Source: Mucor racemosus
Taxonomy: Eukaryota; Mucoromycota; Mucoromycetes; Mucorales; Mucoraceae
Assembly: GCA_027405735.1 (NCBI GenBank)
Contig: JAPEHQ010000001.1
Coordinates: 6,510,001-6,574,000 of the forward strand
Length of the DNA stretch: 64,000 nucleotides
Direction: 5' to 3'
The notes under the pieces are model-generated. The model was not told where the DNA came from and did no database searches. It saw only the letters and a list, made by a program, of their open reading frames with translations. The stretch's first letter is position 1. Each line of letters starts with the position of its first letter. Of this stretch, positions 1 to 64,000 are shown piece after piece. The position numbers and the translations under genes were made by a program.

Positions 1-225
1 ATTTGATAACTACTTGATTGGTTAACTGCTGGGATGAAATAATGTGGTGTCATAATTGAGGTCCAAGCGTTCTTGGTAGTTACTGGATTAAACTTGGTAC
101 GCTAGGAGTTTCTTATATCCGATATCAAGACTTGCACTTCAATACATGTCGTAGTCAATAGATTGTAAGATGTATTGATACTGTAGAAGGTGATAATGTA
201 TGATACTAGTAGGTGGAATACAACA
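1..225 (-). mobile_element. LTR family A, copy 1 (cut by window start)
   Basis: This matches the other family A copies at 1578, 9861, 28127 and 31173. Its end, the complement of the family's TGTTGTATTCC start, lies at about position 225. Family A has TG...CA ends, a TATA-like stretch and an AATAAA-like signal, as expected of a retrotransposon LTR. The other end lies before the window. It has the same orientation as copy 2, so the two could be the LTRs of one decayed element. Confidence 0.8.
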
Positions 226-1577
226 GGAAAGTTGGTGTCTGTCTCTAGTTTGATGAATAATTCATACTTTGTTTATCCAGTACAACTTATAATTCTAGGT
301 GTTTCTACTCTTAAAAACTGAGATTCTAAATGCAACTGCACCTGTTGAATATCACTTGAGTTTCTGCGCGTAGTAGTTCATGTTATACTAACTCCCATTT
401 TGGCATAATATATGTTTTACTTTCATCCATATTCAAGTTTTGTGTTGTGCAGCTTAATATCAATATATTAACATTGAGTTTTGTTTATGCTGTATCTCCA
501 TCAAAAATTTGCATTTTTCCAGATGATGTCTACTACCAACTTTTGGAAAGCTCTATTATCATTTCCAAAAAGAAAAAATACTCCTTAATTTGCTGCATTT
601 CCCAAAATAGTAAAAAACTGACGAAAAATACATGTCCACAAATATGGGGATTAAAATTGTAGACCAAAGGAGAGTGACAAGCTTAACGGGTAGCGCATGC
701 GTGTTGCATCCACCGGTTAATCGTAAGATAATGAACTTTTTGATTTGTAATCCTTATTTTCAAGAAGTTAGCTAACTGATCTATGATAACATTCTCGATT
801 GTTCTTATTTTCTAAAGCAAGATCCGGGAAGCGGGATATGTGAGACATACCCACTTGTTGGATTTAGCTATATAAAATAAGCTGAACTTAAATGTGCTGT
901 GTTACTAATGTAAATAAAATGACCTGACAATGGAATGTCAGAAAGATATAATCGATCCAAAGCTGATCTTACGGATAATTGTAATATAGAATTTGTATAT
1001 AAATAGGACAAATTATTGATATTAAATAAAGATTCTCTTCAGTTTTTTGTGTGTGATTTAATTTAACAAGTTCCTTTATTAATTTATACATTTTTTTTTG
1101 CCATAATATTTATTCTAAATCTTTGGCATTTCAATGCGCTACAAATTGAGTGCGACACACATATTCATGTGTTCAAACCCGCCAAAGGGGAAGCCCTTTG
1201 GTATTAGGATGTTCTTTTTGAAAAAGAATCTCCGATGATCTTGCTTCTCATCGAATATGATCCTCCTTTTTTTTTTCTTAGTAAGTTTTGCATATGTCTA
1301 GCAAATTTTTTCCTTTTTCATTAATGCATATGATATGAAGAAGACTAGCAAATTTGGCTGTCAAAACCCGGGCCGACACCAATACTACCAGCATCTATGG
1401 GTCATTGTACATTCAGCCAGTTTGAGCAACTAGTTGGTTACCTGCTACTTATACCTACTAATATCAGCAAGCCAATCAGTTCTTCTCAAATCTCAACGAA
1501 TATGAAATCAAATAATCTCCCGTTGCAATGGCAGGTACTTCTAGCGCTGATCCGCAGAATTGCAAAAAGTTTAGCCT
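226..1577. other. Non-coding interval between two LTR A remnants
   Basis: No convincing gene or intact retroelement protein is visible; the longest open stretch (about 1397-1603) is short and unlike any protein I know. Lying between two LTRs of the same family and orientation, the interval may be the degraded interior of an LTR retrotransposon, but no gag, protease or reverse transcriptase motif survives. A poly-T tract lies near 1265. Confidence 0.4.
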
Positions 1578-2092
1578 TGTCGTATATATATTTTCAAGTT
1601 TGATGAATAATACTTAAAAAAATACAGTTAAAAGAGAATGAGTAATAAATCAGTTCTTTAACTGTATAATAAAAACAAGATATCGTTTATTTAGATATAA
1701 AAGTATGACCTTTTATATTGATTTGACATCGAGATTTTGAGATATAATTTAAGGCACTATTAAACCATTAGACCTGTTTAATAGTAATCTATCAATTGAA
1801 ATGGATCAATCATAATTTAACCGTTCTTGCAGAGCTTGTGAATTGCTTTGTTTCAATGCTACGCTAAATGTGCTTGGATACTGATTTGATAGCTACTTGA
1901 TTAATTAACCGCTGGGATGAATTAATATGGTATTATAATTGAGGCCCAAGCGTCCTTGATAATTACTGGATTATACTTAGCACGCTAGGAGTTTTTTATA
2001 TCCGATATCAAGACTTTACGCTTCAATACATGTCGTAATCAATAGATTGTAAGATGTATTGATACTGTAGAAGGCGATAACATATGGTCTTT
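1578..2092 (-). mobile_element. LTR family A, copy 2 (outer end lost)
   Basis: The copy starts with TGTCGTATAT, the complement of the family A 3' end, and follows the family consensus to about 2090. There it diverges before the usual TTCCACCTACTAGT end. It differs from copies 1 and 4 at many positions, so it is an older insertion. Confidence 0.75.
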
Positions 2093-2814
2093 AGCGACTT
2101 ACAACATAGTATATGATTCACATTTTTGCCAATGGCCACTCTTCCAAAAAAAGCCGAACAATCTCCAGAAACGGCCATCTAATAATACTTCCAGGCTTTA
2201 AATTTTTAGAAAAAATTACCGGACAGCCCGGATGCGGTTGTTTAAATATTCCAAGCAGCTATAAGATGCAGGTATCGAAATTTCATACAAAAATGAAGGT
2301 TTGACTGTATTGCTATTAATTATTCAAATGCTTATATTAAGTAAAACATAAATACAACCTACAACATTATTAGTCTAATAACGAATTTAACTTGAAAAGT
2401 ATAAAATGATATAACCGGATTCAAAAAAAGTCCATAAAATCACAAATTTAAAGGAATTATATATAGAAGCCACTACGGCCGACCTGTGCTACACAAGATA
2501 ATTTTGTTGTGCCCTGGTGGGCTACACACTATAGCCTAATGAGTTGGTGCGCCCACTGAATAATGGCTAAAAAGATAACAAGATGCACATGGGCACAACA
2601 AAAGGAACTGCACACGAGCATAACAAAAAGCCTGTATGTGCAGAATTATAGATTCTGTCTATATGCATGTCATTAATCCCATGTGTGCATAATAGTAGAA
2701 TTGCCCATAAGCATATTATTATCCCTAATTGCGCATAATAATAAAATCTGACCATAAGCATAATGAACTGATCGTATGGGGACAAATTAGTTTGTACATG
2801 AGCATCGTGCTATT
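2093..2814. other. Intergenic, no gene seen
   Basis: AT-rich DNA. Around 2560-2780 there are loosely repeated GCATAA/GCACAA-type words that resemble a decayed simple repeat. I see no coding pattern or RNA gene. Confidence 0.4.
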
Positions 2815-3217
2815 TGATGTATCATTCTTAAACCGGATCATGTCAAATCCAAAAAAGTAAACAATAACAGATCCGGAACCGGAAGTTCCTTAATTAAATA
2901 TTAACTATACAATGCTCCTAAAAGCATGGTATAGAAGCATGGTATAGAAGCATGGTATAAAAGCATGGTATAGAAGCATGGTATAGAAGCATGGTATAGA
3001 AGCATGGTACAAAAGCATAATACGCCAGTGCGATATTCCAACATGATATTCCAACATGACACATTACTATTAAATAACATCTAAACTACCTTATCACACC
3101 ATTAATTCCCCAAATCAAATAGTATATAAATCCTATTAATTTCATTCCAATAAACGACATCTCTTTACTTGATTAAATTTCTAATTTTATTTAACCTAAA
3201 CATATTTTGATAAATCA
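2815..3217 (+). mobile_element. Solo LTR family B, copy 1
   Basis: The element runs from TGATGTATCATTC to ATAAATCA and is flanked on both sides by the 5-bp direct repeat CTATT (2810-2814 and 3218-3222), the target duplication of an LTR element. A TATA-like GTATATAAAT sits near 3121. No internal region or second LTR is adjacent, so this is a solo LTR. It is longer than copy 3 because of an expanded 13-bp tandem repeat. Confidence 0.9.
2923..3013 (+). repeat. 13-bp tandem repeat inside LTR B
   Basis: There are seven near-perfect copies of AGCATGGTATAGA followed by a degenerate eighth. The same unit occurs about two to three times in LTR B copies 2 and 3, so the array expanded inside this copy. 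There are no unique spacers, so it is not a CRISPR array. Confidence 0.95.
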
Positions 3218-4018
3218 CTATTCTCAAAATTCTATTGCATTTTTTACCGGACTAATGGGTTTTTAATTACATTTGCTTTTATTAATATAGATTATAGATA
3301 ATACAACTCACTACGTTGTTGATGTAGAGCAATACATGCAACTGCCAATATACAGTATTTATGATCATCATCATTTGTAAATATGTTTATAGCTATAGTA
3401 TCTACAGCAAGAATGGTTTTTGCTTGAGCATAAACTTAAATAACAATTGCTGCTTATTAAATTTATATGTAAGCCAAATCTAAGATTATAGATTTTGCTT
3501 TATCACGCATAAAATTTAAACAAATTAAACTTCTTTAAACTTACTATTTTAGTTTACAATTGTCAGTTGTAAAAAGATCTGTTTTCAAGTATAGCTACGA
3601 TCATAACTATGTCTATTAGGCAAGACATTAGATCATTATTTTTTTTTGTTTTTATATCATATATCATTTAAAATTTCATCAATTTTCTGGAATATTTAAT
3701 GGGTTTGCATGCAGTTCTAGCTTTTCGTTGAGTAGAAATAAATATCATTATTGCCTTCGATTTGATCTGGTAATCATCAAGAAATACGTCTAACAATACC
3801 TTAGTAAATAATGATATTTAATCTTCGAATGCGGCTAAATGGAAATACCAGTCTCTAATATAGACTGCTACCTATATTAGAAACATTAGTCCCTTGTGTT
3901 AGCATGCGTATTCAGTTAAAAAAGAGAATACCAGCTTGATAGTCTGATATGCCTTATCAAACAATGAATATATCCTTGGAATAATATAAAAACAAAAAGA
4001 GAGAAGCAAAACATATAG
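3218..4018. other. Intergenic, no gene seen
   Basis: AT-rich sequence between solo LTR B and the palindrome. I found no coding exon, RNA gene or repeat shared with the rest of the window. Confidence 0.4.
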
Positions 4019-5109
4019 AAAAAGATTTTCAAGGCTTTACATTATTTAGTGTTATTAAAACTCTGCTAAATTGCACATTTCCGCGAATGTAAAAGCAGCA
4101 TTACAGCGTATAAACCATAAAAAACTAGACAGAATAGTAGGCAATATCTGTTACTACTATAGAAAAACATATTTTTCTACCAGAAAAACCGTCTGTCATA
4201 TCATATATTTATTAAAAAATTGCAAAAGCGAACCTACAGAGCGACGCCGTAAATGAGCATAGCAATAATATCGAACGGCTAAGTCTCTTATACTATGGTA
4301 TATATCTAAGTTTTAAGTAAAAAAGCGGTTTTTTTAAACTTTTCTTATATTTAACCACGTACGGTCTGAAAATTCAGACTTTGTAGCGGACATTTTCGGG
4401 ACTCATTTTATCCTTACCCACACTCATGATTTTGATGAAAAAACAGAAAAATCAAATTTTAATACCAAAATCGACGTTTAAATATACTACATTATGAGAG
4501 AAAATTGTAGCCATAGCTAATATGCATTTTATAAAAGCTTAATATTAAATGTTAAGTAACAAAACTTAGCATTTTTGGCCCAAAAACGGTTTTTTGGTTA
4601 AAGGATTTTCATATAATATTTTGCAATAAAAATATTTATTATTTTTTATTGAGCAGATAGTGCTCTAAATTTTGTATGTGTGTATATTTTTTGTTTTTAT
4701 AATTGGTAGTATAATTAACTCTAGATTTGCAAAATCAGAAAAAAAAATTTAAAAAATGTCAAAATTGATGATCTGGACAAAAATAATTTTCTAAATTAAT
4801 ATTCCGCTTATAAGCTTTGTAAGTCTTAAAAATAAGAGATTTCATAATACTTGAGAACTTTTTCAAGAATTTACGATGCTGTACCCATTTGATTCAGGCT
4901 TATTACTGTAAATATTTATGCATATTTTTATATTCACCAATTTTTCTGCAGGTAGATATCGATTTCAGACCAAGAAAGCATTGATTATAACGTAGATGAT
5001 GGAACAAAATGACCAAGCCTCGGACACTTTTTTTGTTCGAGAAAAATATCATAACGCGCCCTAAAATTAACAGTTAATAATTCATTTTCAAAATTCAAAT
5101 AAACAATAG
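4019..5109 (+). repeat. Left arm of 1091-bp inverted repeat (family E)
   Basis: The arm is repeated in inverted orientation at 7061-8151. Both arms are exactly 1091 bp, carry the same small open frame (61 codons) at the same offset, and every segment I compared was identical. The outer boundary falls at about 4018/8152. The inner boundary falls at AACAATAG, one base before the TA into which the Tc1-like element inserted. A third, diverged copy starts at 29019. The small open frame resembles no known protein. Confidence 0.93.
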
Positions 5110-5111
5110 TA

Positions 5112-6461
5112 CCGTGACATTGAAAAAATGTACCCTGAAATAGAATTTTTAATAAACGAGACAGATAACATATCGACTTTAATTGCCTTTATTTAAATAT
5201 TTTACTAAATGAAAACTGCTCCTAATTACAGAATTTTGAAGAGAATCACCACAGATAGTCGTAAGGAGCTTGAAGCGGTTGAATATGGACGTTTGGTTGG
5301 CGCATGGGAGTGGGGAGGAAAGTTTTCTGAGATTGCCCGTCGGTTTGGTGTGACTGAATCAAGAGTGAGAGATACCATCAATAGGTATAAGGAAACAGGT
5401 AGCCCCTTACCAGCAGAGAGACCTGGAAGACCCCCAAAGGTAACAACCACCCAAAAAATCGTATGCGAACATCAATTTGTCGTACACCGATGGATACGTT
5501 CAAGGATCACTGGAAGTCAATGAGGGCTGCAGGTATGGACATTTGTTTGGATACTTTCAAGAAGTATACCAAAGAAATGGGTTTCCAACAGTATGTAATT
5601 ACTAAAGTGCCTGCCTTGTCACCTCCTCAAATTAAAAAAAGGCTTGAATGGTGTACCAAATGGCTCAATTGGACACATGAACAGTGGGAGAATGTAGTTT
5701 GGTCGGATGAGTCAATGTTTCGACTTGGAAAGGGTGCACCAGGTATGAATGTCATCTGAATGCCTGGAGAAGCATTGCAGGATAGACATAAATTGCAAAC
5801 ATTAAAATTCGGAAGATGCTCGCTAATGATGTGGGGATGCTTTCATGCTGGAGCTTTGGGTCCATTGGTCATTATGGAAGGGTCAATTGACCAGGGCAAA
5901 TACGTGTCTCTACTCGCAAACCATACAATCCCTTGGCTTGAGGATCAATGCAGATTGTATGGTCATAACCTTATATACCAAGAAGATGGTGCTCCCATCC
6001 ATACAGGGACCTATGCGAAGTGGTACAAGTCAAGGAACCAGCTGACGATGTTTGACTTTTGGCCTCCCAATAGTCCTGATTTGAACCCCATCGAGCATAT
6101 ATGGGGTTACCTCAAACTTCGTGTCAATAAACGTACAATCAATATTACTAATGCAGTACAGTTTGAGAGCATTATTAGAGACGAATGGTCGAAGATTAGC
6201 AAATCTTATCTTCGAGCCTTAGTTGCTTCAATGCCAGCAAGATGTACTGCTGTAATTGCAGCTAGAGGGAAACATACGAAATATTAATTTTTTTGCTTCA
6301 AATTTCAGATATTCATAATAAATAGTATTCTTTATTAGCATGTGTAATTTGAAGTGGTTTATTCATAATGAATAGTCGATAGAAAAGGTCATTTGTAAAA
6401 TGTATACATTGAAATTCCAAAAATAGAAATTTTTTCAGCGTATATTTTTTCAATGTCACTG
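5112..6461 (+). mobile_element. Tc1/mariner-type DNA transposon (decayed)
   Basis: A 1350-bp element with terminal inverted repeats. The left end reads CCGTGACATTGAAAAAATGT and the right end, on the complement, CAGTGACATTGAAAAAATAT. Similarity extends about 40 bp inward and the first base differs. The element is flanked by TA on both sides (5110-5111 and 6462-6463), the target of this superfamily. It carries one transposase gene, broken by a frameshift and a stop. The insertion point is the inner edge of the left palindrome arm. Confidence 0.92.
5209..6287 (+). pseudogene. Tc1-like transposase, frameshifted and interrupted
   Basis: The N-terminal part has a helix-turn-helix (IARRFGVTESRVRDTINRY) and the GRPPK linker typical of Tc1 transposases. 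The catalytic part shows the three acidic sites: WSDES, QEDGAPIH and NPIEHIWGYLK. There are 35 residues between the second Asp and the Glu, close to the DD34E spacing of Tc1. The frame shifts near 5463, between the DNA-binding and catalytic parts, and a TGA stop lies at about 5757-5759, after the first catalytic Asp. The protein is therefore unlikely to be made whole. Overall length (~350 codons) is normal for the family. Confidence 0.93.
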
Positions 6462-6463
6462 TA

Positions 6464-7060
6464 TGTATATGCATATTAGTGCTAAAGGCTTGATCCAGCC
6501 TCACCTTGAGTATAATATTGTGTGTGAGAAAGAAAAAGTTATTTGCAAGACACTAAGGCCAAACTAGACTTCCCATGGACATAATGATCAGCACAGATGG
6601 GTAGAATAAAACCTTTTGTGCAAATCAGTCAGCCCAGATGAGCGAAGTAATGAGATCAAGGTTTTTTAGTCAATTTACTAAAGTATATCGATCATATTAT
6701 AATTAAAAACAAAGATAATTTGAATGATTTAAAATATATGTGAGTTACTCTGATTCAACAGAATTGCCTTATTGACGAGAAATATCAATTTGAAATTTGG
6801 GGTTTGAAAGAGTTCTGCCCATGTTCTTCTTTCGGGGACCAAATGGGAACAACGACAATAACCTGCTTGGCAACACTAAAAGTATTCATGCTTTTGTAAA
6901 TTTCTGTTTGTAACACACAAAATCGACTGATTTAGAATTATTTTTCTTTTCTCTTCCCCATTCTTTCCTCAGCTCTTTTATATGTGTTAAAACTGCAACA
7001 GAAAAGACCAATATTCTTTATAAACTGAAATCAAGTAGCAGGTACAAGTACATGTTTTTC
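6464..7060. other. Centre of the palindrome
   Basis: About 600 bp of apparently single-copy AT-rich DNA separates the two arms. No coding sequence or RNA gene is recognisable. With the Tc1-like insertion removed, this would be the loop of a long hairpin. Confidence 0.5.
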
Positions 7061-8151
7061 CTATTGTTTATTTTAATTTTGAAAATGAATTATTAACTGT
7101 TAATTTTAGGGCGCGTTATGATATTTTTCTCGAACAAAAAAAGTGTCCGAGGCTTGGTCATTTTGTTCCATCATCTACGTTATAATCAATGCTTTCTTGG
7201 TCTGAAATCGATATCTACCTGCAGAAAAATTGGTGAATATAAAAATATGCATAAATATTTACAGTAATAAGCCTGAATCAAATGGGTACAGCATCGTAAA
7301 TTCTTGAAAAAGTTCTCAAGTATTATGAAATCTCTTATTTTTAAGACTTACAAAGCTTATAAGCGGAATATTAATTTAGAAAATTATTTTTGTCCAGATC
7401 ATCAATTTTGACATTTTTTAAATTTTTTTTTCTGATTTTGCAAATCTAGAGTTAATTATACTACCAATTATAAAAACAAAAAATATACACACATACAAAA
7501 TTTAGAGCACTATCTGCTCAATAAAAAATAATAAATATTTTTATTGCAAAATATTATATGAAAATCCTTTAACCAAAAAACCGTTTTTGGGCCAAAAATG
7601 CTAAGTTTTGTTACTTAACATTTAATATTAAGCTTTTATAAAATGCATATTAGCTATGGCTACAATTTTCTCTCATAATGTAGTATATTTAAACGTCGAT
7701 TTTGGTATTAAAATTTGATTTTTCTGTTTTTTCATCAAAATCATGAGTGTGGGTAAGGATAAAATGAGTCCCGAAAATGTCCGCTACAAAGTCTGAATTT
7801 TCAGACCGTACGTGGTTAAATATAAGAAAAGTTTAAAAAAACCGCTTTTTTACTTAAAACTTAGATATATACCATAGTATAAGAGACTTAGCCGTTCGAT
7901 ATTATTGCTATGCTCATTTACGGCGTCGCTCTGTAGGTTCGCTTTTGCAATTTTTTAATAAATATATGATATGACAGACGGTTTTTCTGGTAGAAAAATA
8001 TGTTTTTCTATAGTAGTAACAGATATTGCCTACTATTCTGTCTAGTTTTTTATGGTTTATACGCTGTAATGCTGCTTTTACATTCGCGGAAATGTGCAAT
8101 TTAGCAGAGTTTTAATAACACTAAATAATGTAAAGCCTTGAAAATCTTTTT
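7061..8151 (-). repeat. Right arm of 1091-bp inverted repeat (family E)
   Basis: Reverse complement of 4019-5109, with the same length and no indel. It begins CTATTGTTTATTTT and ends CTTGAAAATCTTTTT. No target duplication is obvious at the outer edges (flanks CATATAG and ATACATG), so it cannot be said from this sequence whether the structure moved as a foldback unit or arose by inverted duplication. Confidence 0.93.
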
Positions 8152-8478
8152 ATACATGTTTTGTGTTATATCAAAAGATACTAATATAAAAATACTCTGC
8201 TAAAAGGTACATTTTATTAATTCATTGATGGTTCATATTTATATGTTTTCTAGATAGTTATATGCTTATTAATATTATTAATGAATTGCCGGGCATTGAG
8301 GTACTTGATATGATTTGGGAACAAATTATATACAATGGAATTTGTGGAATTGGGAATCTGTGATTGTATCATTTGGATAAGATGTAGGATTGCTTATGTT
8401 TCATTGTTGCCAAGTGTTCCTGATAGTCGCTGTTAATGTTAGTGGTTATGTATGACTTTTAGTATGAGTTACTAAATG

Positions 8479-9240
8479 TCATGCCATGTTGGATTTCAAT
8501 AGTTGTTCCTGGATTTCTACATCTGGGTAAACTTCTGATATATCAGCATTCGAGTTTAGAGCTGCAGAGGAAATTTTGTCGTTGGACAATCTAATCGATG
8601 TCTTCATGACATTTATGTCCTTATTTATTTTCTCTCTAACTTCGCTCAATTTGTTTGCAGTCTTTGGTTCATTAGAATCAGTAGTAATCATGGCAGCCGT
8701 TAAACTGAGATGGGGATCTCGATGATAAATTATTTTTTTGAGTACGTCAAGCGGAATATTTTTATTAGCGACTGAGAGTTTATGAATACATACAATCTTA
8801 TTTTTAATAGAAAGAATAATAATAAAGACTAGTGATATTTATCATGGAGAACGTAGGCCTTATTACTAGAAAAACGAATGGTAAAAGAAAGGAACCAAGA
8901 GCTTCTAGTTCTTGGTTATAAAGACTATTTATAAAAAGTACATTTCAATATGAGTTAGAAATAAAGTTGGCTTCAAAATTGTTTGTTTAATATCCTCAAA
9001 AACCGACAATGGCATTGGGACAGAAACAGGGGCATTGATGGATTCTTGAAACGGGACATCAAGCATTTCCGTATCTTCACCAGGTGTAGTAACAGCAGCG
9101 TTTATATTCATTTGTTATAAACTTTTAGGAGCAGCAACCTGGCTTGACATATCAATGGGAGGATCACAGGAGCAAGAGGGGGAGAGCCAACAGAAGAAGG
9201 ACTTTCAGGTGAGTGTGTAGTAGTAGGCGTCACTTAAGAA
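8479..9240 (-). pseudogene. Possible retroelement gag relic
   Basis: Read on the minus strand, two short open pieces (9111-8929 and 8691-8479) and a Pro/Ser/Thr-rich stretch upstream (about 9240-9120) follow one another but are separated by stops and frameshifts. The second piece is a Lys/Glu/Asn-rich, possibly helical segment. Low-complexity P/S/T followed by a helical segment is seen in gag N-termini of LTR elements, which is why I suggest it. No zinc knuckle, protease or RT motif is present, so this is a weak call. It could equally be remnants of a host gene. Confidence 0.25.
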
Positions 9241-9612
9241 TTAATAGAATAAAATAAATATGTTAATTGTAAAAAATGCTACAAAAACGTAATTATAAAA
9301 AAATGCAGTGGCAAATACAATTATAACTCATCTAAGTTTATTCAAGACACAAAGTAAAGCAATCATCGATCTACTAGATGAATTATTGTGGTATTTATAT
9401 TAAATGTGTAATTCAAATTATTAATAATGCAGTAGTTTGATCTTTTTGGTTTATTTTAAAGCTGATGAAAGAAGGGATCAGCAACTATTATTAATTCAGG
9501 TTATACAGTTATTATCTATAATAGTTTGTAATTTTTAAATTATATATAGCTAAGTTTCTATATTTTATGATCTTGATTCTCGCCCCAGATTCATGTTATT
9601 AATTACAAACTC

Positions 9613-10457
9613 TGATTTATCATTCTTAAACTGGATCATGTCGAATCCAAAAAGTAAACAATAACAGAACCGGAAATGGAAGTTACTTAATTGGATATTA
9701 ACTAGACCATGCTTCCAAAAGCATGGTCTAGAAGCATAGTATTCCAGTGCGATATTCCAGCATGAAACAGTCTATTAATTAATATTTAAACTGCCTTATC
9801 ACATAATTAATTTCCCAAATCAAATAGTATATAGACCCTATTAATTTCATTCAAATGAACTGTTGTATTCCACCTACTAGTATCATACATTATCACCTTC
9901 TACAGTATCAATACATCTTACAAATCTATTGACTACGACATGTATTGAAGTGCAAGTCTTGATATCGGATATAAGAAACTCCTAACGTATCAAGTTTAAT
10001 CCAGTAATTACCAAGAACGCTTGGACCTCAATTATGACACCACATTATTTCATCCCAGCAGTTAACCAATCAAGTAGTTATCAAATCAACATCCAAGCAC
10101 ATTTAGCGCAGCATTGAAACAACACAACTCATAAGCTCTGCAAGAACGGTTAAATTATGATTGATCCATTTCAATCCATAGATTACTATCAAACAGATCC
10201 AATGGTTCAATAGTGCCTTAAACTACATCTCAGGATCTCAATGTCAAATCAATATAAAAGGCCATACTTTTACATCTAAATAAACGATATCTTGTTTTTA
10301 TTATACAGTTGAAGAACTGATTAATTACTCATTCTTTTATAATTGTATTCTTTTTTAAGTACTATTTATCAATCCTGAAAATATACGACATGAACAATAC
10401 CACGTTACTTGATTACATTTCTAGTTTTATTTAACACAAACATATTCTTATAAATCA
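9613..10457 (+). mobile_element. Solo LTR family B, copy 2, split by LTR A
   Basis: The two parts, 9613-9860 and 10396-10457, align to LTR B copy 1 and are interrupted by LTR A copy 3. The ends are TGATTTATCATTC and ATAAATCA. The flanking pentamers are AACTC (9608-9612) and AATTC (10458-10462), a target duplication with one later substitution. It has the same orientation as copy 1 and only about two of the 13-bp units. Confidence 0.88.
9861..10390 (+). mobile_element. Solo LTR family A, copy 3, inserted in LTR B
   Basis: A complete 530-bp LTR from TGTTGTATTCC to ATATACGACA. It is flanked by perfect 5-bp duplications TGAAC (9856-9860 and 10391-10395) that come from the interrupted LTR B. A TATA-like AATATAAAAGG lies near 10254 and AAATAAACG near 10279, placed as the U3 promoter and R region of an LTR should be. 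No second LTR or internal sequence is present. Confidence 0.95.
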
Positions 10458-11502
10458 AATTCAATTTGATGTGTGAAAGTCTTCCAGTAGTTCACATCAT
10501 ATTTTATGAATCGATTTGTTTTATTTTATTATGTGTTAAATTACCAATAATTTTTGTATTTACTGTTAAATTCGCGTTATCTCTATTTACACATTCGAAC
10601 ATGGTTTTTATGTGTGATAGCATTTAAATTTAATTTATTATGTGGGAATATAGTATCTGAGTTTAGCACAACAGTGGATCTGAAAAGCAGAGTATTCAAC
10701 AAAGCATAAAGGGGGATACTAGAGAATTAGAAAACATAAAATTAAGCTATGTTTATATGTTTTATGTATCAAGATTTCAATGTCAAACTTAATTTTAATG
10801 ATACTGTAGATTGAGCATCTTCTGATGGAAGATGGAAGCAAGTTATTATGGCTACTTCAATAAAGCAATTGTTATAAGTAGTGATGCAATACATAACATA
10901 TGATGAAGGGATAACAAAGGAAATACGTAAACGCATAATGAAAATTGATTGTTAGTGATATTTAATTAGAAGATTTACAAATACGATTTTTCTTTTAGCG
11001 CAGGTCTCATTCATTTTGATTGTGCATTATTTTAAACACATTTCAGCTTTATAACCATGTATTCCAGAAAACCAGAGCTTTTAATATGGGAAAAAGTGTA
11101 TGTACATGATACATGATACATGATATCATGAAAATAACACAGTCTTTGATTTTTAACATTATGTAACTAGGAAAACCATAATAACGAACATTAAAATAAC
11201 GTAAATAAATGATACCATTTAAGTGTAATGATATGTGGTCTTGAATAAATATTATGGTCAAAATGATATACTAATGATATGATTTTTAATATTTAGAGAT
11301 CGGCGGTGAATTAGTTGAAGGAAAGTTGATGTTCTTATTTGTAAATTAGATCTTTATTAAAAAAAATAAATAAGGATGTAAAAAAAAAGAAAGACAGGTA
11401 ATTCTACAAAGAATTGTGGAAAGATTTCCTTGTAGTATTTATAGGAACATTGAAGATGAGCACTACTGATGTGAATTATTATAGTGATAATTTGATTCAC
11501 TG
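10458..11502. other. Intergenic, no gene seen
   Basis: AT-rich DNA with short imperfect repeats such as ACATGATACATGATATCATG near 11106. No coding signal or RNA gene is evident. Confidence 0.4.
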
Positions 11503-12570
11503 CAAGGTAGATCTAATTGATAGCTAGCCTACCGTTTTTGTTTCAGCAAAAAGTATCAATTTTTTGTCGAAATAATCAAAATAATAATTCAAATTACAGC
11601 TTAGAATCTATACCAACTGAGTTCCAAAATCAAATTGTTGTAAAATCGATCGAAAAATGACACAAAAAACAAAACCATTTAAATGCTCATGAACTGCAAA
11701 GTAAGTTTACCTAGCGTATTAAATGGTTTTTATACAGTTTTGAATTCTGCATTCATTCAAACAAAATTCAAAAAAATGTTTCACATTAAAGTTTGCGTAA
11801 AATGCAATTGAAGTTTTGGAGGTTTTTGAAGATACACATCACTTTTTATAAGCATATGTAAAATATAACTAGTTGAGATGATGTGCAAAATCATTATTTA
11901 TTGGTCGAGCTATTATTTAACCTTTTAGCTGCATTGTTCGTAGAGAAAAAGGGATTTTTGTCAATTTTTTTTTCAAATTCAGGACTTGGAATGAGGGTAT
12001 ACAGGGAAAAATTGAAGCTAGAATCAAAGATATCTCTTTGTATACATTTTTGAGGATATCTCCACGAAAAATTGATATTTTGAAAAAAACTAAGCTGAAT
12101 CCGAGAGAGCTCAACGAGGTTGATGACATGAATGTAAAAAAAATGCTGCTCAATTTAACGAATATTTTGAAATCTACCACAAATAGTTCAAAAAAATGCA
12201 AAAAAAAAAAAAAAGTGATCCGAATTTTTTCATATTTAAACATGTTATAGAGCACTTCAAAAAAAGCAAGTTTCCTTATCAAAAAGCATTAGTATAGCTT
12301 AATTTTTTACAGAGATATTAAGGCTCAAAGAATTTAATTTTTAATATTAAAATACTTGTAAAAATCTGAAACATTAGCATTAAAAAGATTATGTCAACTG
12401 CTAGAGATAGGATATTTTTGAATACGTATTTTTTTGATGAAACTTGGACATCTCAAGTACATTGGTATATATTTTTATTTTGTTATCATTTAATGGGAAA
12501 AAAAAGATAAGTATGAATGAAAAATCGGGCCCAGTTTTCAAGGAGAAAGCAGTAAATCTCGCTCATATTT
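11503..12570 (+). repeat. Family D repeat, copy 1
   Basis: About 1.05 kb similar along its length to 26310-27350, 32745-33815 and the complement of 47375-48385. It contains a Lys-rich open stretch (12038-12250) whose translation includes ISPRK and LLNLTNIL. This stretch is also open in copies 3 and 4, but here its upstream part is shifted by a one-base deletion. Boundaries are estimated from where the copies stop aligning. No terminal inverted repeats or target duplications were found, so the class is unknown. Confidence 0.8.
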
Positions 12571-13136
12571 ATTCAATTTTCATAATACTACATAATATAA
12601 TGCATAAAAGTTTCGAAAAGCTTGTAATTTTAATTATACAAGCATTTTTGTATGTTGTATTTAAGGTTTTACAAGGCAGAATTACTAAATATAGCCTGTG
12701 TTTCTATTTTGTCGCATTTCATTTTTGCCACCACCGAATAGACAATGTACATACTTGAATGACGATAGAGTTACAATCCCGTTTAATTAACTAATAGACA
12801 ACTAACCTCCTGTATACATCTTTTTGCATATACCACTTCTTAAAATGTAGGATAGTGAGCATATGACAATCGATAGGAGCGATAAACAATAAAAAATATG
12901 TATATATGACGATAACTGATGTTTGTTTATTTTTGTTGGCGCTGTAAACCAGTTTTGATAAACAGCTTGCAGTGCGCACGCAAGAGTAGAAAGTTGATTT
13001 AAGGTTCAAGGGGGGGGAGGTACAAACAAAGGAGAGGGAAAATAGATTATATATTTCATTTTGTCATTATAATAAATCGACACAATCTTTGAATACTTAG
13101 TCATTGTTCACCTTCTTCTTTTCTTTTTCTTACAAT
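12571..13136. other. Upstream region of the MpaB-type gene
   Basis: Contains a G-run near 13010-13018. A pyrimidine-rich stretch (TTCACCTTCTTCTTTTC) lies immediately before the ATG at 13137, as before several genes in this window. No exon was recognised. Confidence 0.35.
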
Positions 13137-14377
13137 ATGTTTCTTGAAGTTTTGATTGCTGAAGCTAGCCAGCTACAATTACTTGGTGCAGCAAGTATAT
13201 TTTTTGGTATTTCTTACTTGATGTATGTCCGTTATTATCGTTATCAATTTGTTAAAAGCATTATCAAAAAATATCCTGATCCAAATATTGTATTGGAAAA
13301 CCATGATATTGCAATGGAGATTTATAGCAATATCTTTCGCAAAGAATTTCCTTGTAAGTATAAGACTATGTACTCTTTCGAAGGTATAAATGTATTAATA
13401 CATGAAATGTCAAGTGTTTGCACGTTCCTCCCTTGAATTTGCTTTATTTAAACCATTTGCTACACCTTCTGTTAGTAAATTACTTGTTTCTACTCGAGAA
13501 TTTCTAGATCGCTGTCCTCGTCGTGCTGAAGATACTGAGCTTATTCTATCAGAAATTATTGATGCATACCCTCGTATTCAAAACGAAATGCTCCAAAACC
13601 CTCATATTTCAGAAAAAGATATCTGTAAACAATATGAAAGACGAGAGGCATCCATCAACAGGCTAAATGAACTTCATGGAAAATATAATATCTCTAATGA
13701 TGATTATCTATATACATTGGTATTATTTGTAGCAGAACCTATCCGATGGATCAATAGTTGGGAATGGCGAAAATTGGATATTCGAGAAGTGAATGTAAGC
13801 TTTTGTTTCATATTTTTTATTATTTGCATAAATTTTGATATTAAAATGTATACACATACACAAAAAGGCTATTTTTAAAGTCTGGCACGAAATTGGTACC
13901 AAAATGAACATTAAAGATATTCCGGATACATTGGATGAATGGTACAAGATACAAAAGGAATACGAGTTTACCTCTGTCACTTATCATCCTGCAAATTGGA
14001 GATGCGCTGATCCAACGATAAAGCATTTAGGAAGAAGATTACCCGGATTTATGCTTCCATTATTGTATAAAATAATTCCATGTTTATTAGAAGATGGAGA
14101 ATGCAGAGCATTTGGTATCAAGACAGCTTCTAGTCTAATGCAGTTATTTTTCAAAAGCATTATATTCGCACGAGCCATGTTTATTAGATATTTTTGCTTT
14201 CCACGAGATATATTTGATCTACGAACACCTTTTTATCCAAATGAAAAGGGAAAATATATGCCACACTATACTGTCTATCATCCAGCTATTTACACAGAAG
14301 GTTATCGTATTGAAGAGCTTGGCCCTGAAAAGTTTATGCCAAAATGTCCAGTTTTTCATGGCTCACCATCATCATAA
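13137..14377 (+). CDS. ER-bound oxygenase, MpaB / rubber-oxygenase family
   Basis: Three exons, 13137-13353, 13415-13794 and 13868-14377, give 368 residues; both introns are GT-AG (61 and 73 nt) and frame is kept. An N-terminal hydrophobic segment (about residues 12-30, with FFGISYLMYV) would anchor it in a membrane. The rest resembles the MpaB/Lcp-type domain (formerly DUF2236), with FLDRCPRRAEDTELI, NEIHG-like NELHGKYNISNDDYLYTL and FVAEPIRWI as family-like blocks. Members such as MpaB are ER-membrane enzymes that oxidatively cleave lipid or terpenoid side chains; the substrate here cannot be inferred. The ATG chosen is the first in frame and follows a pyrimidine-rich leader. No neighbour suggests a biosynthetic cluster. 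Confidence 0.82.
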
Positions 14378-15022
14378 TTGAATTGCATGAATAAAATCTA
14401 TCTATTTCTTTCACGGAATATTGTTTTTTGTACTAGAGAGAGTGACCCAGACAAGACTAAAAAAAGACGGGTTATATGCCTCATAAACATGTACTAATTT
14501 AACAAATAAACACATCATCTCATATTATATGTACCAATTGTAGATGAGATTGTGCATGAGAATGTGCTGGTAGGTTCCACATTAAAACGAAAGAGTCTAA
14601 CCCCGATTTTTTTTTTGTGAAAACCTGAATTTTAAAGAGTTTTTTCATGCGTTATACGAGAAACTGATGGGTATCCTCTGGTTGGTTAGGTTTCCTAGCA
14701 TGCCAGGTTCATGCTTATATTTTTCTATCAATAAAAAATCTCAAATGAATGGGTTTAACCCTGACAACAAAAAGCATTATAACAATCACAAAATGTATAT
14801 ATTAAATATTATTAAGATTATTATTTTTTTCTGTTTTTTTTATAAAACTGTGTAAATTAGTAGTAGAAGTAGTAGTAGTAGTAGTATTAGTATTAGTATT
14901 AGTAGTAAGGGTGAATATTAATTCCATTATTAACAACAAAAAAAGAAAAAAAAAGAAGGGGAAAAAAAGGAAAGGTATATGTATAAATATTATATAGAAA
15001 TAGGATAGAGAAAACAGTTGTT
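14378..15022. other. Convergent 3' region with TAG/TAT triplet repeat
   Basis: Lies between the 3' ends of the MpaB-type gene and the PH-domain gene. It holds an imperfect (TAG)n/(TAT)n microsatellite at about 14858-14906 and an A/G-rich tract at 14936-14976. No additional gene is seen. Confidence 0.6.
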
Positions 15023-16672
15023 TTACTTTGCACGACCAAGTCTTTCTGAAGCTCTTGAATGTAATTGTACCAACGTGGCTGATGTTGGAGCACCACCTAA
15101 AGCACCACCAGCACCGCCAACACCACCAGCACCACTTACACCAGATATATGGCTTATATTTTCAAAAGAATCAGCAGAAGATGTTGTCGAATGTACTTTT
15201 TGAATACCATAAGTTTTATTTTCTGGAATTAGAGATAATTGACGAGATTGGAATTGCTGATGTTGTTGAGGCTGAGGCGTAGAAGGAGTAGTAGAAGAGG
15301 GAGATTTTGCTAAATCATTTGCGTCTTTTTTAGCTCTTCTAATTGCAACAACAAGTGCATTCAACCATGAATCCATATCATTCTCAGTAGACGCACAAAG
15401 AACATAACTTCTTTTTGGAATGATAATTTTAAAGCAATATTGTTTACTTTTACTAACAGGCTCGATTTCCAATGAATCGATGATGTGATGTAGAGGAATA
15501 ATTCGATGAGGTGAATACTCTTTATCATCTTCATAATATGCCAAAGTATCAGTTCGTAGCACAAACCATCGTTTTCTCCAGCCCTATTCAAATGCTTAAC
15601 ATAATGAACCGGGGGTTTTCTTGGTATACAAACCTTATTACGACCCAATTTCAAAAGATAACCTTCAATGAGTACTCTATTTCTACTTTCTTCGGATTGA
15701 ATATTTGCTTTATCCACACTATATTCTTCATCGTCTTCTGAACTTGCTATTCCTTCAATTACACTCATTTGATTTGTATGATCAGATGAAGGTGATAATG
15801 GATAAGTATGACCTAGAGCATATTCACTTAATGGAGTAGAATGCGAATTATTTGGTGAAATAGAGTGCCTTTTCTTTGGAATCTCAACGGGTTTAATTTT
15901 AGAAATAATTTCATTATTTGATGAAGAGGGAGGTGATGATCCCCCTATGGATTTGGCTGAATTATCATATGTTCCGCTAGACTGACGTCGCTGATTTTGC
16001 ATGACATTGGCAGCATGGTTTGATTTGTACGATGTAATGACATCTTTAGCAAACTCCTGGTCACGATCAATAGAACTGGTATCATCATCTGCGTCGTATA
16101 AACGTTGATCTTCCTTTGCTTGATTCACTAATTTGAACCAGTCATCCATATCTTTTTGATCATTTGCTTGAACATAATACATTCTCTTGGCTGTAACAAA
16201 TGCAAATACAAATTTATACTTGTGCTTTGATGTTACTTGAACTATTTTATGAACTTCATGTAAATCAATAATCCTCAACAATTTATATTCCTTGCTTTAT
16301 GGGTAAGTATTCAATTGCAAGAAGCAAATTATTTTCTCCTACCTTTTTGTCTTTGTACATGGCTAATTTTGTTGTTCTTAAAACAAACCATCGTTTCTTC
16401 CAAGTCTATTTAAAATAATATATAAATTGTCCATGTATAAAAACTTTTTTTTTTTTTTTTTTATAATATTGCATACATACTCTTCGTTTTTCACCTTTTT
16501 TTAACAAATAACCTGCTTTGAGCACTTTTTCAGTTTCAAGTAATTCTAAAGCTTCTGCTGACATTGGCTCAATATTTTGTTCATCATCATCATTATCACC
16601 ATCAGATAAACGATTATCGTCTTCATCTTCACTCATTACAATACGAGCATTTTTTGTATTTGATGTCGACAT
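15023..16672 (-). CDS. Tandem pleckstrin-homology (PH) domain protein
   Basis: Four exons on the minus strand: 16672-16481, 16405-16343, 16290-15634 and 15583-15023, giving 490 residues. An acidic N-terminus (many Asp/Glu at residues 15-35) precedes PH domain 1 (about 53-146: AGYLLKKGEKRR, TWKKRWFVLR, MDDWFKLVNQA). A Ser/Pro-rich linker follows, then PH domain 2 (about 295-391: IEGYLLKLG, WRKRWFVLRTD, MDSWLNALV). The tail is Gln-, Ser- and Gly/Ala-rich. Both PH domains keep the invariant Trp of the last helix. The KxxRWFVLR patterns suggest phosphoinositide binding, so a role as a membrane-recruited adaptor is likely; no catalytic domain is present. An intron falls inside each PH core, just before the WKKRW / WRKRW block. 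Confidence 0.9.
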
Positions 16673-16847
16673 GGAGCTATTCTATTAAAATTCATTAGTC
16701 TTTTTAATCTTTAAAGAATTTATACAAGGCAATTTTATTTTACATGTGTATGTTTCAATATCGATATTGGTTCAGACTTTTGTTGATTTAAATTGGACAT
16801 TTTTTATATTTGAGAAAAAAGCAAAAAAAGAAGAAGAAAAAGAAAAA

Positions 16848-16879
<32 letters not shown>

Positions 16880-17033
16880 AAAAAAAAAAAAAGCACATTT
16901 TTATTGCTAGAAACCCCTTTCTAAATGTGACACAGATTTACATGTACCCAAATGGCCTCCATTCATTATCAAAATAACTGTAATATATATTAATAAAACT
17001 CATTTGTATGTAATATTTATATATATACAAAAT
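16673..17033. other. Upstream of PH gene, downstream of hydrolase
   Basis: Contains a long A/G-only tract with repeated GAAAAA units and a terminal A-run (about 16818-16892). It should hold the promoter of the PH gene and the 3' end of the hydrolase gene, both on the minus strand. No clear TATA box or poly(A) signal was singled out. Confidence 0.5.
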
Positions 17034-20000
17034 TTACCCAGCACCAAGAATTCCTCCTACTCCAGTTGATTTCATTTCATTGCTTGTAACAATCCATTCT
17101 GGTATCATCATTCCAGTCCTTCTTGGTAATAAATGCCAGGCTGATTCAAATCCATCTCGATCAATACCAGATATTATAACAGCTGTAGTAGCTTTACTCA
17201 TTGGATGAATGAATATGATACCTATATTTAAGATATTCAGCATATATTATTACTAAAGGACCATTTAATAATGTACAAACCAGTTCCAGGGTCTTTGTAT
17301 AGTTTATCTCCTACTTTGATACCTGTTATAGCAGAAGCGCTTTTCTCAAAATCAATACTGCCACAAGGTTTTTCGGATAAAATTGATTCAATACGCTTAT
17401 TTTCATCAATTAAACCTAAATAAATTTGATATGGATAATCAACTACATCTGATGAAACTTGATTGTTGTACAAAATCATAGAATCGCCTCGACCATATAA
17501 ATACCAATCATGAGCAATTTGTAATGCTACATGCTTATAATAATGATCTATTGAAGATGGAATAATGATGACTAGAGGTTTTGTTGATTCGTACATTCTA
17601 TGAATTGGACCATAATTGGATGCATTACGTTCATTTGATTTTATAGTTTCCAGCTTTGAAAAAAAGTTCTTTTTTCGTTAACCACATGCTTCCAAATATA
17701 TACATCACAACTATGTTCACCCACCTTCCATCGCTTGCTCTTCTTGTCAAAGGTCAATGTTACACCACCCTTTGATGTATGATATTTCTCAAGATGGGAA
17801 AACTTATCTCCATCAATAATCAATTTGTTACAACCTCTGAAATATTTTGTGAATTGAAATGATGAAATATTGACAGTTTTCAAAGTTAAAAGCGTCTTTG
17901 AATTGTTGTCAATTGTTGTGAAAACACCTTTAATTTTGCCTAATCTGTAAGGAATCATCATTTGCTCAACATGTATTCCATGAACACTTCCATTTCCAGC
18001 TGGATTCACCAATGTAATACAAAATTCATTTAGTTCCTTTTTCTCTACTAAAGATGATGATTGTTGATCCAGAAATTGTTGAACAGTTTTATCATTGAAT
18101 ACTGTATCCCACCAATGTCCTTGACCGATTACTTCTGATGTTCTATATTCAGTAAATATTTACATGTATAAATACGTTGTCAAATTTCCATGTTTTAGAA
18201 AAAAAAAAATTTACTTTATGGCATTTGGTTGTTTAGTATGTCCATTTAAAATTCTAACGTATTTTCTCGTGTGTAACGGAGGTACATTATCATCTTCAGT
18301 ACCTACTCGTGGTAAAACTGCAACATTTACCTATAAATTAAATAATAATAACAATAATTAAATATGATAGTTGATCCTTCATCAAAGATAAAATCGTACA
18401 TACCATATTTGATAAATGCAGGTCATTGTTATATTCTGCAATAGATGATTCCAAGATCTATCAACATTCAATCAGTCTACGCTCTAGGTATATAGACAAA
18501 TTTAAATACAAATATACCCCTCTTAACCATGGATCACAATATGAATTTCCAACCCAATTGGCGTATGATACATAATCCTGAATCTTGATGTATCCAGCAG
18601 CCGGAATAACTATGTATTAATAATCAGTATATCATCACACGATTCTCCTTTTTTTCTACAAACCTGCAATGATCCTATCTGGGAAATGCACAGCTAAATG
18701 CCAAACGCCTTGACCTCCATTACTGTGGCCTATTTCAAATTGTTTACATATTAATTACAGTGTTTCTCATTTTAAAATAATAAAAGGTACCCATGACAAT
18801 TAATTTATCTATACATCCAATATTCCATTCTCGGTCATCTTGAGCTTTTAAAGTTTTTGTAGTTTCATGTGGTGCAGATACTATTATCTCCATAGTTTGG
18901 TATCAACTTTCTATCTATAATTTTCCATGAATATCATCATATACCTGTAACCCAGTCTCCGCTTGTTGCAAAATCCATGCATTCAAAATGAGGTGGGAGT
19001 AATTCCTGAATTTCAGCAAGACCCTTCAGGGATTTGAACACATTCCATGTACTTGCTCCATGCCAGTCGAAGCCCCTTTTTAAGAAACAATTAAAAAGAA
19101 AAAAACAAGTTTTTCAAGGAGAAATATACTTTACCATGGCGTTCTTCCCGTTGGAAATATGATCCAACAATATTTTTGTCTTGGTATAGAGTTTATCCAA
19201 AATGAAGAGTCGGCCTCAACACCCGCTCCATGGAGTGCAACAATAATGGGTTTATCAATATCAGAATTCAATAAATGGGGTCGTTTTGCCATTGCTATTA
19301 TAGAAATATAAAGACATGATTTATATCGATTTATATCAAACATAATTGAAATTTACCATATTGAACAGTGTTGTCATAGTCCAGGAATGTATATTTAAAA
19401 GCTGAATTTAACCAATCAATACATCGAACGCTACATGTAGCCCTAATTGCAAATTCATCCCCTTCTTTTCCATCATCATCAACTGCTACAATGACATTAC
19501 TTTCTTTAATTGCAAGACCAATGCGAACCCAAAATCGTAATATTTTGGTAGATGGTAACGATCCCCATTCTTTTTGAAAACTAAACGCAACAGGACGAAT
19601 CTGTCCAGGCAAAATATATAGCGGCATATCATCAATTATCAATTCTGTCTTGTATTCCATGAATAACCCATTTTGATTTCTGGATTCCAACGAATGATCA
19701 TCCACAATGCACAATGTAACTGATTTAACAATCATGGAATCATCACCAGCATTTTGAATGGATACACTCCCATACGAACTAGCAAATCCAATATCGTTTA
19801 AATAATCTGGCATCAATAATTCACAAAATGTGCTGTTGTCAGGAGTTAATAATCTAGGATTGGAAGGTGTAATGACAGCACAATCTTCGGGATATAGCAG
19901 CGCTTCATCTTTGGTTTCTAAACGAACATGGAATTGACATTGTGGAGGTGTTTGACCTCCACCAAACATACGAACGTCATGCACCATACGAACATCAATT

Positions 20001-20952
20001 GTGTGCTTTCCTTTTTCGAATTGAATTAAATGTGTAGTGGTATTATAACTGTAGCAATCACCATGGTAACGGTTGCCATGGACATAAAATTCAGAAACCC
20101 CGCTGATCTGAACGAAAAGTTGCATAGGTTCATGTATGATCAATATGCCTCTTGCCCATGCCTGATACTGCTCTATTGACCATCCAAATGGTACTCCATT
20201 TTCCTTCCATCTACAAACCAATATTGCATTAATTCATCTTCCCTTTATATTAAAGAAATCTGACCTAGCATTTCGAAAATCAATTGGACCTACTGTATGA
20301 TCAGTTGAACTAATCATAGTCCATCCAACGAAACCTCCTTCCACCAGCTCTGAAGGATACTTTGCTCCAGAAGAATATCTCAACTTTTGAAAACCACCTA
20401 TTCAAAAATAAAATAAAGTTTAGTAACGCATTATTTATCGAAAATAGATCGTTTTGGGCCCCGCATTCGACAGTTCATCGTCTTTAAAGGATTGTTTAAA
20501 AGTTTTAAAAGTACATGGAGCAATGAGAATTATACCAGAATAAACTTCAGTATCTGATTTACATGAACCTATTTTTTGTTCTGGTAAAAAGATGTTTTTC
20601 GGATCATAACAGTATATCTATTTGGAATGATACGTGATTTTAACCTATGGTTTCAGCTGTGTTGATTAGAAAAAAAAAGACGAAAGCTCTTTTAAATGTC
20701 AAAGAATGTTGCAGTAACTTGAAATACTTGACATATTGCTTTCTGAATTCGTTAAAAAACTCTTCAAAAACAATGAATTTTCGATTATAGTGATGAGACA
20801 TATAAAAAAAAGGGGCCCATTATAATAAAAATATTCAGCTCTAAAATATTACCATAGTTTTCTAAAGGATCTGCACCAAAGTCTTGTTCTCGAGTACCTA
20901 TAGGAAATGGCCCAAGTACTTGCCATGTCTTACTTAACGTAAAAATACTCAT
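17034..20952 (-). CDS. Large alpha/beta hydrolase (peptidase S9 / esterase type)
   Basis: Thirteen exons: 20952-20853, 20397-20265, 20210-19357, 19294-19135, 19075-18945, 18880-18791, 18729-18664, 18609-18518, 18457-18404, 18330-18215, 18142-17704, 17653-17281 and 17221-17034. They join in frame to 931 residues. The N-terminal ~390 residues (WQVLGPFPIGTREQDFGADP) form a domain found with such hydrolases in fungi. The hydrolase core begins near PIIVALHGAG. The nucleophile elbow is GHSNGGQGVW (Ser492); a likely acid is in GTEDDNVPP (Asp573/574) and a likely His is His608 in GQGHWWD. No signal peptide is seen, so it is probably intracellular. Substrate unknown. Intron 1 is 455 nt; the others are about 50-85 nt. 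It is divergent from the alpha-mannosidase gene. Confidence 0.85.
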
Positions 20953-21243
20953 CCAAAATAGTCGAGAAATAACAATAACAATAGAAAAACTTAAAAAAAA
21001 AAAAAAAAAGCTTGCACCTTTTTTTGGCTTGTTTGGTTACAAATTGCCGGCGATGAAGCAACAAGCGAGCAGCCCAGTAAGCAAAAGGTCACATTGATCG
21101 TGTGAGATTTATGCCTACATGATATAAAATGCGCCCGGGCAACATGTGATGTATGTTTGTTTATGCTTAATTGCTACTAAATTAAATCGCGTTTGAATAT
21201 AACTCTTTTTTTCATCTTTTATTTTTATTTTTTTATATAAAAA
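20953..21243. promoter_or_regulatory. Shared upstream region, hydrolase / alpha-mannosidase
   Basis: A 291-bp interval between two divergent start codons (20952 minus, 21244 plus), so it must hold both promoters. An A-run lies at about 20993-21009. A T-rich stretch followed by TATATAAAAA sits directly before the mannosidase ATG. No known operator was recognised. Confidence 0.6.
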
Positions 21244-24200
21244 ATGACAATTTACGGGCATCATCATAGTAGCCATGCTACTGTAACAGATAACCCACCT
21301 TTGGATAATGCACCTCGTGTGCCAAGAAACATTACTCATTCTCGCATTAACAATTTCTTATCGGACGGAGGTCAATTTCATGGAATGGGGATCCATCGTG
21401 GACTTTGGAAGCTGAGAAAGGGAGGCCCTCCACATGTAGAATTAAAAGTCTATAGTGTCCCTGAATTGAAAGTAAATTTATATATATATATATATTTTAG
21501 TCGTTTCTTTACTCATTTTTTTGTGTACTGTAGCGTATTACATTCAAAGTATGACTATTCGTACAAAAGATTCAGGAAAAATCACTAAAATAAGTTAAAT
21601 TGCATAAATTTCTATTTAGGATGCTGTTTCACAAGAATTCAAAGATTTCAAGCTTGGTCAACACAATTTTGGCCCCAGCTGGTCTACACATTGGTTTCAT
21701 CTTTCAATTGTTATTCCTAAAGAATTAGATGGGCATCAAGTGCAACTTCAATGGGATATGGGATGTGAGGGTATGGTATGGAGCACTGATGGTATTCCAC
21801 TTCAAGGCCTCACTGGTGGTTGTATGTATTAGCAAATCAGATTTTCTTGTATATAGACATTTAATTTGCATAAAACAAAATAGCGGATCAAGCTCGTCAT
21901 GATTATATAATTACAAAAAAGGCAAAATCAGGGGAAAAGTTTAAATTTTATATCGAGGCTGCTTGCAATGGCATGTTTGGTGTTGGTGCCAATGATGCCA
22001 TGGTAGCAGATCCCAATCGTTATTTTAATCTTGATAGAGCTGATTTGGTAGTAGCAAATGAACCTATCCAAAAACTATATCATGATCTCTCGTAAGCTAT
22101 TTCGTAATTTTATAAATATGTCATTTCGTATTTATCAAATTTTCGATACTATAGAATTGTTCGTGGTATTGCTTATGATACAGATCAAGATTCTTCTCGT
22201 GCTAGAAAGGCTTTATGGGTAGCAAATGAAGTTATCAATAACTTTATCGGCGATGATGAAAAAGCCATTCAAAAATGCCTTGATTTGACACATGAATTCT
22301 TGAGTGCTAAAAATGGAACTGGTCAACATCAAATTACAGCTGTTGGTAATTGCCATATTGATACTGCATGGCTTTGGCCTTATGATGAAACAAAGCGTAA
22401 AATTGCTAGATCTTGGTCAAGTCAATTAGACTTGATTGAGAGATATCCAGAATATGTATTCACAGGCTCTCAGGTACAGCAATACGAATGGTTAAAGGAA
22501 CTATATCCTGCTGTTTTTGAAAAAATTCAAAAGATTGAAAAAGGTGGTCAATGGGAGATCATTGGAGGAGTAAGTTGTTTAAGCATTTTGAACATGTATC
22601 GAGTATCTAAATGTCTAATTATTCACTTTTAGAGCTGGGTTGAGCATGGTATATAATAATATTTGTTTTGCTTTCGACAATTTGTGTTTACTAACATTAT
22701 CTACTAAATTTAGATACTAATATGCCAGTAAGTAATAACAAGGTCAGTGCATATTGATATAGTATTAACTGATTTATTATATAGTCTGGAGAGTCTCTTT
22801 GTAGACAAATGTTATTAGGGTATATGATTAATATGAAAACTATTAGACACATTTTTTAGACATCTAATGATTGCATTACCATACTAGCCAACGATTCTTT
22901 GAAGAACATTTTGGAAAGAGAACTCGAGTATTTTGGCTTCCTGATTCTTTTGGATATTCTGCTCAATTGCCTCAAGTGCTTTGTGAATCAGGATGTGATT
23001 TTTTCTTTACCCAAAAGCTTTCTTGGAATAACATCAATAAATTTCCTCTGTCAACTTTCTGGTGGACGGGTATTGACGATACCAAGATTTTAGCACACTT
23101 AACGCCTGCAGAAACGTATACAGCATCTGTAACTGCTAATGAAGTATATAAATGGTAAAGATTGATATTGAATATTGTTTATGTATATGCAAAATAACAA
23201 ACTTTGAAATGTTAGTGCTAAAAATCATCATGATATTGAGAGTTCTAATGAAAGTTTGCTGGTTTATGGGTAAATACAAATATATAATCCTTTAATTTCT
23301 TTGCTCAAATGAATGAATAAATAGACATGGTGATGGTGGAGGTGGACCAACACCTGAAATGTTGGAAAGACTTCAAAGGATGCGAAATGTTGATGGTTTA
23401 CCTACTGTAAAACCCGGAAGTGCAACTAAATTCTTTGAAGGTCTTGAAAAGAATTCTGATAGATTACAATCTTATAAAGGAGAATTGGTAAATTCAATAC
23501 CAAAATTATGAACGATAATGTGCTTATATAGATAAATTAGTATCTCGAATTCCATCGTGGTACATACACTTCTCAAGCCCTTGTTAAAAGAGGCAATCGT
23601 AAGGGCGAGGTTATTATCAGAGATGTGGAGATTTTAGCTACTGCAGCTAAACTTCTTTCAAACCATGTTGGAGTCAAATACAGGTAAAACAATATTTGTA
23701 TGATTATTATGGTTATTTAACCCTGTGTGTATATAGTTATCCATTAGAAGATATCAATCGCTTATGGAAGCTCCTTTGTCTCAATCAATTCCATGATTGT
23801 TTACCTGGTTCCGCAATTAATCTGGCTTATATCGATGTTCATAAGGTTTTACTATTTACTCATTAATAACAAACAAGCCCAATTGCTAATCAGTATTATA
23901 TATATATAGTTCCATCGTCAAGTAATTTCTGAATCTTCATTATTGCGCCATAAATCTCAGTCGTTCCTTATTTCTGAAAGAGTCAGCGATAAATCTTTGT
24001 CTGATGATAGTGATAATCAAGGAGTTATTGTATTCAATACTCTTCCCTGGTCTCGCTCTGAAGTCATTGTCTCTCCAGAAAAAAATACTAAATGGTCAAA
24101 GCAACAATGGAAAGGTGAATACGAGTATTTACTTGGTAAGTAATTATGTATTTACATGTATAAAATACTTTTTAACTGACAATTTTTCAGTGGAAAATGT

Positions 24201-25866
24201 ACCTGGTCTTGGTGCATCTGGCTATGTTGAATCTGCATCAGATTTCAAATCCGTTTCTGAAAAAGAAGCAGCTCATGGTAAAGCTTTTAGACCTGTACAT
24301 TGTAGGTATAGTTATGGAAAAAATTAACTTTTTATACATAAATTTAGCATATTCCACCAAAGAAGGTCATTTCGTATTGGAAAATAATCATCTTAAGGCT
24401 ACCTTTAATTCAGATGGTCAATTAGTAGAATTGATTGATAAGAGATCCAACAGGTAGGTTTATTAAACCAGTAAACTGTATTATCTAATTTTGCTTAATT
24501 ATTTAGAGGAAATCTTATTCCCAAGGGCTCTCGTGGTAATATTCTTCAGCTTTATGAGGATGTTGTATGTATCAAAAGAGTATATAAAAGCCTACATTTT
24601 GACTTTACTAACCTTTAAACAAAATAGCCTACTTATTGGGATGCCTGGGATGGTAATTTTCTATTTTGTCAGAGACATTTACCATTTTCAACTAACAAAT
24701 AATATAGTTGAAATCTACCATCTTCAAAAGTACGTCGAATTGCAAGGTCAAAAGAAATTACAAATAATTTCTGATGGACCTCTTAAAGCTGAACTTCGAT
24801 TTGAGCACAAGATTTCCGATGTTAGTTCTATTGAACAAACAATTAGTCTTTCATGTATTGGTGAACGATTAGAATTCGACAATTTTGTTGACTGGAATGA
24901 AAGCCATCAATTTTTGGTAATGTATAATATTAACAATCAAATATAAAGATATTAACAAGATGTCATATTATAGAAAGTTGAATTCTCTTGGGACATTGTT
25001 ACTGATTATGCCACTTATGATATTCAATATGGTGTTGTTAGAAGACCTACACACTACAATACCACAATTGATTCTGCCAAATTTGAGGTATAAGAGCTAT
25101 TTTTACTTATATAATTTATACTAACATCATACAGGTCTGTGGTCATAAATTTGCAGATATGTCTGAATCAAATTATGGTATTGCATTGATCAATGATTGC
25201 AAATACGGCTATGCTACTCATGGAAAAACTCAACGTTTATCCTTATTGCGTGCACCCAAAGGTCCAGATGAACATGCTGATATGGGTAATAAATTGTAAA
25301 TATTACTATGCAACATTAGGTCTAAATATTGCATAGGTCAACACAAATTCAAGTATGCTATTTATCCTCATGAGGGCAATTTTACTTCATCTAGAGTCAT
25401 GCAATCCGCATTGGAATTCAATACACCTCTTTCAATTCGGTTAGTAAAAATACATTTAATAATGCACATTAATTTTAACATTTATTATAAAGCCATGTCA
25501 AGGGCAAAGATCTTTGTAATCGTGAAATTGTTCCTTCTCTCTTCCAGATTGATGGCTCTAATCAAATCATCATTGATACAATCAAACTTGCTGAAGATGA
25601 TCATGGCAAAGGAAAACAAGTCATTTTACGTCTTTATGAAGCTTATGGTGGCAAGAGCAGTGCTATATTGAAGAGGTAAGTCTATATAGCAGTGTACAAA
25701 TCAAATCAATAACAACGTGCATTTTAGTCATTTAAAAATCAAACGAATTCAAATCTCAAACATATTAGAAGATGATACAAATAACAATTTGGAAGAAATC
25801 AAAGATGGTTTCAAGCTTACTCTTCGGGCTTTCCAAATCTTGACGCTCAAAGTTGATTTAAAGTAG
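21244..25866 (+). CDS. AMS1: Class II alpha-mannosidase, glycoside hydrolase family 38
   Basis: I rebuilt 23 exons from 21244-21471 to 25728-25866; frame closes throughout and gives 1092 residues, close to the 1083 of yeast Ams1. GH38 landmarks are present: [15 protein letters not shown] (zinc-binding His280 and Asp282), [14 protein letters not shown] (catalytic Asp392) and HGDGGGGP. The C-terminal beta-rich region is complete to [13 protein letters not shown] LRLYEAYGG. There is no signal peptide; Ams1 is a cytosolic enzyme delivered to the vacuole by selective autophagy, where it trims free oligomannosides. Two exons are tiny: 22633-22648 (16 nt) and 22714-22727 (14 nt). Introns have GT-AG ends; one (5' side at 21822) offers two close donor sites, and I chose the GTATGT donor. 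Confidence 0.95.
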
Positions 25867-26309
25867 TTTTGTAGTGAACATTTTATATATTTTTAGCTTT
25901 AGGTTGGCCACTTTTGGGTGTTTGATTTTTTCGCGTTGCATGCTTTACTGAATAAGCTAAAGTCTAATCTCTTGGATTAGTTTTCTATATCACAAAAACA
26001 AATAAATATATTCCTTTATATTGAAAAAATGCGCCTTTCCTTTGCTTTTTTAACAATGTTCTTCTCTAATGATTTAGTAAAGCAATTTGTATTTGAATTT
26101 GAAGATAATATTCCAGTTTTAGCGGATAAAACCAACTATTATTACAGGTGCAGCGGTGCGACAACAATTATAACACCATCTTAATTGTCCACATCAATGG
26201 AATGATGACAATGGAGAAATTATTTAGAATCAACAATTTTAATAACATCAGTTGCAATAAATCCAATTATTTATTGTTTATATAATAGAGCAGCTATGAA
26301 CGAACCTGT
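25867..26309. other. Downstream of alpha-mannosidase, before repeat D2
   Basis: Contains the probable 3' UTR of AMS1, with AATAAATA near 26000 as a candidate polyadenylation signal. No further gene was recognised. Confidence 0.45.
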
Positions 26310-27350
26310 AAACTTTCGTGTAAGTGAAAAATGTTGATTTTTCGTCGAGATAATCACGATGATAGTTAACATTACAGCTTAAAATCTTCATAACTGGGTT
26401 TAAACATTGATCTGATGACAAATCGACCAGAAAATGATGAAAAAACAAAATTGCTTAATGGCTCATGAACTGCAAAGTAAGTTGAAATAGCTTATTAAAT
26501 AGTTTTTGTACAGTTTTAAATTCTGCATCTAGCTAAATAAAATTCAAACAAATGTTTTGCATTAAGTTTTGCACAAAATGCGATTGCAATTTTGGAGGTT
26601 TTCTGAGGATATGCATCAATTTTTATAAATATAATTCAAGTATTAGCAATGCAAATTATATGCAGCAACATTATCTATCGATCGAGCCATTGATGACCCT
26701 TTTAGCTACATTTTTCATAGAGGAAACGAGATTTTTGTTAATTTTTTTTCAAATTCAGAATTTGGGATGAGGGTATATAAGGAAAAAATGGAAGCTAGAA
26801 ATGGAGGTACCTTTTTGTACACATTTTTGAGGATATCTCCATGAAAAATCAATATTTTGAAAAACTCTAAATTGGGTCCGAGAGAGCTTAACGAGCTTAA
26901 TGACATAAATGCAAAAAAAAATGTTGCTCAATTTGACTAATATCTTGAAATCTACTATAGAAATGTCCAAAAAATGAAAAAAAAATAAAAGTGTTCAGAA
27001 TTTTTTTATATTAAAATATGTTATAAAGCACGTTAAAACAAGTGGGTTTTATCATTAAAAAGTGTTAGTATAGCTTAATTTTTTCTGGAGATATGAAGCC
27101 TCAAAGTTTTCAATCCATTAGCAGTAAAATACGCGTAAAAAATCTGAAACTCTAGCACTGCAAAATTAATACCAACTGCAAAAAATAGGATATTTCCAGA
27201 TACTTGTTTTTGGATTAAAGCTGAACAACTCAGGTACATTGTCATATATTTTTTTCTTGGCGTTATTTAGTGAAAACAAAAAGTAGAGCAGGGATGAAAA
27301 ATGAGACCCAGTTTTCAAGTAAAAAGCAGTGAATTTTACTCGTTTTTGAG
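26310..27350 (+). repeat. Family D repeat, copy 2
   Basis: Aligns along its length with 11503-12570 and most closely with 32745-33815. The Lys-rich open stretch is broken here by a TGA after ISP and by further frame changes. Ends are approximate and no terminal structure was found. Confidence 0.85.
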
Positions 27351-28126
27351 TCTTTCGTGAGATATAAAATAAATTTAGGAATAGGTAGCATAATGCGGCC
27401 AATTTATGTCTGTTTAGCAGTGTCTAAAGTATATCCTAAAAATGTTTATTATGAGGTTAGTTATACAAAGAAGACATATTCCGATTTTGAAGATTGAAAC
27501 TATGAAATTTTCTTTGAAAATTCAAATTTAATATTAAAATTCATTTTAACTTATCGAGTGTAGTTTTTTTTTTTGTGTACTACAGCAAGTCAAAATAGGT
27601 CGTGAAGTACAGAACAAACAAAATACATTGTAATTTTTTAATTGCTTAATTAATAAGGAGAATAATTACATAAATATCATAGAGTGTGATTGTTTAGCTT
27701 TTACATAGAAAAAAAGCCTGAGAATCATTTTTTTATTATATATATTGTATTAACAGATATTGTTTTCCTGTGGTGATCGGACGAGATCTGGTATTTTTAG
27801 CATTGATGACTGTAACTTTATAGATTATAAATTTTTGTTATTATATAATACATATATATACACGTTTTATCTACTCCTTCATTTTTGTATATATACGTAG
27901 CGCTATTATGTATCTATTGATTATATGCTCACCGGAAACTTTAGTTATATTTTCTACTGAAATAAAGCCAGCTTTTGCATTATTGTACCTAGTATGATTG
28001 CATGATATACAGGAAAAATGACAGGGATTTCTTTATATTTCGATCAGGAATAAAGACTTTTTTGTAAACTAAATTGCTGCTGATACTCACCAAATAGAAG
28101 AATTATATACCAAAGAAAAACAATAT
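27351..28126. other. Intergenic between repeats, no gene seen
   Basis: AT-rich DNA including TATATATACACG-type stretches near 27855. No coding or RNA feature was recognised. Confidence 0.4.
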
Positions 28127-29018
28127 TGTCGCATATTTTCAGGATTGATAAATAATAGTACTTAAAAAAAATACAATTAAAAAAGAATGAGTAATGAATC
28201 AGTTCTTCAACTGCATAATAAAAACAAGATATCGTTTATTTAGATATAAAAGTATGGCCGTTTATATTAATTTGACATTGGAATCCTGAGATGTAATTTA
28301 AGGCACTGATTTATCAAAATATGTTTAGTTTAAATAAAAACTTGAAATTTAATCAATTAAAGAGATGTCGTTTATTGGAATGAAATTAATAGGGTTTATA
28401 TACTGATTGATTTGGGGAATTAATGATGTGATAAGGTAGTTTAAATATTATTTAATAGTAATGTGTTATGTTGGTATATCATGTTGGAATATCGCATTGG
28501 AGTATAATGCTTTGCACCATGCTTCTATACCATGCTTCTATACCATGCTTTTAGGAGCATTGTATAGTTAATATTTAATTAAGTAACTTCCGGTTCCGGA
28601 TCTATTATTGTTTACTTTTTTGGATTTGACATGATCCGGTTTAAGAATGATACATCAGGCACTATTGAACCATTAGATCTGTTTGATAGTAATCTATGGA
28701 TTGAAATGGATCAATCATAATTTAACCGTTCTTGCAGAGCTTGTGAGTTGTTTTGTTTCAATGCTGGGCTAAATATGCTTGGATGTTGATTTGATACAGT
28801 AGCTACTTGATTGGTTAACTGCTAGGATGAAATAATGTGGTGTCATAATTGAGGTCAAAGCGTTCTTGGTAATTACTGGATTAAACTTGATACGCTAGGA
28901 GTTTCTTATATCCGATATCAAGACTTGCACTTCAATACATGTCGTAGTCAATAGATTGTAAGATGTATTGATACTGTAGAAGGTGATAACGTATGATACT
29001 AGTAGGTGGAATACAACA
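28127..29018 (-). mobile_element. LTR family A, copy 4, split by LTR B
   Basis: The parts 28127-28306 and 28663-29018 form one LTR A on the minus strand, from the complement of ...TGCGACA to the complement of TGTTGTATTCC. It is interrupted by LTR B copy 3. Its flanks (AATAT and CATTT) do not match, and the right flank enters family E in mid-repeat while the left does not, so the locus was rearranged after insertion. Confidence 0.9.
28307..28657 (-). mobile_element. Solo LTR family B, copy 3, inserted in LTR A
   Basis: A 351-bp LTR from TGATTTATC to GATACATCA, on the minus strand relative to copies 1 and 2. The flanks are perfect 5-bp duplications GGCAC (28302-28306 and 28658-28662) taken from the host LTR A. 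It carries about three of the 13-bp units. Confidence 0.95.
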
Positions 29019-30085
29019 CATTTATTAAAAAATTGTAAACGCAAGCCCGTAGAGCGACGCCTTAATTGGGTATTATAGCAAGACAGAGAGATTGAATGGC
29101 TAAGTCTCTTATACTATGGTATATCAGTTTTAAATAAAAAAGCGTTTTTTAACTTCTCTTATATTTAACCATGTAAGGTCTGAAAATTCAGTTTTTGTAG
29201 CGGACATTTTCGGGCCTCATTTTATCCTTACCAACACTCATGATTTTAATAAAAAAAAAGAAAAATCAAATTTTGATACCAAAATCAACGTTTAAATATA
29301 CTACATTGTGAGAGAAAATTGTAGCTGTAGCTAATACGCATTTTATAAAAGCTTAATATTAAATGTTAAGTAATGAAACTTAGCATTTTTGGCCCAAAAA
29401 CAGTTTTTTAATTAAAGGATTTTCATGTTATATTTTGCAATAAAAATGTTTATTATTTTTTATTGAGCAAATAGAGCGCTAAATTCTGCATATGTGTATA
29501 TTTTTTGTTTTTATAATTGGTAATATATTTAACTCTAGATTTGCAAAACCAAAAAAAAAAAAATTAAAAAATGTCAAAATTGATGATCTGAACAAGAATA
29601 ATTTTTTAAATTAATATTCCGCTTATAACCCTTGTAAGTCTTAAAAATAAGAGACTTTATACTACTTGTGAACTTTTTTGTAATGATTCACATTACATGA
29701 TGTTTCAACAATAATTGCATGAATTAGTTTCAGTTGTATAATTCATATAAATATGTAAATGTTGAGTCAGATATTGAACATTAGTGAAAATATCTGTTTC
29801 TTTCCTTTGTTAATAATTTTAATCAAATAAACTTATTATCACAACCACAACCGATCTATTACTTAATACTACTTGTCAAATATTAATTACACTTAATACA
29901 TTAGTAAGTATTGACCAAAGTAATAGTCAACTACAATTAGTAACACCAACAACGTCCACCTTTTGTACTTCTTTCTTAATAGACGCAACCTATTACAAGA
30001 TCATAGTACTTATTACATTTTTCAAGAATTTACGATGCTGTACCCGCTTGATTCAAGCTTATTACTGTAAATCTTTATACATGTT
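29019..30085 (+). repeat. Family E repeat, copy 3 (diverged, split by LTR C)
   Basis: 29019-29678 and 30018-30085 align, with scattered substitutions, to about 4207-4925 of the left palindrome arm. Both ends are incomplete: the 5' part is missing at the LTR A junction and similarity fades after about 30085. This shows family E is dispersed and not only an inverted duplication. Confidence 0.85.
29679..30017 (+). mobile_element. Solo LTR family C (339 bp)
   Basis: The insertion in repeat E runs from TGTAATGATTCACATT to GTACTTATTACA. It is flanked by TTTTT (29674-29678 and 30018-30022); the uninterrupted arm has a single T5 at that site. TG...CA ends, a 5-bp duplication and the lack of coding capacity fit a solo LTR. 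This is its only copy in the window; strand is arbitrary. Confidence 0.85.
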
Positions 30086-31172
30086 AATATTGTGTTATAG
30101 TTTATTTGATGATAATATAGTCTTACTTGATAATGAATGGGCGAGAAGAAGCGATTTACGTTACGTTTTAGCCTCACCTCTCCAATATCATAACATAAGC
30201 GTGGCCATTACTGGAACCTATTACCGCCTTTTTATCTCTTTGTCCCAAGCCAATTTATTCAACAATGCTTTACCAGAAGAACCAATCTAAGTACTTACAA
30301 ATGGTTCCTCGGTATTTACATTCAAATTCTATAAATTAAATAGACTGGTTCCATTTACAGTAGTATCAAACGTATCACCAGCACGCCTTATGATAAATGT
30401 CAATCTAAAATGAGAATGAAACATCCCATTGTCATTGTTATAAGCTATGAAAAGCTTGATTTTTAATAATACAGCAATTAAATAAAAACAAGATGACACT
30501 AATATAGCATATAGTGAGTATTTAACATCTAAGTTTGATGAAATATGCTTTTAAACCATTCTTTTAAAAATCCTGAGGCAAACACAACATCTTGATCCTG
30601 TAATTTCTATTTATCAAAATGTTGCGATTTTCACTACACAATGAATTCACCTTTTATCAATCTTGACCTCAATGTACATTGGGTATTAGTTTTTTACCAG
30701 TTGTATTTTCTCTAGTTTATTAATATTCAGTCATATTGAACGATGGTTTGTAGCATTGCCAAAAAAAAAAAGAGTAAATGCTTCAAGAGTTTTCTACATA
30801 TCAAATTACGCAATTTATTAGTAACAATAATTGTATCAGGGTTATATTATAAAGGGACAAGAGACACAGACAAAGATTTATTTGTTATGTTTAGGTTTAT
30901 TTCAGAATATATAATAAGGAAATGATGAGGAGAACTGACGAAGAAATAAAAGGAATTATGAAAATAAGATGATTATTTATACTAAATTATTCAAAAGTCT
31001 AGTACCCTTCATGAACTAGACTTCAGGGACATAGTGCTACTGAATTACTCTATAATAATTTGAATACGAGTAAGTTGATATTGTAATGTGGTCATTAGTT
31101 GTGTTGCAGTGCGTATAGTAATAGAATCTCTTGCATAAGCTGGAGATTGATATTCAATTTGGATAACATAAT
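30086..31172. other. Intergenic with an orphan 80-codon open frame
   Basis: An open frame at 30048-30290 starts in the family E copy and continues into unique sequence with a protein-like composition (DNEWARRSDLRYVLASP, FNNALPEEPI). I do not recognise it; it may be a decayed exon. The rest is AT-rich with no gene or RNA visible. Confidence 0.3.
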
Positions 31173-31714
31173 TGTTGTATTCCACCTAGTATCATACGTT
31201 ATCACCTTCTACAGTATCAATACATCTTACAATATATTGACTACGACATGAATTGAACTGCAAAGCTTTAATATCGGATATTACAAATAAGAAACTCCTA
31301 GTGTATTAAGTATATTCAGCAGCAATTAACAAGGACGTTTGGACCACAATTATGACACCATATTATTTCACCCCAGTGGTAAGTTAATTAAATAGCTATC
31401 AAATCAGCATCCAAGAATCTTTGGCGCAACATCATTGAAATAAGGCAACTCATAATAAGCTCTGAAAGCACGGTTAAATTATGATTGATCCATTTCCATC
31501 CATAGATTACTATCAAACAGGTCTAATGGTTTAATAGTGCCTTAAATTACATCTCGGGATCTCAATGTCAAATCAATATAAAAGGCCATACTTTTATATC
31601 TAAATAAACAATATCTTGTTTTTATTATACGGTTAAATCATTAGTTCATGACTCATTCTCCTTTAATTGTATTCTTTTTTGAGTATTATTAATCAAACCT
31701 AAAAATATACGACA
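31173..31714 (+). mobile_element. LTR family A, copy 5
   Basis: Runs from TGTTGTATTCC to ATATACGACA. The flanking pentamers ATAAT and CAACA do not match, so the expected target duplication is absent. It may be a recombinant LTR or a remnant of a larger deletion. It carries the TATA-like AATATAAAAGG and AAATAAACA elements of the family. Confidence 0.9.
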
Positions 31715-32744
31715 CAACACGTGGTTTTATTGGACAGAAATATCATGTTTTGCGGATAGTTTCTTCAATTCAGAGTAATCTGAGAGTAGAAATATAAATT
31801 TTTATGCAGGATATATGTAAATCTACCATCATGTATAATTGGATATTAATTGGATCAATATTCACAAGGATGAGGATTTTTTTCTTTGCTTTCTGCAATT
31901 GTAAATATTAGTTTATTATTTTGTAAAACTGTGTGGATTATATCTATTTAGATCTCCATTTCATCTGGTGTCTAACTTGAATTACAGCTGGGATAAATCA
32001 GGAATTACTTTGATTTGACATGTCTGATTGATACAGCAAGTAATCTTATAACCGAGATGTGGATCCTAGCAAATTATAATTATTGACCTGTAATTTATCG
32101 AAAGAATGAGCATTTGGATATTGTGTGGATATATTGGAATTATGCTTCTATAATTCAATAGTAGCATGATGATAGACGCGTGATGTGTTGCATCCACAGG
32201 TCTGGGTGCATTCCTTGGTTAAAATTACGACACAGTTTGATATGTTAAGTTCTACATTGCTGTGTATTATGTTATGAAGCTCCGTGTATGCAGGAATATG
32301 GAACTAGTGTGTGTCACCTAGACTTGATTGGATATATATATATATATATAAATAGACTCATTTAAACAGGTCATATAATTAAAGAATGTGAATATAAAAG
32401 AAGATGGTTCAATCTTATAACAGTTTTCTTTTATTTTTATTAAATAATTTAGTACATATTTTAGCTTTGAGATTAATATAATCTCCTGGCATAACAGCAT
32501 GGAATATGACCTTGCTTGACTTCCATGTTGAACATCATGGTTTGACAAATGTTCTAAATTGGTAATTCGATTAGAAATTATGTATAAATAGAAGAACATC
32601 TTCCTTTCAAAGAAGAGTAAATTAAGTTCTACTTGGTAATAAAAACCTAACGTTATCTAGTCAAATTCCTATTGTTTTTTTATACTTTTTTTTTCCGCGA
32701 ATATCTCTACCTGTTCCACAAACTGAAAACTCATTATTCAGGAC
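31715..32744. other. Intergenic, no gene seen
   Basis: AT-rich with a (TA)n run near 32333-32350. No protein or intact RNA gene was recognised. Confidence 0.4.
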
Positions 32745-33815
32745 TTAATTTCTGTATTCACAATATAGATCTAATTGGTTGCTACTCTGTGTTTTTTGTT
32801 TCAGCCAAAAATATTGATTTTTCATCGAGATAATCAAAATAATAGTCAATATCACAGCTTACAGCTTATGATAACTGGGTTCCAAAATTTATTTTAAAAA
32901 ATGGACGAAAAATGATGAAAAAAACAAAACCATTTAATTACTCCTGAACTGCAAAGAAAGTCGACCTAGTGTACTAAATAGTTTTTGTACAGTTTTAAAT
33001 TCTGCATTCATCTAAATAAAAATTAGACAAACATTTCACATTAAATTGTGCGTAAAATGCAATTGAAATTTTGGAGGTTTTTTGAAGATACACATCTCTT
33101 TTTATAAGCATATTTTTAATATAACTAATAAATATAATGCACAGTAAAATTACCTATCGATCTAGCCATTATTTAATTTTTTAGCTACATTTTTCGTAGA
33201 GAAAAAGAGATTTTTGTCAATTTTTTTTCAGATTCAGAATTTGGGATGAGGGTATATAAGGGAAAAACGGAAGCTAGAAATGGAAGTATCTTTTTGTACA
33301 CATTTTTGAGAATATCTCCACGAAAAATCAATATTTTGAAAAAAACTAAATTGGGTCTGAGAGAGCTCAACAAGCTGGATGATATGAATGCAAAAAAAAT
33401 GTTGCTCAATTTAACTAATATCTTGAAAGCTATTATAGAAATGTCAAAAAAAATGAAAAAAAATAAAAGTGCTCAGAATTTTTTTATATTAAAATATGTT
33501 ATAGAGCGCTTTAAAACAAGTAAGTTTTATTATTAGAAAGTGTTAGTATAGCTTAATTTTTTCTGGAGATATGAAGCCTCAAAGTTTCCAATCCATTAGC
33601 AGTAAAATACGCGTAAAAAATCTGAAACCTTAGCACTGAAAAATTAATAACAACTGCAAAAAATAGGATATTTTCGGATACTCATTTTTGGATTAAAGCT
33701 GAACATCTCAGGTACATTGGCATATAATTTTTTCGTGGTGTTATTTAGTGAAAAAAAAAGTAGAGCAGGGATGAAAAATGAGACCCAGTTTTCAATAAAT
33801 TTCACCTATTTTTAG
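32745..33815 (+). repeat. Family D repeat, copy 3
   Basis: The most similar partner is copy 2. It carries the longest version of the Lys-rich open stretch (33246-33536, 96 codons). Similarity to copy 2 is lost soon after the shared GACCCAGTTTTCAA near 33782. Ends are approximate. Confidence 0.85.
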
Positions 33816-34394
33816 CTGTTCTGTGATGTGCAATGTGTCTTTTTCAAGCAGCTAGAAACTAGCGCTCAGCTGGTTCATCGGGTGGATTTAACGAAGCTCG
33901 TTGAGTAGCATCAAACACAAATAATGAGTTTAAAGACATTTCATGTACGTCAACAGCGACTCTAAAGACAAAATATAGGGCTTGAGGTATTTCAATATTT
34001 AAATCAGTAATTTTGTATTGACTAGGGAAGTCTCAATATTGAACTGTCAAATGTACTACATTGCAATATAATCGAAAGACAGTTGGTAAAATGCAATAAA
34101 TTTTGTCATATGAAAAAAAAAAAAATATGCAAAACACAAGATTAGGTAGGTTTCATATTGATGAAATGATTCTCGTTTTTATTTTTTTATAATGATGAGC
34201 AATCAATTGTATATATGTATATTATTATTTTTCAAAACTGGGTAAGATAATAAAAAAAGAGATAAATGGATAAAGTGTTATGAGATATTAAACAATGATG
34301 AAAAAAAAAAAAAGAAAAATTGGAATATAAATGGGGGAGGAAGGGATTATAATGCGATAAAGGAAGAGAGAAAATCAAATAGAAACAAAATTAT
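33816..34394. other. 3' flank of UAP1, no other gene seen
   Basis: Includes the probable 3' UTR of the UAP1 gene on the minus strand, which is A/G-rich on the plus strand at 34290-34340. No other feature was recognised. Confidence 0.45.
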
Positions 34395-35909
34395 TTAACA
34401 AATAGCACGAATCAAGTCTTCCAATGATTCAATAGTAGCAGGAGCTTTAACAGATTTTCCACGAACTAAATGTTCTAAACCTTCACCAGAATAAGATACG
34501 CAAGGAGAGATCTCAAACAAGAGCCTTTCGCAATCTTCTGTGTTACCAACGACCTTACCACCAGCATTTTCAATGAAACGAACATGTTGAGACACAATAT
34601 CACGACGAGAAGTTTCTGGACAATCAGCACCAGAACCAGGAGCATTTTTTAAAGGAGAAAATTCTTCAATACGATCAACTTCGAGAACAGACATATTTTG
34701 GGCATAAGGGAAAACATCAAACACGAAACATTCAAGTTTCATACCAGAGTTTGCTTTGGGGGAGATCTGTTCCCCAGTTTCAAGATCAGTATATTTGATC
34801 TTCTTCTTTGCAATGTGATATTCCAATTCAGCTTGGAAAGAGGGAACGCGTTCAAGAAAAGCAGTAGAAAAGAAATGATTGGCAATGTTGGCAGCACCAT
34901 ATTTCAATGAACCATCAGTATGACGTTCATGAGCGGTTTCATTGGAAATTTCAGAATACTCAACAACACCATATTTACCATTACGAACACAGACAACACC
35001 GACAGGTTCTTCTGGTGCAGCTTTACCAACTACCTTGACACCACAATCAGTATTCTTTGAAATGCAATAGCCAATAAAGATGGGATCAGCAACACGAGCC
35101 AAGCAATTATCAACACAATAACAATGAGAGTATTCAACACCACGATCCTTTAATGATTGAATCACACCTTTATCTAAAACAGCCTTATAAATACCACCAT
35201 TACCATCAGGTGCAACGGCGACCTTGCCCTTGGATTCTAAGATGATTTTGCCATCCATAGTTAAACAAGGAAGAACACCTTGTTCAAAGAAAATTACATT
35301 TTCTTCCTTGAGACCAAAGAAATTGTTCTTTTTAAAGTAATCAAAAGTAGGCTTGTTAGTAGGACCAGATGTCATGATATACCAAGGAATAATAGTCTCA
35401 ATTGGATCTTGTTCTTTACGATTTTGTTGAGCCAATTGTTGAACCTTTAAAATACGTTCAGCTTGAAGTTGGAAAAGGGTTTTACCAGAAGGCAAATTGA
35501 TATCATAACAACCTTTGGGAGCCGAGGAACCGAGACGAGTGCCTTGACCACCGGCCATCAAAATGACAGCGACCTTTCCTTGAGCAATTTTCTCGAGACC
35601 AATCAATTCCCATTCCTTCAATGTAGATGCACCTTGTTTCAATACGGAATCAAAAACTTCTGGAGAAAGAGGCTGTAAATCATTTTTTTCGTTATTTGAA
35701 GCAGCAGAAGCACCTTCAATGGCTTTATCATAAATGGCATTTAAGTTTTCTACATCAATGTTGATGATTTGATTCAAAAATTCAATTTGTTCATGTTCAG
35801 GGATGGCATTGAAAAACTTGAATACATGGCCCTGACCTGCATTATCGAAACGAGTTTGCAATGCCTTGATTTCAATATCAGAAAGAGGTAATGGCGAAGT
35901 AATAGTCAT
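34395..35909 (-). CDS. UAP1: UDP-N-acetylglucosamine pyrophosphorylase
   Basis: A single uninterrupted exon of 504 residues, the usual length for eukaryotic UAP1/Qri1. It makes UDP-GlcNAc from UTP and GlcNAc-1-phosphate in the cytosol, the precursor of chitin, N-glycans and GPI anchors. The nucleotide-binding signature LMAGGQGTRLG is at residues 118-128. PWYIMTSGPTN, PDGNGGIYKA and the C-terminal substrate-binding region are all present. I chose the ATG at 35909 (MTITSPLPL), which matches where the family begins; an in-frame ATG 48 nt upstream would only add an unlikely hydrophobic leader. It is the only long gene here without introns, and the codon pattern looks like that of a well-expressed gene. 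Confidence 0.97.
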   Translation of the reverse strand: MTITSPLPLSDIEIKALQTRFDNAGQGHVFKFFNAIPEHEQIEFLNQIINIDVENLNAIYDKAIEGASAASNNEKNDLQPLSPEVFDSVLKQGASTLKEWELIGLEKIAQGKVAVILMAGGQGTRLGSSAPKGCYDINLPSGKTLFQLQAERILKVQQLAQQNRKEQDPIETIIPWYIMTSGPTNKPTFDYFKKNNFFGLKEENVIFFEQGVLPCLTMDGKIILESKGKVAVAPDGNGGIYKAVLDKGVIQSLKDRGVEYSHCYCVDNCLARVADPIFIGYCISKNTDCGVKVVGKAAPEEPVGVVCVRNGKYGVVEYSEISNETAHERHTDGSLKYGAANIANHFFSTAFLERVPSFQAELEYHIAKKKIKYTDLETGEQISPKANSGMKLECFVFDVFPYAQNMSVLEVDRIEEFSPLKNAPGSGADCPETSRRDIVSQHVRFIENAGGKVVGNTEDCERLLFEISPCVSYSGEGLEHLVRGKSVKAPATIESLEDLIRAIC

Positions 35910-36608
35910 GGTTTGAATATAGTAGTGTTGTTTGTGGAAAAGAAAAGAGAGGATCAAACGTTGAAAAAGTTTTTAGTATTTATAGCATAATCGCTTTGAT
36001 AGGGCGGTTTCCACGGAACGGGGTTAATATCTATTTTTTGCAAAAGAAAAAAAAAAAAAAAAAAAAAGTTGGGTAGAAAATGATAACTTTGTACAAGGGG
36101 AAAGATTTGTTGGTAAAGTATGATTTGAACTTTATTCATATCATGAATTTGTATGTTTTCATGTTGCAATAAAGGTGTCAGAAACCAAAAGTCCGATATC
36201 AAATCATCAACAAAAAAACCCACAAAAACAAATGGTGTTTATGCAAGACAACATTTTTTGTAATCATTATCAATAGTCTTCAACATGTTTATATATATAT
36301 GAGCCATGGTTGAAATTGATTTTAGCTCTAATTATACAAACTAAAGCATCGTATGTACATGAAATGATAGGTTTATAAATAACTTTAATGTTAGCGTAAA
36401 AGAAAAAATCGTTGATGAAACCAAATGTTATTTGCTTCTTTGTAAATATATCAGGTTTAAATCCTAAAAACCTTTTTGTAGAAAAAATAAAGGGGTCTTG
36501 TTCCCCTTTTTTCGTATCAAAACAAGTATTTGATATGAATGTTTTTATTACAGGAGCTTGCTTAAAAATCCTTAAAAATTGTGCAAACTGTACTAATTGC
36601 TTCTTGCT

Positions 36609-36644
<36 letters not shown>

Positions 36645-37372
36645 CAGCAGAATCAATTTATTTTTAGCTTTTTTTCTGTTTTAAAACTTGGTATTAAAAA
36701 TCCAATATCCTCCTTTAATTAAGATGAGATCCTGTTGATGGTTTATAAGATACAAACTAATGAGATACCTCAGGTTTAAGTGTACGAATAATCTTATCAT
36801 CTCAAAAAGATAAAATGCAATGTGTGCTCAACAAAGCTTGCCAGTGAACAAAACGTCAATCAACATGTATATTTTGTCATCTGACATGGAATTTAGACGT
36901 CCTGACTGCTCAACAACTTTTTAAAAAAGCATTACACATGTATTGAATGCAATTTTAAAAATGATGTTGCATTCAATTATAGATACAAGTTAATTTTACT
37001 TTATTTTTACCTTGTTTTCATTAATATTTGTTTATAAAGAATTCTTTAAATCTTACAAATAATCTGATATTTTGAGTAAACTTATTTCTTATGTGAAACA
37101 TCTTTTTCTGTTTAATGATCCTAAAACGACTATGCTTTGTGTACCATAAAAAATGAGGTGAATTTATTATTAGTAATCATGAATTTATAGGTAAAATTAT
37201 AAATGCAAATACTATGAAATCAATGGATAATTGGCTAATTAGTAAAAACTTTTTTTTTTTCTTGGTTTTGAATTATAAAATTATAGCAATATTAACCACG
37301 TTAAATTGCCAAAAAGGGAATTATCTTTTTGAAAGAATACTATTGATAAAAGGGTAAATATTAAGTTTGGTT
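35910..37372. other. Intergenic, promoter of UAP1; poly-A/T tracts
   Basis: Holds the UAP1 promoter on its left side. Homopolymer tracts lie at about 36047-36067 (A) and 36610-36640 (T). No exon with coding character or RNA gene was found in this 1.46 kb. Confidence 0.45.
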
Positions 37373-38692
37373 TTATGGAGCTTTCTCATTTTCTGGATAC
37401 TCTGCTTCTGCTTTTTGTGTTTCAGATTGTTCTTCCTCTTGTTGTTGCTGCTGTTGTTGTTGTAATTGATTTGTTCTCTTTAAAATGTCTTCAACTTGAC
37501 GGCTAATTCCATCTACATAATCAACGCTAACTTTCCAGAACCCATGCTCTTGTAGCACATCTCTTCTCTCTTGGCCAAACTATAACATGTTACTTAATAT
37601 CAAAGTTTTACATGTAAACAGAGACATTCCTTTTTTTTTTACCTTGTGATTTGCGTGAATAATATAAGGTTTAATACCTTTGGATCCAGGAAGATTATTT
37701 TCAAAATAATTGAGGCCATTTGGAAAATGAATAATATCTAATAATACAGTCATTCCAGTTTTAACATGAAGTTCCATTTGATCTAATGCTTGATTGAATG
37801 CTTCTTGTTGATTTAAACTGGGCTGCCTTTCTTGAATTTGGATCGTATTTGCCAAGACTCTTTTTGCTATATTTGCATTATTGCGAATCAAGATTAATCC
37901 CGTATTGATTGTGTGTTGATCTAAGCCATCTTGTGTAGCAATAATTTGAGTATCTCCTCGAATGTGTAATAAAGTTTGAATGTATTCTCTAGTGCGTCGA
38001 TGTAGCATGATTTGATTGACATCCAACATCAATGCGTTGACAGGTGTGCCTGAATAGACTAATCTTTGCAAAACCCAGGTTTTCACATGAGATAATCGAG
38101 GATGATCCAACATTGATAATTTTGTATCTCTAAATAAATTCAAATCATTCACATACCAGTCTTCTGGTATTAATGCTGCTCTTTCTTCATGTCCAGCTAC
38201 AATTAAATGCAAATATAATTTTGCATCTGTACAAAATACAACAAATTTCTTTTCTTTGGCTACTTGCATATAATGTATCCAGTTGTATAATTCATGTCTC
38301 ATACCATAGCCAGCTACAGTAACTAGCAAGCTATGGTCACCATATTTGTTAAGGTTTATTTTATCGAGCACATCAGGTTGCATCACAGAAAGATCTTCAG
38401 GTACAAAAATAGGTAATTTTTCACCATGTTGAACAAATGAAACATTAGAAAATGTCTTTGGACAATCACATTCAACAGCAAGAGTGTTATTTAATTGATT
38501 ATTATTGCCGGTTACATTTTGAAAATGTTGTTGTTGTTGAGCTTGATCATTCATTAAATAATCAGCCGAAGTTTTATTGTTTTTTAGTATTGGATTACTG
38601 AATTCGATTTGATACACAAACAAAATCAGTAATAGCACACCAATAATTAATCCATATTTTAGATGTTTATTTGAATTTGAGGTTTGCTGCAT
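37373..38692 (-). CDS. Type II membrane glycosyltransferase (nucleotide-diphospho-sugar transferase)
   Basis: Two exons, 38692-37643 and 37579-37373, give 418 residues. A short Lys-containing cytosolic tail and one membrane segment (about residues 14-30, LIIGVLLLILFVYQI) mark a Golgi-type type II protein. N-glycosylation sequons (NVT, NNT, NVS) follow in the stem. The lumenal part resembles the nucleotide-diphospho-sugar transferase family (Pfam PF03407 type), with FVVFCTDAKLYLHL, MLDVNQIMLHRR and HTINTGLILIRNN. The usual metal-binding DxD appears here as Asp-Val-Asn. The C-terminus has a 7-Gln run and is acidic. The sugar and acceptor cannot be inferred. It is divergent from the shugoshin gene. 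Confidence 0.8.
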
Positions 38693-38971
38693 GGCTTTTT
38701 TTTTTTCTTGCTTGAAAAAAAGGGGGGGGGGGAATAAATAGAAAGAGAAAAAGAGAGAAAGGAGAAGAGGGGAGGGGGAGATGAGGTTGTACCATATGAT
38801 TACACGAAACTTATAGACAGTATTTGGAAGGAGAGCAAACCAATCAATTTCAAATAACTGTAAAGAGAAGAGCTCCATCCTTGAAGCGCCGATATTTAGT
38901 GTTTGATTGCTGCTCTTCTTTTCTCTTTTTTTTTTTCCCTTTCCCTTTACATATACAAAATTTGAAAGAAA
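38693..38971. promoter_or_regulatory. Shared upstream region, glycosyltransferase / shugoshin
   Basis: 279 bp between divergent ATGs. It carries strand-asymmetric tracts: A/G-rich at 38711-38782, with a run of about ten G at 38722-38731, and T/C-rich at 38910-38948. Either could be a nucleosome-free promoter element. No TATA box is obvious. Confidence 0.55.
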
Positions 38972-39529
<558 letters not shown>

Positions 39530-39581
39530 AATAATTTTTTTTCTTTTTTTTTTTTTTTTTTTTTTTTATTTTTTTATTTTT
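39530..39581. terminator. Shared 3' region of convergent shugoshin and Ras GEF genes
   Basis: Only 52 bp lie between the two stop codons, almost entirely T on the plus strand. The 3' UTRs of the two convergent genes must overlap. Confidence 0.5.
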
Positions 39582-42500
39582 TTACAATTTGGACAATAAA
39601 TCACAATGAAGATAACATGTTTGAATTTGACTTAGCCTATCTTCTACCCAATCTGCAATGCAATCCAATGAACCCTGTTGTGGTTGCTGTTGGGTTGCTG
39701 TAGCCATTGGAAAGAAAGGATATCGAGTTAAATCATTCGAAAAGTAATAATTTTCTTTTGTCAATGCTTTAGTTTTATCTACAAATTGCCGTATCGATGT
39801 AAATTTAGCAAAATTAATAAGATGAGGATGTGAAATAAGAAAGGTCGAGTTTTCTTTAAAAAATGTTTGATCTTTGAGCACCACAGGTAAAAATGGTATA
39901 GATGGTGCTTTTGCCAACTGTATTTTTTGTCGATAATATCTCATATTCATACTGACATCCAGTAATTTTTGCAACGATGTAAATGTGTTTGTATCTCGAT
40001 TGGATAATGTCTCCCACACATCTTTTAATTTTGGTGCACTGGCAAGACCCATAGTTATTACCATGCATGTATGAAAGTTGTTGAAATCCAAGCAAAGCTA
40101 TTGAAAAAATCCTTTAATTTTTTTTTGTTGCTTTTTTTTTAAGCTTCGTTTTTAGACATTTATACCTTGGCAATCTCAATGAATTTCTTTAATAAGCTCC
40201 GCTTAGGCTTGAGGTATGAAAGGCTACATATTTCATGCACAACCCAATGACTCAGCTAATACAATACGTTGGTAATTTTGAAATAAAAGTATCTATTTAA
40301 TAACTTACCATATTAGCTCTCTTTGTCATTAATTCAGTATAATTAACGTCGCTTTTGTTGTTGCTATTATTGTGTAATAATTCTCGAGATTGAATTGATT
40401 TGAAAAGATAAAAATCAGCCAATGTCAAATAACGAGCAATATCTTTGGACTCAAGTGATACAAGAGATGTATGAAGAGTAGTTCCAATTGAACTTGAGTC
40501 ATGAATATTTGATGGTGATTCTGGTAAAGAAGAAAATAAACCATTTGAAGGCCTACGAGGATTGTTGCTGTTGATGTTTGTTTGTACAAGCGGTAAAGAG
40601 TTGCTATTGTTACCAAATGAAAAATGGAAATTAAATGCGCTTGAAGGTGGAGCTGAGATATTATTATTTGAAGTAATCATGGATACATGATGTTGATGGT
40701 TTGAGAATTGCTGTATTTGCATTTTCAAATTGTATTGAATTTTTTCTACTTGTTGTTTAAATTGTTGTAATAATACAGTATCGTTGTTAAATAGGAATAA
40801 ATTTAGTTTTTTCTGTAAATCTAAATCATATTTGAAGTCTTGGTATTGGAGTGTGATCCAGCGATCAATGACAATCAGCACTTTTAATTGAATTGAGTGT
40901 TGCCATTTCTTGAAATATTCATATTCACCTGGCAATGGTCCCAAATGAAATCGACTTATTAACTGATTTAATAAATTAAGGGATGTTGTAAAACTCGAAT
41001 AATTCATTAAATATGTGTCAACATATTCCATGTCTTGAGCTGTTTCATCCGCCAATTTTTCAAAGAGTCTATCTGTTGTGCCGGCTATAACCTGAAGCTT
41101 TCCATGTATCATTTCATATAGTAAAACAACCTGACCATTTTCAGTAACCTTGAGCAAATTATTACTGTCGGTTTTCTTTGATTTTTTTGGCGTTGTCCCT
41201 ATGTTTATAAATATAAAGTATGTATTTATGAGCACATATGCAAAATAAATAGTAGATCTTTGTTTGTTCCGGATTTACCTAATGATCTACCTAGCTTGGC
41301 TCTTTTTACCATCTTTTTTTTTAAAAATTTTTTTTTTTTGATTTAATACAAAATGCATATAAATAAGCATTACAATACTTACATCGTTTCTTGCAGTAGA
41401 GGCAGAATCTTCTTTTTTAATCCCCAAGAATGAACTCCAAGAACTAGTATCGTCTAATATAGTTTTAGATGGTCTTTTACTATATGCATCAGCCTTCTTT
41501 TTTGCATCAATTGGTAATGGAGGCACCGCAGCGGTAGTTGAACTGGTTTTTGGAGGCGGTAAAGGCATACTACTTCTACGAGGTGGAATAGGGGGTCTGA
41601 ATGAGGATGTAGCATCTGCTGATTTGGGTGCAAAGAATGCATGATGATTGTTTGAAATATCACTTGTTGTTACTCTCATCTCCATTGTTGGTGTTGTTTT
41701 CTTCTTTTTATTACTATGAACTCTATTCAGTGTTTCAGGATTCATTATAATGCTACTCCTTTTTTCTTGCTTGTTATTTATATTTGTAATTGAATTGTCT
41801 TGTGGGTCCATAATGAGCATGCGCTGTAAATCATGATCTTTAGGAGGAACAGGCGGAGGTAATGATGGTGACGATGATGATGAAGAAGAAGAAGAAGAAG
41901 AAGATTTGGCTGTTGCTGATGGAGATGCTGATTTCTTTGTAGATTCTATACTACTTGCACTACTACTACTATGACTATCTGTTGAAAGGCAAGGCTCCAT
42001 AATATGTGTACTTGCTAAACTATCAGTTACATCGTCAAGTAAGATTGAATTTAATGTAGATTGCGAAGATGAATTAGATGAAACTGATCTTGCAGAGAAA
42101 TAAGAAGAATCAGGTGAAGTAGGTGCATTCATAATTGTCAGAAAATTCTCTACTGTAGGCAATGGAGGCAATGGAGAATTTTCTCTTGTCATTGGAGTTG
42201 ATAACAATGCTTTTACTGGTAAAGGCACAAGAGAACCATTGCTTCTACGTTTTCTACTTTTTTCTCGCTTGAGTGTTGAAGCAATTAAAGCTTGATTGTA
42301 TGAATCTTCACTATCTTCCTCTTGTTGTTGATGTTGTTGTTGCTGTTCTTCACCCTGTTGTTCATGACCATTAATGGATTCTACTCTATACAATTCTCGT
42401 TGATTTCTCCAATTTTTGGATATGTCTTCTTCTTCCATTGACCAATGAATATTAATCTTTTTTGTAAATGGAGGTATTAAATGAGGTCTATCATCGATAT

Positions 42501-44394
42501 CTTCATCCATTGGCATTGATTCAAAATGTTGATTCATACTTTCTGCTGAATAAGTTGAAATTGAAGTAGCAGTAGACGAAGAAGAGTAAAGAGAGCCCTG
42601 ATTTTGCTGATTTTCCGCTTCTTTCGTTATTGACTATTATATTATAGGATATTTAAGGAGTTTAATGGATCTGTATGTAGTTTTCGTTATGTGTGGATTC
42701 CACACAAGTGACTTTTTTACCTGTTTTCTATTATGATTACTAGTAAATAATATACTGATACTTTCTCGCTTCTTTCTCGTTGCATGTTGTAATTCATCTT
42801 TAGCATTTGAGGATTGAAACAAATCTCTAATTCCCCTAGAAGCTCTTTTTGATGCTTTATTTGTTGCTCCATTATTATTCAGAAATAGAGATCTGATAGA
42901 AGCGGTATTTTTAGGTTTTCCTGTTGCAGAAACAACAGCAGTAGTTGAATGATTTGAACTAGTATCATCCCATGAACTTTCATCGCTATGATATGAATCT
43001 TCTTCATTAATTCGATCGTAAAAGATGCGCTTCTTTTTCGGCGGTTGCTCGGGATTCATCGGTTCAATTGATTGTCGATGTGGTAATAAAGTCATGGGGA
43101 ATGCAGGACGAGATTTAAGAGAATGAATACTTCGCATAAATTTCTTACCCACTAAATAAAATAAAATAAGAAATAAGCACACATTACATTGACTCTTTGA
43201 TCTATGCGCTTGCCTGTATCTGTATTTGATCTCTCCCTATGTTAAAAAGAAATCATATGTACATGAGAATCATGAGAAATGTGTTCAAAAAGAAATGACT
43301 TACTTGTTAGTTGCAGTATTATTAAAATATTGATTATATGGAGATGTTATCAGAGTTTTAGATGATGATTCTATAATTTCTATTTGTGGTGGTGGAATCG
43401 TATTCTCAGCTTTATATAAACTACTATTTATTGAAGTAGGTTGAGAATGTCTGTAAGATGTGTTGTTTGTTGTAATAGTAGAAGTTGAAGTTGAAGAAGA
43501 ACAAGACAGAACTGTAATAAAATAAAGGAATTAGTTGGTTTGTACATGTTTTATACATCAAAATATTATATCTGTGTTTTGCTCTGCTTTGCTCTGCTCC
43601 CCTCTCCTTTCCTTTCCTTTCCTTTCCTCTTCTTTTGTATCCCTTTTATATGTATGTGCATATGTTTTTGTCCCTGAAAAAAAAAAAGAAGAAATAGAGA
43701 GACATGGCAAAATACAATACTTCATCTGTCTCTCTTCTTTCTTCTTTTTTCTCTCCCGTAGTAGTAATAATAATTAATGAAAATAACATGCCTTTGTAAG
43801 GGTGCACTTGAAATTGTGCATTTGATGGAGAAAGAGTATATGCTACTAATGAATCTATTAAAATGTCTGTATGATGTATAATAGCTTCTTGAACAGACTA
43901 TAGCACATTGCTCTTTAATACATAAGAAATCATTGGCGTGTTTACAGTACTGTACCTCTGCTTTTATCATTGATTCGTTTAAATCTTGTTTTAATATTTG
44001 AATATGGTACAATATCACTTGCATCTCCTTTTTTATCACACTTTCAATGTTATCATCAGATTTATTGATGCGTTTTTGTGTTGCTATGGTAGCATGTAAT
44101 ATGGACGATAGCAATGTTGATGCACTCAAAATGCTAATAATTTGCGATGAAACATCATATTGATTAGTTGGTGAGAATTTATTAGATATAACTGAAAGCA
44201 GTGTTTGAATTGATGATTCGATTAATTTCCAAAATTGTCGAATCTTTTTTTATGAAACTTTATCAGTAAAATGATTATATATCTTGATAAATAAACTTTA
44301 TTACCTCTGCACTTTGTTGATATGCTGAAAATGTAGATGTAGTTGGATCAACTAGAGTCAACTTAGTTAATATAACACGTGCAGCTTCATTCAT
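39582..44394 (-). CDS. Ras guanine-nucleotide exchange factor (Cdc25/Sos type)
   Basis: Eleven exons: 44394-44305, 44243-43956, 43897-43792, 43511-43304, 43236-43214, 43151-42721, 42633-41383, 41312-41279, 41198-40309, 40255-40166 and 40097-39582. They join in frame to 1308 residues. The N-terminal third is helical, then Ser/Thr- and Pro-rich (several PPxPP stretches that could bind SH3 domains). The Ras exchanger motif (REM, ~820-960) contains GTTDRLFEKLADE and YLMNYSSF. The catalytic RasGEF domain (~1070-1300) contains TLADFYLFKSI, SHWVVHEI, NNFHTCMVITMGLAS and FLPVVLKD. It would load GTP on Ras at the plasma membrane, upstream of cAMP or MAPK signalling. Introns 3 and 5 appear to start with GC; intron 3 (280 nt) is the least certain junction. 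Confidence 0.88.
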
Positions 44395-46084
44395 TATAAT
44401 GTTGAAAAAAGAAAGAAGAGTAAAAGGAAAAAGAAAGATGGTATTTGTATTATGTATATATACAAGTTTATTATACATAATGTGGACGATCAAGAATTCC
44501 GGTAAAAAAAAACCCACAAGCAGAATCAATACATGGATTAGCATTGAAATAAGGACCCGGATGACAATATCCTTATGTCTGCCGATTTAATGAAATGATA
44601 TATAACTAGAAAAAAAGAAAAAGGGTCTAGAGTATTTAGTTGTAGAATGATAATTTTAAGTATTATCGTTTCTTATTAAAGTATCATAACTCCTATACTG
44701 TATATATTTATATATCGTGTACTTGATTAATATTAAATATATATCATGTAACGTAAAAAGAAGAAAAACTAGATCATAAATGTAATCAGGGGTTATTTTT
44801 TTGATTTTTTACCATGATACATTATGCGGTACTAACAAGCAATGGAGGTCGTGAAGCATTTCTACGATAAATTTTACTATGTTTTGTTTGTTTGTTTATA
44901 TCCATTTAAATTTACTTATACGAATGATATCATTTCATACATTAAAATCTCTTGTTATTTTGTTATACATTTTGCATTGTATATATATAAAGATTTACTG
45001 TTTTGTGCAAACTCTAACCGAATTTTTAGATCAAGATCTCTCCTGATTATAGCATAAATTACGGGAAAACAGGGTTCATTCAAAAAGATACATATATCTA
45101 TATATACCGCAAGCTTATCGAGCTAAATAGGGGAGTTGGGTCAATATTATACAATACACATAAAGGAGGGGGGGGAGTCAATAGATACAACATCTGTTAA
45201 TTTAAAGTTATCTTTTAGATATAGCCAAGACCGAAACATAATAAATAATTACATTTCTCAATGCTCATCGATCAAAATTAGTAGATAATATAATTATTCA
45301 GAAATATATAAATACAGGCAAAATAATTCGAGTATTGTATTAAGAACACAAATCGTAAGGTACAGTCAGAAGAGATATGCACATGAAATTCTAAAATATT
45401 TCGAGTGATAATGGATACAATAATTATATCGGCTTTAGCATAGTTATACACCATAGCTTCTTTTTTTTTTTTTTTTCGTTTAAATGTATAAATAATCAAT
45501 TGACACATTACGTATATTAGGATCGATAATATTGCTCTTTCAAAGGTATTCTTAATTATATATTGCGTGCATATTATGCTAAATTGAGCAAAATTCCGAG
45601 ATTGCAGTAATTTTAAGGTTAGAAGCAACCGATAGTACATGTCTGAAATCTTGGCTCTCTGTAAATTGCCGATTATCGTTTACATTATGTACCAAATGGG
45701 ACATGAAAAAATTTGCTTCATGAAGAAAATGTAATATAATAAAGGGAAAAAATTAGCCACGTTGAGTCAATTCTTTAAAATGTAATGAATAAAATGAGCT
45801 AGTATATTTCCCCTTGATAACATTGTGTTGTGTTGCGATGTAACTAGTTTTCCACCGAGATAAACAAAAAAATCAAGGGGTATAAGCATTTGCAGTAAAA
45901 CGGAGATAATTCATGTTTGAATGACCGTAAAGTGTACCTGTATTGAAAAGTATAATCTGTCACATCCATCAAGCAAAATAGTGGCTCATTCCCGAGATTT
46001 TTTTTTATACAAAACGAACAAACATGAACAATCATATACAATTTGTGTCTTTTTCTCCGCAAAAAATAAGCACCCTTTCTTCAA
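44395..46084. other. 1.7-kb intergenic region, no gene seen
   Basis: Divergent promoters of the Ras GEF (left) and RLP24 (right) must lie here. A G-run sits near 45168-45175 and an A/T-rich block at 44700-44760. Open frames are short and have AT-driven composition only. Confidence 0.45.
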
Positions 46085-46692
46085 ATGCATATCACTCGTT
46101 GTTATTTCTGTTCAGGACCTTGTTATCCTGGTCATGGTACCATGTTTGTCCGTAACGACAGCAAGGTAAATTAGTTCAACTTTAATTCAGACATTCAAAA
46201 AAAAATTAATCATCTATTAGACTTTCCGTTTTTGTAGATCCAAATGTCACAAGAATTTCAAAATGAAGCGTAATCCTCGTAAGGTTCGCTGGACCAAGGC
46301 CTTTAGAAAGGCTAGTGGAAAGGAAATGGTCATTGTAAGTATACATTTGGGGATCTTATTGTTTGATTGAAAATTGTGAATATTGACAATCTTTTCTTTT
46401 TTAATAGGATTCTACCTTTGAATTTGAGAAACGTCGTAATGTACCTGTTCGCTATGATCGTAACATGATGGCCACTACCATCAAGGCCATGAAGCGTGTT
46501 CAAGAAATTCGCTCCAAGCGTGAGCGTGCTTTCTACAAGAATCGTATGGCTGGTAACAAGGATAAGGAGAAGGAAGATGATATCCGTGTGGTCAACCAAA
46601 ATATCGAATTGGCTCCTCTCGAGTCAAAGAAGAGAGTTCAAGCCATCAAAGCAGAAAAGGCAAAGGCCGAGAATATGGAAATGGAAGATTAA
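46085..46692 (+). CDS. RLP24: Ribosome biogenesis protein RLP24 (L24e-like)
   Basis: Three exons, 46085-46165, 46221-46334 and 46408-46692, 159 residues. The N-terminus has the L24e zinc-binding fold: Cys6, Cys9, Cys32 and Cys36 (CYFC ... FCRSKC). [19 protein letters not shown] and [15 protein letters not shown] follow, the latter distinguishing RLP24 from ribosomal protein L24. RLP24 is a placeholder for L24 on nuclear pre-60S particles and is released in the cytoplasm by the AAA ATPase Afg2/Drg1, which its C-terminus recruits. The C-terminal helix is shorter than the 199-residue yeast protein. The ATG at 46085 is the start consistent with the family (MxIxxCYFCSGP). Confidence 0.96.
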
Positions 46693-47374
46693 AAGCTTTT
46701 TTTTGTCTCTTTTTATCCAACATATCACCCACAATTTTCCATAATCAAATCACCATCTACATGTTAATTCTCATATAATTATTGGCACACTCCTCGTTTT
46801 TCCTTTTCTTACACAACAATTTGCTTTTTATGATCTGTATATTTGGAGTTTATTTTATTTTATTTTTAATATTTTTTATCTCTCACTCTTCTTTTTATTT
46901 CGCATTACAAAATAAATTCAATCATGATATAAAAAAAAAAAAAAAAAAAAAAAAGCCAGGATAGTTGAAACAAATTTGAAATTTGTGTGGTTATAAATTC
47001 AAAGCATTTTGCATATACTATGTATTAGCTCTCAATAGTATTTGGACGTACTGCAATATAATTTTGACTGTAACAGAATTACAATCATATAATTTAATCA
47101 TAAATCGACAGAAAAAGTGCTACATTTATTTGTGCTTCAGGTCAAGCACGTAGCTCAAATTGATCCATTTAAGTTATACCATTAGAGCGCGCCGCCTGTT
47201 CCTTAATTAAGTTTATAAGAAGAAATGTTTAAAATACACCTTAGAAACTATAAAATGTATCTCGCTTGCAGTAGGTTAACTACCTCAATAAATGTTTTGC
47301 ACGCCGTAAAAGAATGAATTGTGCGGCCTTTTAATTATAAATATGATGGTGAACTTCTGATCGCTGCCTACGTT
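46693..47374. other. Intergenic after RLP24, poly-A tract
   Basis: The RLP24 3' UTR is T-rich with AAATAAATTC near 46910 as a possible poly(A) signal. A pure A-run lies at about 46930-46954. No other gene is visible. Confidence 0.45.
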
Positions 47375-48385
47375 AGTTCTTCTGTGAATAACAAGAAATT
47401 AAAATACGTGTATATGTACTTGAGATGTTCAACTATAATCCAAAAACGAGTATCCAAAAACATCCTATCTCTAGCTATTGATATAACTTTTTTCGTACTA
47501 ATGTTTCAGATTTTTACACGTATTTTACTGGTCAAAATTGAAAACTTTGAGCCCTTATATCTCTATAAAAGATTAAGTTATACTAACACATTTTAATAAT
47601 AAAACTTACTTGTTTTGACGTGCTTTATAACATATTTTAATACAAAAAAAATCTGAGTACTTTTATTTTTTTTTCATTTTTTTTGGCATTTGTATAGTAG
47701 ATTTCAAAATATTTGCTAAATTGAGCAACCGTTTTTTTACATTCATGTCATCCATCTCGTTGAGCTCTCTTAGACCCAATTTAGGTTTTTTCAAAATATT
47801 GATTTTTCGTGGAGATATCCTCAAAAATGTGTACAAAGAGATATTTTTGTTTCTACCTCCCAATTTTCCCTTGTATACCCTCATCCAAAATTCTGAATTT
47901 GAAAAAAAATTGACAAAAATCTTGTTTTCTCTACGAAAAATGCCGCTAGAAGGTTCAACAATAGCTCGATCGATAGATACGGTTTTTATGCATTATCTCC
48001 GTTACTTATATTTAAAATATGCTTATAAAAAATGATGCGTATCTTCAAAAAACCTTCAAAATTTCAATCGCATTTTGTGCAAAATTTAATGTGAAGCATT
48101 TGTTTGAATTTTGTTTAGCTGGATGCAGAATTTAAAACTGCACAAAAACCATTTAATAAGCTATGTCAACTTACTTTGCGGTTCAGGAGCCATTAAATAA
48201 TTTTGTTTTTTTCATCATTTTCTGGTCGATTTGTCAGATCGATTTTGAAGCCCAGTTATCATAAGATTAAGCTGTAGTATCACCTATTATTTTGATTATC
48301 TCGACGAAAAATCAATATTTTTCGCTGAAACAAAAAAGGCAGAGTAGCTTTCAGTGGGATCAATTTTGTGAATACAAAAAATTAA
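47375..48385 (-). repeat. Family D repeat, copy 4
   Basis: Inverted relative to the other three copies, with similarity from about 48385 down to 47375. The Lys-rich open stretch (47884-47663) stays open and begins MRVYKGK, as in copy 3. This is the only copy lying between host genes of the central block. Confidence 0.85.
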
Positions 48386-48775
48386 TATCACGGAGTACTA
48401 CTGGGACAAGACGTTTATTTTTCTTTGCTATCAATAGTGAAGAAGATCGATTTAATTGTAAATTCCACAGCTTAAAACTGGAGCCATCTTGTTTTTACTG
48501 TGAGAACATCAAATTATGTTACAGATTTCGCTTAATTATCATTCCCGATCTACAATCGTTTTCTGTTATCTTGTATTACTTTGTACATGGCGTAATGCGA
48601 TATCTATTTTATGATTGCAAACAAGGTTGATCCCCCGAAGAAAGTACCAGGTTGATGTGTATTATTTGTACTCATTCGATGCATCCGGAGTATCACAAAT
48701 AAAAAGTATGTTAATATAGCGTAACGGGTTTTATTAGATATATAAAAAAAGTAAGATACAGTTATAAAATAAGAT
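48386..48775. other. Intergenic, 3' flank of glutamine-synthetase-like gene
   Basis: No additional gene is recognised. CACAAATAAAAAG near 48695 could be a transcript end signal, though for a gene on the other strand. Confidence 0.4.
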
Positions 48776-50400
48776 CTAGACAAGTTCCATGTAACGTTTC
48801 AATTCGTAATCAGTAACAGCATTTTGCCACAAATTCCATTCATGTTTTCTCGTACTAACATAGTGGTCGACAAACTCATCGCCCAACACTTTACGTGCAA
48901 CGGAATCCTTTCTATCCATTTCTATAGTAGCTTCCTGAAGATTACGTGCTAATCTTTGGTTGTCTGTTTGTTCACCTGCAGTTTGGCTTGGTCCTGTTGG
49001 GAGTTCTTGCTTTGTTTGAATTCCCCAATAACCACATTTAAGAACAGCGGCTAAAGCTAAATGAGGATTGATATCTGCTCCTGATACTCTCTATGGAACG
49101 TATTAATACAGTATATAGATAAGTCAAATGACTCTTACCATTTCCATTCGAGTTGCACTTGCAGATGTAGTAGGTGGGGCTATCACACGCACGGCACTAT
49201 GACGAGAATCCATGCCCCATGAAACACTGACAGGAGCCCAATAATTTTCTACAAGTCGTTTATAACTATTGATCTGCATCAGAATAAACAATGTATACAT
49301 TGATACCAAAAAACCTACCTGTTCACAGTTGGAGCCAAAATGGCCAATATACTTGGCAATCCTCTTAATACACCAGCCAAAAACCAAACGGCGTCCTTGG
49401 TTAAATTAGATACATCATTGCTAGGCTCACCAATGGCAAATACATTATCACCCTTTTCATTTTTCAAGCTAAAATGCATATGACCTGAGCAACCAGGTTG
49501 ATCACTATAAGGCTTGGCCATAAAAGAAGGCATGACGTTATGTTTTAAACCGATTTGCTTCATGGAAGTTTTGAAAAGAGTGCCACGATCACCCATCTCT
49601 TTAGCTTCTTGATACAAGATAGCAGCTTCAAATACGCCGGGACCTGTTTCTGTATGCCAACTCTCAACATCAACGCGAAATTGCTTGAGCCAGTCAAAGG
49701 CATTATAGTAAAAGTCTTGATTTTGAATAGGTCTCAAGACTGAATAACCGCACATGCCTAATGTGAGTGGCTTGATTTGGCTATAACCCTTCTCGCTCAA
49801 ACTTTCAGTTGTCTCTACATGTTTTTTCAATCAATATTACGTCAATAAATGCAAGCAAATATTACATAAAATTACGGTACCTTTAAAACAAAAGAATTCA
49901 AATTCGACACCACAGTAAGGTGATAGCCCAATTTCATTGAATTGATCAACAGCACTCTTCAGCAGATTACGGGGGCAACAATAGAGAGGTTTATTCGTAA
50001 CAGGATGATAAAGACTTACGAAAAAGAAGGGAATATCATTTTCCCAAGGTATACGACGATAAGAAGATAAATCAATTTTGGCAATCAAATCAAAATATTG
50101 ACAATCTTTGCCAGCAAATTCGCTTGGTGTAGTATAGTTATTATCTTGTATATCCCAACCAAAGATAACAGAACAGAATCCTATTATTTTACCACGACTA
50201 TAAGATAAAGCCTGCTATGAATGTATATATTCACAAAATAACTTACCAAATCCACTTTCTGCGACGTGTAAAAACTTGTCCTTATGCATAATTTTACCTC
50301 TTAGTATACCATCGATATCGACTGCAGCTACTTTGATTTTTGTATCATTGGCAAGAGTTTCTTCAAGATTTTCAAGCGTTAAAATCATTGGTTTGGTCAT
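48776..50400 (-). CDS. Glutamine-synthetase-like gamma-glutamyl ligase
   Basis: Five exons, 50400-50247, 50180-49881, 49814-49319, 49265-49139 and 49090-48776, 463 residues. The N-terminal beta-grasp part (VAAVDIDGILRGK) precedes the catalytic domain. GVEFEFFCF supplies metal-binding Glu, PGCSGHMHFSL is the GxGxHxH-type signature, and YWAPVSVSWGMDSRHSAVRV is the substrate/ATP region. The layout is that of the bacterial-type GSI/GlnT/PuuA group found in fungi, not the ~360-residue eukaryotic GSII. The enzyme joins ammonia or an amine to glutamate using ATP; whether the acceptor is ammonia or a polyamine cannot be told. It is divergent from the cytochrome b5 gene. Confidence 0.9.
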
Positions 50401-50803
50401 TTTTTGATTTTGTTTTGAAAAAGAAGAAAAGAAAAAAGGGGGAGTAAACAGAGATGTTCAAATATTTATGCACTTTCAATATGGCACTAACAATGGTTAC
50501 ATCAATGCTCATCTGAGCTGCAATGTATGGCTCACCGGATAATCGTCATTCATTGATGTTTCTAATTGCTCAAATTAGGCAAATTTGTGATTACGTTCTT
50601 TAGAGGGCCGGCGGCATTCTGTCCCTTTTCTCCACCCCTCAATTCAATTTGAAAGAGTAACACAAGCAAGTTGGTAAATTTGGAGGCCCACGTCAATTTA
50701 TGTATAAATATACCAAATTTTTTTTTTTCATATTTCATTCCTCTCTTTTCCCTTTATTTATTAACTTAATCTATCCTTACATTTATCTTCAATCATTACC
50801 ATC
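50401..50803. promoter_or_regulatory. Shared upstream region, GS-like / cytochrome b5
   Basis: 403 bp between divergent ATGs. On the cytochrome b5 side, TATGTATAAATATACC at about 50699 is a good TATA-type element, followed by a T/C-rich leader with CTTACATTTATCTTCAATC before the ATG. A purine tract just upstream of the GS-like ATG is the mirror of such a leader. Confidence 0.6.
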
Positions 50804-51590
50804 ATGTCTACTGCCACCCAAACTAGCACTGTTTATTCTCTAGATGATGTATCCAAGCACAATACCAAAGATGATTTGTGGATGAGCATTCATAACAAAG
50901 TTTACAATATTACTGAATTCGTTTTGGAGGTAAATTTACGAAGAAAAAAAATAAACCCGAAAATCAATGTACTTATCATTACTCTTTTTTTGTAAAAAAA
51001 AAAAAAATTGATAGCATCCTGGAGGTAAGTTTTTTAATATGAAAATATATACGCTCACGTGAAGACTAAAAAAAAAATGGGGTTACATAAACTTGATATG
51101 AACAATTAGGCGAAGAAGTTTTGCTTGATGAAGCAGGTAATTAAATGTTGAATAAAATTGTTTTCTTTTAAAGAAATTCTTATATTTGAATGATTAGGCA
51201 AGGATGCTACTGAATCTTTTGAAGATATTGGTCATTCAGACGAAGCTCGTGAGATCTTGGAAAAATATTTAATCGGTACCTTGGATGAAGCTGTAAGTGA
51301 TATCTTTAAATGGATAAAAAGATATTAGGAAATTCTAATTTAAATATATGTGTGTATATAGTCTCAAAACAAGGCTCATAAATTTAACGTTATTCGTGCT
51401 GGTGAACTTCCTGAGGAAAAGAAGACTTCTGGATCGTAAGTTTTTTTTTTTCTTCTATAAAAAGCTAATATGGAAATACTAAACCTATTGTATTACATAA
51501 TAATGTAGATTCTTTCGTGTTGTCTTACCTGCTCTTGCTGTTGTAGGTGTAATTGCATACAAATTTATTCTTGCTCCTCAACGTCAATAA
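50804..51590 (+). CDS. CYB5: Cytochrome b5, tail-anchored
   Basis: Six exons, 50804-50929, 51015-51024, 51110-51136, 51198-51292, 51362-51435 and 51509-51590, 137 residues. The heme domain has the HPGGE motif (axial His43) and the second axial His67 in GHSDEAR, at the standard spacing. A C-terminal hydrophobic segment (about 114-131, [18 protein letters not shown]) would anchor it in the ER. Cytochrome b5 passes electrons to fatty-acid desaturases, sterol enzymes and P450s. Exon 2 is only 10 nt and encodes part of the HPGG motif, so correct micro-exon splicing is essential to bind heme. Confidence 0.96.
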
Positions 51591-51776
51591 GTTTTTCTTG
51601 AAATAAAATATTGTATACAAATATATCAACAAACCCGTTATTGATTGCATATTATAAACAAATGCATTTCGAATAATCTTTTGTAGGTGAAATACACATT
51701 TGTATAAATTACACTTCTCCTTCTCTCTTTGTTTATTCTTCTTCTTCTTCATTTACTTTATTTTTTAATCTTCAAA

Positions 51777-52707
51777 ATGGGTGCAATTGGAAAACAACAA
51801 TCAAATAGCAGCACATCATATCAAATTGTTCTACATCAAATTGGATTTTTACTTACAGGATTATGTACAACACTTGGTGTGCAATGGCTATTTTATAGGG
51901 GAGCTGCAAGTAAGTCTATATCAAGAAGAGAATGTTCACTCTTTTAATGACAATATAAAAGCTTCCATGAGTCTATTACCTCAATTATCTTCATATACGG
52001 GCATGTTACTTGTTGGTCTATTTGTACCTATGTTATTAAAAAGAAAAGAGCAAATGGCATTACAATACAAAATGATTCTGTCTGAAGAAGAAACAGATGG
52101 CCATTTATTCAAAGATCATGTATGTCTAATCTATTACCCCTGAATTTTATCAATAAACTAAATCCCATTCTATCTCCCTAGTTAATATCACCCTCATTAG
52201 ATACAAACACGATGGTAGAAATAACACATCAAGATCAAGAAGATGATTTGAAATTGCCTACACCTGCTTTCATGAAAGAGGAAGGTCCAATTCCACATTT
52301 TTCAATAATTAAATTAGCATCGTTGGATATAATTTCTAGCTTTGCTTTGACTATAGGGTTTTCAATTATTGGAAGCGGAATGTATCAAGTTATTTACAGT
52401 AGTGTTGTCATTTGGTGTGCAATTTTTACTTGGTTTTTTATGGGTAGAGCATTATCTCGAATTCAATGGATGGCCATCATTGGTACAAGCATTGGATTAG
52501 GAATAAGTTCATTAGATAGCATTAGAGGATCGCCATTACAGGCGGATGCTTTTGCAACATTAACGGATCAAGAAGGTATTTTATCTGTTGATAATTGTGT
52601 AAGGATAATATCTATTTACACTTTTTGCTTTATATTTTAGATACAACAAAAAATGCATTGTTGAATGGAACTTTAATGACATTAGGTGGCACACTTATTT
52701 CAGGTAC

Positions 52708-52744
<37 letters not shown>

Positions 52745-53280
52745 TCTATTAATTTTCACTTGAACTGACTCGTATGAAACTATTATTTTGTTTATATTTA
52801 GCATGCATATATGTATATGCTGATAACATTCTCTCTAAAAGTGATAGACAACCTTTGCCTGCAAGAGTTTGTTGTTGGATGGGTGTCTACACATCTCTTT
52901 TTACTTGGTTATGGATTTCTGTATATACATTACCTCAACTCAATGATATCATCCATATTGATGTTGATACATCTACTACAAAAGTATTTTTCATGTATTT
53001 TATAGTTACAATTGCAAATGCATTACACTCTTGGAGTTATTATGAGTTAATTGAGCAGACTGGTAATGTAGCTACAGGTATTTTGCAAGGATTGCGTGCA
53101 ATATTAGTGTATTCAATTAGCCATGTATGGTATTGTCAAGAAGATTCTGCACAATGTAAGTTTTGCATATTTCCTTGATAATCAGACTCTAATAATAGTA
53201 TAGGTTTCACAACATCCAAAGGATGTGGATCGCTCATTGTTATCGGTTGCGTATTGATATTTACATTGGGTAAAAAATAA
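51777..53280 (+). CDS. Multi-pass transporter, drug/metabolite (SLC35-like) type
   Basis: Six exons, 51777-51909, 51962-52119, 52182-52575, 52641-52703, 52802-53155 and 53204-53280, 392 residues. About ten hydrophobic segments can be drawn, e.g. IGFLLTGLCTTLGVQWLFY, GMYQVIYSSVVIWCAIFTWF and MAIIGTSIGLGISS. A charged cytosolic loop lies between the first and second groups. The GMYQVIYSSVVIW segment and tandem-repeat layout resemble nucleotide-sugar or SLC35-like transporters, but no substrate motif is clear. Intron 4 contains a run of more than 30 A. The gene is in tandem with CYB5, 186 bp downstream, behind a TTCTTCTTCTTC leader. Confidence 0.8.
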
Positions 53281-54132
53281 AGTCTAGGTAGAAAATAATG
53301 TTTACATCGATGAGTAACACAATATTGTTAAAACAAAAAATATCCCTTGGTAGAATAAATGCTTCTGAACAAATATGTAAAGGTTATGTGTTGGTAACAC
53401 TGAAATTGAGATGATGAAAATCATTTAAAGATGATAAATTTAGAAATTAAAAAATGTTCAGCCGATTGGAGACTCTGGATGGTGAATGTAGTTGACTTTT
53501 TTAAGGTCAACCAATCATCCAATGTACTATGATGACCATGGAGGTTTTCCATATGCATTAGTTTTGCACGTTCGCAGTAGAAATTCAGGCAAAAACAAGC
53601 CGAAAGAAAAACTCTTTCTTCAAGTCTACATGAAAATCAAAATTACCCAATAAAGAGAGTCGTTCATGTCCCGAAACAAAAGTTCTACTACATTTGCGCT
53701 TAAGAGAGCAAAAATTCGTAGGTAAAATTTGAGATCCTATTTAAATAAGAATGCCACCGACTTGTGGTTAGAATATTTGAATTTATATCATGTTGTAAAA
53801 GTAATCTGAGCGAATAATGCTAAGCTTTATATATTAAAATGATTGCATAAAAAAATGATAGATTAAACGTTTCAATAATAGAAACAACATGGAATTTCAT
53901 AGATTAGTAAAATGTTACATCAAAAGAGAACCTATTAAATGGCGGGGAACAGCTTCCCCCAGGTTTTCTCGATTTGTCCAAGGGGGGTGAGAAGGAAATA
54001 ACAAAATTTGCAGCGTACGGGAACAATAAAAAACTCTAATTGGATTTCATATAAATTCTATCTTTTCCCTTTTCATCGCTTTCCTTTTTCCCTTGATTTT
54101 CTTACAAGAATAAAAAAAATATTTATTACGAT
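53281..54132. other. Intergenic, no gene seen
   Basis: About 850 bp, more balanced in base composition around 53460-53700 than other spacers, yet without an open frame of note. The promoter of the next gene lies at its right end, with TTTTCCCTTGATTTTC at about 54086. Confidence 0.4.
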
Positions 54133-55011
54133 ATGTGGATGGAAACAACAGAAAATACTACATTTGGTACCTATTTATATTACAAATTGCATATAGAACA
54201 GTAATCTTATAGTTATTTTAGTTAAGAATCAAATTCAGCAGCAGCAACAACAACAACAATCCGAAGCATTTGATCATTACTTAGAAGATGATGATACAGC
54301 TACAGATACTGGAAGGACTATGAGTAGTATTGCAGATAACCAACATCTTCATGATTCTCCTCCTTTTATTGATAATATCGAAGAATCCTCTACTACATCT
54401 TTTGAGAAACTCATGAAGGATCCTGATAACAGCCGTGTATCTCGATATCAAAATACTTATTTTATGGATGGTGGAAACCGTTTTATTTCAGTAAGCTATT
54501 TATAAATGTAATTTTCTCACATTTTATTAATTTCATAACCTTGCAGTTACCAACATTGGGTAACACAAGTACCAAGGCAGCATCTCATATTTCTAGAATA
54601 TTTGAAGATTGGCTCCAAAATAAGCTCTATCATCAAAGCACAAATGATGGACTCGAAAGATTGCCAATCTTGGAAGATTCTGTAGAGTTACTTGCTGAAG
54701 ATGTTGTAAACAAGTTGAAATCAAGAAACTCTGTTAGAGGTTTAACAGGCCTTTCTCGTATTTTGATTAAAATTAGAACTGGCCATGTCTACACGTATCA
54801 TCAATTAGAAGACGGACAACCACTTATTACAGCTGATATGGAAGATTTCTTTCAACAGTTTCCATTATTTGTTGAAATTATAATTTACACAATGCCAAAA
54901 GAATCAGATCAATCATCTGATGATGTTCAACTTTTATTAGCTGTTGAGAATATTACAGTTAATCCATCTGATCCTTATCACATCAAGGAAGATATTCAAT
55001 TAGTTGCTTAA
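54133..55011 (+). CDS. Unrecognised protein with poly-Gln N-terminus
   Basis: Three exons, 54133-54166, 54222-54490 and 54547-55011, 255 residues in one frame, GT-AG introns. A run of Gln (about residues 17-24) is followed by an acidic, Ser/Thr-rich stretch (~28-90). A compact C-terminal part of ~150 residues alternates helix (RIFEDWLQNKL, VELLAEDVVNKL) and strand-like segments (RILIKIRTGHVYTYHQL, LFVEIIIYTMPK, QLLLAVENI). Its composition and frame integrity support a real gene. I do not recognise the family. The 34-nt first exon is inferred from the splice sites and frame only. It is convergent with the CCDC130-like gene. Confidence 0.7.
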
Positions 55012-55056
55012 AGCTATACTGGTAAAATGTCATGATTCATACCCTTTTCTCTCTTT

Positions 55057-55097
<41 letters not shown>

Positions 55098-55176
55098 CCC
55101 TCTCCGCCCCCCTTTTTTTGTAAATATACTAATAATACAAGTAATAAATCGTTTTTCCCTTTTTTTTTTTAATAAT
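55012..55176. terminator. Convergent 3' region with (CT)n microsatellite
   Basis: 165 bp between two convergent stop codons. A perfect (CT)n run spans 55063-55095, followed by C/T homopolymers. The two 3' UTRs must share this region. Confidence 0.6.
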
Positions 55177-56449
55177 CTAATCGGTATCAGAGTCGGTATA
55201 AGATACCAAAGCAGTTGTTGTTTGCTCATCATTGTGGCGCATCTTCTTTTTCTTTTGAATTGGTTTCACAACTTTCACGTCATTTAGTTTCATTGATTCT
55301 TTCTCTTTAGAAAATTTAGTTGTAAATGGCTTGGGTTGATAAAATGGGTCTGTCTTTAAACGAGTTCTCACAGATGCCAAATGACCCAATTTTCCAACGT
55401 TTTTCTTTTTACTTGGATTAAATAGTGGTGCCACTGCTGCATCTAATCTCTTTTCGTCTAGTAAATGTGTTGCATTATATTCAATTGATTTAGCCCCAAT
55501 AATATCACTTGTTGTTTCTGGTAATAACTCGATTTGTAGTGAATGCTTATCTCGAACTTTTTCTGTTTCTTCCACTATGAGTTTATCCTTTTTTTTCTCT
55601 TGTCTAAATTGTTTTCGTAACTGTTGTGATCTTGTATATGGATCTGACCATTGTGTTTCATTGAGTGTTTGCAGCTGAGTTAGATGAGGTGCTGCTTCTT
55701 GTATAATTTTCTTGTCTTTAATGCCATGTTCAAGACGATACATGGGATCTGATTCGAGTTGTTCTTTCTGCTCCTTATCTATAAAACATCATTTTTATTA
55801 GTATCCAAGACATATCTTGATCAAGGCAACATTTACCTTGTAATTGAATCACTTCTGTATCTTCTGCATTCCATTCTTCAACCTTTTTACGAGCTCCATC
55901 AGCAACAACGTAAGCCGAATTCTACAAAAATAAACCTTTTAGGGAAGGCTTAAAACAATGCACATTATTTTACCTTGGGATCTGTATGAATCTCAATCCA
56001 ATTATCGCATAAATGACACTTCATTCTGAATTGAAGAATCGGTGTGCTATAGTATTTGCCAATTTGTTTCTTTTGTGCATTATATCGTACACCTACAACA
56101 TGAATACATTAAACATTTGTATAAATCCACTCAAACTTCTTCATGTACCTTGGCCAATATGATTCTCACATCCATTGCACCAAATATTAAAGGGTAGTTC
56201 AAATCTATATTACAAGAAACACACATCAGTATGGTTCTCGAGGTGGTGAATAGGTTTGCTCAGTACCTTACTATCAGAATACCTTCGTCAAGTTTCCTTG
56301 CTCTATCGCCAAGAGCATGTTTACCGTAATGTGTATTGATAGAGCCCTGTAACATATATTAGTTTCTCATGAATTATGTCGGTTGTTGACCATGTAAATA
56401 CCTTTTCAGGTGTCCAATCAGGTGGGTAATACTTATTAAATGGTTGCAT
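55177..56449 (-). CDS. saf4: Splicing factor CCDC130 / Saf4 (YJU2 family)
   Basis: Six exons, 56449-56402, 56346-56267, 56204-56149, 56092-55974, 55921-55837 and 55778-55177, 329 residues. The N-terminal CWC16 domain is complete: [22 protein letters not shown], and two CxxC pairs (CNGC, CHLC) that bind zinc. [19 protein letters not shown] lies between them. DPMYRLEHG and [18 protein letters not shown] follow and point to the CCDC130/Saf4 branch rather than Yju2/CCDC94. The C-terminus is Lys-rich (KKKKMRH). The family acts in late spliceosome complexes, fitting an organism with intron-rich genes. The start matches the MxxxNKYYPPD of relatives. Confidence 0.92.
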
Positions 56450-57223
56450 AGTATAATTAAAACGAAAGAAACGTAAAATAATAGTGGCTTATGTATTGCG
56501 GCACAGCAAGTTGATAATCAGCATTTTATGCAAGGATAATACAACTAATCAGGTATGTTTTACACTGTGCTACACTTTGATATGGTATTCTACTCTTTCT
56601 GTGCCTTTTACATCTATCTATTTGCTTTTTATATCATAAATTCATCTCAGTCTAATGTGAAAAAAGCTAACCACAAGGTGAAATGGCCGTTATAATCATA
56701 ATAGATCTGGCTACAGTACTTTTCTACATACAAAAAAACATTATCGGGTTCTATTGTACCATAATTGTTTACAATTTAAAAATCAAAAGTTATAAAGCTA
56801 GATTTTGTGTGAAAATTCTTGAAACATGGGTAATTCATTATAAAATAGCCTAGTTTTAATCAAAGCTGGGATCTACGCAAATTTGGCGTAAAATGTTTGT
56901 TCCCAGGTCAATGTAGATTTGATTCGATTTAAGTTTGGAGACGACGGAAGCTATCCTCATGTGAGGTTATTATGTAGTTGTAGAAGTGATTACATTTATG
57001 TAGCATTCAATGCTGAACCTTGTTTCTCATTCATAAGAAATATTCATAAAACAAGTTACATGTTATAAATTGATCGAATCAAAGAATCTTTACGTATTCT
57101 TGATAAATTATGAGGCACTTTTTAATTCAAAAATGATACTGAATATCTAAAGTTTCTGGATGTTTATGAAAACTTTCATTGTCAAATCCAGGTATGGGAG
57201 TGCTACCAGCCCCAAAATGTTAA
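56450..57223. other. Intergenic between saf4 and the Fanzor element
   Basis: Holds the saf4 promoter. No gene or RNA was recognised. The sequence ends with CCCCAAAATGTTAA next to the TA target of the Fanzor element. Confidence 0.4.
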
Positions 57224-57608
57224 TACAGTATTTCCACTTGAAATTCAGACATTTCAGGAAAATATTTAGATGATTTCCAATTGAATTTTGAACGATTGTA
57301 GTTATATATTGAGACAGAGTAAAAATGAAGTCTAGACAAAACGAGAATGCAAATTCATAAAAATTGTGAGTTATTTTTTATTAGACTTATGTAATTGAGC
57401 GACTGAAAGTTTTTATTAAAATTAAGCTAAGATTTGACCTGTTCAATGTTATATTGCAACTGCAAAATTGAATTATTATTATATATTTTAGAACAGATAA
57501 AGAAAAGAAAATTACGAATGTGAAATTTGGCTTTATATGTTAAACTTATTTGTTATTGTTATGCTATTTTTTGTTATCTTGTTTTCATTTCATCACAAAC
57601 CTCAAATA

Positions 57609-57736
57609 CAGACTTTACACTTGAAATTTAGACGTTTTTATTATTTTTTTGAACGAAACAGAAATAAAATTTAGACAAAATAGAGACAAAAATTTGTATG
57701 AAATGAGAATGAGATTTTAGATAAAGTCAGTGTCAA
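57609..57736 (+). repeat. Second, inner left terminal repeat of the Fanzor element
   Basis: Preceded by TA, it begins CAGACTTTACACTTGAAATT and continues through AAATAAAATTTAGACAAAAT and TATGAAATGAG to TTTAGATAAAGTCAG. It pairs in inverted orientation with 60790-60916 more completely than the outer left end does beyond its first 25 bp. The element thus has two left-end-like sequences 383 bp apart. Confidence 0.75.
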
Positions 57737-58107
57737 TTCACACTAAAATGAATTTGATTTGAGATAAATAATATGTAGATTCAATCAAGCAATGTATTTC
57801 TGGATTATCATCATCTTCTTCTTTATTTAAACTCCGACCATTGGTGATGTTAAAAGTTGCAACAGATGGAAACAAATGCTAGCAATTACATAAAACCAGT
57901 ACATAGTTGTAAGGTGCTTATCATATATTGACTGCTTGGATACCCGTTAAATACCGATTGATGTATGAAAACCTCATATTGTACATTGCCTCCACACGTA
58001 AAGGCAGCTTTTTATCCTCCCTTTTTTTTTACTTATTTTCTACATCCCATCATCTGCAACAATCGATAATGTACAGATCCTTAATTTTGAATAAAATTCA
58101 AGCGGTA

Positions 58108-60660
58108 ATGACAAGCAGAGAGTCAGGTATAAACTATAAAATCTTTGAAAGGTAGTTTATTTTTTACAATCATTATTGACTTAGGGGAGAGACCGCAGCC
58201 AACATGCAAAGATTGCAAAGAAATTGGCCACTACAACAAGAAGTACTACAAATGTAGGCTGTATAAAGAAGAAAAAGCAGATGATGGTGGGTACAACATA
58301 AAGTAAATTATAGATTTTCTAATACTTTTGATAGTTGGCACAAGTAGGAAGCGACAAAATTCAGCGATCAAGAATGTCAAAAGAGAAGCAAAACGCCAAA
58401 AAATGGTAGCAGATCCCAGTGTCCGTTGTACTAATTGTAAAGGTATTGGTCATAAATCATCACGCTCTCCAGATTGTCCCAGGCATATACCATCTAAACT
58501 TGAAGTAATGAATCAAAACTTGGGAACTGGATTCCAATCATTTACTAGAAAACTTCCTTTTGATGCTTGTGTAAAAGAACGTTACAGAAGTGTACTCAAA
58601 AATAGAATTCTCTCTGCAAGTGAGGATGTTCGTCAATTGCTCTTCAGAGCACAAATTTTTGTAAACTATTATATTATTCTTCATTCAAATGAAAATATGC
58701 CAGGCTGCATTTATCGACAGCCTTTCTGGTATTCCATCTGCCAGTTGGTTAACAACAAGCGTGTTACAAATTCCAACGTGATTCCACCTGGTATGCTTGA
58801 TGACTGGAACAACTTTAGAATACAACATCCAACTATTTTGTACAAAGTCAACTTGGCTAGTGGTAACAGCCAATGCTTATCGGAGGCATGTCTTCAGGTG
58901 TCCATTACTTATTTGAATGCTATAGTCGAGACTTTTGAACAGAGAGTAATGTCTTATTTATATTATTTGATCCAAAATATTTGCATGGTAAGCACAAATA
59001 TAAATTTTACTTACATTATAAAACCTCATACTTTTGAATCGTAGGTAATGAAGCCTGATCAAGTGAAGCTCATTGTGAAAGAATATTGCTACCAATATGT
59101 TTGTAGAGGTGAACCTAAATGGCCCACTGGTGTTGCTCTGTCAGATGATTTGAAATTAAAAATTAGAAACGAATGTGATCCGTTACGTGATCATACAACT
59201 GAATCCGTATCATTGAAAAGTCTCTCTGCATCCCCAGGCAATTATATTCGCTGTTTCTCATATATACTTTCAGCCTATGAAGAAGAACATAGAAATCATT
59301 CTCCTTTTGATGTAAGACGGCTTCCGCTACCCAGGTTGTTTAGCATTTCACCAAAACCATCATGTCGGTGTAGATTTGTCAATATTAGTGTAAATGCATT
59401 ATCTTGTTTTGTAAAAGAGTCTCTTCCAAGAGGTTATGAAAATCAACTCCAAATGTTTCATCGTATATTTGATTTCACTAAATTACGATTCAAAGAGTAA
59501 GTTTGTTTAAAATATCTTTATAAAAGCCAACTAACATTATCTTGACAAACCATAGCATATCTCAATTAAGAGCAGACGGTGAAAACACAGTCTTGTTCAA
59601 TAATCTCGTTAGATCTGATGGATTTGCAGTTGATTTTGTATTTAACAGAAAGAAACAAGAGTCAATCATTGGTAATCATGATTTGACATTAGAAGATTTC
59701 ACATATGAAGAAGTGGAAAATGTTTACAGGCCTGCTTTTATCGATCCTGGACGAAAAGCTGTATTTACTGCTGCAGTTGGCTTGGGAGATGATCATCAAG
59801 TACGGCGGTGTAGTACTAAAGAATACTATGATTTGACCGGCTCCACCAAATACTCCATAAAAATTCAAAAGCTTAAAGATGAAAGGGGTATAACCCCGAT
59901 TGAAACGGATATGCCTACCACAAAAACTTGCCAAGCTACGGCTTATCTTACTTATACAGCCTATATGTTGCTTCATAGACAGACTTTGTTTGATTTTTAT
60001 GGTTTTCAAAGAGCCAAAGACAGATTCTTTCTTTACCAAGGTCGTCAAAAGGCTCCACAAATTATGGTGAATATGCTGGTCAATGGTAGCAAAAAATATG
60101 ACAGAAAACAAAGAAATAAACGTAAAAAGAAAAGAAAAAGAAGGTTCATGAAAAAACAAAATGCAAATAAGAAGAAAAGAAAGCACACTACCGCCATTTC
60201 CAAGTAAGTTAACAAATTAGCATTCACGCATCACATCAGCTAATGCATTTCATGATGTAGGCATAAATGGAAACCATCAAAATTCCAACAAGATAAAGCC
60301 AAGGTTCCTTTAATTGTTTTTGGTGCAGGAATGTTTGGTAAAGACTTGGTAAAACTAAAAGGTAACAAATGTGGAGTAACTGGCGTTCTCTGGCGTGCTT
60401 TAAAGAAACGAGAAAAAGAAGGAGATCTTTTGGCTGTTACAATTGATGAATTCATGACTTCAAGGATTTGTAATATATGCTATGAAGACTCATTGAAAAA
60501 GGTGGACGGTGTCAAAGGTCATAGTGTTCTTGGATGTCAAAACTGTAAAACACTGTGGCAGAGAGACATCAATGCTGCCAAAAATATGCTTCTTATCTCA
60601 TCATTAATATGGAGTGGTTATGGTCGTCCGGAGGTGTTTTCTCCTAAGGCAAGATCCTGA
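58108..60660 (+). CDS. Fanzor: eukaryotic TnpB-like RNA-guided nuclease
   Basis: Six exons, 58108-58126, 58185-58286, 58335-58987, 59045-59496, 59556-60203 and 60261-60660, give 757 residues with no stop or frameshift. Two zinc knuckles of spacing CX2CX4HX7C lie at residues 14-30 and 72-88, separated by a basic stretch. The C-terminal RuvC nuclease has all expected sites: Asp472 in FIDPGRK, Glu688 in VTIDEFMTSRIC and Asp727 in WQRDINAAKNM. The zinc ribbon is Cys695, Cys698, Cys717 and Cys720. A strongly basic segment (RKQRNKRKKKRKRRF, ~residue 595-620) should act as nuclear localisation or RNA-binding region. Proteins of this family cut DNA guided by an RNA encoded near the gene. The first exon and start are inferred from an ideal splice pair; an upstream in-frame start at 57928 is possible. 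Confidence 0.9.
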
Positions 60661-60916
60661 TCATAAAGTTTATTTAATTTGTATCGCCGTAATAAACACG
60701 GTTTTTTCCTTTGGGAGATTTAGATCATTACAGGTAAGTTATAAATATTATTACTGTTCAACTGAAGACTAATTTCATTTTTTCCAAATCTCCTTTCTCA
60801 CTTTATCTAAATTTTATTTTCATTTCATCCAAATTTTATCCTCACTATATCCCAATTTTATTCTTATTTCATCCAAAATTTTACTTATTTCATCTGAATT
60901 TGAAGTAGAAATACTG
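60661..60916 (+). other. Candidate guide-RNA (fRNA) region and right end
   Basis: 256 bp from the Fanzor stop to the right terminus. It contains a GTTTTTTCC stretch and then an array of T/C-rich near-repeats (ATTTCATCCAAATTTTAT type, four to five times between 60820 and 60895) that form the inverted subterminal sequence. In TnpB systems the guide RNA overlaps the gene's 3' end and element end. By analogy this stretch is the place to look, but nothing in the sequence alone proves an RNA. Confidence 0.35.
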
Positions 60917-60918
60917 TA

Positions 60919-61303
60919 GCATGTAATAAGCTGGTCAACACCGCTATGCCGTAGGTCTGTTTTACTTCATTATAAAAAGCTTTTCATCGTACTGTACCAA
61001 TAGTTAGAATAATATTTAATGATAATGCAAAGAAAAGTTACTGAACAATTATATCACTCTTTTTGTATATTCTTGTTCTCCTCTTCTTTCATTCTATTGC
61101 CCTCCTCCTCCTCTTCCTTCTTCTCTTTGGTCGTTCTTCTTCATCCTCTTTGTTTGGGTGTGTTATCCTTTTTTATTTAAATTATTGTATTTATTTAATT
61201 TTGATTGTGAAATACGACCATATGATTTTAAAAATAAAATGATAGAAGTTTAAGAATGTAATGGTTTATTTCAATGGATAAGAAGACTATATAAAAAATG
61301 CAC
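60919..61303. other. Intergenic, Fanzor element to TMA7
   Basis: Contains a C/T-rich tract at 61076-61152 on the plus strand (TCTTCTTCATCCTC type). No gene is visible. Confidence 0.45.
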
Positions 61304-61679
61304 TTATTTCTTGCCAGATTTCTTGATACCACCACTGACTATAAATAAACATTAGAACAAAAAATCCCATTACAGATTAAACCAGATTAAAAAACTTACG
61401 CAAAGGACCCTTTCCAGATGCCTTTTGTTGCATTTCTTTCAACTTCTTGGCCTCTTCCATCTTCTTCTTCTTGAAGGCAAGATCCTCCTATTTAATTTTT
61501 TAAAAAAAAAGGCGTTCAGTTTTCTTATCAAAACACAACGAAATGTCCTTACCTCATCTTCAAAGTTCTCGGACTTCTTGGGCTTCTTGAGAGGCTTAAG
61601 TTTGCCACCTTTTATTCATACATTAGATATTTGTATATTTAATGCATATATTAATGGATTTACCTTGTCTACCAGACAT
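61304..61679 (-). CDS. TMA7: Translation machinery-associated protein 7
   Basis: Four exons, 61679-61664 (16 nt), 61608-61553, 61487-61400 and 61338-61304 (35 nt), 64 residues, the exact length of yeast Tma7. The sequence is highly Lys-rich and opens MSGRQGGKLKPLKKPKK, with acidic EDEEDLAFKKKK and the Gly/Lys-rich end SGGIKKSGKK, all family hallmarks. Tma7 associates with ribosomes; its exact role is unclear. The three introns in a 65-codon gene make it easy to overlook. Confidence 0.95.
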
Positions 61680-63703
61680 TTTTAAAGAAATTAGTGCAAA
61701 GTATAAATGAGGCTTTTTACCATTGCATCTTTGCTTTATATAAAAAAAAACTTTTTCGTCGTGGTCATTAATCTTCCGATTTAGTGCGTCACTTAATTAA
61801 TATTGATTGATTTGGGAAAAAGATTTATTTATGATATTGCCATCATTATAAAGTAGTTGAACAAAGTATCGAAAAGATTGTTTGACGTTTAATCAAGTCA
61901 AAAAAGGCATTTATGGATGTCAAAAGTATAGTTGAACTAGTGCATATCGCAACTTGCTCTCCGAAAAAAGCCTTTATATCTCATAGTCAATGCCCAAAGA
62001 ATTATAAAGAACCAAGCTTGAATTGAATTCAAGCATGTGATACATCAATTCTCGCCAAAAAAAAAGCAATATACAATGATATGAATTGGCTTTTTACCTA
62101 TCAAATTTACAAAATTTAGCTCAAATAAGCTATTCCAGTTCTCATTTTTGGATTCAAACCGGCTGAGAATCTCATCATAACGTATATTGTTATTAACGCT
62201 ATCCATTACTGTAGCCGTATTGTACATTTGTTATACTTTGTTGTCGTTTTTATGATGATATTATGAGTTATTGATTTGCTTGAATATGCGAGCAATTGAA
62301 AAAAAGCACTCAAGATCATATGTTTGTCAAATTTACCATTCATTTTCAGCTATATATGCAAAATAAAAATACTACTTATATCTTAATGTGCTAAAGTTTG
62401 CGATCATATCTTTTTATTACGACTAATATAGCTGTAACGACTATAGTAACTCTTTGAAAATGTAATTCTCTAATATCAAAAAAAGGCGGTGTTTCAATTA
62501 CAAGTTGGACCCTCGAATCGATTTTCGATCATTTGGACATCAAAATATCATGTTTGTCTTTTACTGCAAAATTTTAATATTTAAAGCCAAACACATTCAA
62601 TAATCTTCCTGATAGATATTTGTGCGCTCTATAGATTGGTAAACATTTTGGGACGATAACATAAATATTCGTTGCTGTAGTTTCATAAAACCTAAAAACA
62701 GTTTTTCTCGTAAAACATCAAATTTTGAATAGCAAATGTAGAAATAAATAATTTCATATGAAAAATCGAGCTTTTCTCGTCATTTTGTATTAATGCATAT
62801 CATAGTGAATTTTGACGTTTTTCGGGTTAAAAGTGCAATATTCCTATTTCATGGACCAATCCCCTATAGTTGTAGGCAAAAAATCATTCAAAATCATCGA
62901 TTTTTCATCGTTCCAAAAATATCTTCCAAATTGTCTAAAACTGATATATCATGTTATTAACAAATGTAGAAGATGATTCCACATGTTTTTCAACCGAGAA
63001 AAGACCAAAAACTGCTAATTTTATTGCTTGTTTTAAAACCGATATATCCAAATAATGGCCACTTTTCGGTATATAAAGACACTCTATTATCCACAATTTT
63101 CGCAAAAAAAAAAATGCTATCGCTATAAAAGCGTAGCAATCTATCTTTTGTAAAGTTTTAAAGTCGATCGAATCGCATAGAAATAGTATAACAATTCTTG
63201 AGAACCGTTGAAACTTTGAAAGTGTTCATATAATCAGATGATATCTGCTTACAATAAATTCAACATGTACAAGGATTCAAAGAAATATTGATATTTGTAT
63301 TGACTATATTATAGCGACTTGTTTTGCTTCAAAATTTTCGAGTCCCTTATTTAATTTGATGATATAATCTACCATGAAAGATGGCATGACGATTGCTCTT
63401 TTAGGTCAGATGTCCACGTTTATAATATAAGTTATTTACATATCTCCTCATTATTTAAGCTAAATATAGCATATCTTTAGCTACTCTTTACTTAGATTTC
63501 TTTGTCTTTTATTATGCGTTGGCCAATTGATCATATGTGTCGTCCTTGATCTCAAAAAGCAAGGCTGTATTCTGCCCCAGTCACCTTACAGTGACTCGCG
63601 CAAGTCTTTATCGGGTGCGATTAATTCATGTTGAACACAACATTCTACCACAAGTTTTTAATTTAATTCTTTTCTTTTACTCTTTAAGTTTTTCAAGGTA
63701 AAT
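61680..63703. other. 2-kb intergenic region, no gene seen
   Basis: AT-rich; 62500-63400 has the look of the dispersed non-coding repeats elsewhere (many ATCGATTTT and TCGTTCC-like words), but no second copy exists in the window. Towards the right end, CCCCAGTCACCTTACAGTGACTC near 63577 contains a short inverted pair (GTCAC/GTGAC) close to the promoter of the last gene. Confidence 0.4.
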
Positions 63704-64000
63704 ATGGTACATCCTCCCAGCAATAGCTCTCGATTATCAGCTTTGAAAAATGCCAGACAAAGTGCATCCAAAAGTAAACAATCTGGAATAACAGATTTTC
63801 TTAAAAAAAGCCAATCAATTGTCCCTGCACAGCATCAACATCATCGTACTTCACGCCTTTCATCACAGCCACAAAAACAACCACAACCACAACAAACACA
63901 ACAGCAAACACAAAGACAAAAGAGTCCAATATTATCAGAAACACAAAATACATCAACTAGTATACAAAGCAATAAAATACTAAATGGTGTTGTTGCCTGT
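63704..64000 (+). CDS. PIP-box protein, probably BRCT-domain (5' end only)
   Basis: The open frame runs from the ATG at 63704 past the window end (99 codons seen). Near the start, KQSGITDFLKK fits the PCNA-interacting motif QxxIxxFL, here with Leu as the second hydrophobic. A Gln/Ser/Thr-rich linker follows. The last visible residues, KILNGVVAC, resemble the first strand of a microcephalin-type BRCT domain. Together these suggest a chromatin or DNA-repair protein recruited to replication forks. The BRCT part is a guess from nine residues; the PIP-box is better supported. A T/C-rich leader precedes the ATG, as for other genes here. Confidence 0.55.
   Translation, partial: MVHPPSNSSRLSALKNARQSASKSKQSGITDFLKKSQSIVPAQHQHHRTSRLSSQPQKQPQPQQTQQQTQRQKSPILSETQNTSTSIQSNKILNGVVAC

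Follow-up and report, generated by a model that had tools for sequence, protein, structure and literature searches.

A Fanzor gene in a TA-flanked, transposase-less element of Mucor racemosus and a predicted AATA target motif

Introduction

The closest described counterpart of the locus reported here is SPu-1 of Spizellomyces punctatus. In the accounts of this element in PMC3627910 and PMC10432273, a Fanzor1 (SpuFz1) stands alone, flanked by inverted repeats and putative TA duplications, no transposase is recorded, and several intact copies coexist with many 'ghost' copies that lack the frame and keep the right-end region. The motif measured for SpuFz1 is CATA, and this fits the CA given there as lying upstream of the left repeat of SpuFz1 elements (PMC10432273), as CA followed by the TA duplication would read CATA. 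The motifs of SpuFz1 and GtFz1 are swapped in PMC11423790 relative to PMC10432273, and the latter is used here. PUl-4 and other Fanzor1 mariner elements also have TA duplications and mariner-type ends, with no transposase in their description in PMC3627910, where the PUl-4 ends are identical to those of confirmed mariner members. In the same source, CMe-1A/TE-N2_CMe of Cyanidioschyzon merolae is a Fanzor1 element described as having a 5′ part from another transposable element and no inverted repeats, and Phycomyces blakesleeanus has three Fanzor1 families, PBl-1 to PBl-3, of which PBl-3 is MuDR-like with 9-bp duplications (PMC3627910). The biological role of Fanzor cleavage was stated to be unknown in a 2023 Nature paper (in the part cited here, PMC10432273).

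The present locus lies in a window of 64,000 nt of Mucor racemosus DNA, the window being the whole stretch that was analysed. A Fanzor in a transposase-less TA-target transposon is a kind already known from SPu-1 and PUl-4. SpuFz1 has one reading frame of 633 aa according to its description, whereas the window gene has six exons, a product of 757-770 aa and other element ends, and AATA instead of CATA is the predicted motif. The window protein also carries two CCHC-like groups at the N-terminus. Unlike PUl-4, the element has no confirmed mariner partner with identical ends among the matches listed; unlike CMe-1A/TE-N2_CMe, it has captured a left end that is an inverted repeat flanked by TA; and unlike PBl-3, it has a TA duplication and is not MuDR-like. 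Parasitella parasitica is a mucoralean fungus. Its PpFz1, from a host order likely shared with the window element, is a Fanzor1 with a solved structure, a motif described as ATN, in contrast to the AATA predicted here, and a roughly 100-aa FRI insertion (as far as described in PMC11423790); PpFz1 was absent from our PDB sequence search matches at E up to 10.

In this genome, intact Fanzor copies occur beside broken ones, deletion derivatives with a shared junction provide a neutral control, and the insertion sites show an oriented motif. Together these indicate a protein under selection during element movement and lead to a specific motif prediction, AATA. Added to the known systems are four young copies (two intact), past purifying selection, the oriented motif, a composite left end and a likelier start codon at 58069.

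Element ends and copies in the genome

The TA-flanked element occupies positions 57226-60916 of the window. Its ends, CAGTATTTCCACTTGAAATTCAGA at 57226 and CAGTATTTCTACTTCAAATTCAGA on the reverse strand ending at 60916, share 22 of 24 bases and each adjoins a TA, in agreement with the TA-flanked inverted ends reported in the first-pass annotation; the terminal repeat is of the CAGTATTTCNACTTNAAATTCAGA type.

57224..57225, no strand: left target-site duplication TA, within the flank GTTAATA
57226..57249, + strand: left terminal inverted repeat, L1 type, read in the sequence
57226..57608, no strand: outer left segment, not in the older Fanzor copy C17 or in most deletion derivatives, which start near 57609
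57609..57632, + strand: older, internal left end (L2 type, CAGACTTTACACTTGAAATTTAGA) of the Fanzor element, with AAATA immediately before it
60893..60916, - strand: right terminal inverted repeat, read in the sequence
60917..60918, no strand: right target-site duplication TA, read in the sequence

The genome search for further copies that had been proposed with that annotation was carried out with the pattern TACAGTATTTCNACTTNAAATTCAGA at up to 3 mismatches and gave 118 matches in 53.2 Mb, compared to 0 for a reversed control; 100 of the 118 were listed and could be used. Four full-length young Fanzor copies, near-identical to each other, were present at different sites: the window copy C1, C19, C20 and C11. 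C1 and C19 were intact with every splice site present, C11 was frameshifted, and C20 had an Arg to Ile change in the RD motif. For one relative, 12 related sites without the insertion supported the TA duplication and showed that the TAA ahead of it was target DNA. The TA duplication and inverted repeats are those of a Tc1/mariner-type element, and the whole is best described as a non-autonomous TA-target DNA transposon with Tc1/mariner-like ends and a Fanzor, most likely a Fanzor1, as its single gene. Fanzors are RNA-guided RuvC nucleases of the OMEGA type.

The boundary at 57226, also taken from the first-pass annotation, stands as the present-day edge, but an older left end of like kind lies inside at 57609. 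Approximately the first 150 bp of the outer left segment matched a non-coding element family, here called family X, and in C20 and C11 the match extended over about 765 bp. Judged by this comparison of copies, the element is composite, with an outer left end from the non-coding family and its older left end inside at 57609. The youngest form would have taken over the left end of the non-coding family, now 383 bp beyond the older one.

The element itself contained no transposase gene. Among the 150 DDE_3 places listed (150 of 369 candidates were scored), the closest to any of the 100 listed ends was 9.5 kb away, and among the 36 DDE_1 places listed a single C7 copy, in two pieces, lay 3.7-3.9 kb from an end. 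None of six transposase elements compared with this repeat had these ends. We infer that the element depends on an autonomous relative. A 7.2-kb stretch of C22 between matching ends, considered as an autonomous element, turned out to be a pair of short, oppositely oriented elements on either side of other open frames.

The Fanzor gene and its protein

The six-exon, 757-aa frame without disabling change that had been read at first was reproduced, with variants of 755 and 754 aa that differ at intron 2 alone, and all introns were GT-AG and 48-59 nt long. Its start at 58108 is the less likely one.

58069..58126, + strand: likely coding start (ATG at 58069) to the end of exon 1; the ATG of the first-pass annotation is at 58108
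58185..58286, + strand: exon 2, gene model
58335..58987, + strand: exon 3, gene model
59045..59496, + strand: exon 4, gene model
59556..60203, + strand: exon 5 (RuvC-I, basic stretch), gene model
60261..60660, + strand: exon 6 (RuvC-II, zinc ribbon/TNB, RuvC-III, stop), gene model

The ATG at 58108 is AAG or AGG in C20, C17 and 11 of 13 readable derivatives (of the other two, L037 has ATG and L038 has AAT). The in-frame ATG at 58069, in contrast, occurs in every one of the four young copies and in 10 of the 13 derivatives. Because the former is mostly not kept and the latter is widely present, a start at 58069 with a 770-aa product appears more likely from the aligned copies. The 13 extra N-terminal residues contain two fixed changes, which are too few for a coding test.

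A Pfam search of the protein, part of the Fanzor/TnpB profile search that had been called for, matched PF07282 (TNB) with 31.3 bits against a cut-off of 26.3, and exon 6 by itself scored 36.2 bits; the NCBIfam TnpB models scored far under their cut-offs. The best PDB sequence match was SpuFz1, at a whole-sequence E of 1.4e-4 with no individual stretch significant alone. The Fanzor motif of Bao and Jurka, D-X(125,275)-[TS][TS]-XX-C4 zinc finger-RD (as defined in PMC3627910, in the part cited here), was found; the regular-expression match opens at the earlier Asp 416 and ends at 727, and D472, with 215 residues to E688, fits the spacing as well. The DPG/alternative-Glu/C4/Asp fingerprint, as the relevant part of PMC10711439 defines it, was found at 472-727, with DPG at 472 and the alternative Glu, E688, six residues ahead of C695; the expression used allowed a DPG to Glu spacing of up to 260.

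59743..59745, + strand: RuvC-I catalytic Asp472 (in IDPG), motif match
60448..60450, + strand: RuvC-II catalytic Glu688 in the alternative position, six residues ahead of the zinc ribbon, motif match
60469..60546, + strand: C4 zinc ribbon C695-C720 (TNB domain), motif and profile match
60565..60567, + strand: RuvC-III catalytic Asp727 (in the conserved RD), motif match
60091..60186, + strand: Lys/Arg-rich, strongly basic stretch in the RuvC-I/RuvC-II interval, a possible nuclear localisation signal
58205..58255, + strand: first CCHC-like group, residues 14-30, C-X2-C-X4-H-X7-C, read in the sequence, no Pfam match
58427..58477, + strand: second CCHC-like group, residues 72-88; zf-CCHC_6 at residues 70-94 with 20.7 bits, below the cut-off of 22

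Judged from these matches the protein is a Fanzor, and the first-pass assignment of that identity, of RuvC Asp472/Glu688/Asp727 and of a complete zinc ribbon is borne out. The length of 757-770 aa, the TA-flanked inverted-repeat element that is not of the IS607 type and SpuFz1 as the best PDB match speak for Fanzor1 over Fanzor2, and Fanzor1 is most likely. The two N-terminal C-X2-C-X4-H-X7-C groups did not appear in that annotation; their last spacing is longer than in the usual knuckle, and an expression for the CCHC knuckle with spacings up to 6 had 0 matches in the protein. A scan of viral contigs with the protein gave no match. The predicted structure of exon 6 had a mean pLDDT of 34 and was set aside.

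The 3′ module

Elements without a Fanzor frame share a module that begins about 22 nt past the stop codon and is the expected site of a guide RNA.

60683..60916, + strand: 3′ module, expected place of the guide RNA, from comparison of copies
60686..60702, + strand: short hairpin with AATAAA in the loop and a T run behind it; perhaps a poly(A) signal, from a terminator scan
60773..60901, + strand: 22-bp subterminal tandem array of about 5.9 copies, its length differing among relatives
60885..60908, + strand: weak candidate 8-bp RNA hairpin at the end of the element, overlapping the inverted repeat; 92% paired (28 distinct rows), against a maximum of 61% when slid
60919..60933, + strand: would-be guide position, about 15 nt past the duplication, assigned from the analogous position in published Fanzor1s (as described in parts of PMC10711439 and PMC10432273)

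The terminator scan was built for bacteria and served solely to spot the AATAAA hairpin. The terminal hairpin was assessed on 43 rows, 28 of them distinct, and the right-end consensus fold used 43 of 65 rows. Folding of the 3′ region was no better than that of shuffles (z = 0.32), and the consensus energy of the right-end alignment was near zero (-0.29 to -0.48 kcal/mol); the alignment fold gave z = -0.2 at 70 nt and, at 160 nt, -3.0 with almost all shuffles at zero. By folding and alignment fold, no structured guide RNA was demonstrable. The length of the module varied freely across copies, and Rfam over 57200-61000 returned a single sub-threshold match.

Insertion motif and proposed mechanism

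A at position -4 was found at 45 of 50 TA-flanked left ends versus 18 of 50 right ends (p = 2e-8), counts that exclude the ends without TA (11 of 61 left, 8 of 58 right); eight internal ends within composite copies were tallied separately. AATA stood at 14 of 18 young L1 ends and 9 of 10 L2 ends, which makes 23 of 28 young and Fanzor-lineage left ends, and at 0 of 19 young right ends, against a background of 0.139. Old L1 ends had AATA in 3 of 15 cases and AYTA in 10 of 15, with the split between young and old set by us at 2 mismatches over 50 bases. The flank motif does not track the type of right end, as family-X-like right ends occurred both with AATA (C1:658562, C9:1644638, C11:1036119 and C13:1586454) and with AYTA (C23:686717, C13:877909 and C9:113374). 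By analogy with SpuFz1, we predict AATA as the candidate target motif of the Fanzor.

Our main reading, to which we give a probability of about 0.6, is that of a Fanzor in a transposase-less TA element that is moved in trans and restored by RNA-guided cleavage at AATA. A transposase made elsewhere would mobilise the element, and transcription of the 3′ module by the right end would yield a guide RNA reaching about 15 nt into the flank. The Fanzor would then cut the re-formed empty site, or else the sister or homologue, beside 5′-AATA-3′, and repair of the break would copy the element back in. Deletion derivatives with both ends and the 3′ module could profit from the Fanzor and the transposase in trans. 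The oriented motif matches what RNA-guided retention predicts, and a transposase preference could look alike.

The latter is the core of an alternative that we consider rather unlikely, in which the Fanzor gene travels as a passenger, the transposase picks an oriented (T)ANTA target and moves the element by itself, and the nuclease has no role in maintenance. As would suit a passenger, Fanzor-less copies outnumber full copies and have the same left-flank motif. Similarly, five single copies whose two ends are known retain no more than 48 nt of right module, and four of them are still at AATA (the fifth, C8:453953, has lost the TA), although these copies could have been shortened once inserted. 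Purifying selection in the lineage of the young copies, described below, is hard to reconcile with a pure passenger, and the motif is one-sided, though target choice of the Tc1/mariner type is expected to be symmetrical about TA.

A more elaborate version of RNA-guided restoration at AATA joins these observations into one history, which we regard as doubtful. An N-terminally extended Fanzor lineage with two CCHC-like zinc groups would have replaced the left end of its element by one from a non-coding family, with the right end, the guide and the target motif unchanged; the copies at AATA would be products of nuclease restoration and would record RNA-guided retention of a eukaryotic cut-and-paste transposon.

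Selection on the protein

Seven deletion derivatives with one common deletion served as the neutral control. Fixed differences between the window copy and these derivatives fell on codon positions 1, 2 and 3 in the numbers 1, 0 and 12, a third-position bias of 12/13 (p = 1.7e-5), whereas variation among the derivatives was 29, 18 and 24; these codon counts are without L057, L066 and L068, whose 5′ part is unaligned. The divergent copy C17 carries the derivatives' base at 13 of 15 readable sites, and the changes were therefore placed on the lineage of the window copy; copy C6 carries it at 3 of 6. The fixed differences in exon 5 were 11 synonymous versus 3 non-synonymous. The codon pattern argues that the protein was under purifying selection in the past. 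Among the young copies, synonymous/non-synonymous differences from the window copy were 6/4 (C19), 9/8 (C20) and 6/10 (C11), which suggests that constraint there is weak or absent. The first-pass suggestion that this copy could be active thus gains from the codon-position evidence of past selection, but not from the weak recent constraint.

These low ratios, together with the frameshift in C11 and the altered RD motif of C20, would also be expected if the gene had been recently amplified yet was inactive, its frame intact merely through the youth of the copies. This appears improbable to us, as the third-position bias is in fixed differences older than these copies, and C1 and C19 retain intact frames and all splice sites. 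That a host gene was domesticated from the transposon is scarcely credible, with nothing beyond the intact frame in its favour and with clean ends, TA flanks and four near-identical copies at separate sites against it.

In the exon 6 part, variation over all ten derivative rows was 30, 24 and 23 across codon positions 1, 2 and 3. The type B derivatives were considered as a selected mini-protein, and this was ruled out by variation that is even across codon positions.

Copies of the element and the start of its gene

The genome searched comprised 53.2 Mb in 54 contigs, with the window as G000:C1:6510001-6574000. Re-reading the window reproduced every feature that the first-pass annotation had described for the element at 57226-60916: its inverted ends, the TA on either side and the frame of six exons. 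The genome search for the same ends that it had proposed gave 118 pattern matches with up to 3 mismatches and 0 for a reversed control, and the ends are thus not a product of chance. There were four near-identical full-length copies, referred to here as young copies and named by contig: C1 (the window copy), C19, C20 and C11. GT-AG borders were present at all five introns in all four. The C19 copy was intact; the C20 copy had a complete frame, but its RD motif had an Arg to Ile change; and the C11 copy had one stop, a two-base insertion and DPG changed to DPE. The C6 copy was decayed, as was the C17 copy (about 88% across the part that aligned). Searching the genome with its own protein gave 66 matches, exons counted separately, most of them from short derivatives. 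The derivatives included two deletion types, type B with 10 copies (junction at about element positions 1176 and 3238) and type A with nine (about 1150 and 3462). Three more divergent Fanzor remnants were also present:

G000:C19:930696-930881 (L145), remnant with a TNB zinc ribbon, 35% identity to exon 6
G000:C19:93653-93853 (L146), remnant with a TNB zinc ribbon, 22% identity to exon 6
G000:C21:52652-53095, remnant with a 41% match to residues 400-539

The copies gave less support to the annotated start at 58108. The codon at 58108 was ATG in C1, C19 and C11, AAG in C20 and C17, and AAG or AGG in 11 of the 13 readable derivatives (ATG in derivative L037, AAT in L038). An in-frame ATG at 58069 was found in all four young copies and in 10 of 13 derivatives, the exceptions being C17 and the derivatives L060, L062 and L012. 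This distribution makes a 770-aa product starting at 58069 (MYRSLILNKIQAV followed by the 757 aa) likelier than the 757-aa product, and with that start the Met-to-Lys change of C20 would not be a start loss. The extra N-terminal stretch contained two fixed differences, both at third positions, which are too few to prove coding.

Identity of the protein

A match to Fanzor/TnpB profiles had been anticipated, and the Pfam TNB model passed with 31.3 bits against a cut-off of 26.3. The NCBIfam TnpB models matched weakly and at the C terminus only. The best match among solved structures was SpuFz1 (whole-sequence E = 1.4e-4, with no single stretch passing alone), and both Fanzor signatures given in passages of PMC3627910 and PMC10711439 were present. 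By every sequence test that we ran the protein is a Fanzor, most likely a Fanzor1, and we infer a functional likeness to an OMEGA nuclease that helps its own element persist. Passages of PMC3627910 already describe Fanzor1-only elements with TA duplications (SPu-1 and PUl-4) and list three Fanzor1 families in Phycomyces blakesleeanus.

Two N-terminal C-X2-C-X4-H-X7-C groups were read by eye at residues 14-30 and 72-88; the second had a sub-threshold Pfam match and the first had none. A regular expression for closer-spaced zinc groups gave 0 matches in the protein. A literature search found no Fanzor with a zinc knuckle, which does not show that the feature is unreported.

Selection on the protein before the latest burst

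The type B copies were used as a control: they have one deletion in common, so the differences among them arose without the gene. Their variable sites numbered 29, 18 and 24 at codon positions 1, 2 and 3 (7 rows), and 30, 24 and 23 in the exon 6 part only (10 rows). The fixed differences between the C1 copy and all seven type B rows were distributed 1, 0 and 12, with 12 of 13 at third positions (p = 1.7e-5), and the fixed exon differences were 1, 1 and 12 when young-copy polymorphism was removed and looser gap rules were used. C17 had the derivatives' base at 13 of 15 readable fixed sites, counting both exon and non-coding sites, and in C6 the figure was 3 of 6, which places most of the changes on the branch leading to the young copies. 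Of the fixed exon 5 differences that set the young copies apart from C17 and C6, 11 were synonymous and 3 non-synonymous. Judged from this ratio and the third-position bias, selection maintained the protein until the latest burst. Constraint among the young copies is weak by their synonymous/non-synonymous counts against the C1 copy (6/4, 9/8 and 6/10).

Between the young lineage and type B, third positions differed at 12 of 121 sites and non-coding sites at 9 of 815 (p = 1e-6; 57610-58400 and 60467-60916 compared). This excess of synonymous over intron and flank change might reflect constrained flanks, the mutability of the GC-richer exons or selection to evade RNA silencing.

A composite left end and the search for a transposase

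A second inverted repeat was found at about element position 384 (window 57609), where C17 and most derivatives start. The outer left segment matched a non-coding family, family X, over about the first 150 bp in the C1 copy; C20 and C11 carry about 640 bp more, and there about the first 765 bp matched family X at up to 90-92%. For the rest of the outer segment, as far as 57608, no source was identified. Family X elements (non-coding, about 1.25 kb and longer) were found at:

C1:658562
C7:2363223
C9:1644638
C22:396471
C22:403650

Their left end is the same as that of the Fanzor element, and their 3' module is a diverged version of its module at 60683-60916. On these sequence comparisons, family X is the source of the outer left end. 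The composite resembles CMe-1A, a published Fanzor element whose 5' part is another element, as described in part of PMC3627910. Locus L069 (G000:C22:396300-403800) was considered as one 7-kb transposon and rejected, as it consists of two family X elements in opposite orientation; the gene between them resembles, by eye, a PP1-type phosphatase.

Of 369 DDE_3 candidates, 150 were scored and listed, and the one lying closest to any of 100 listed ends was at a distance of 9.5 kb. The 36 DDE_1 places, compared with the same 100 ends, included a C7 copy separated by 3.7 kb from the C7:114889 end. It scored the same as the copy at C1:1171523, whose ends (CAGTAGTCGCGC..., 2.5 kb) differ from those of the Fanzor element, and it is therefore probably a separate transposon. 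Six transposase elements (four DDE_3, two DDE_1) were inspected; four of the six had TA-flanked CAGT-type ends, all unlike those of the Fanzor element, and L129 and L130 were not assigned definite ends. The inverted repeat, with up to 6 substitutions allowed, was present in 0 of the six. The ends of the Fanzor element thus fit the Tc1/mariner style of the genome, and a partner was not found among the listed places.

A predicted target motif at the left ends

A total of 127 ends were classified, and flanks were counted for the TA-flanked ones (50 left, 50 right). Flank position -4 was A in 45 of the 50 left ends and in 18 of the 50 right ones (p = 2e-8, Fisher test). AATA stood directly before 14 of 18 young ends of the outer type (L1, 57226), 9 of 10 of the older internal type (L2, 57609) and 0 of 19 young right ends; its background frequency among the window's TA sites was 0.139. 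Of 15 old L1 ends, 3 had AATA and 10 had AYTA to their left, a difference that could reflect a change of targeting partner over time.

The insertion at C21:737839 sits in a repeat. Most of the 12 related loci that lack the insertion have TTTCTAATTTTAGG, and one has TTTCTAATATTAGG. These empty sites identify the TAA before the insertion as target DNA, and the one copy with TA at that place indicates that the duplication is TA. For 15 other insertion sites, searched whole, no empty sites were found.

Elements of S. punctatus have a conserved CA on the left, and the measured SpuFz1 motif is CATA according to passages of PMC10432273, whereas a passage of PMC11423790 assigns the SpuFz1 and GtFz1 motifs the opposite way. 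On the former assignment, the left CA followed by TA would spell out the measured motif, and by analogy AATA is the predicted target motif of the window Fanzor. The flank bias could be produced by the nuclease or by the transposase.

The 3' module and the neighborhood

The stretch from about 22 nt past the stop to the right end was common to elements without a Fanzor frame, as in the S. punctatus ghost loci, which keep the right-end region without a frame (PMC10432273, in part). Folding of the 3' region was no better than in shuffles (z = 0.32), the consensus fold energy of the right-end alignment was near zero, and an Rfam search of the element region gave nothing above threshold. A terminal 8-bp hairpin was paired in 206 of 224 cells (28 distinct rows), and in slid positions the maximum was 137 of 224; the hairpin was taken from the C1 copy itself and shares bases with the inverted repeat, and that repeat has a reason of its own to be conserved. 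We infer that a guide RNA may come from the 3' module. A subterminal 22-bp tandem array at 60773-60901 varies in copy number among relatives and could be a set of protein binding sites.

The element lies downstream of a small split gene on the minus strand (window about 61310-61680), which has GGKLKPLKKPKK and a KASGKGP-like end and presumably resembles TMA7.
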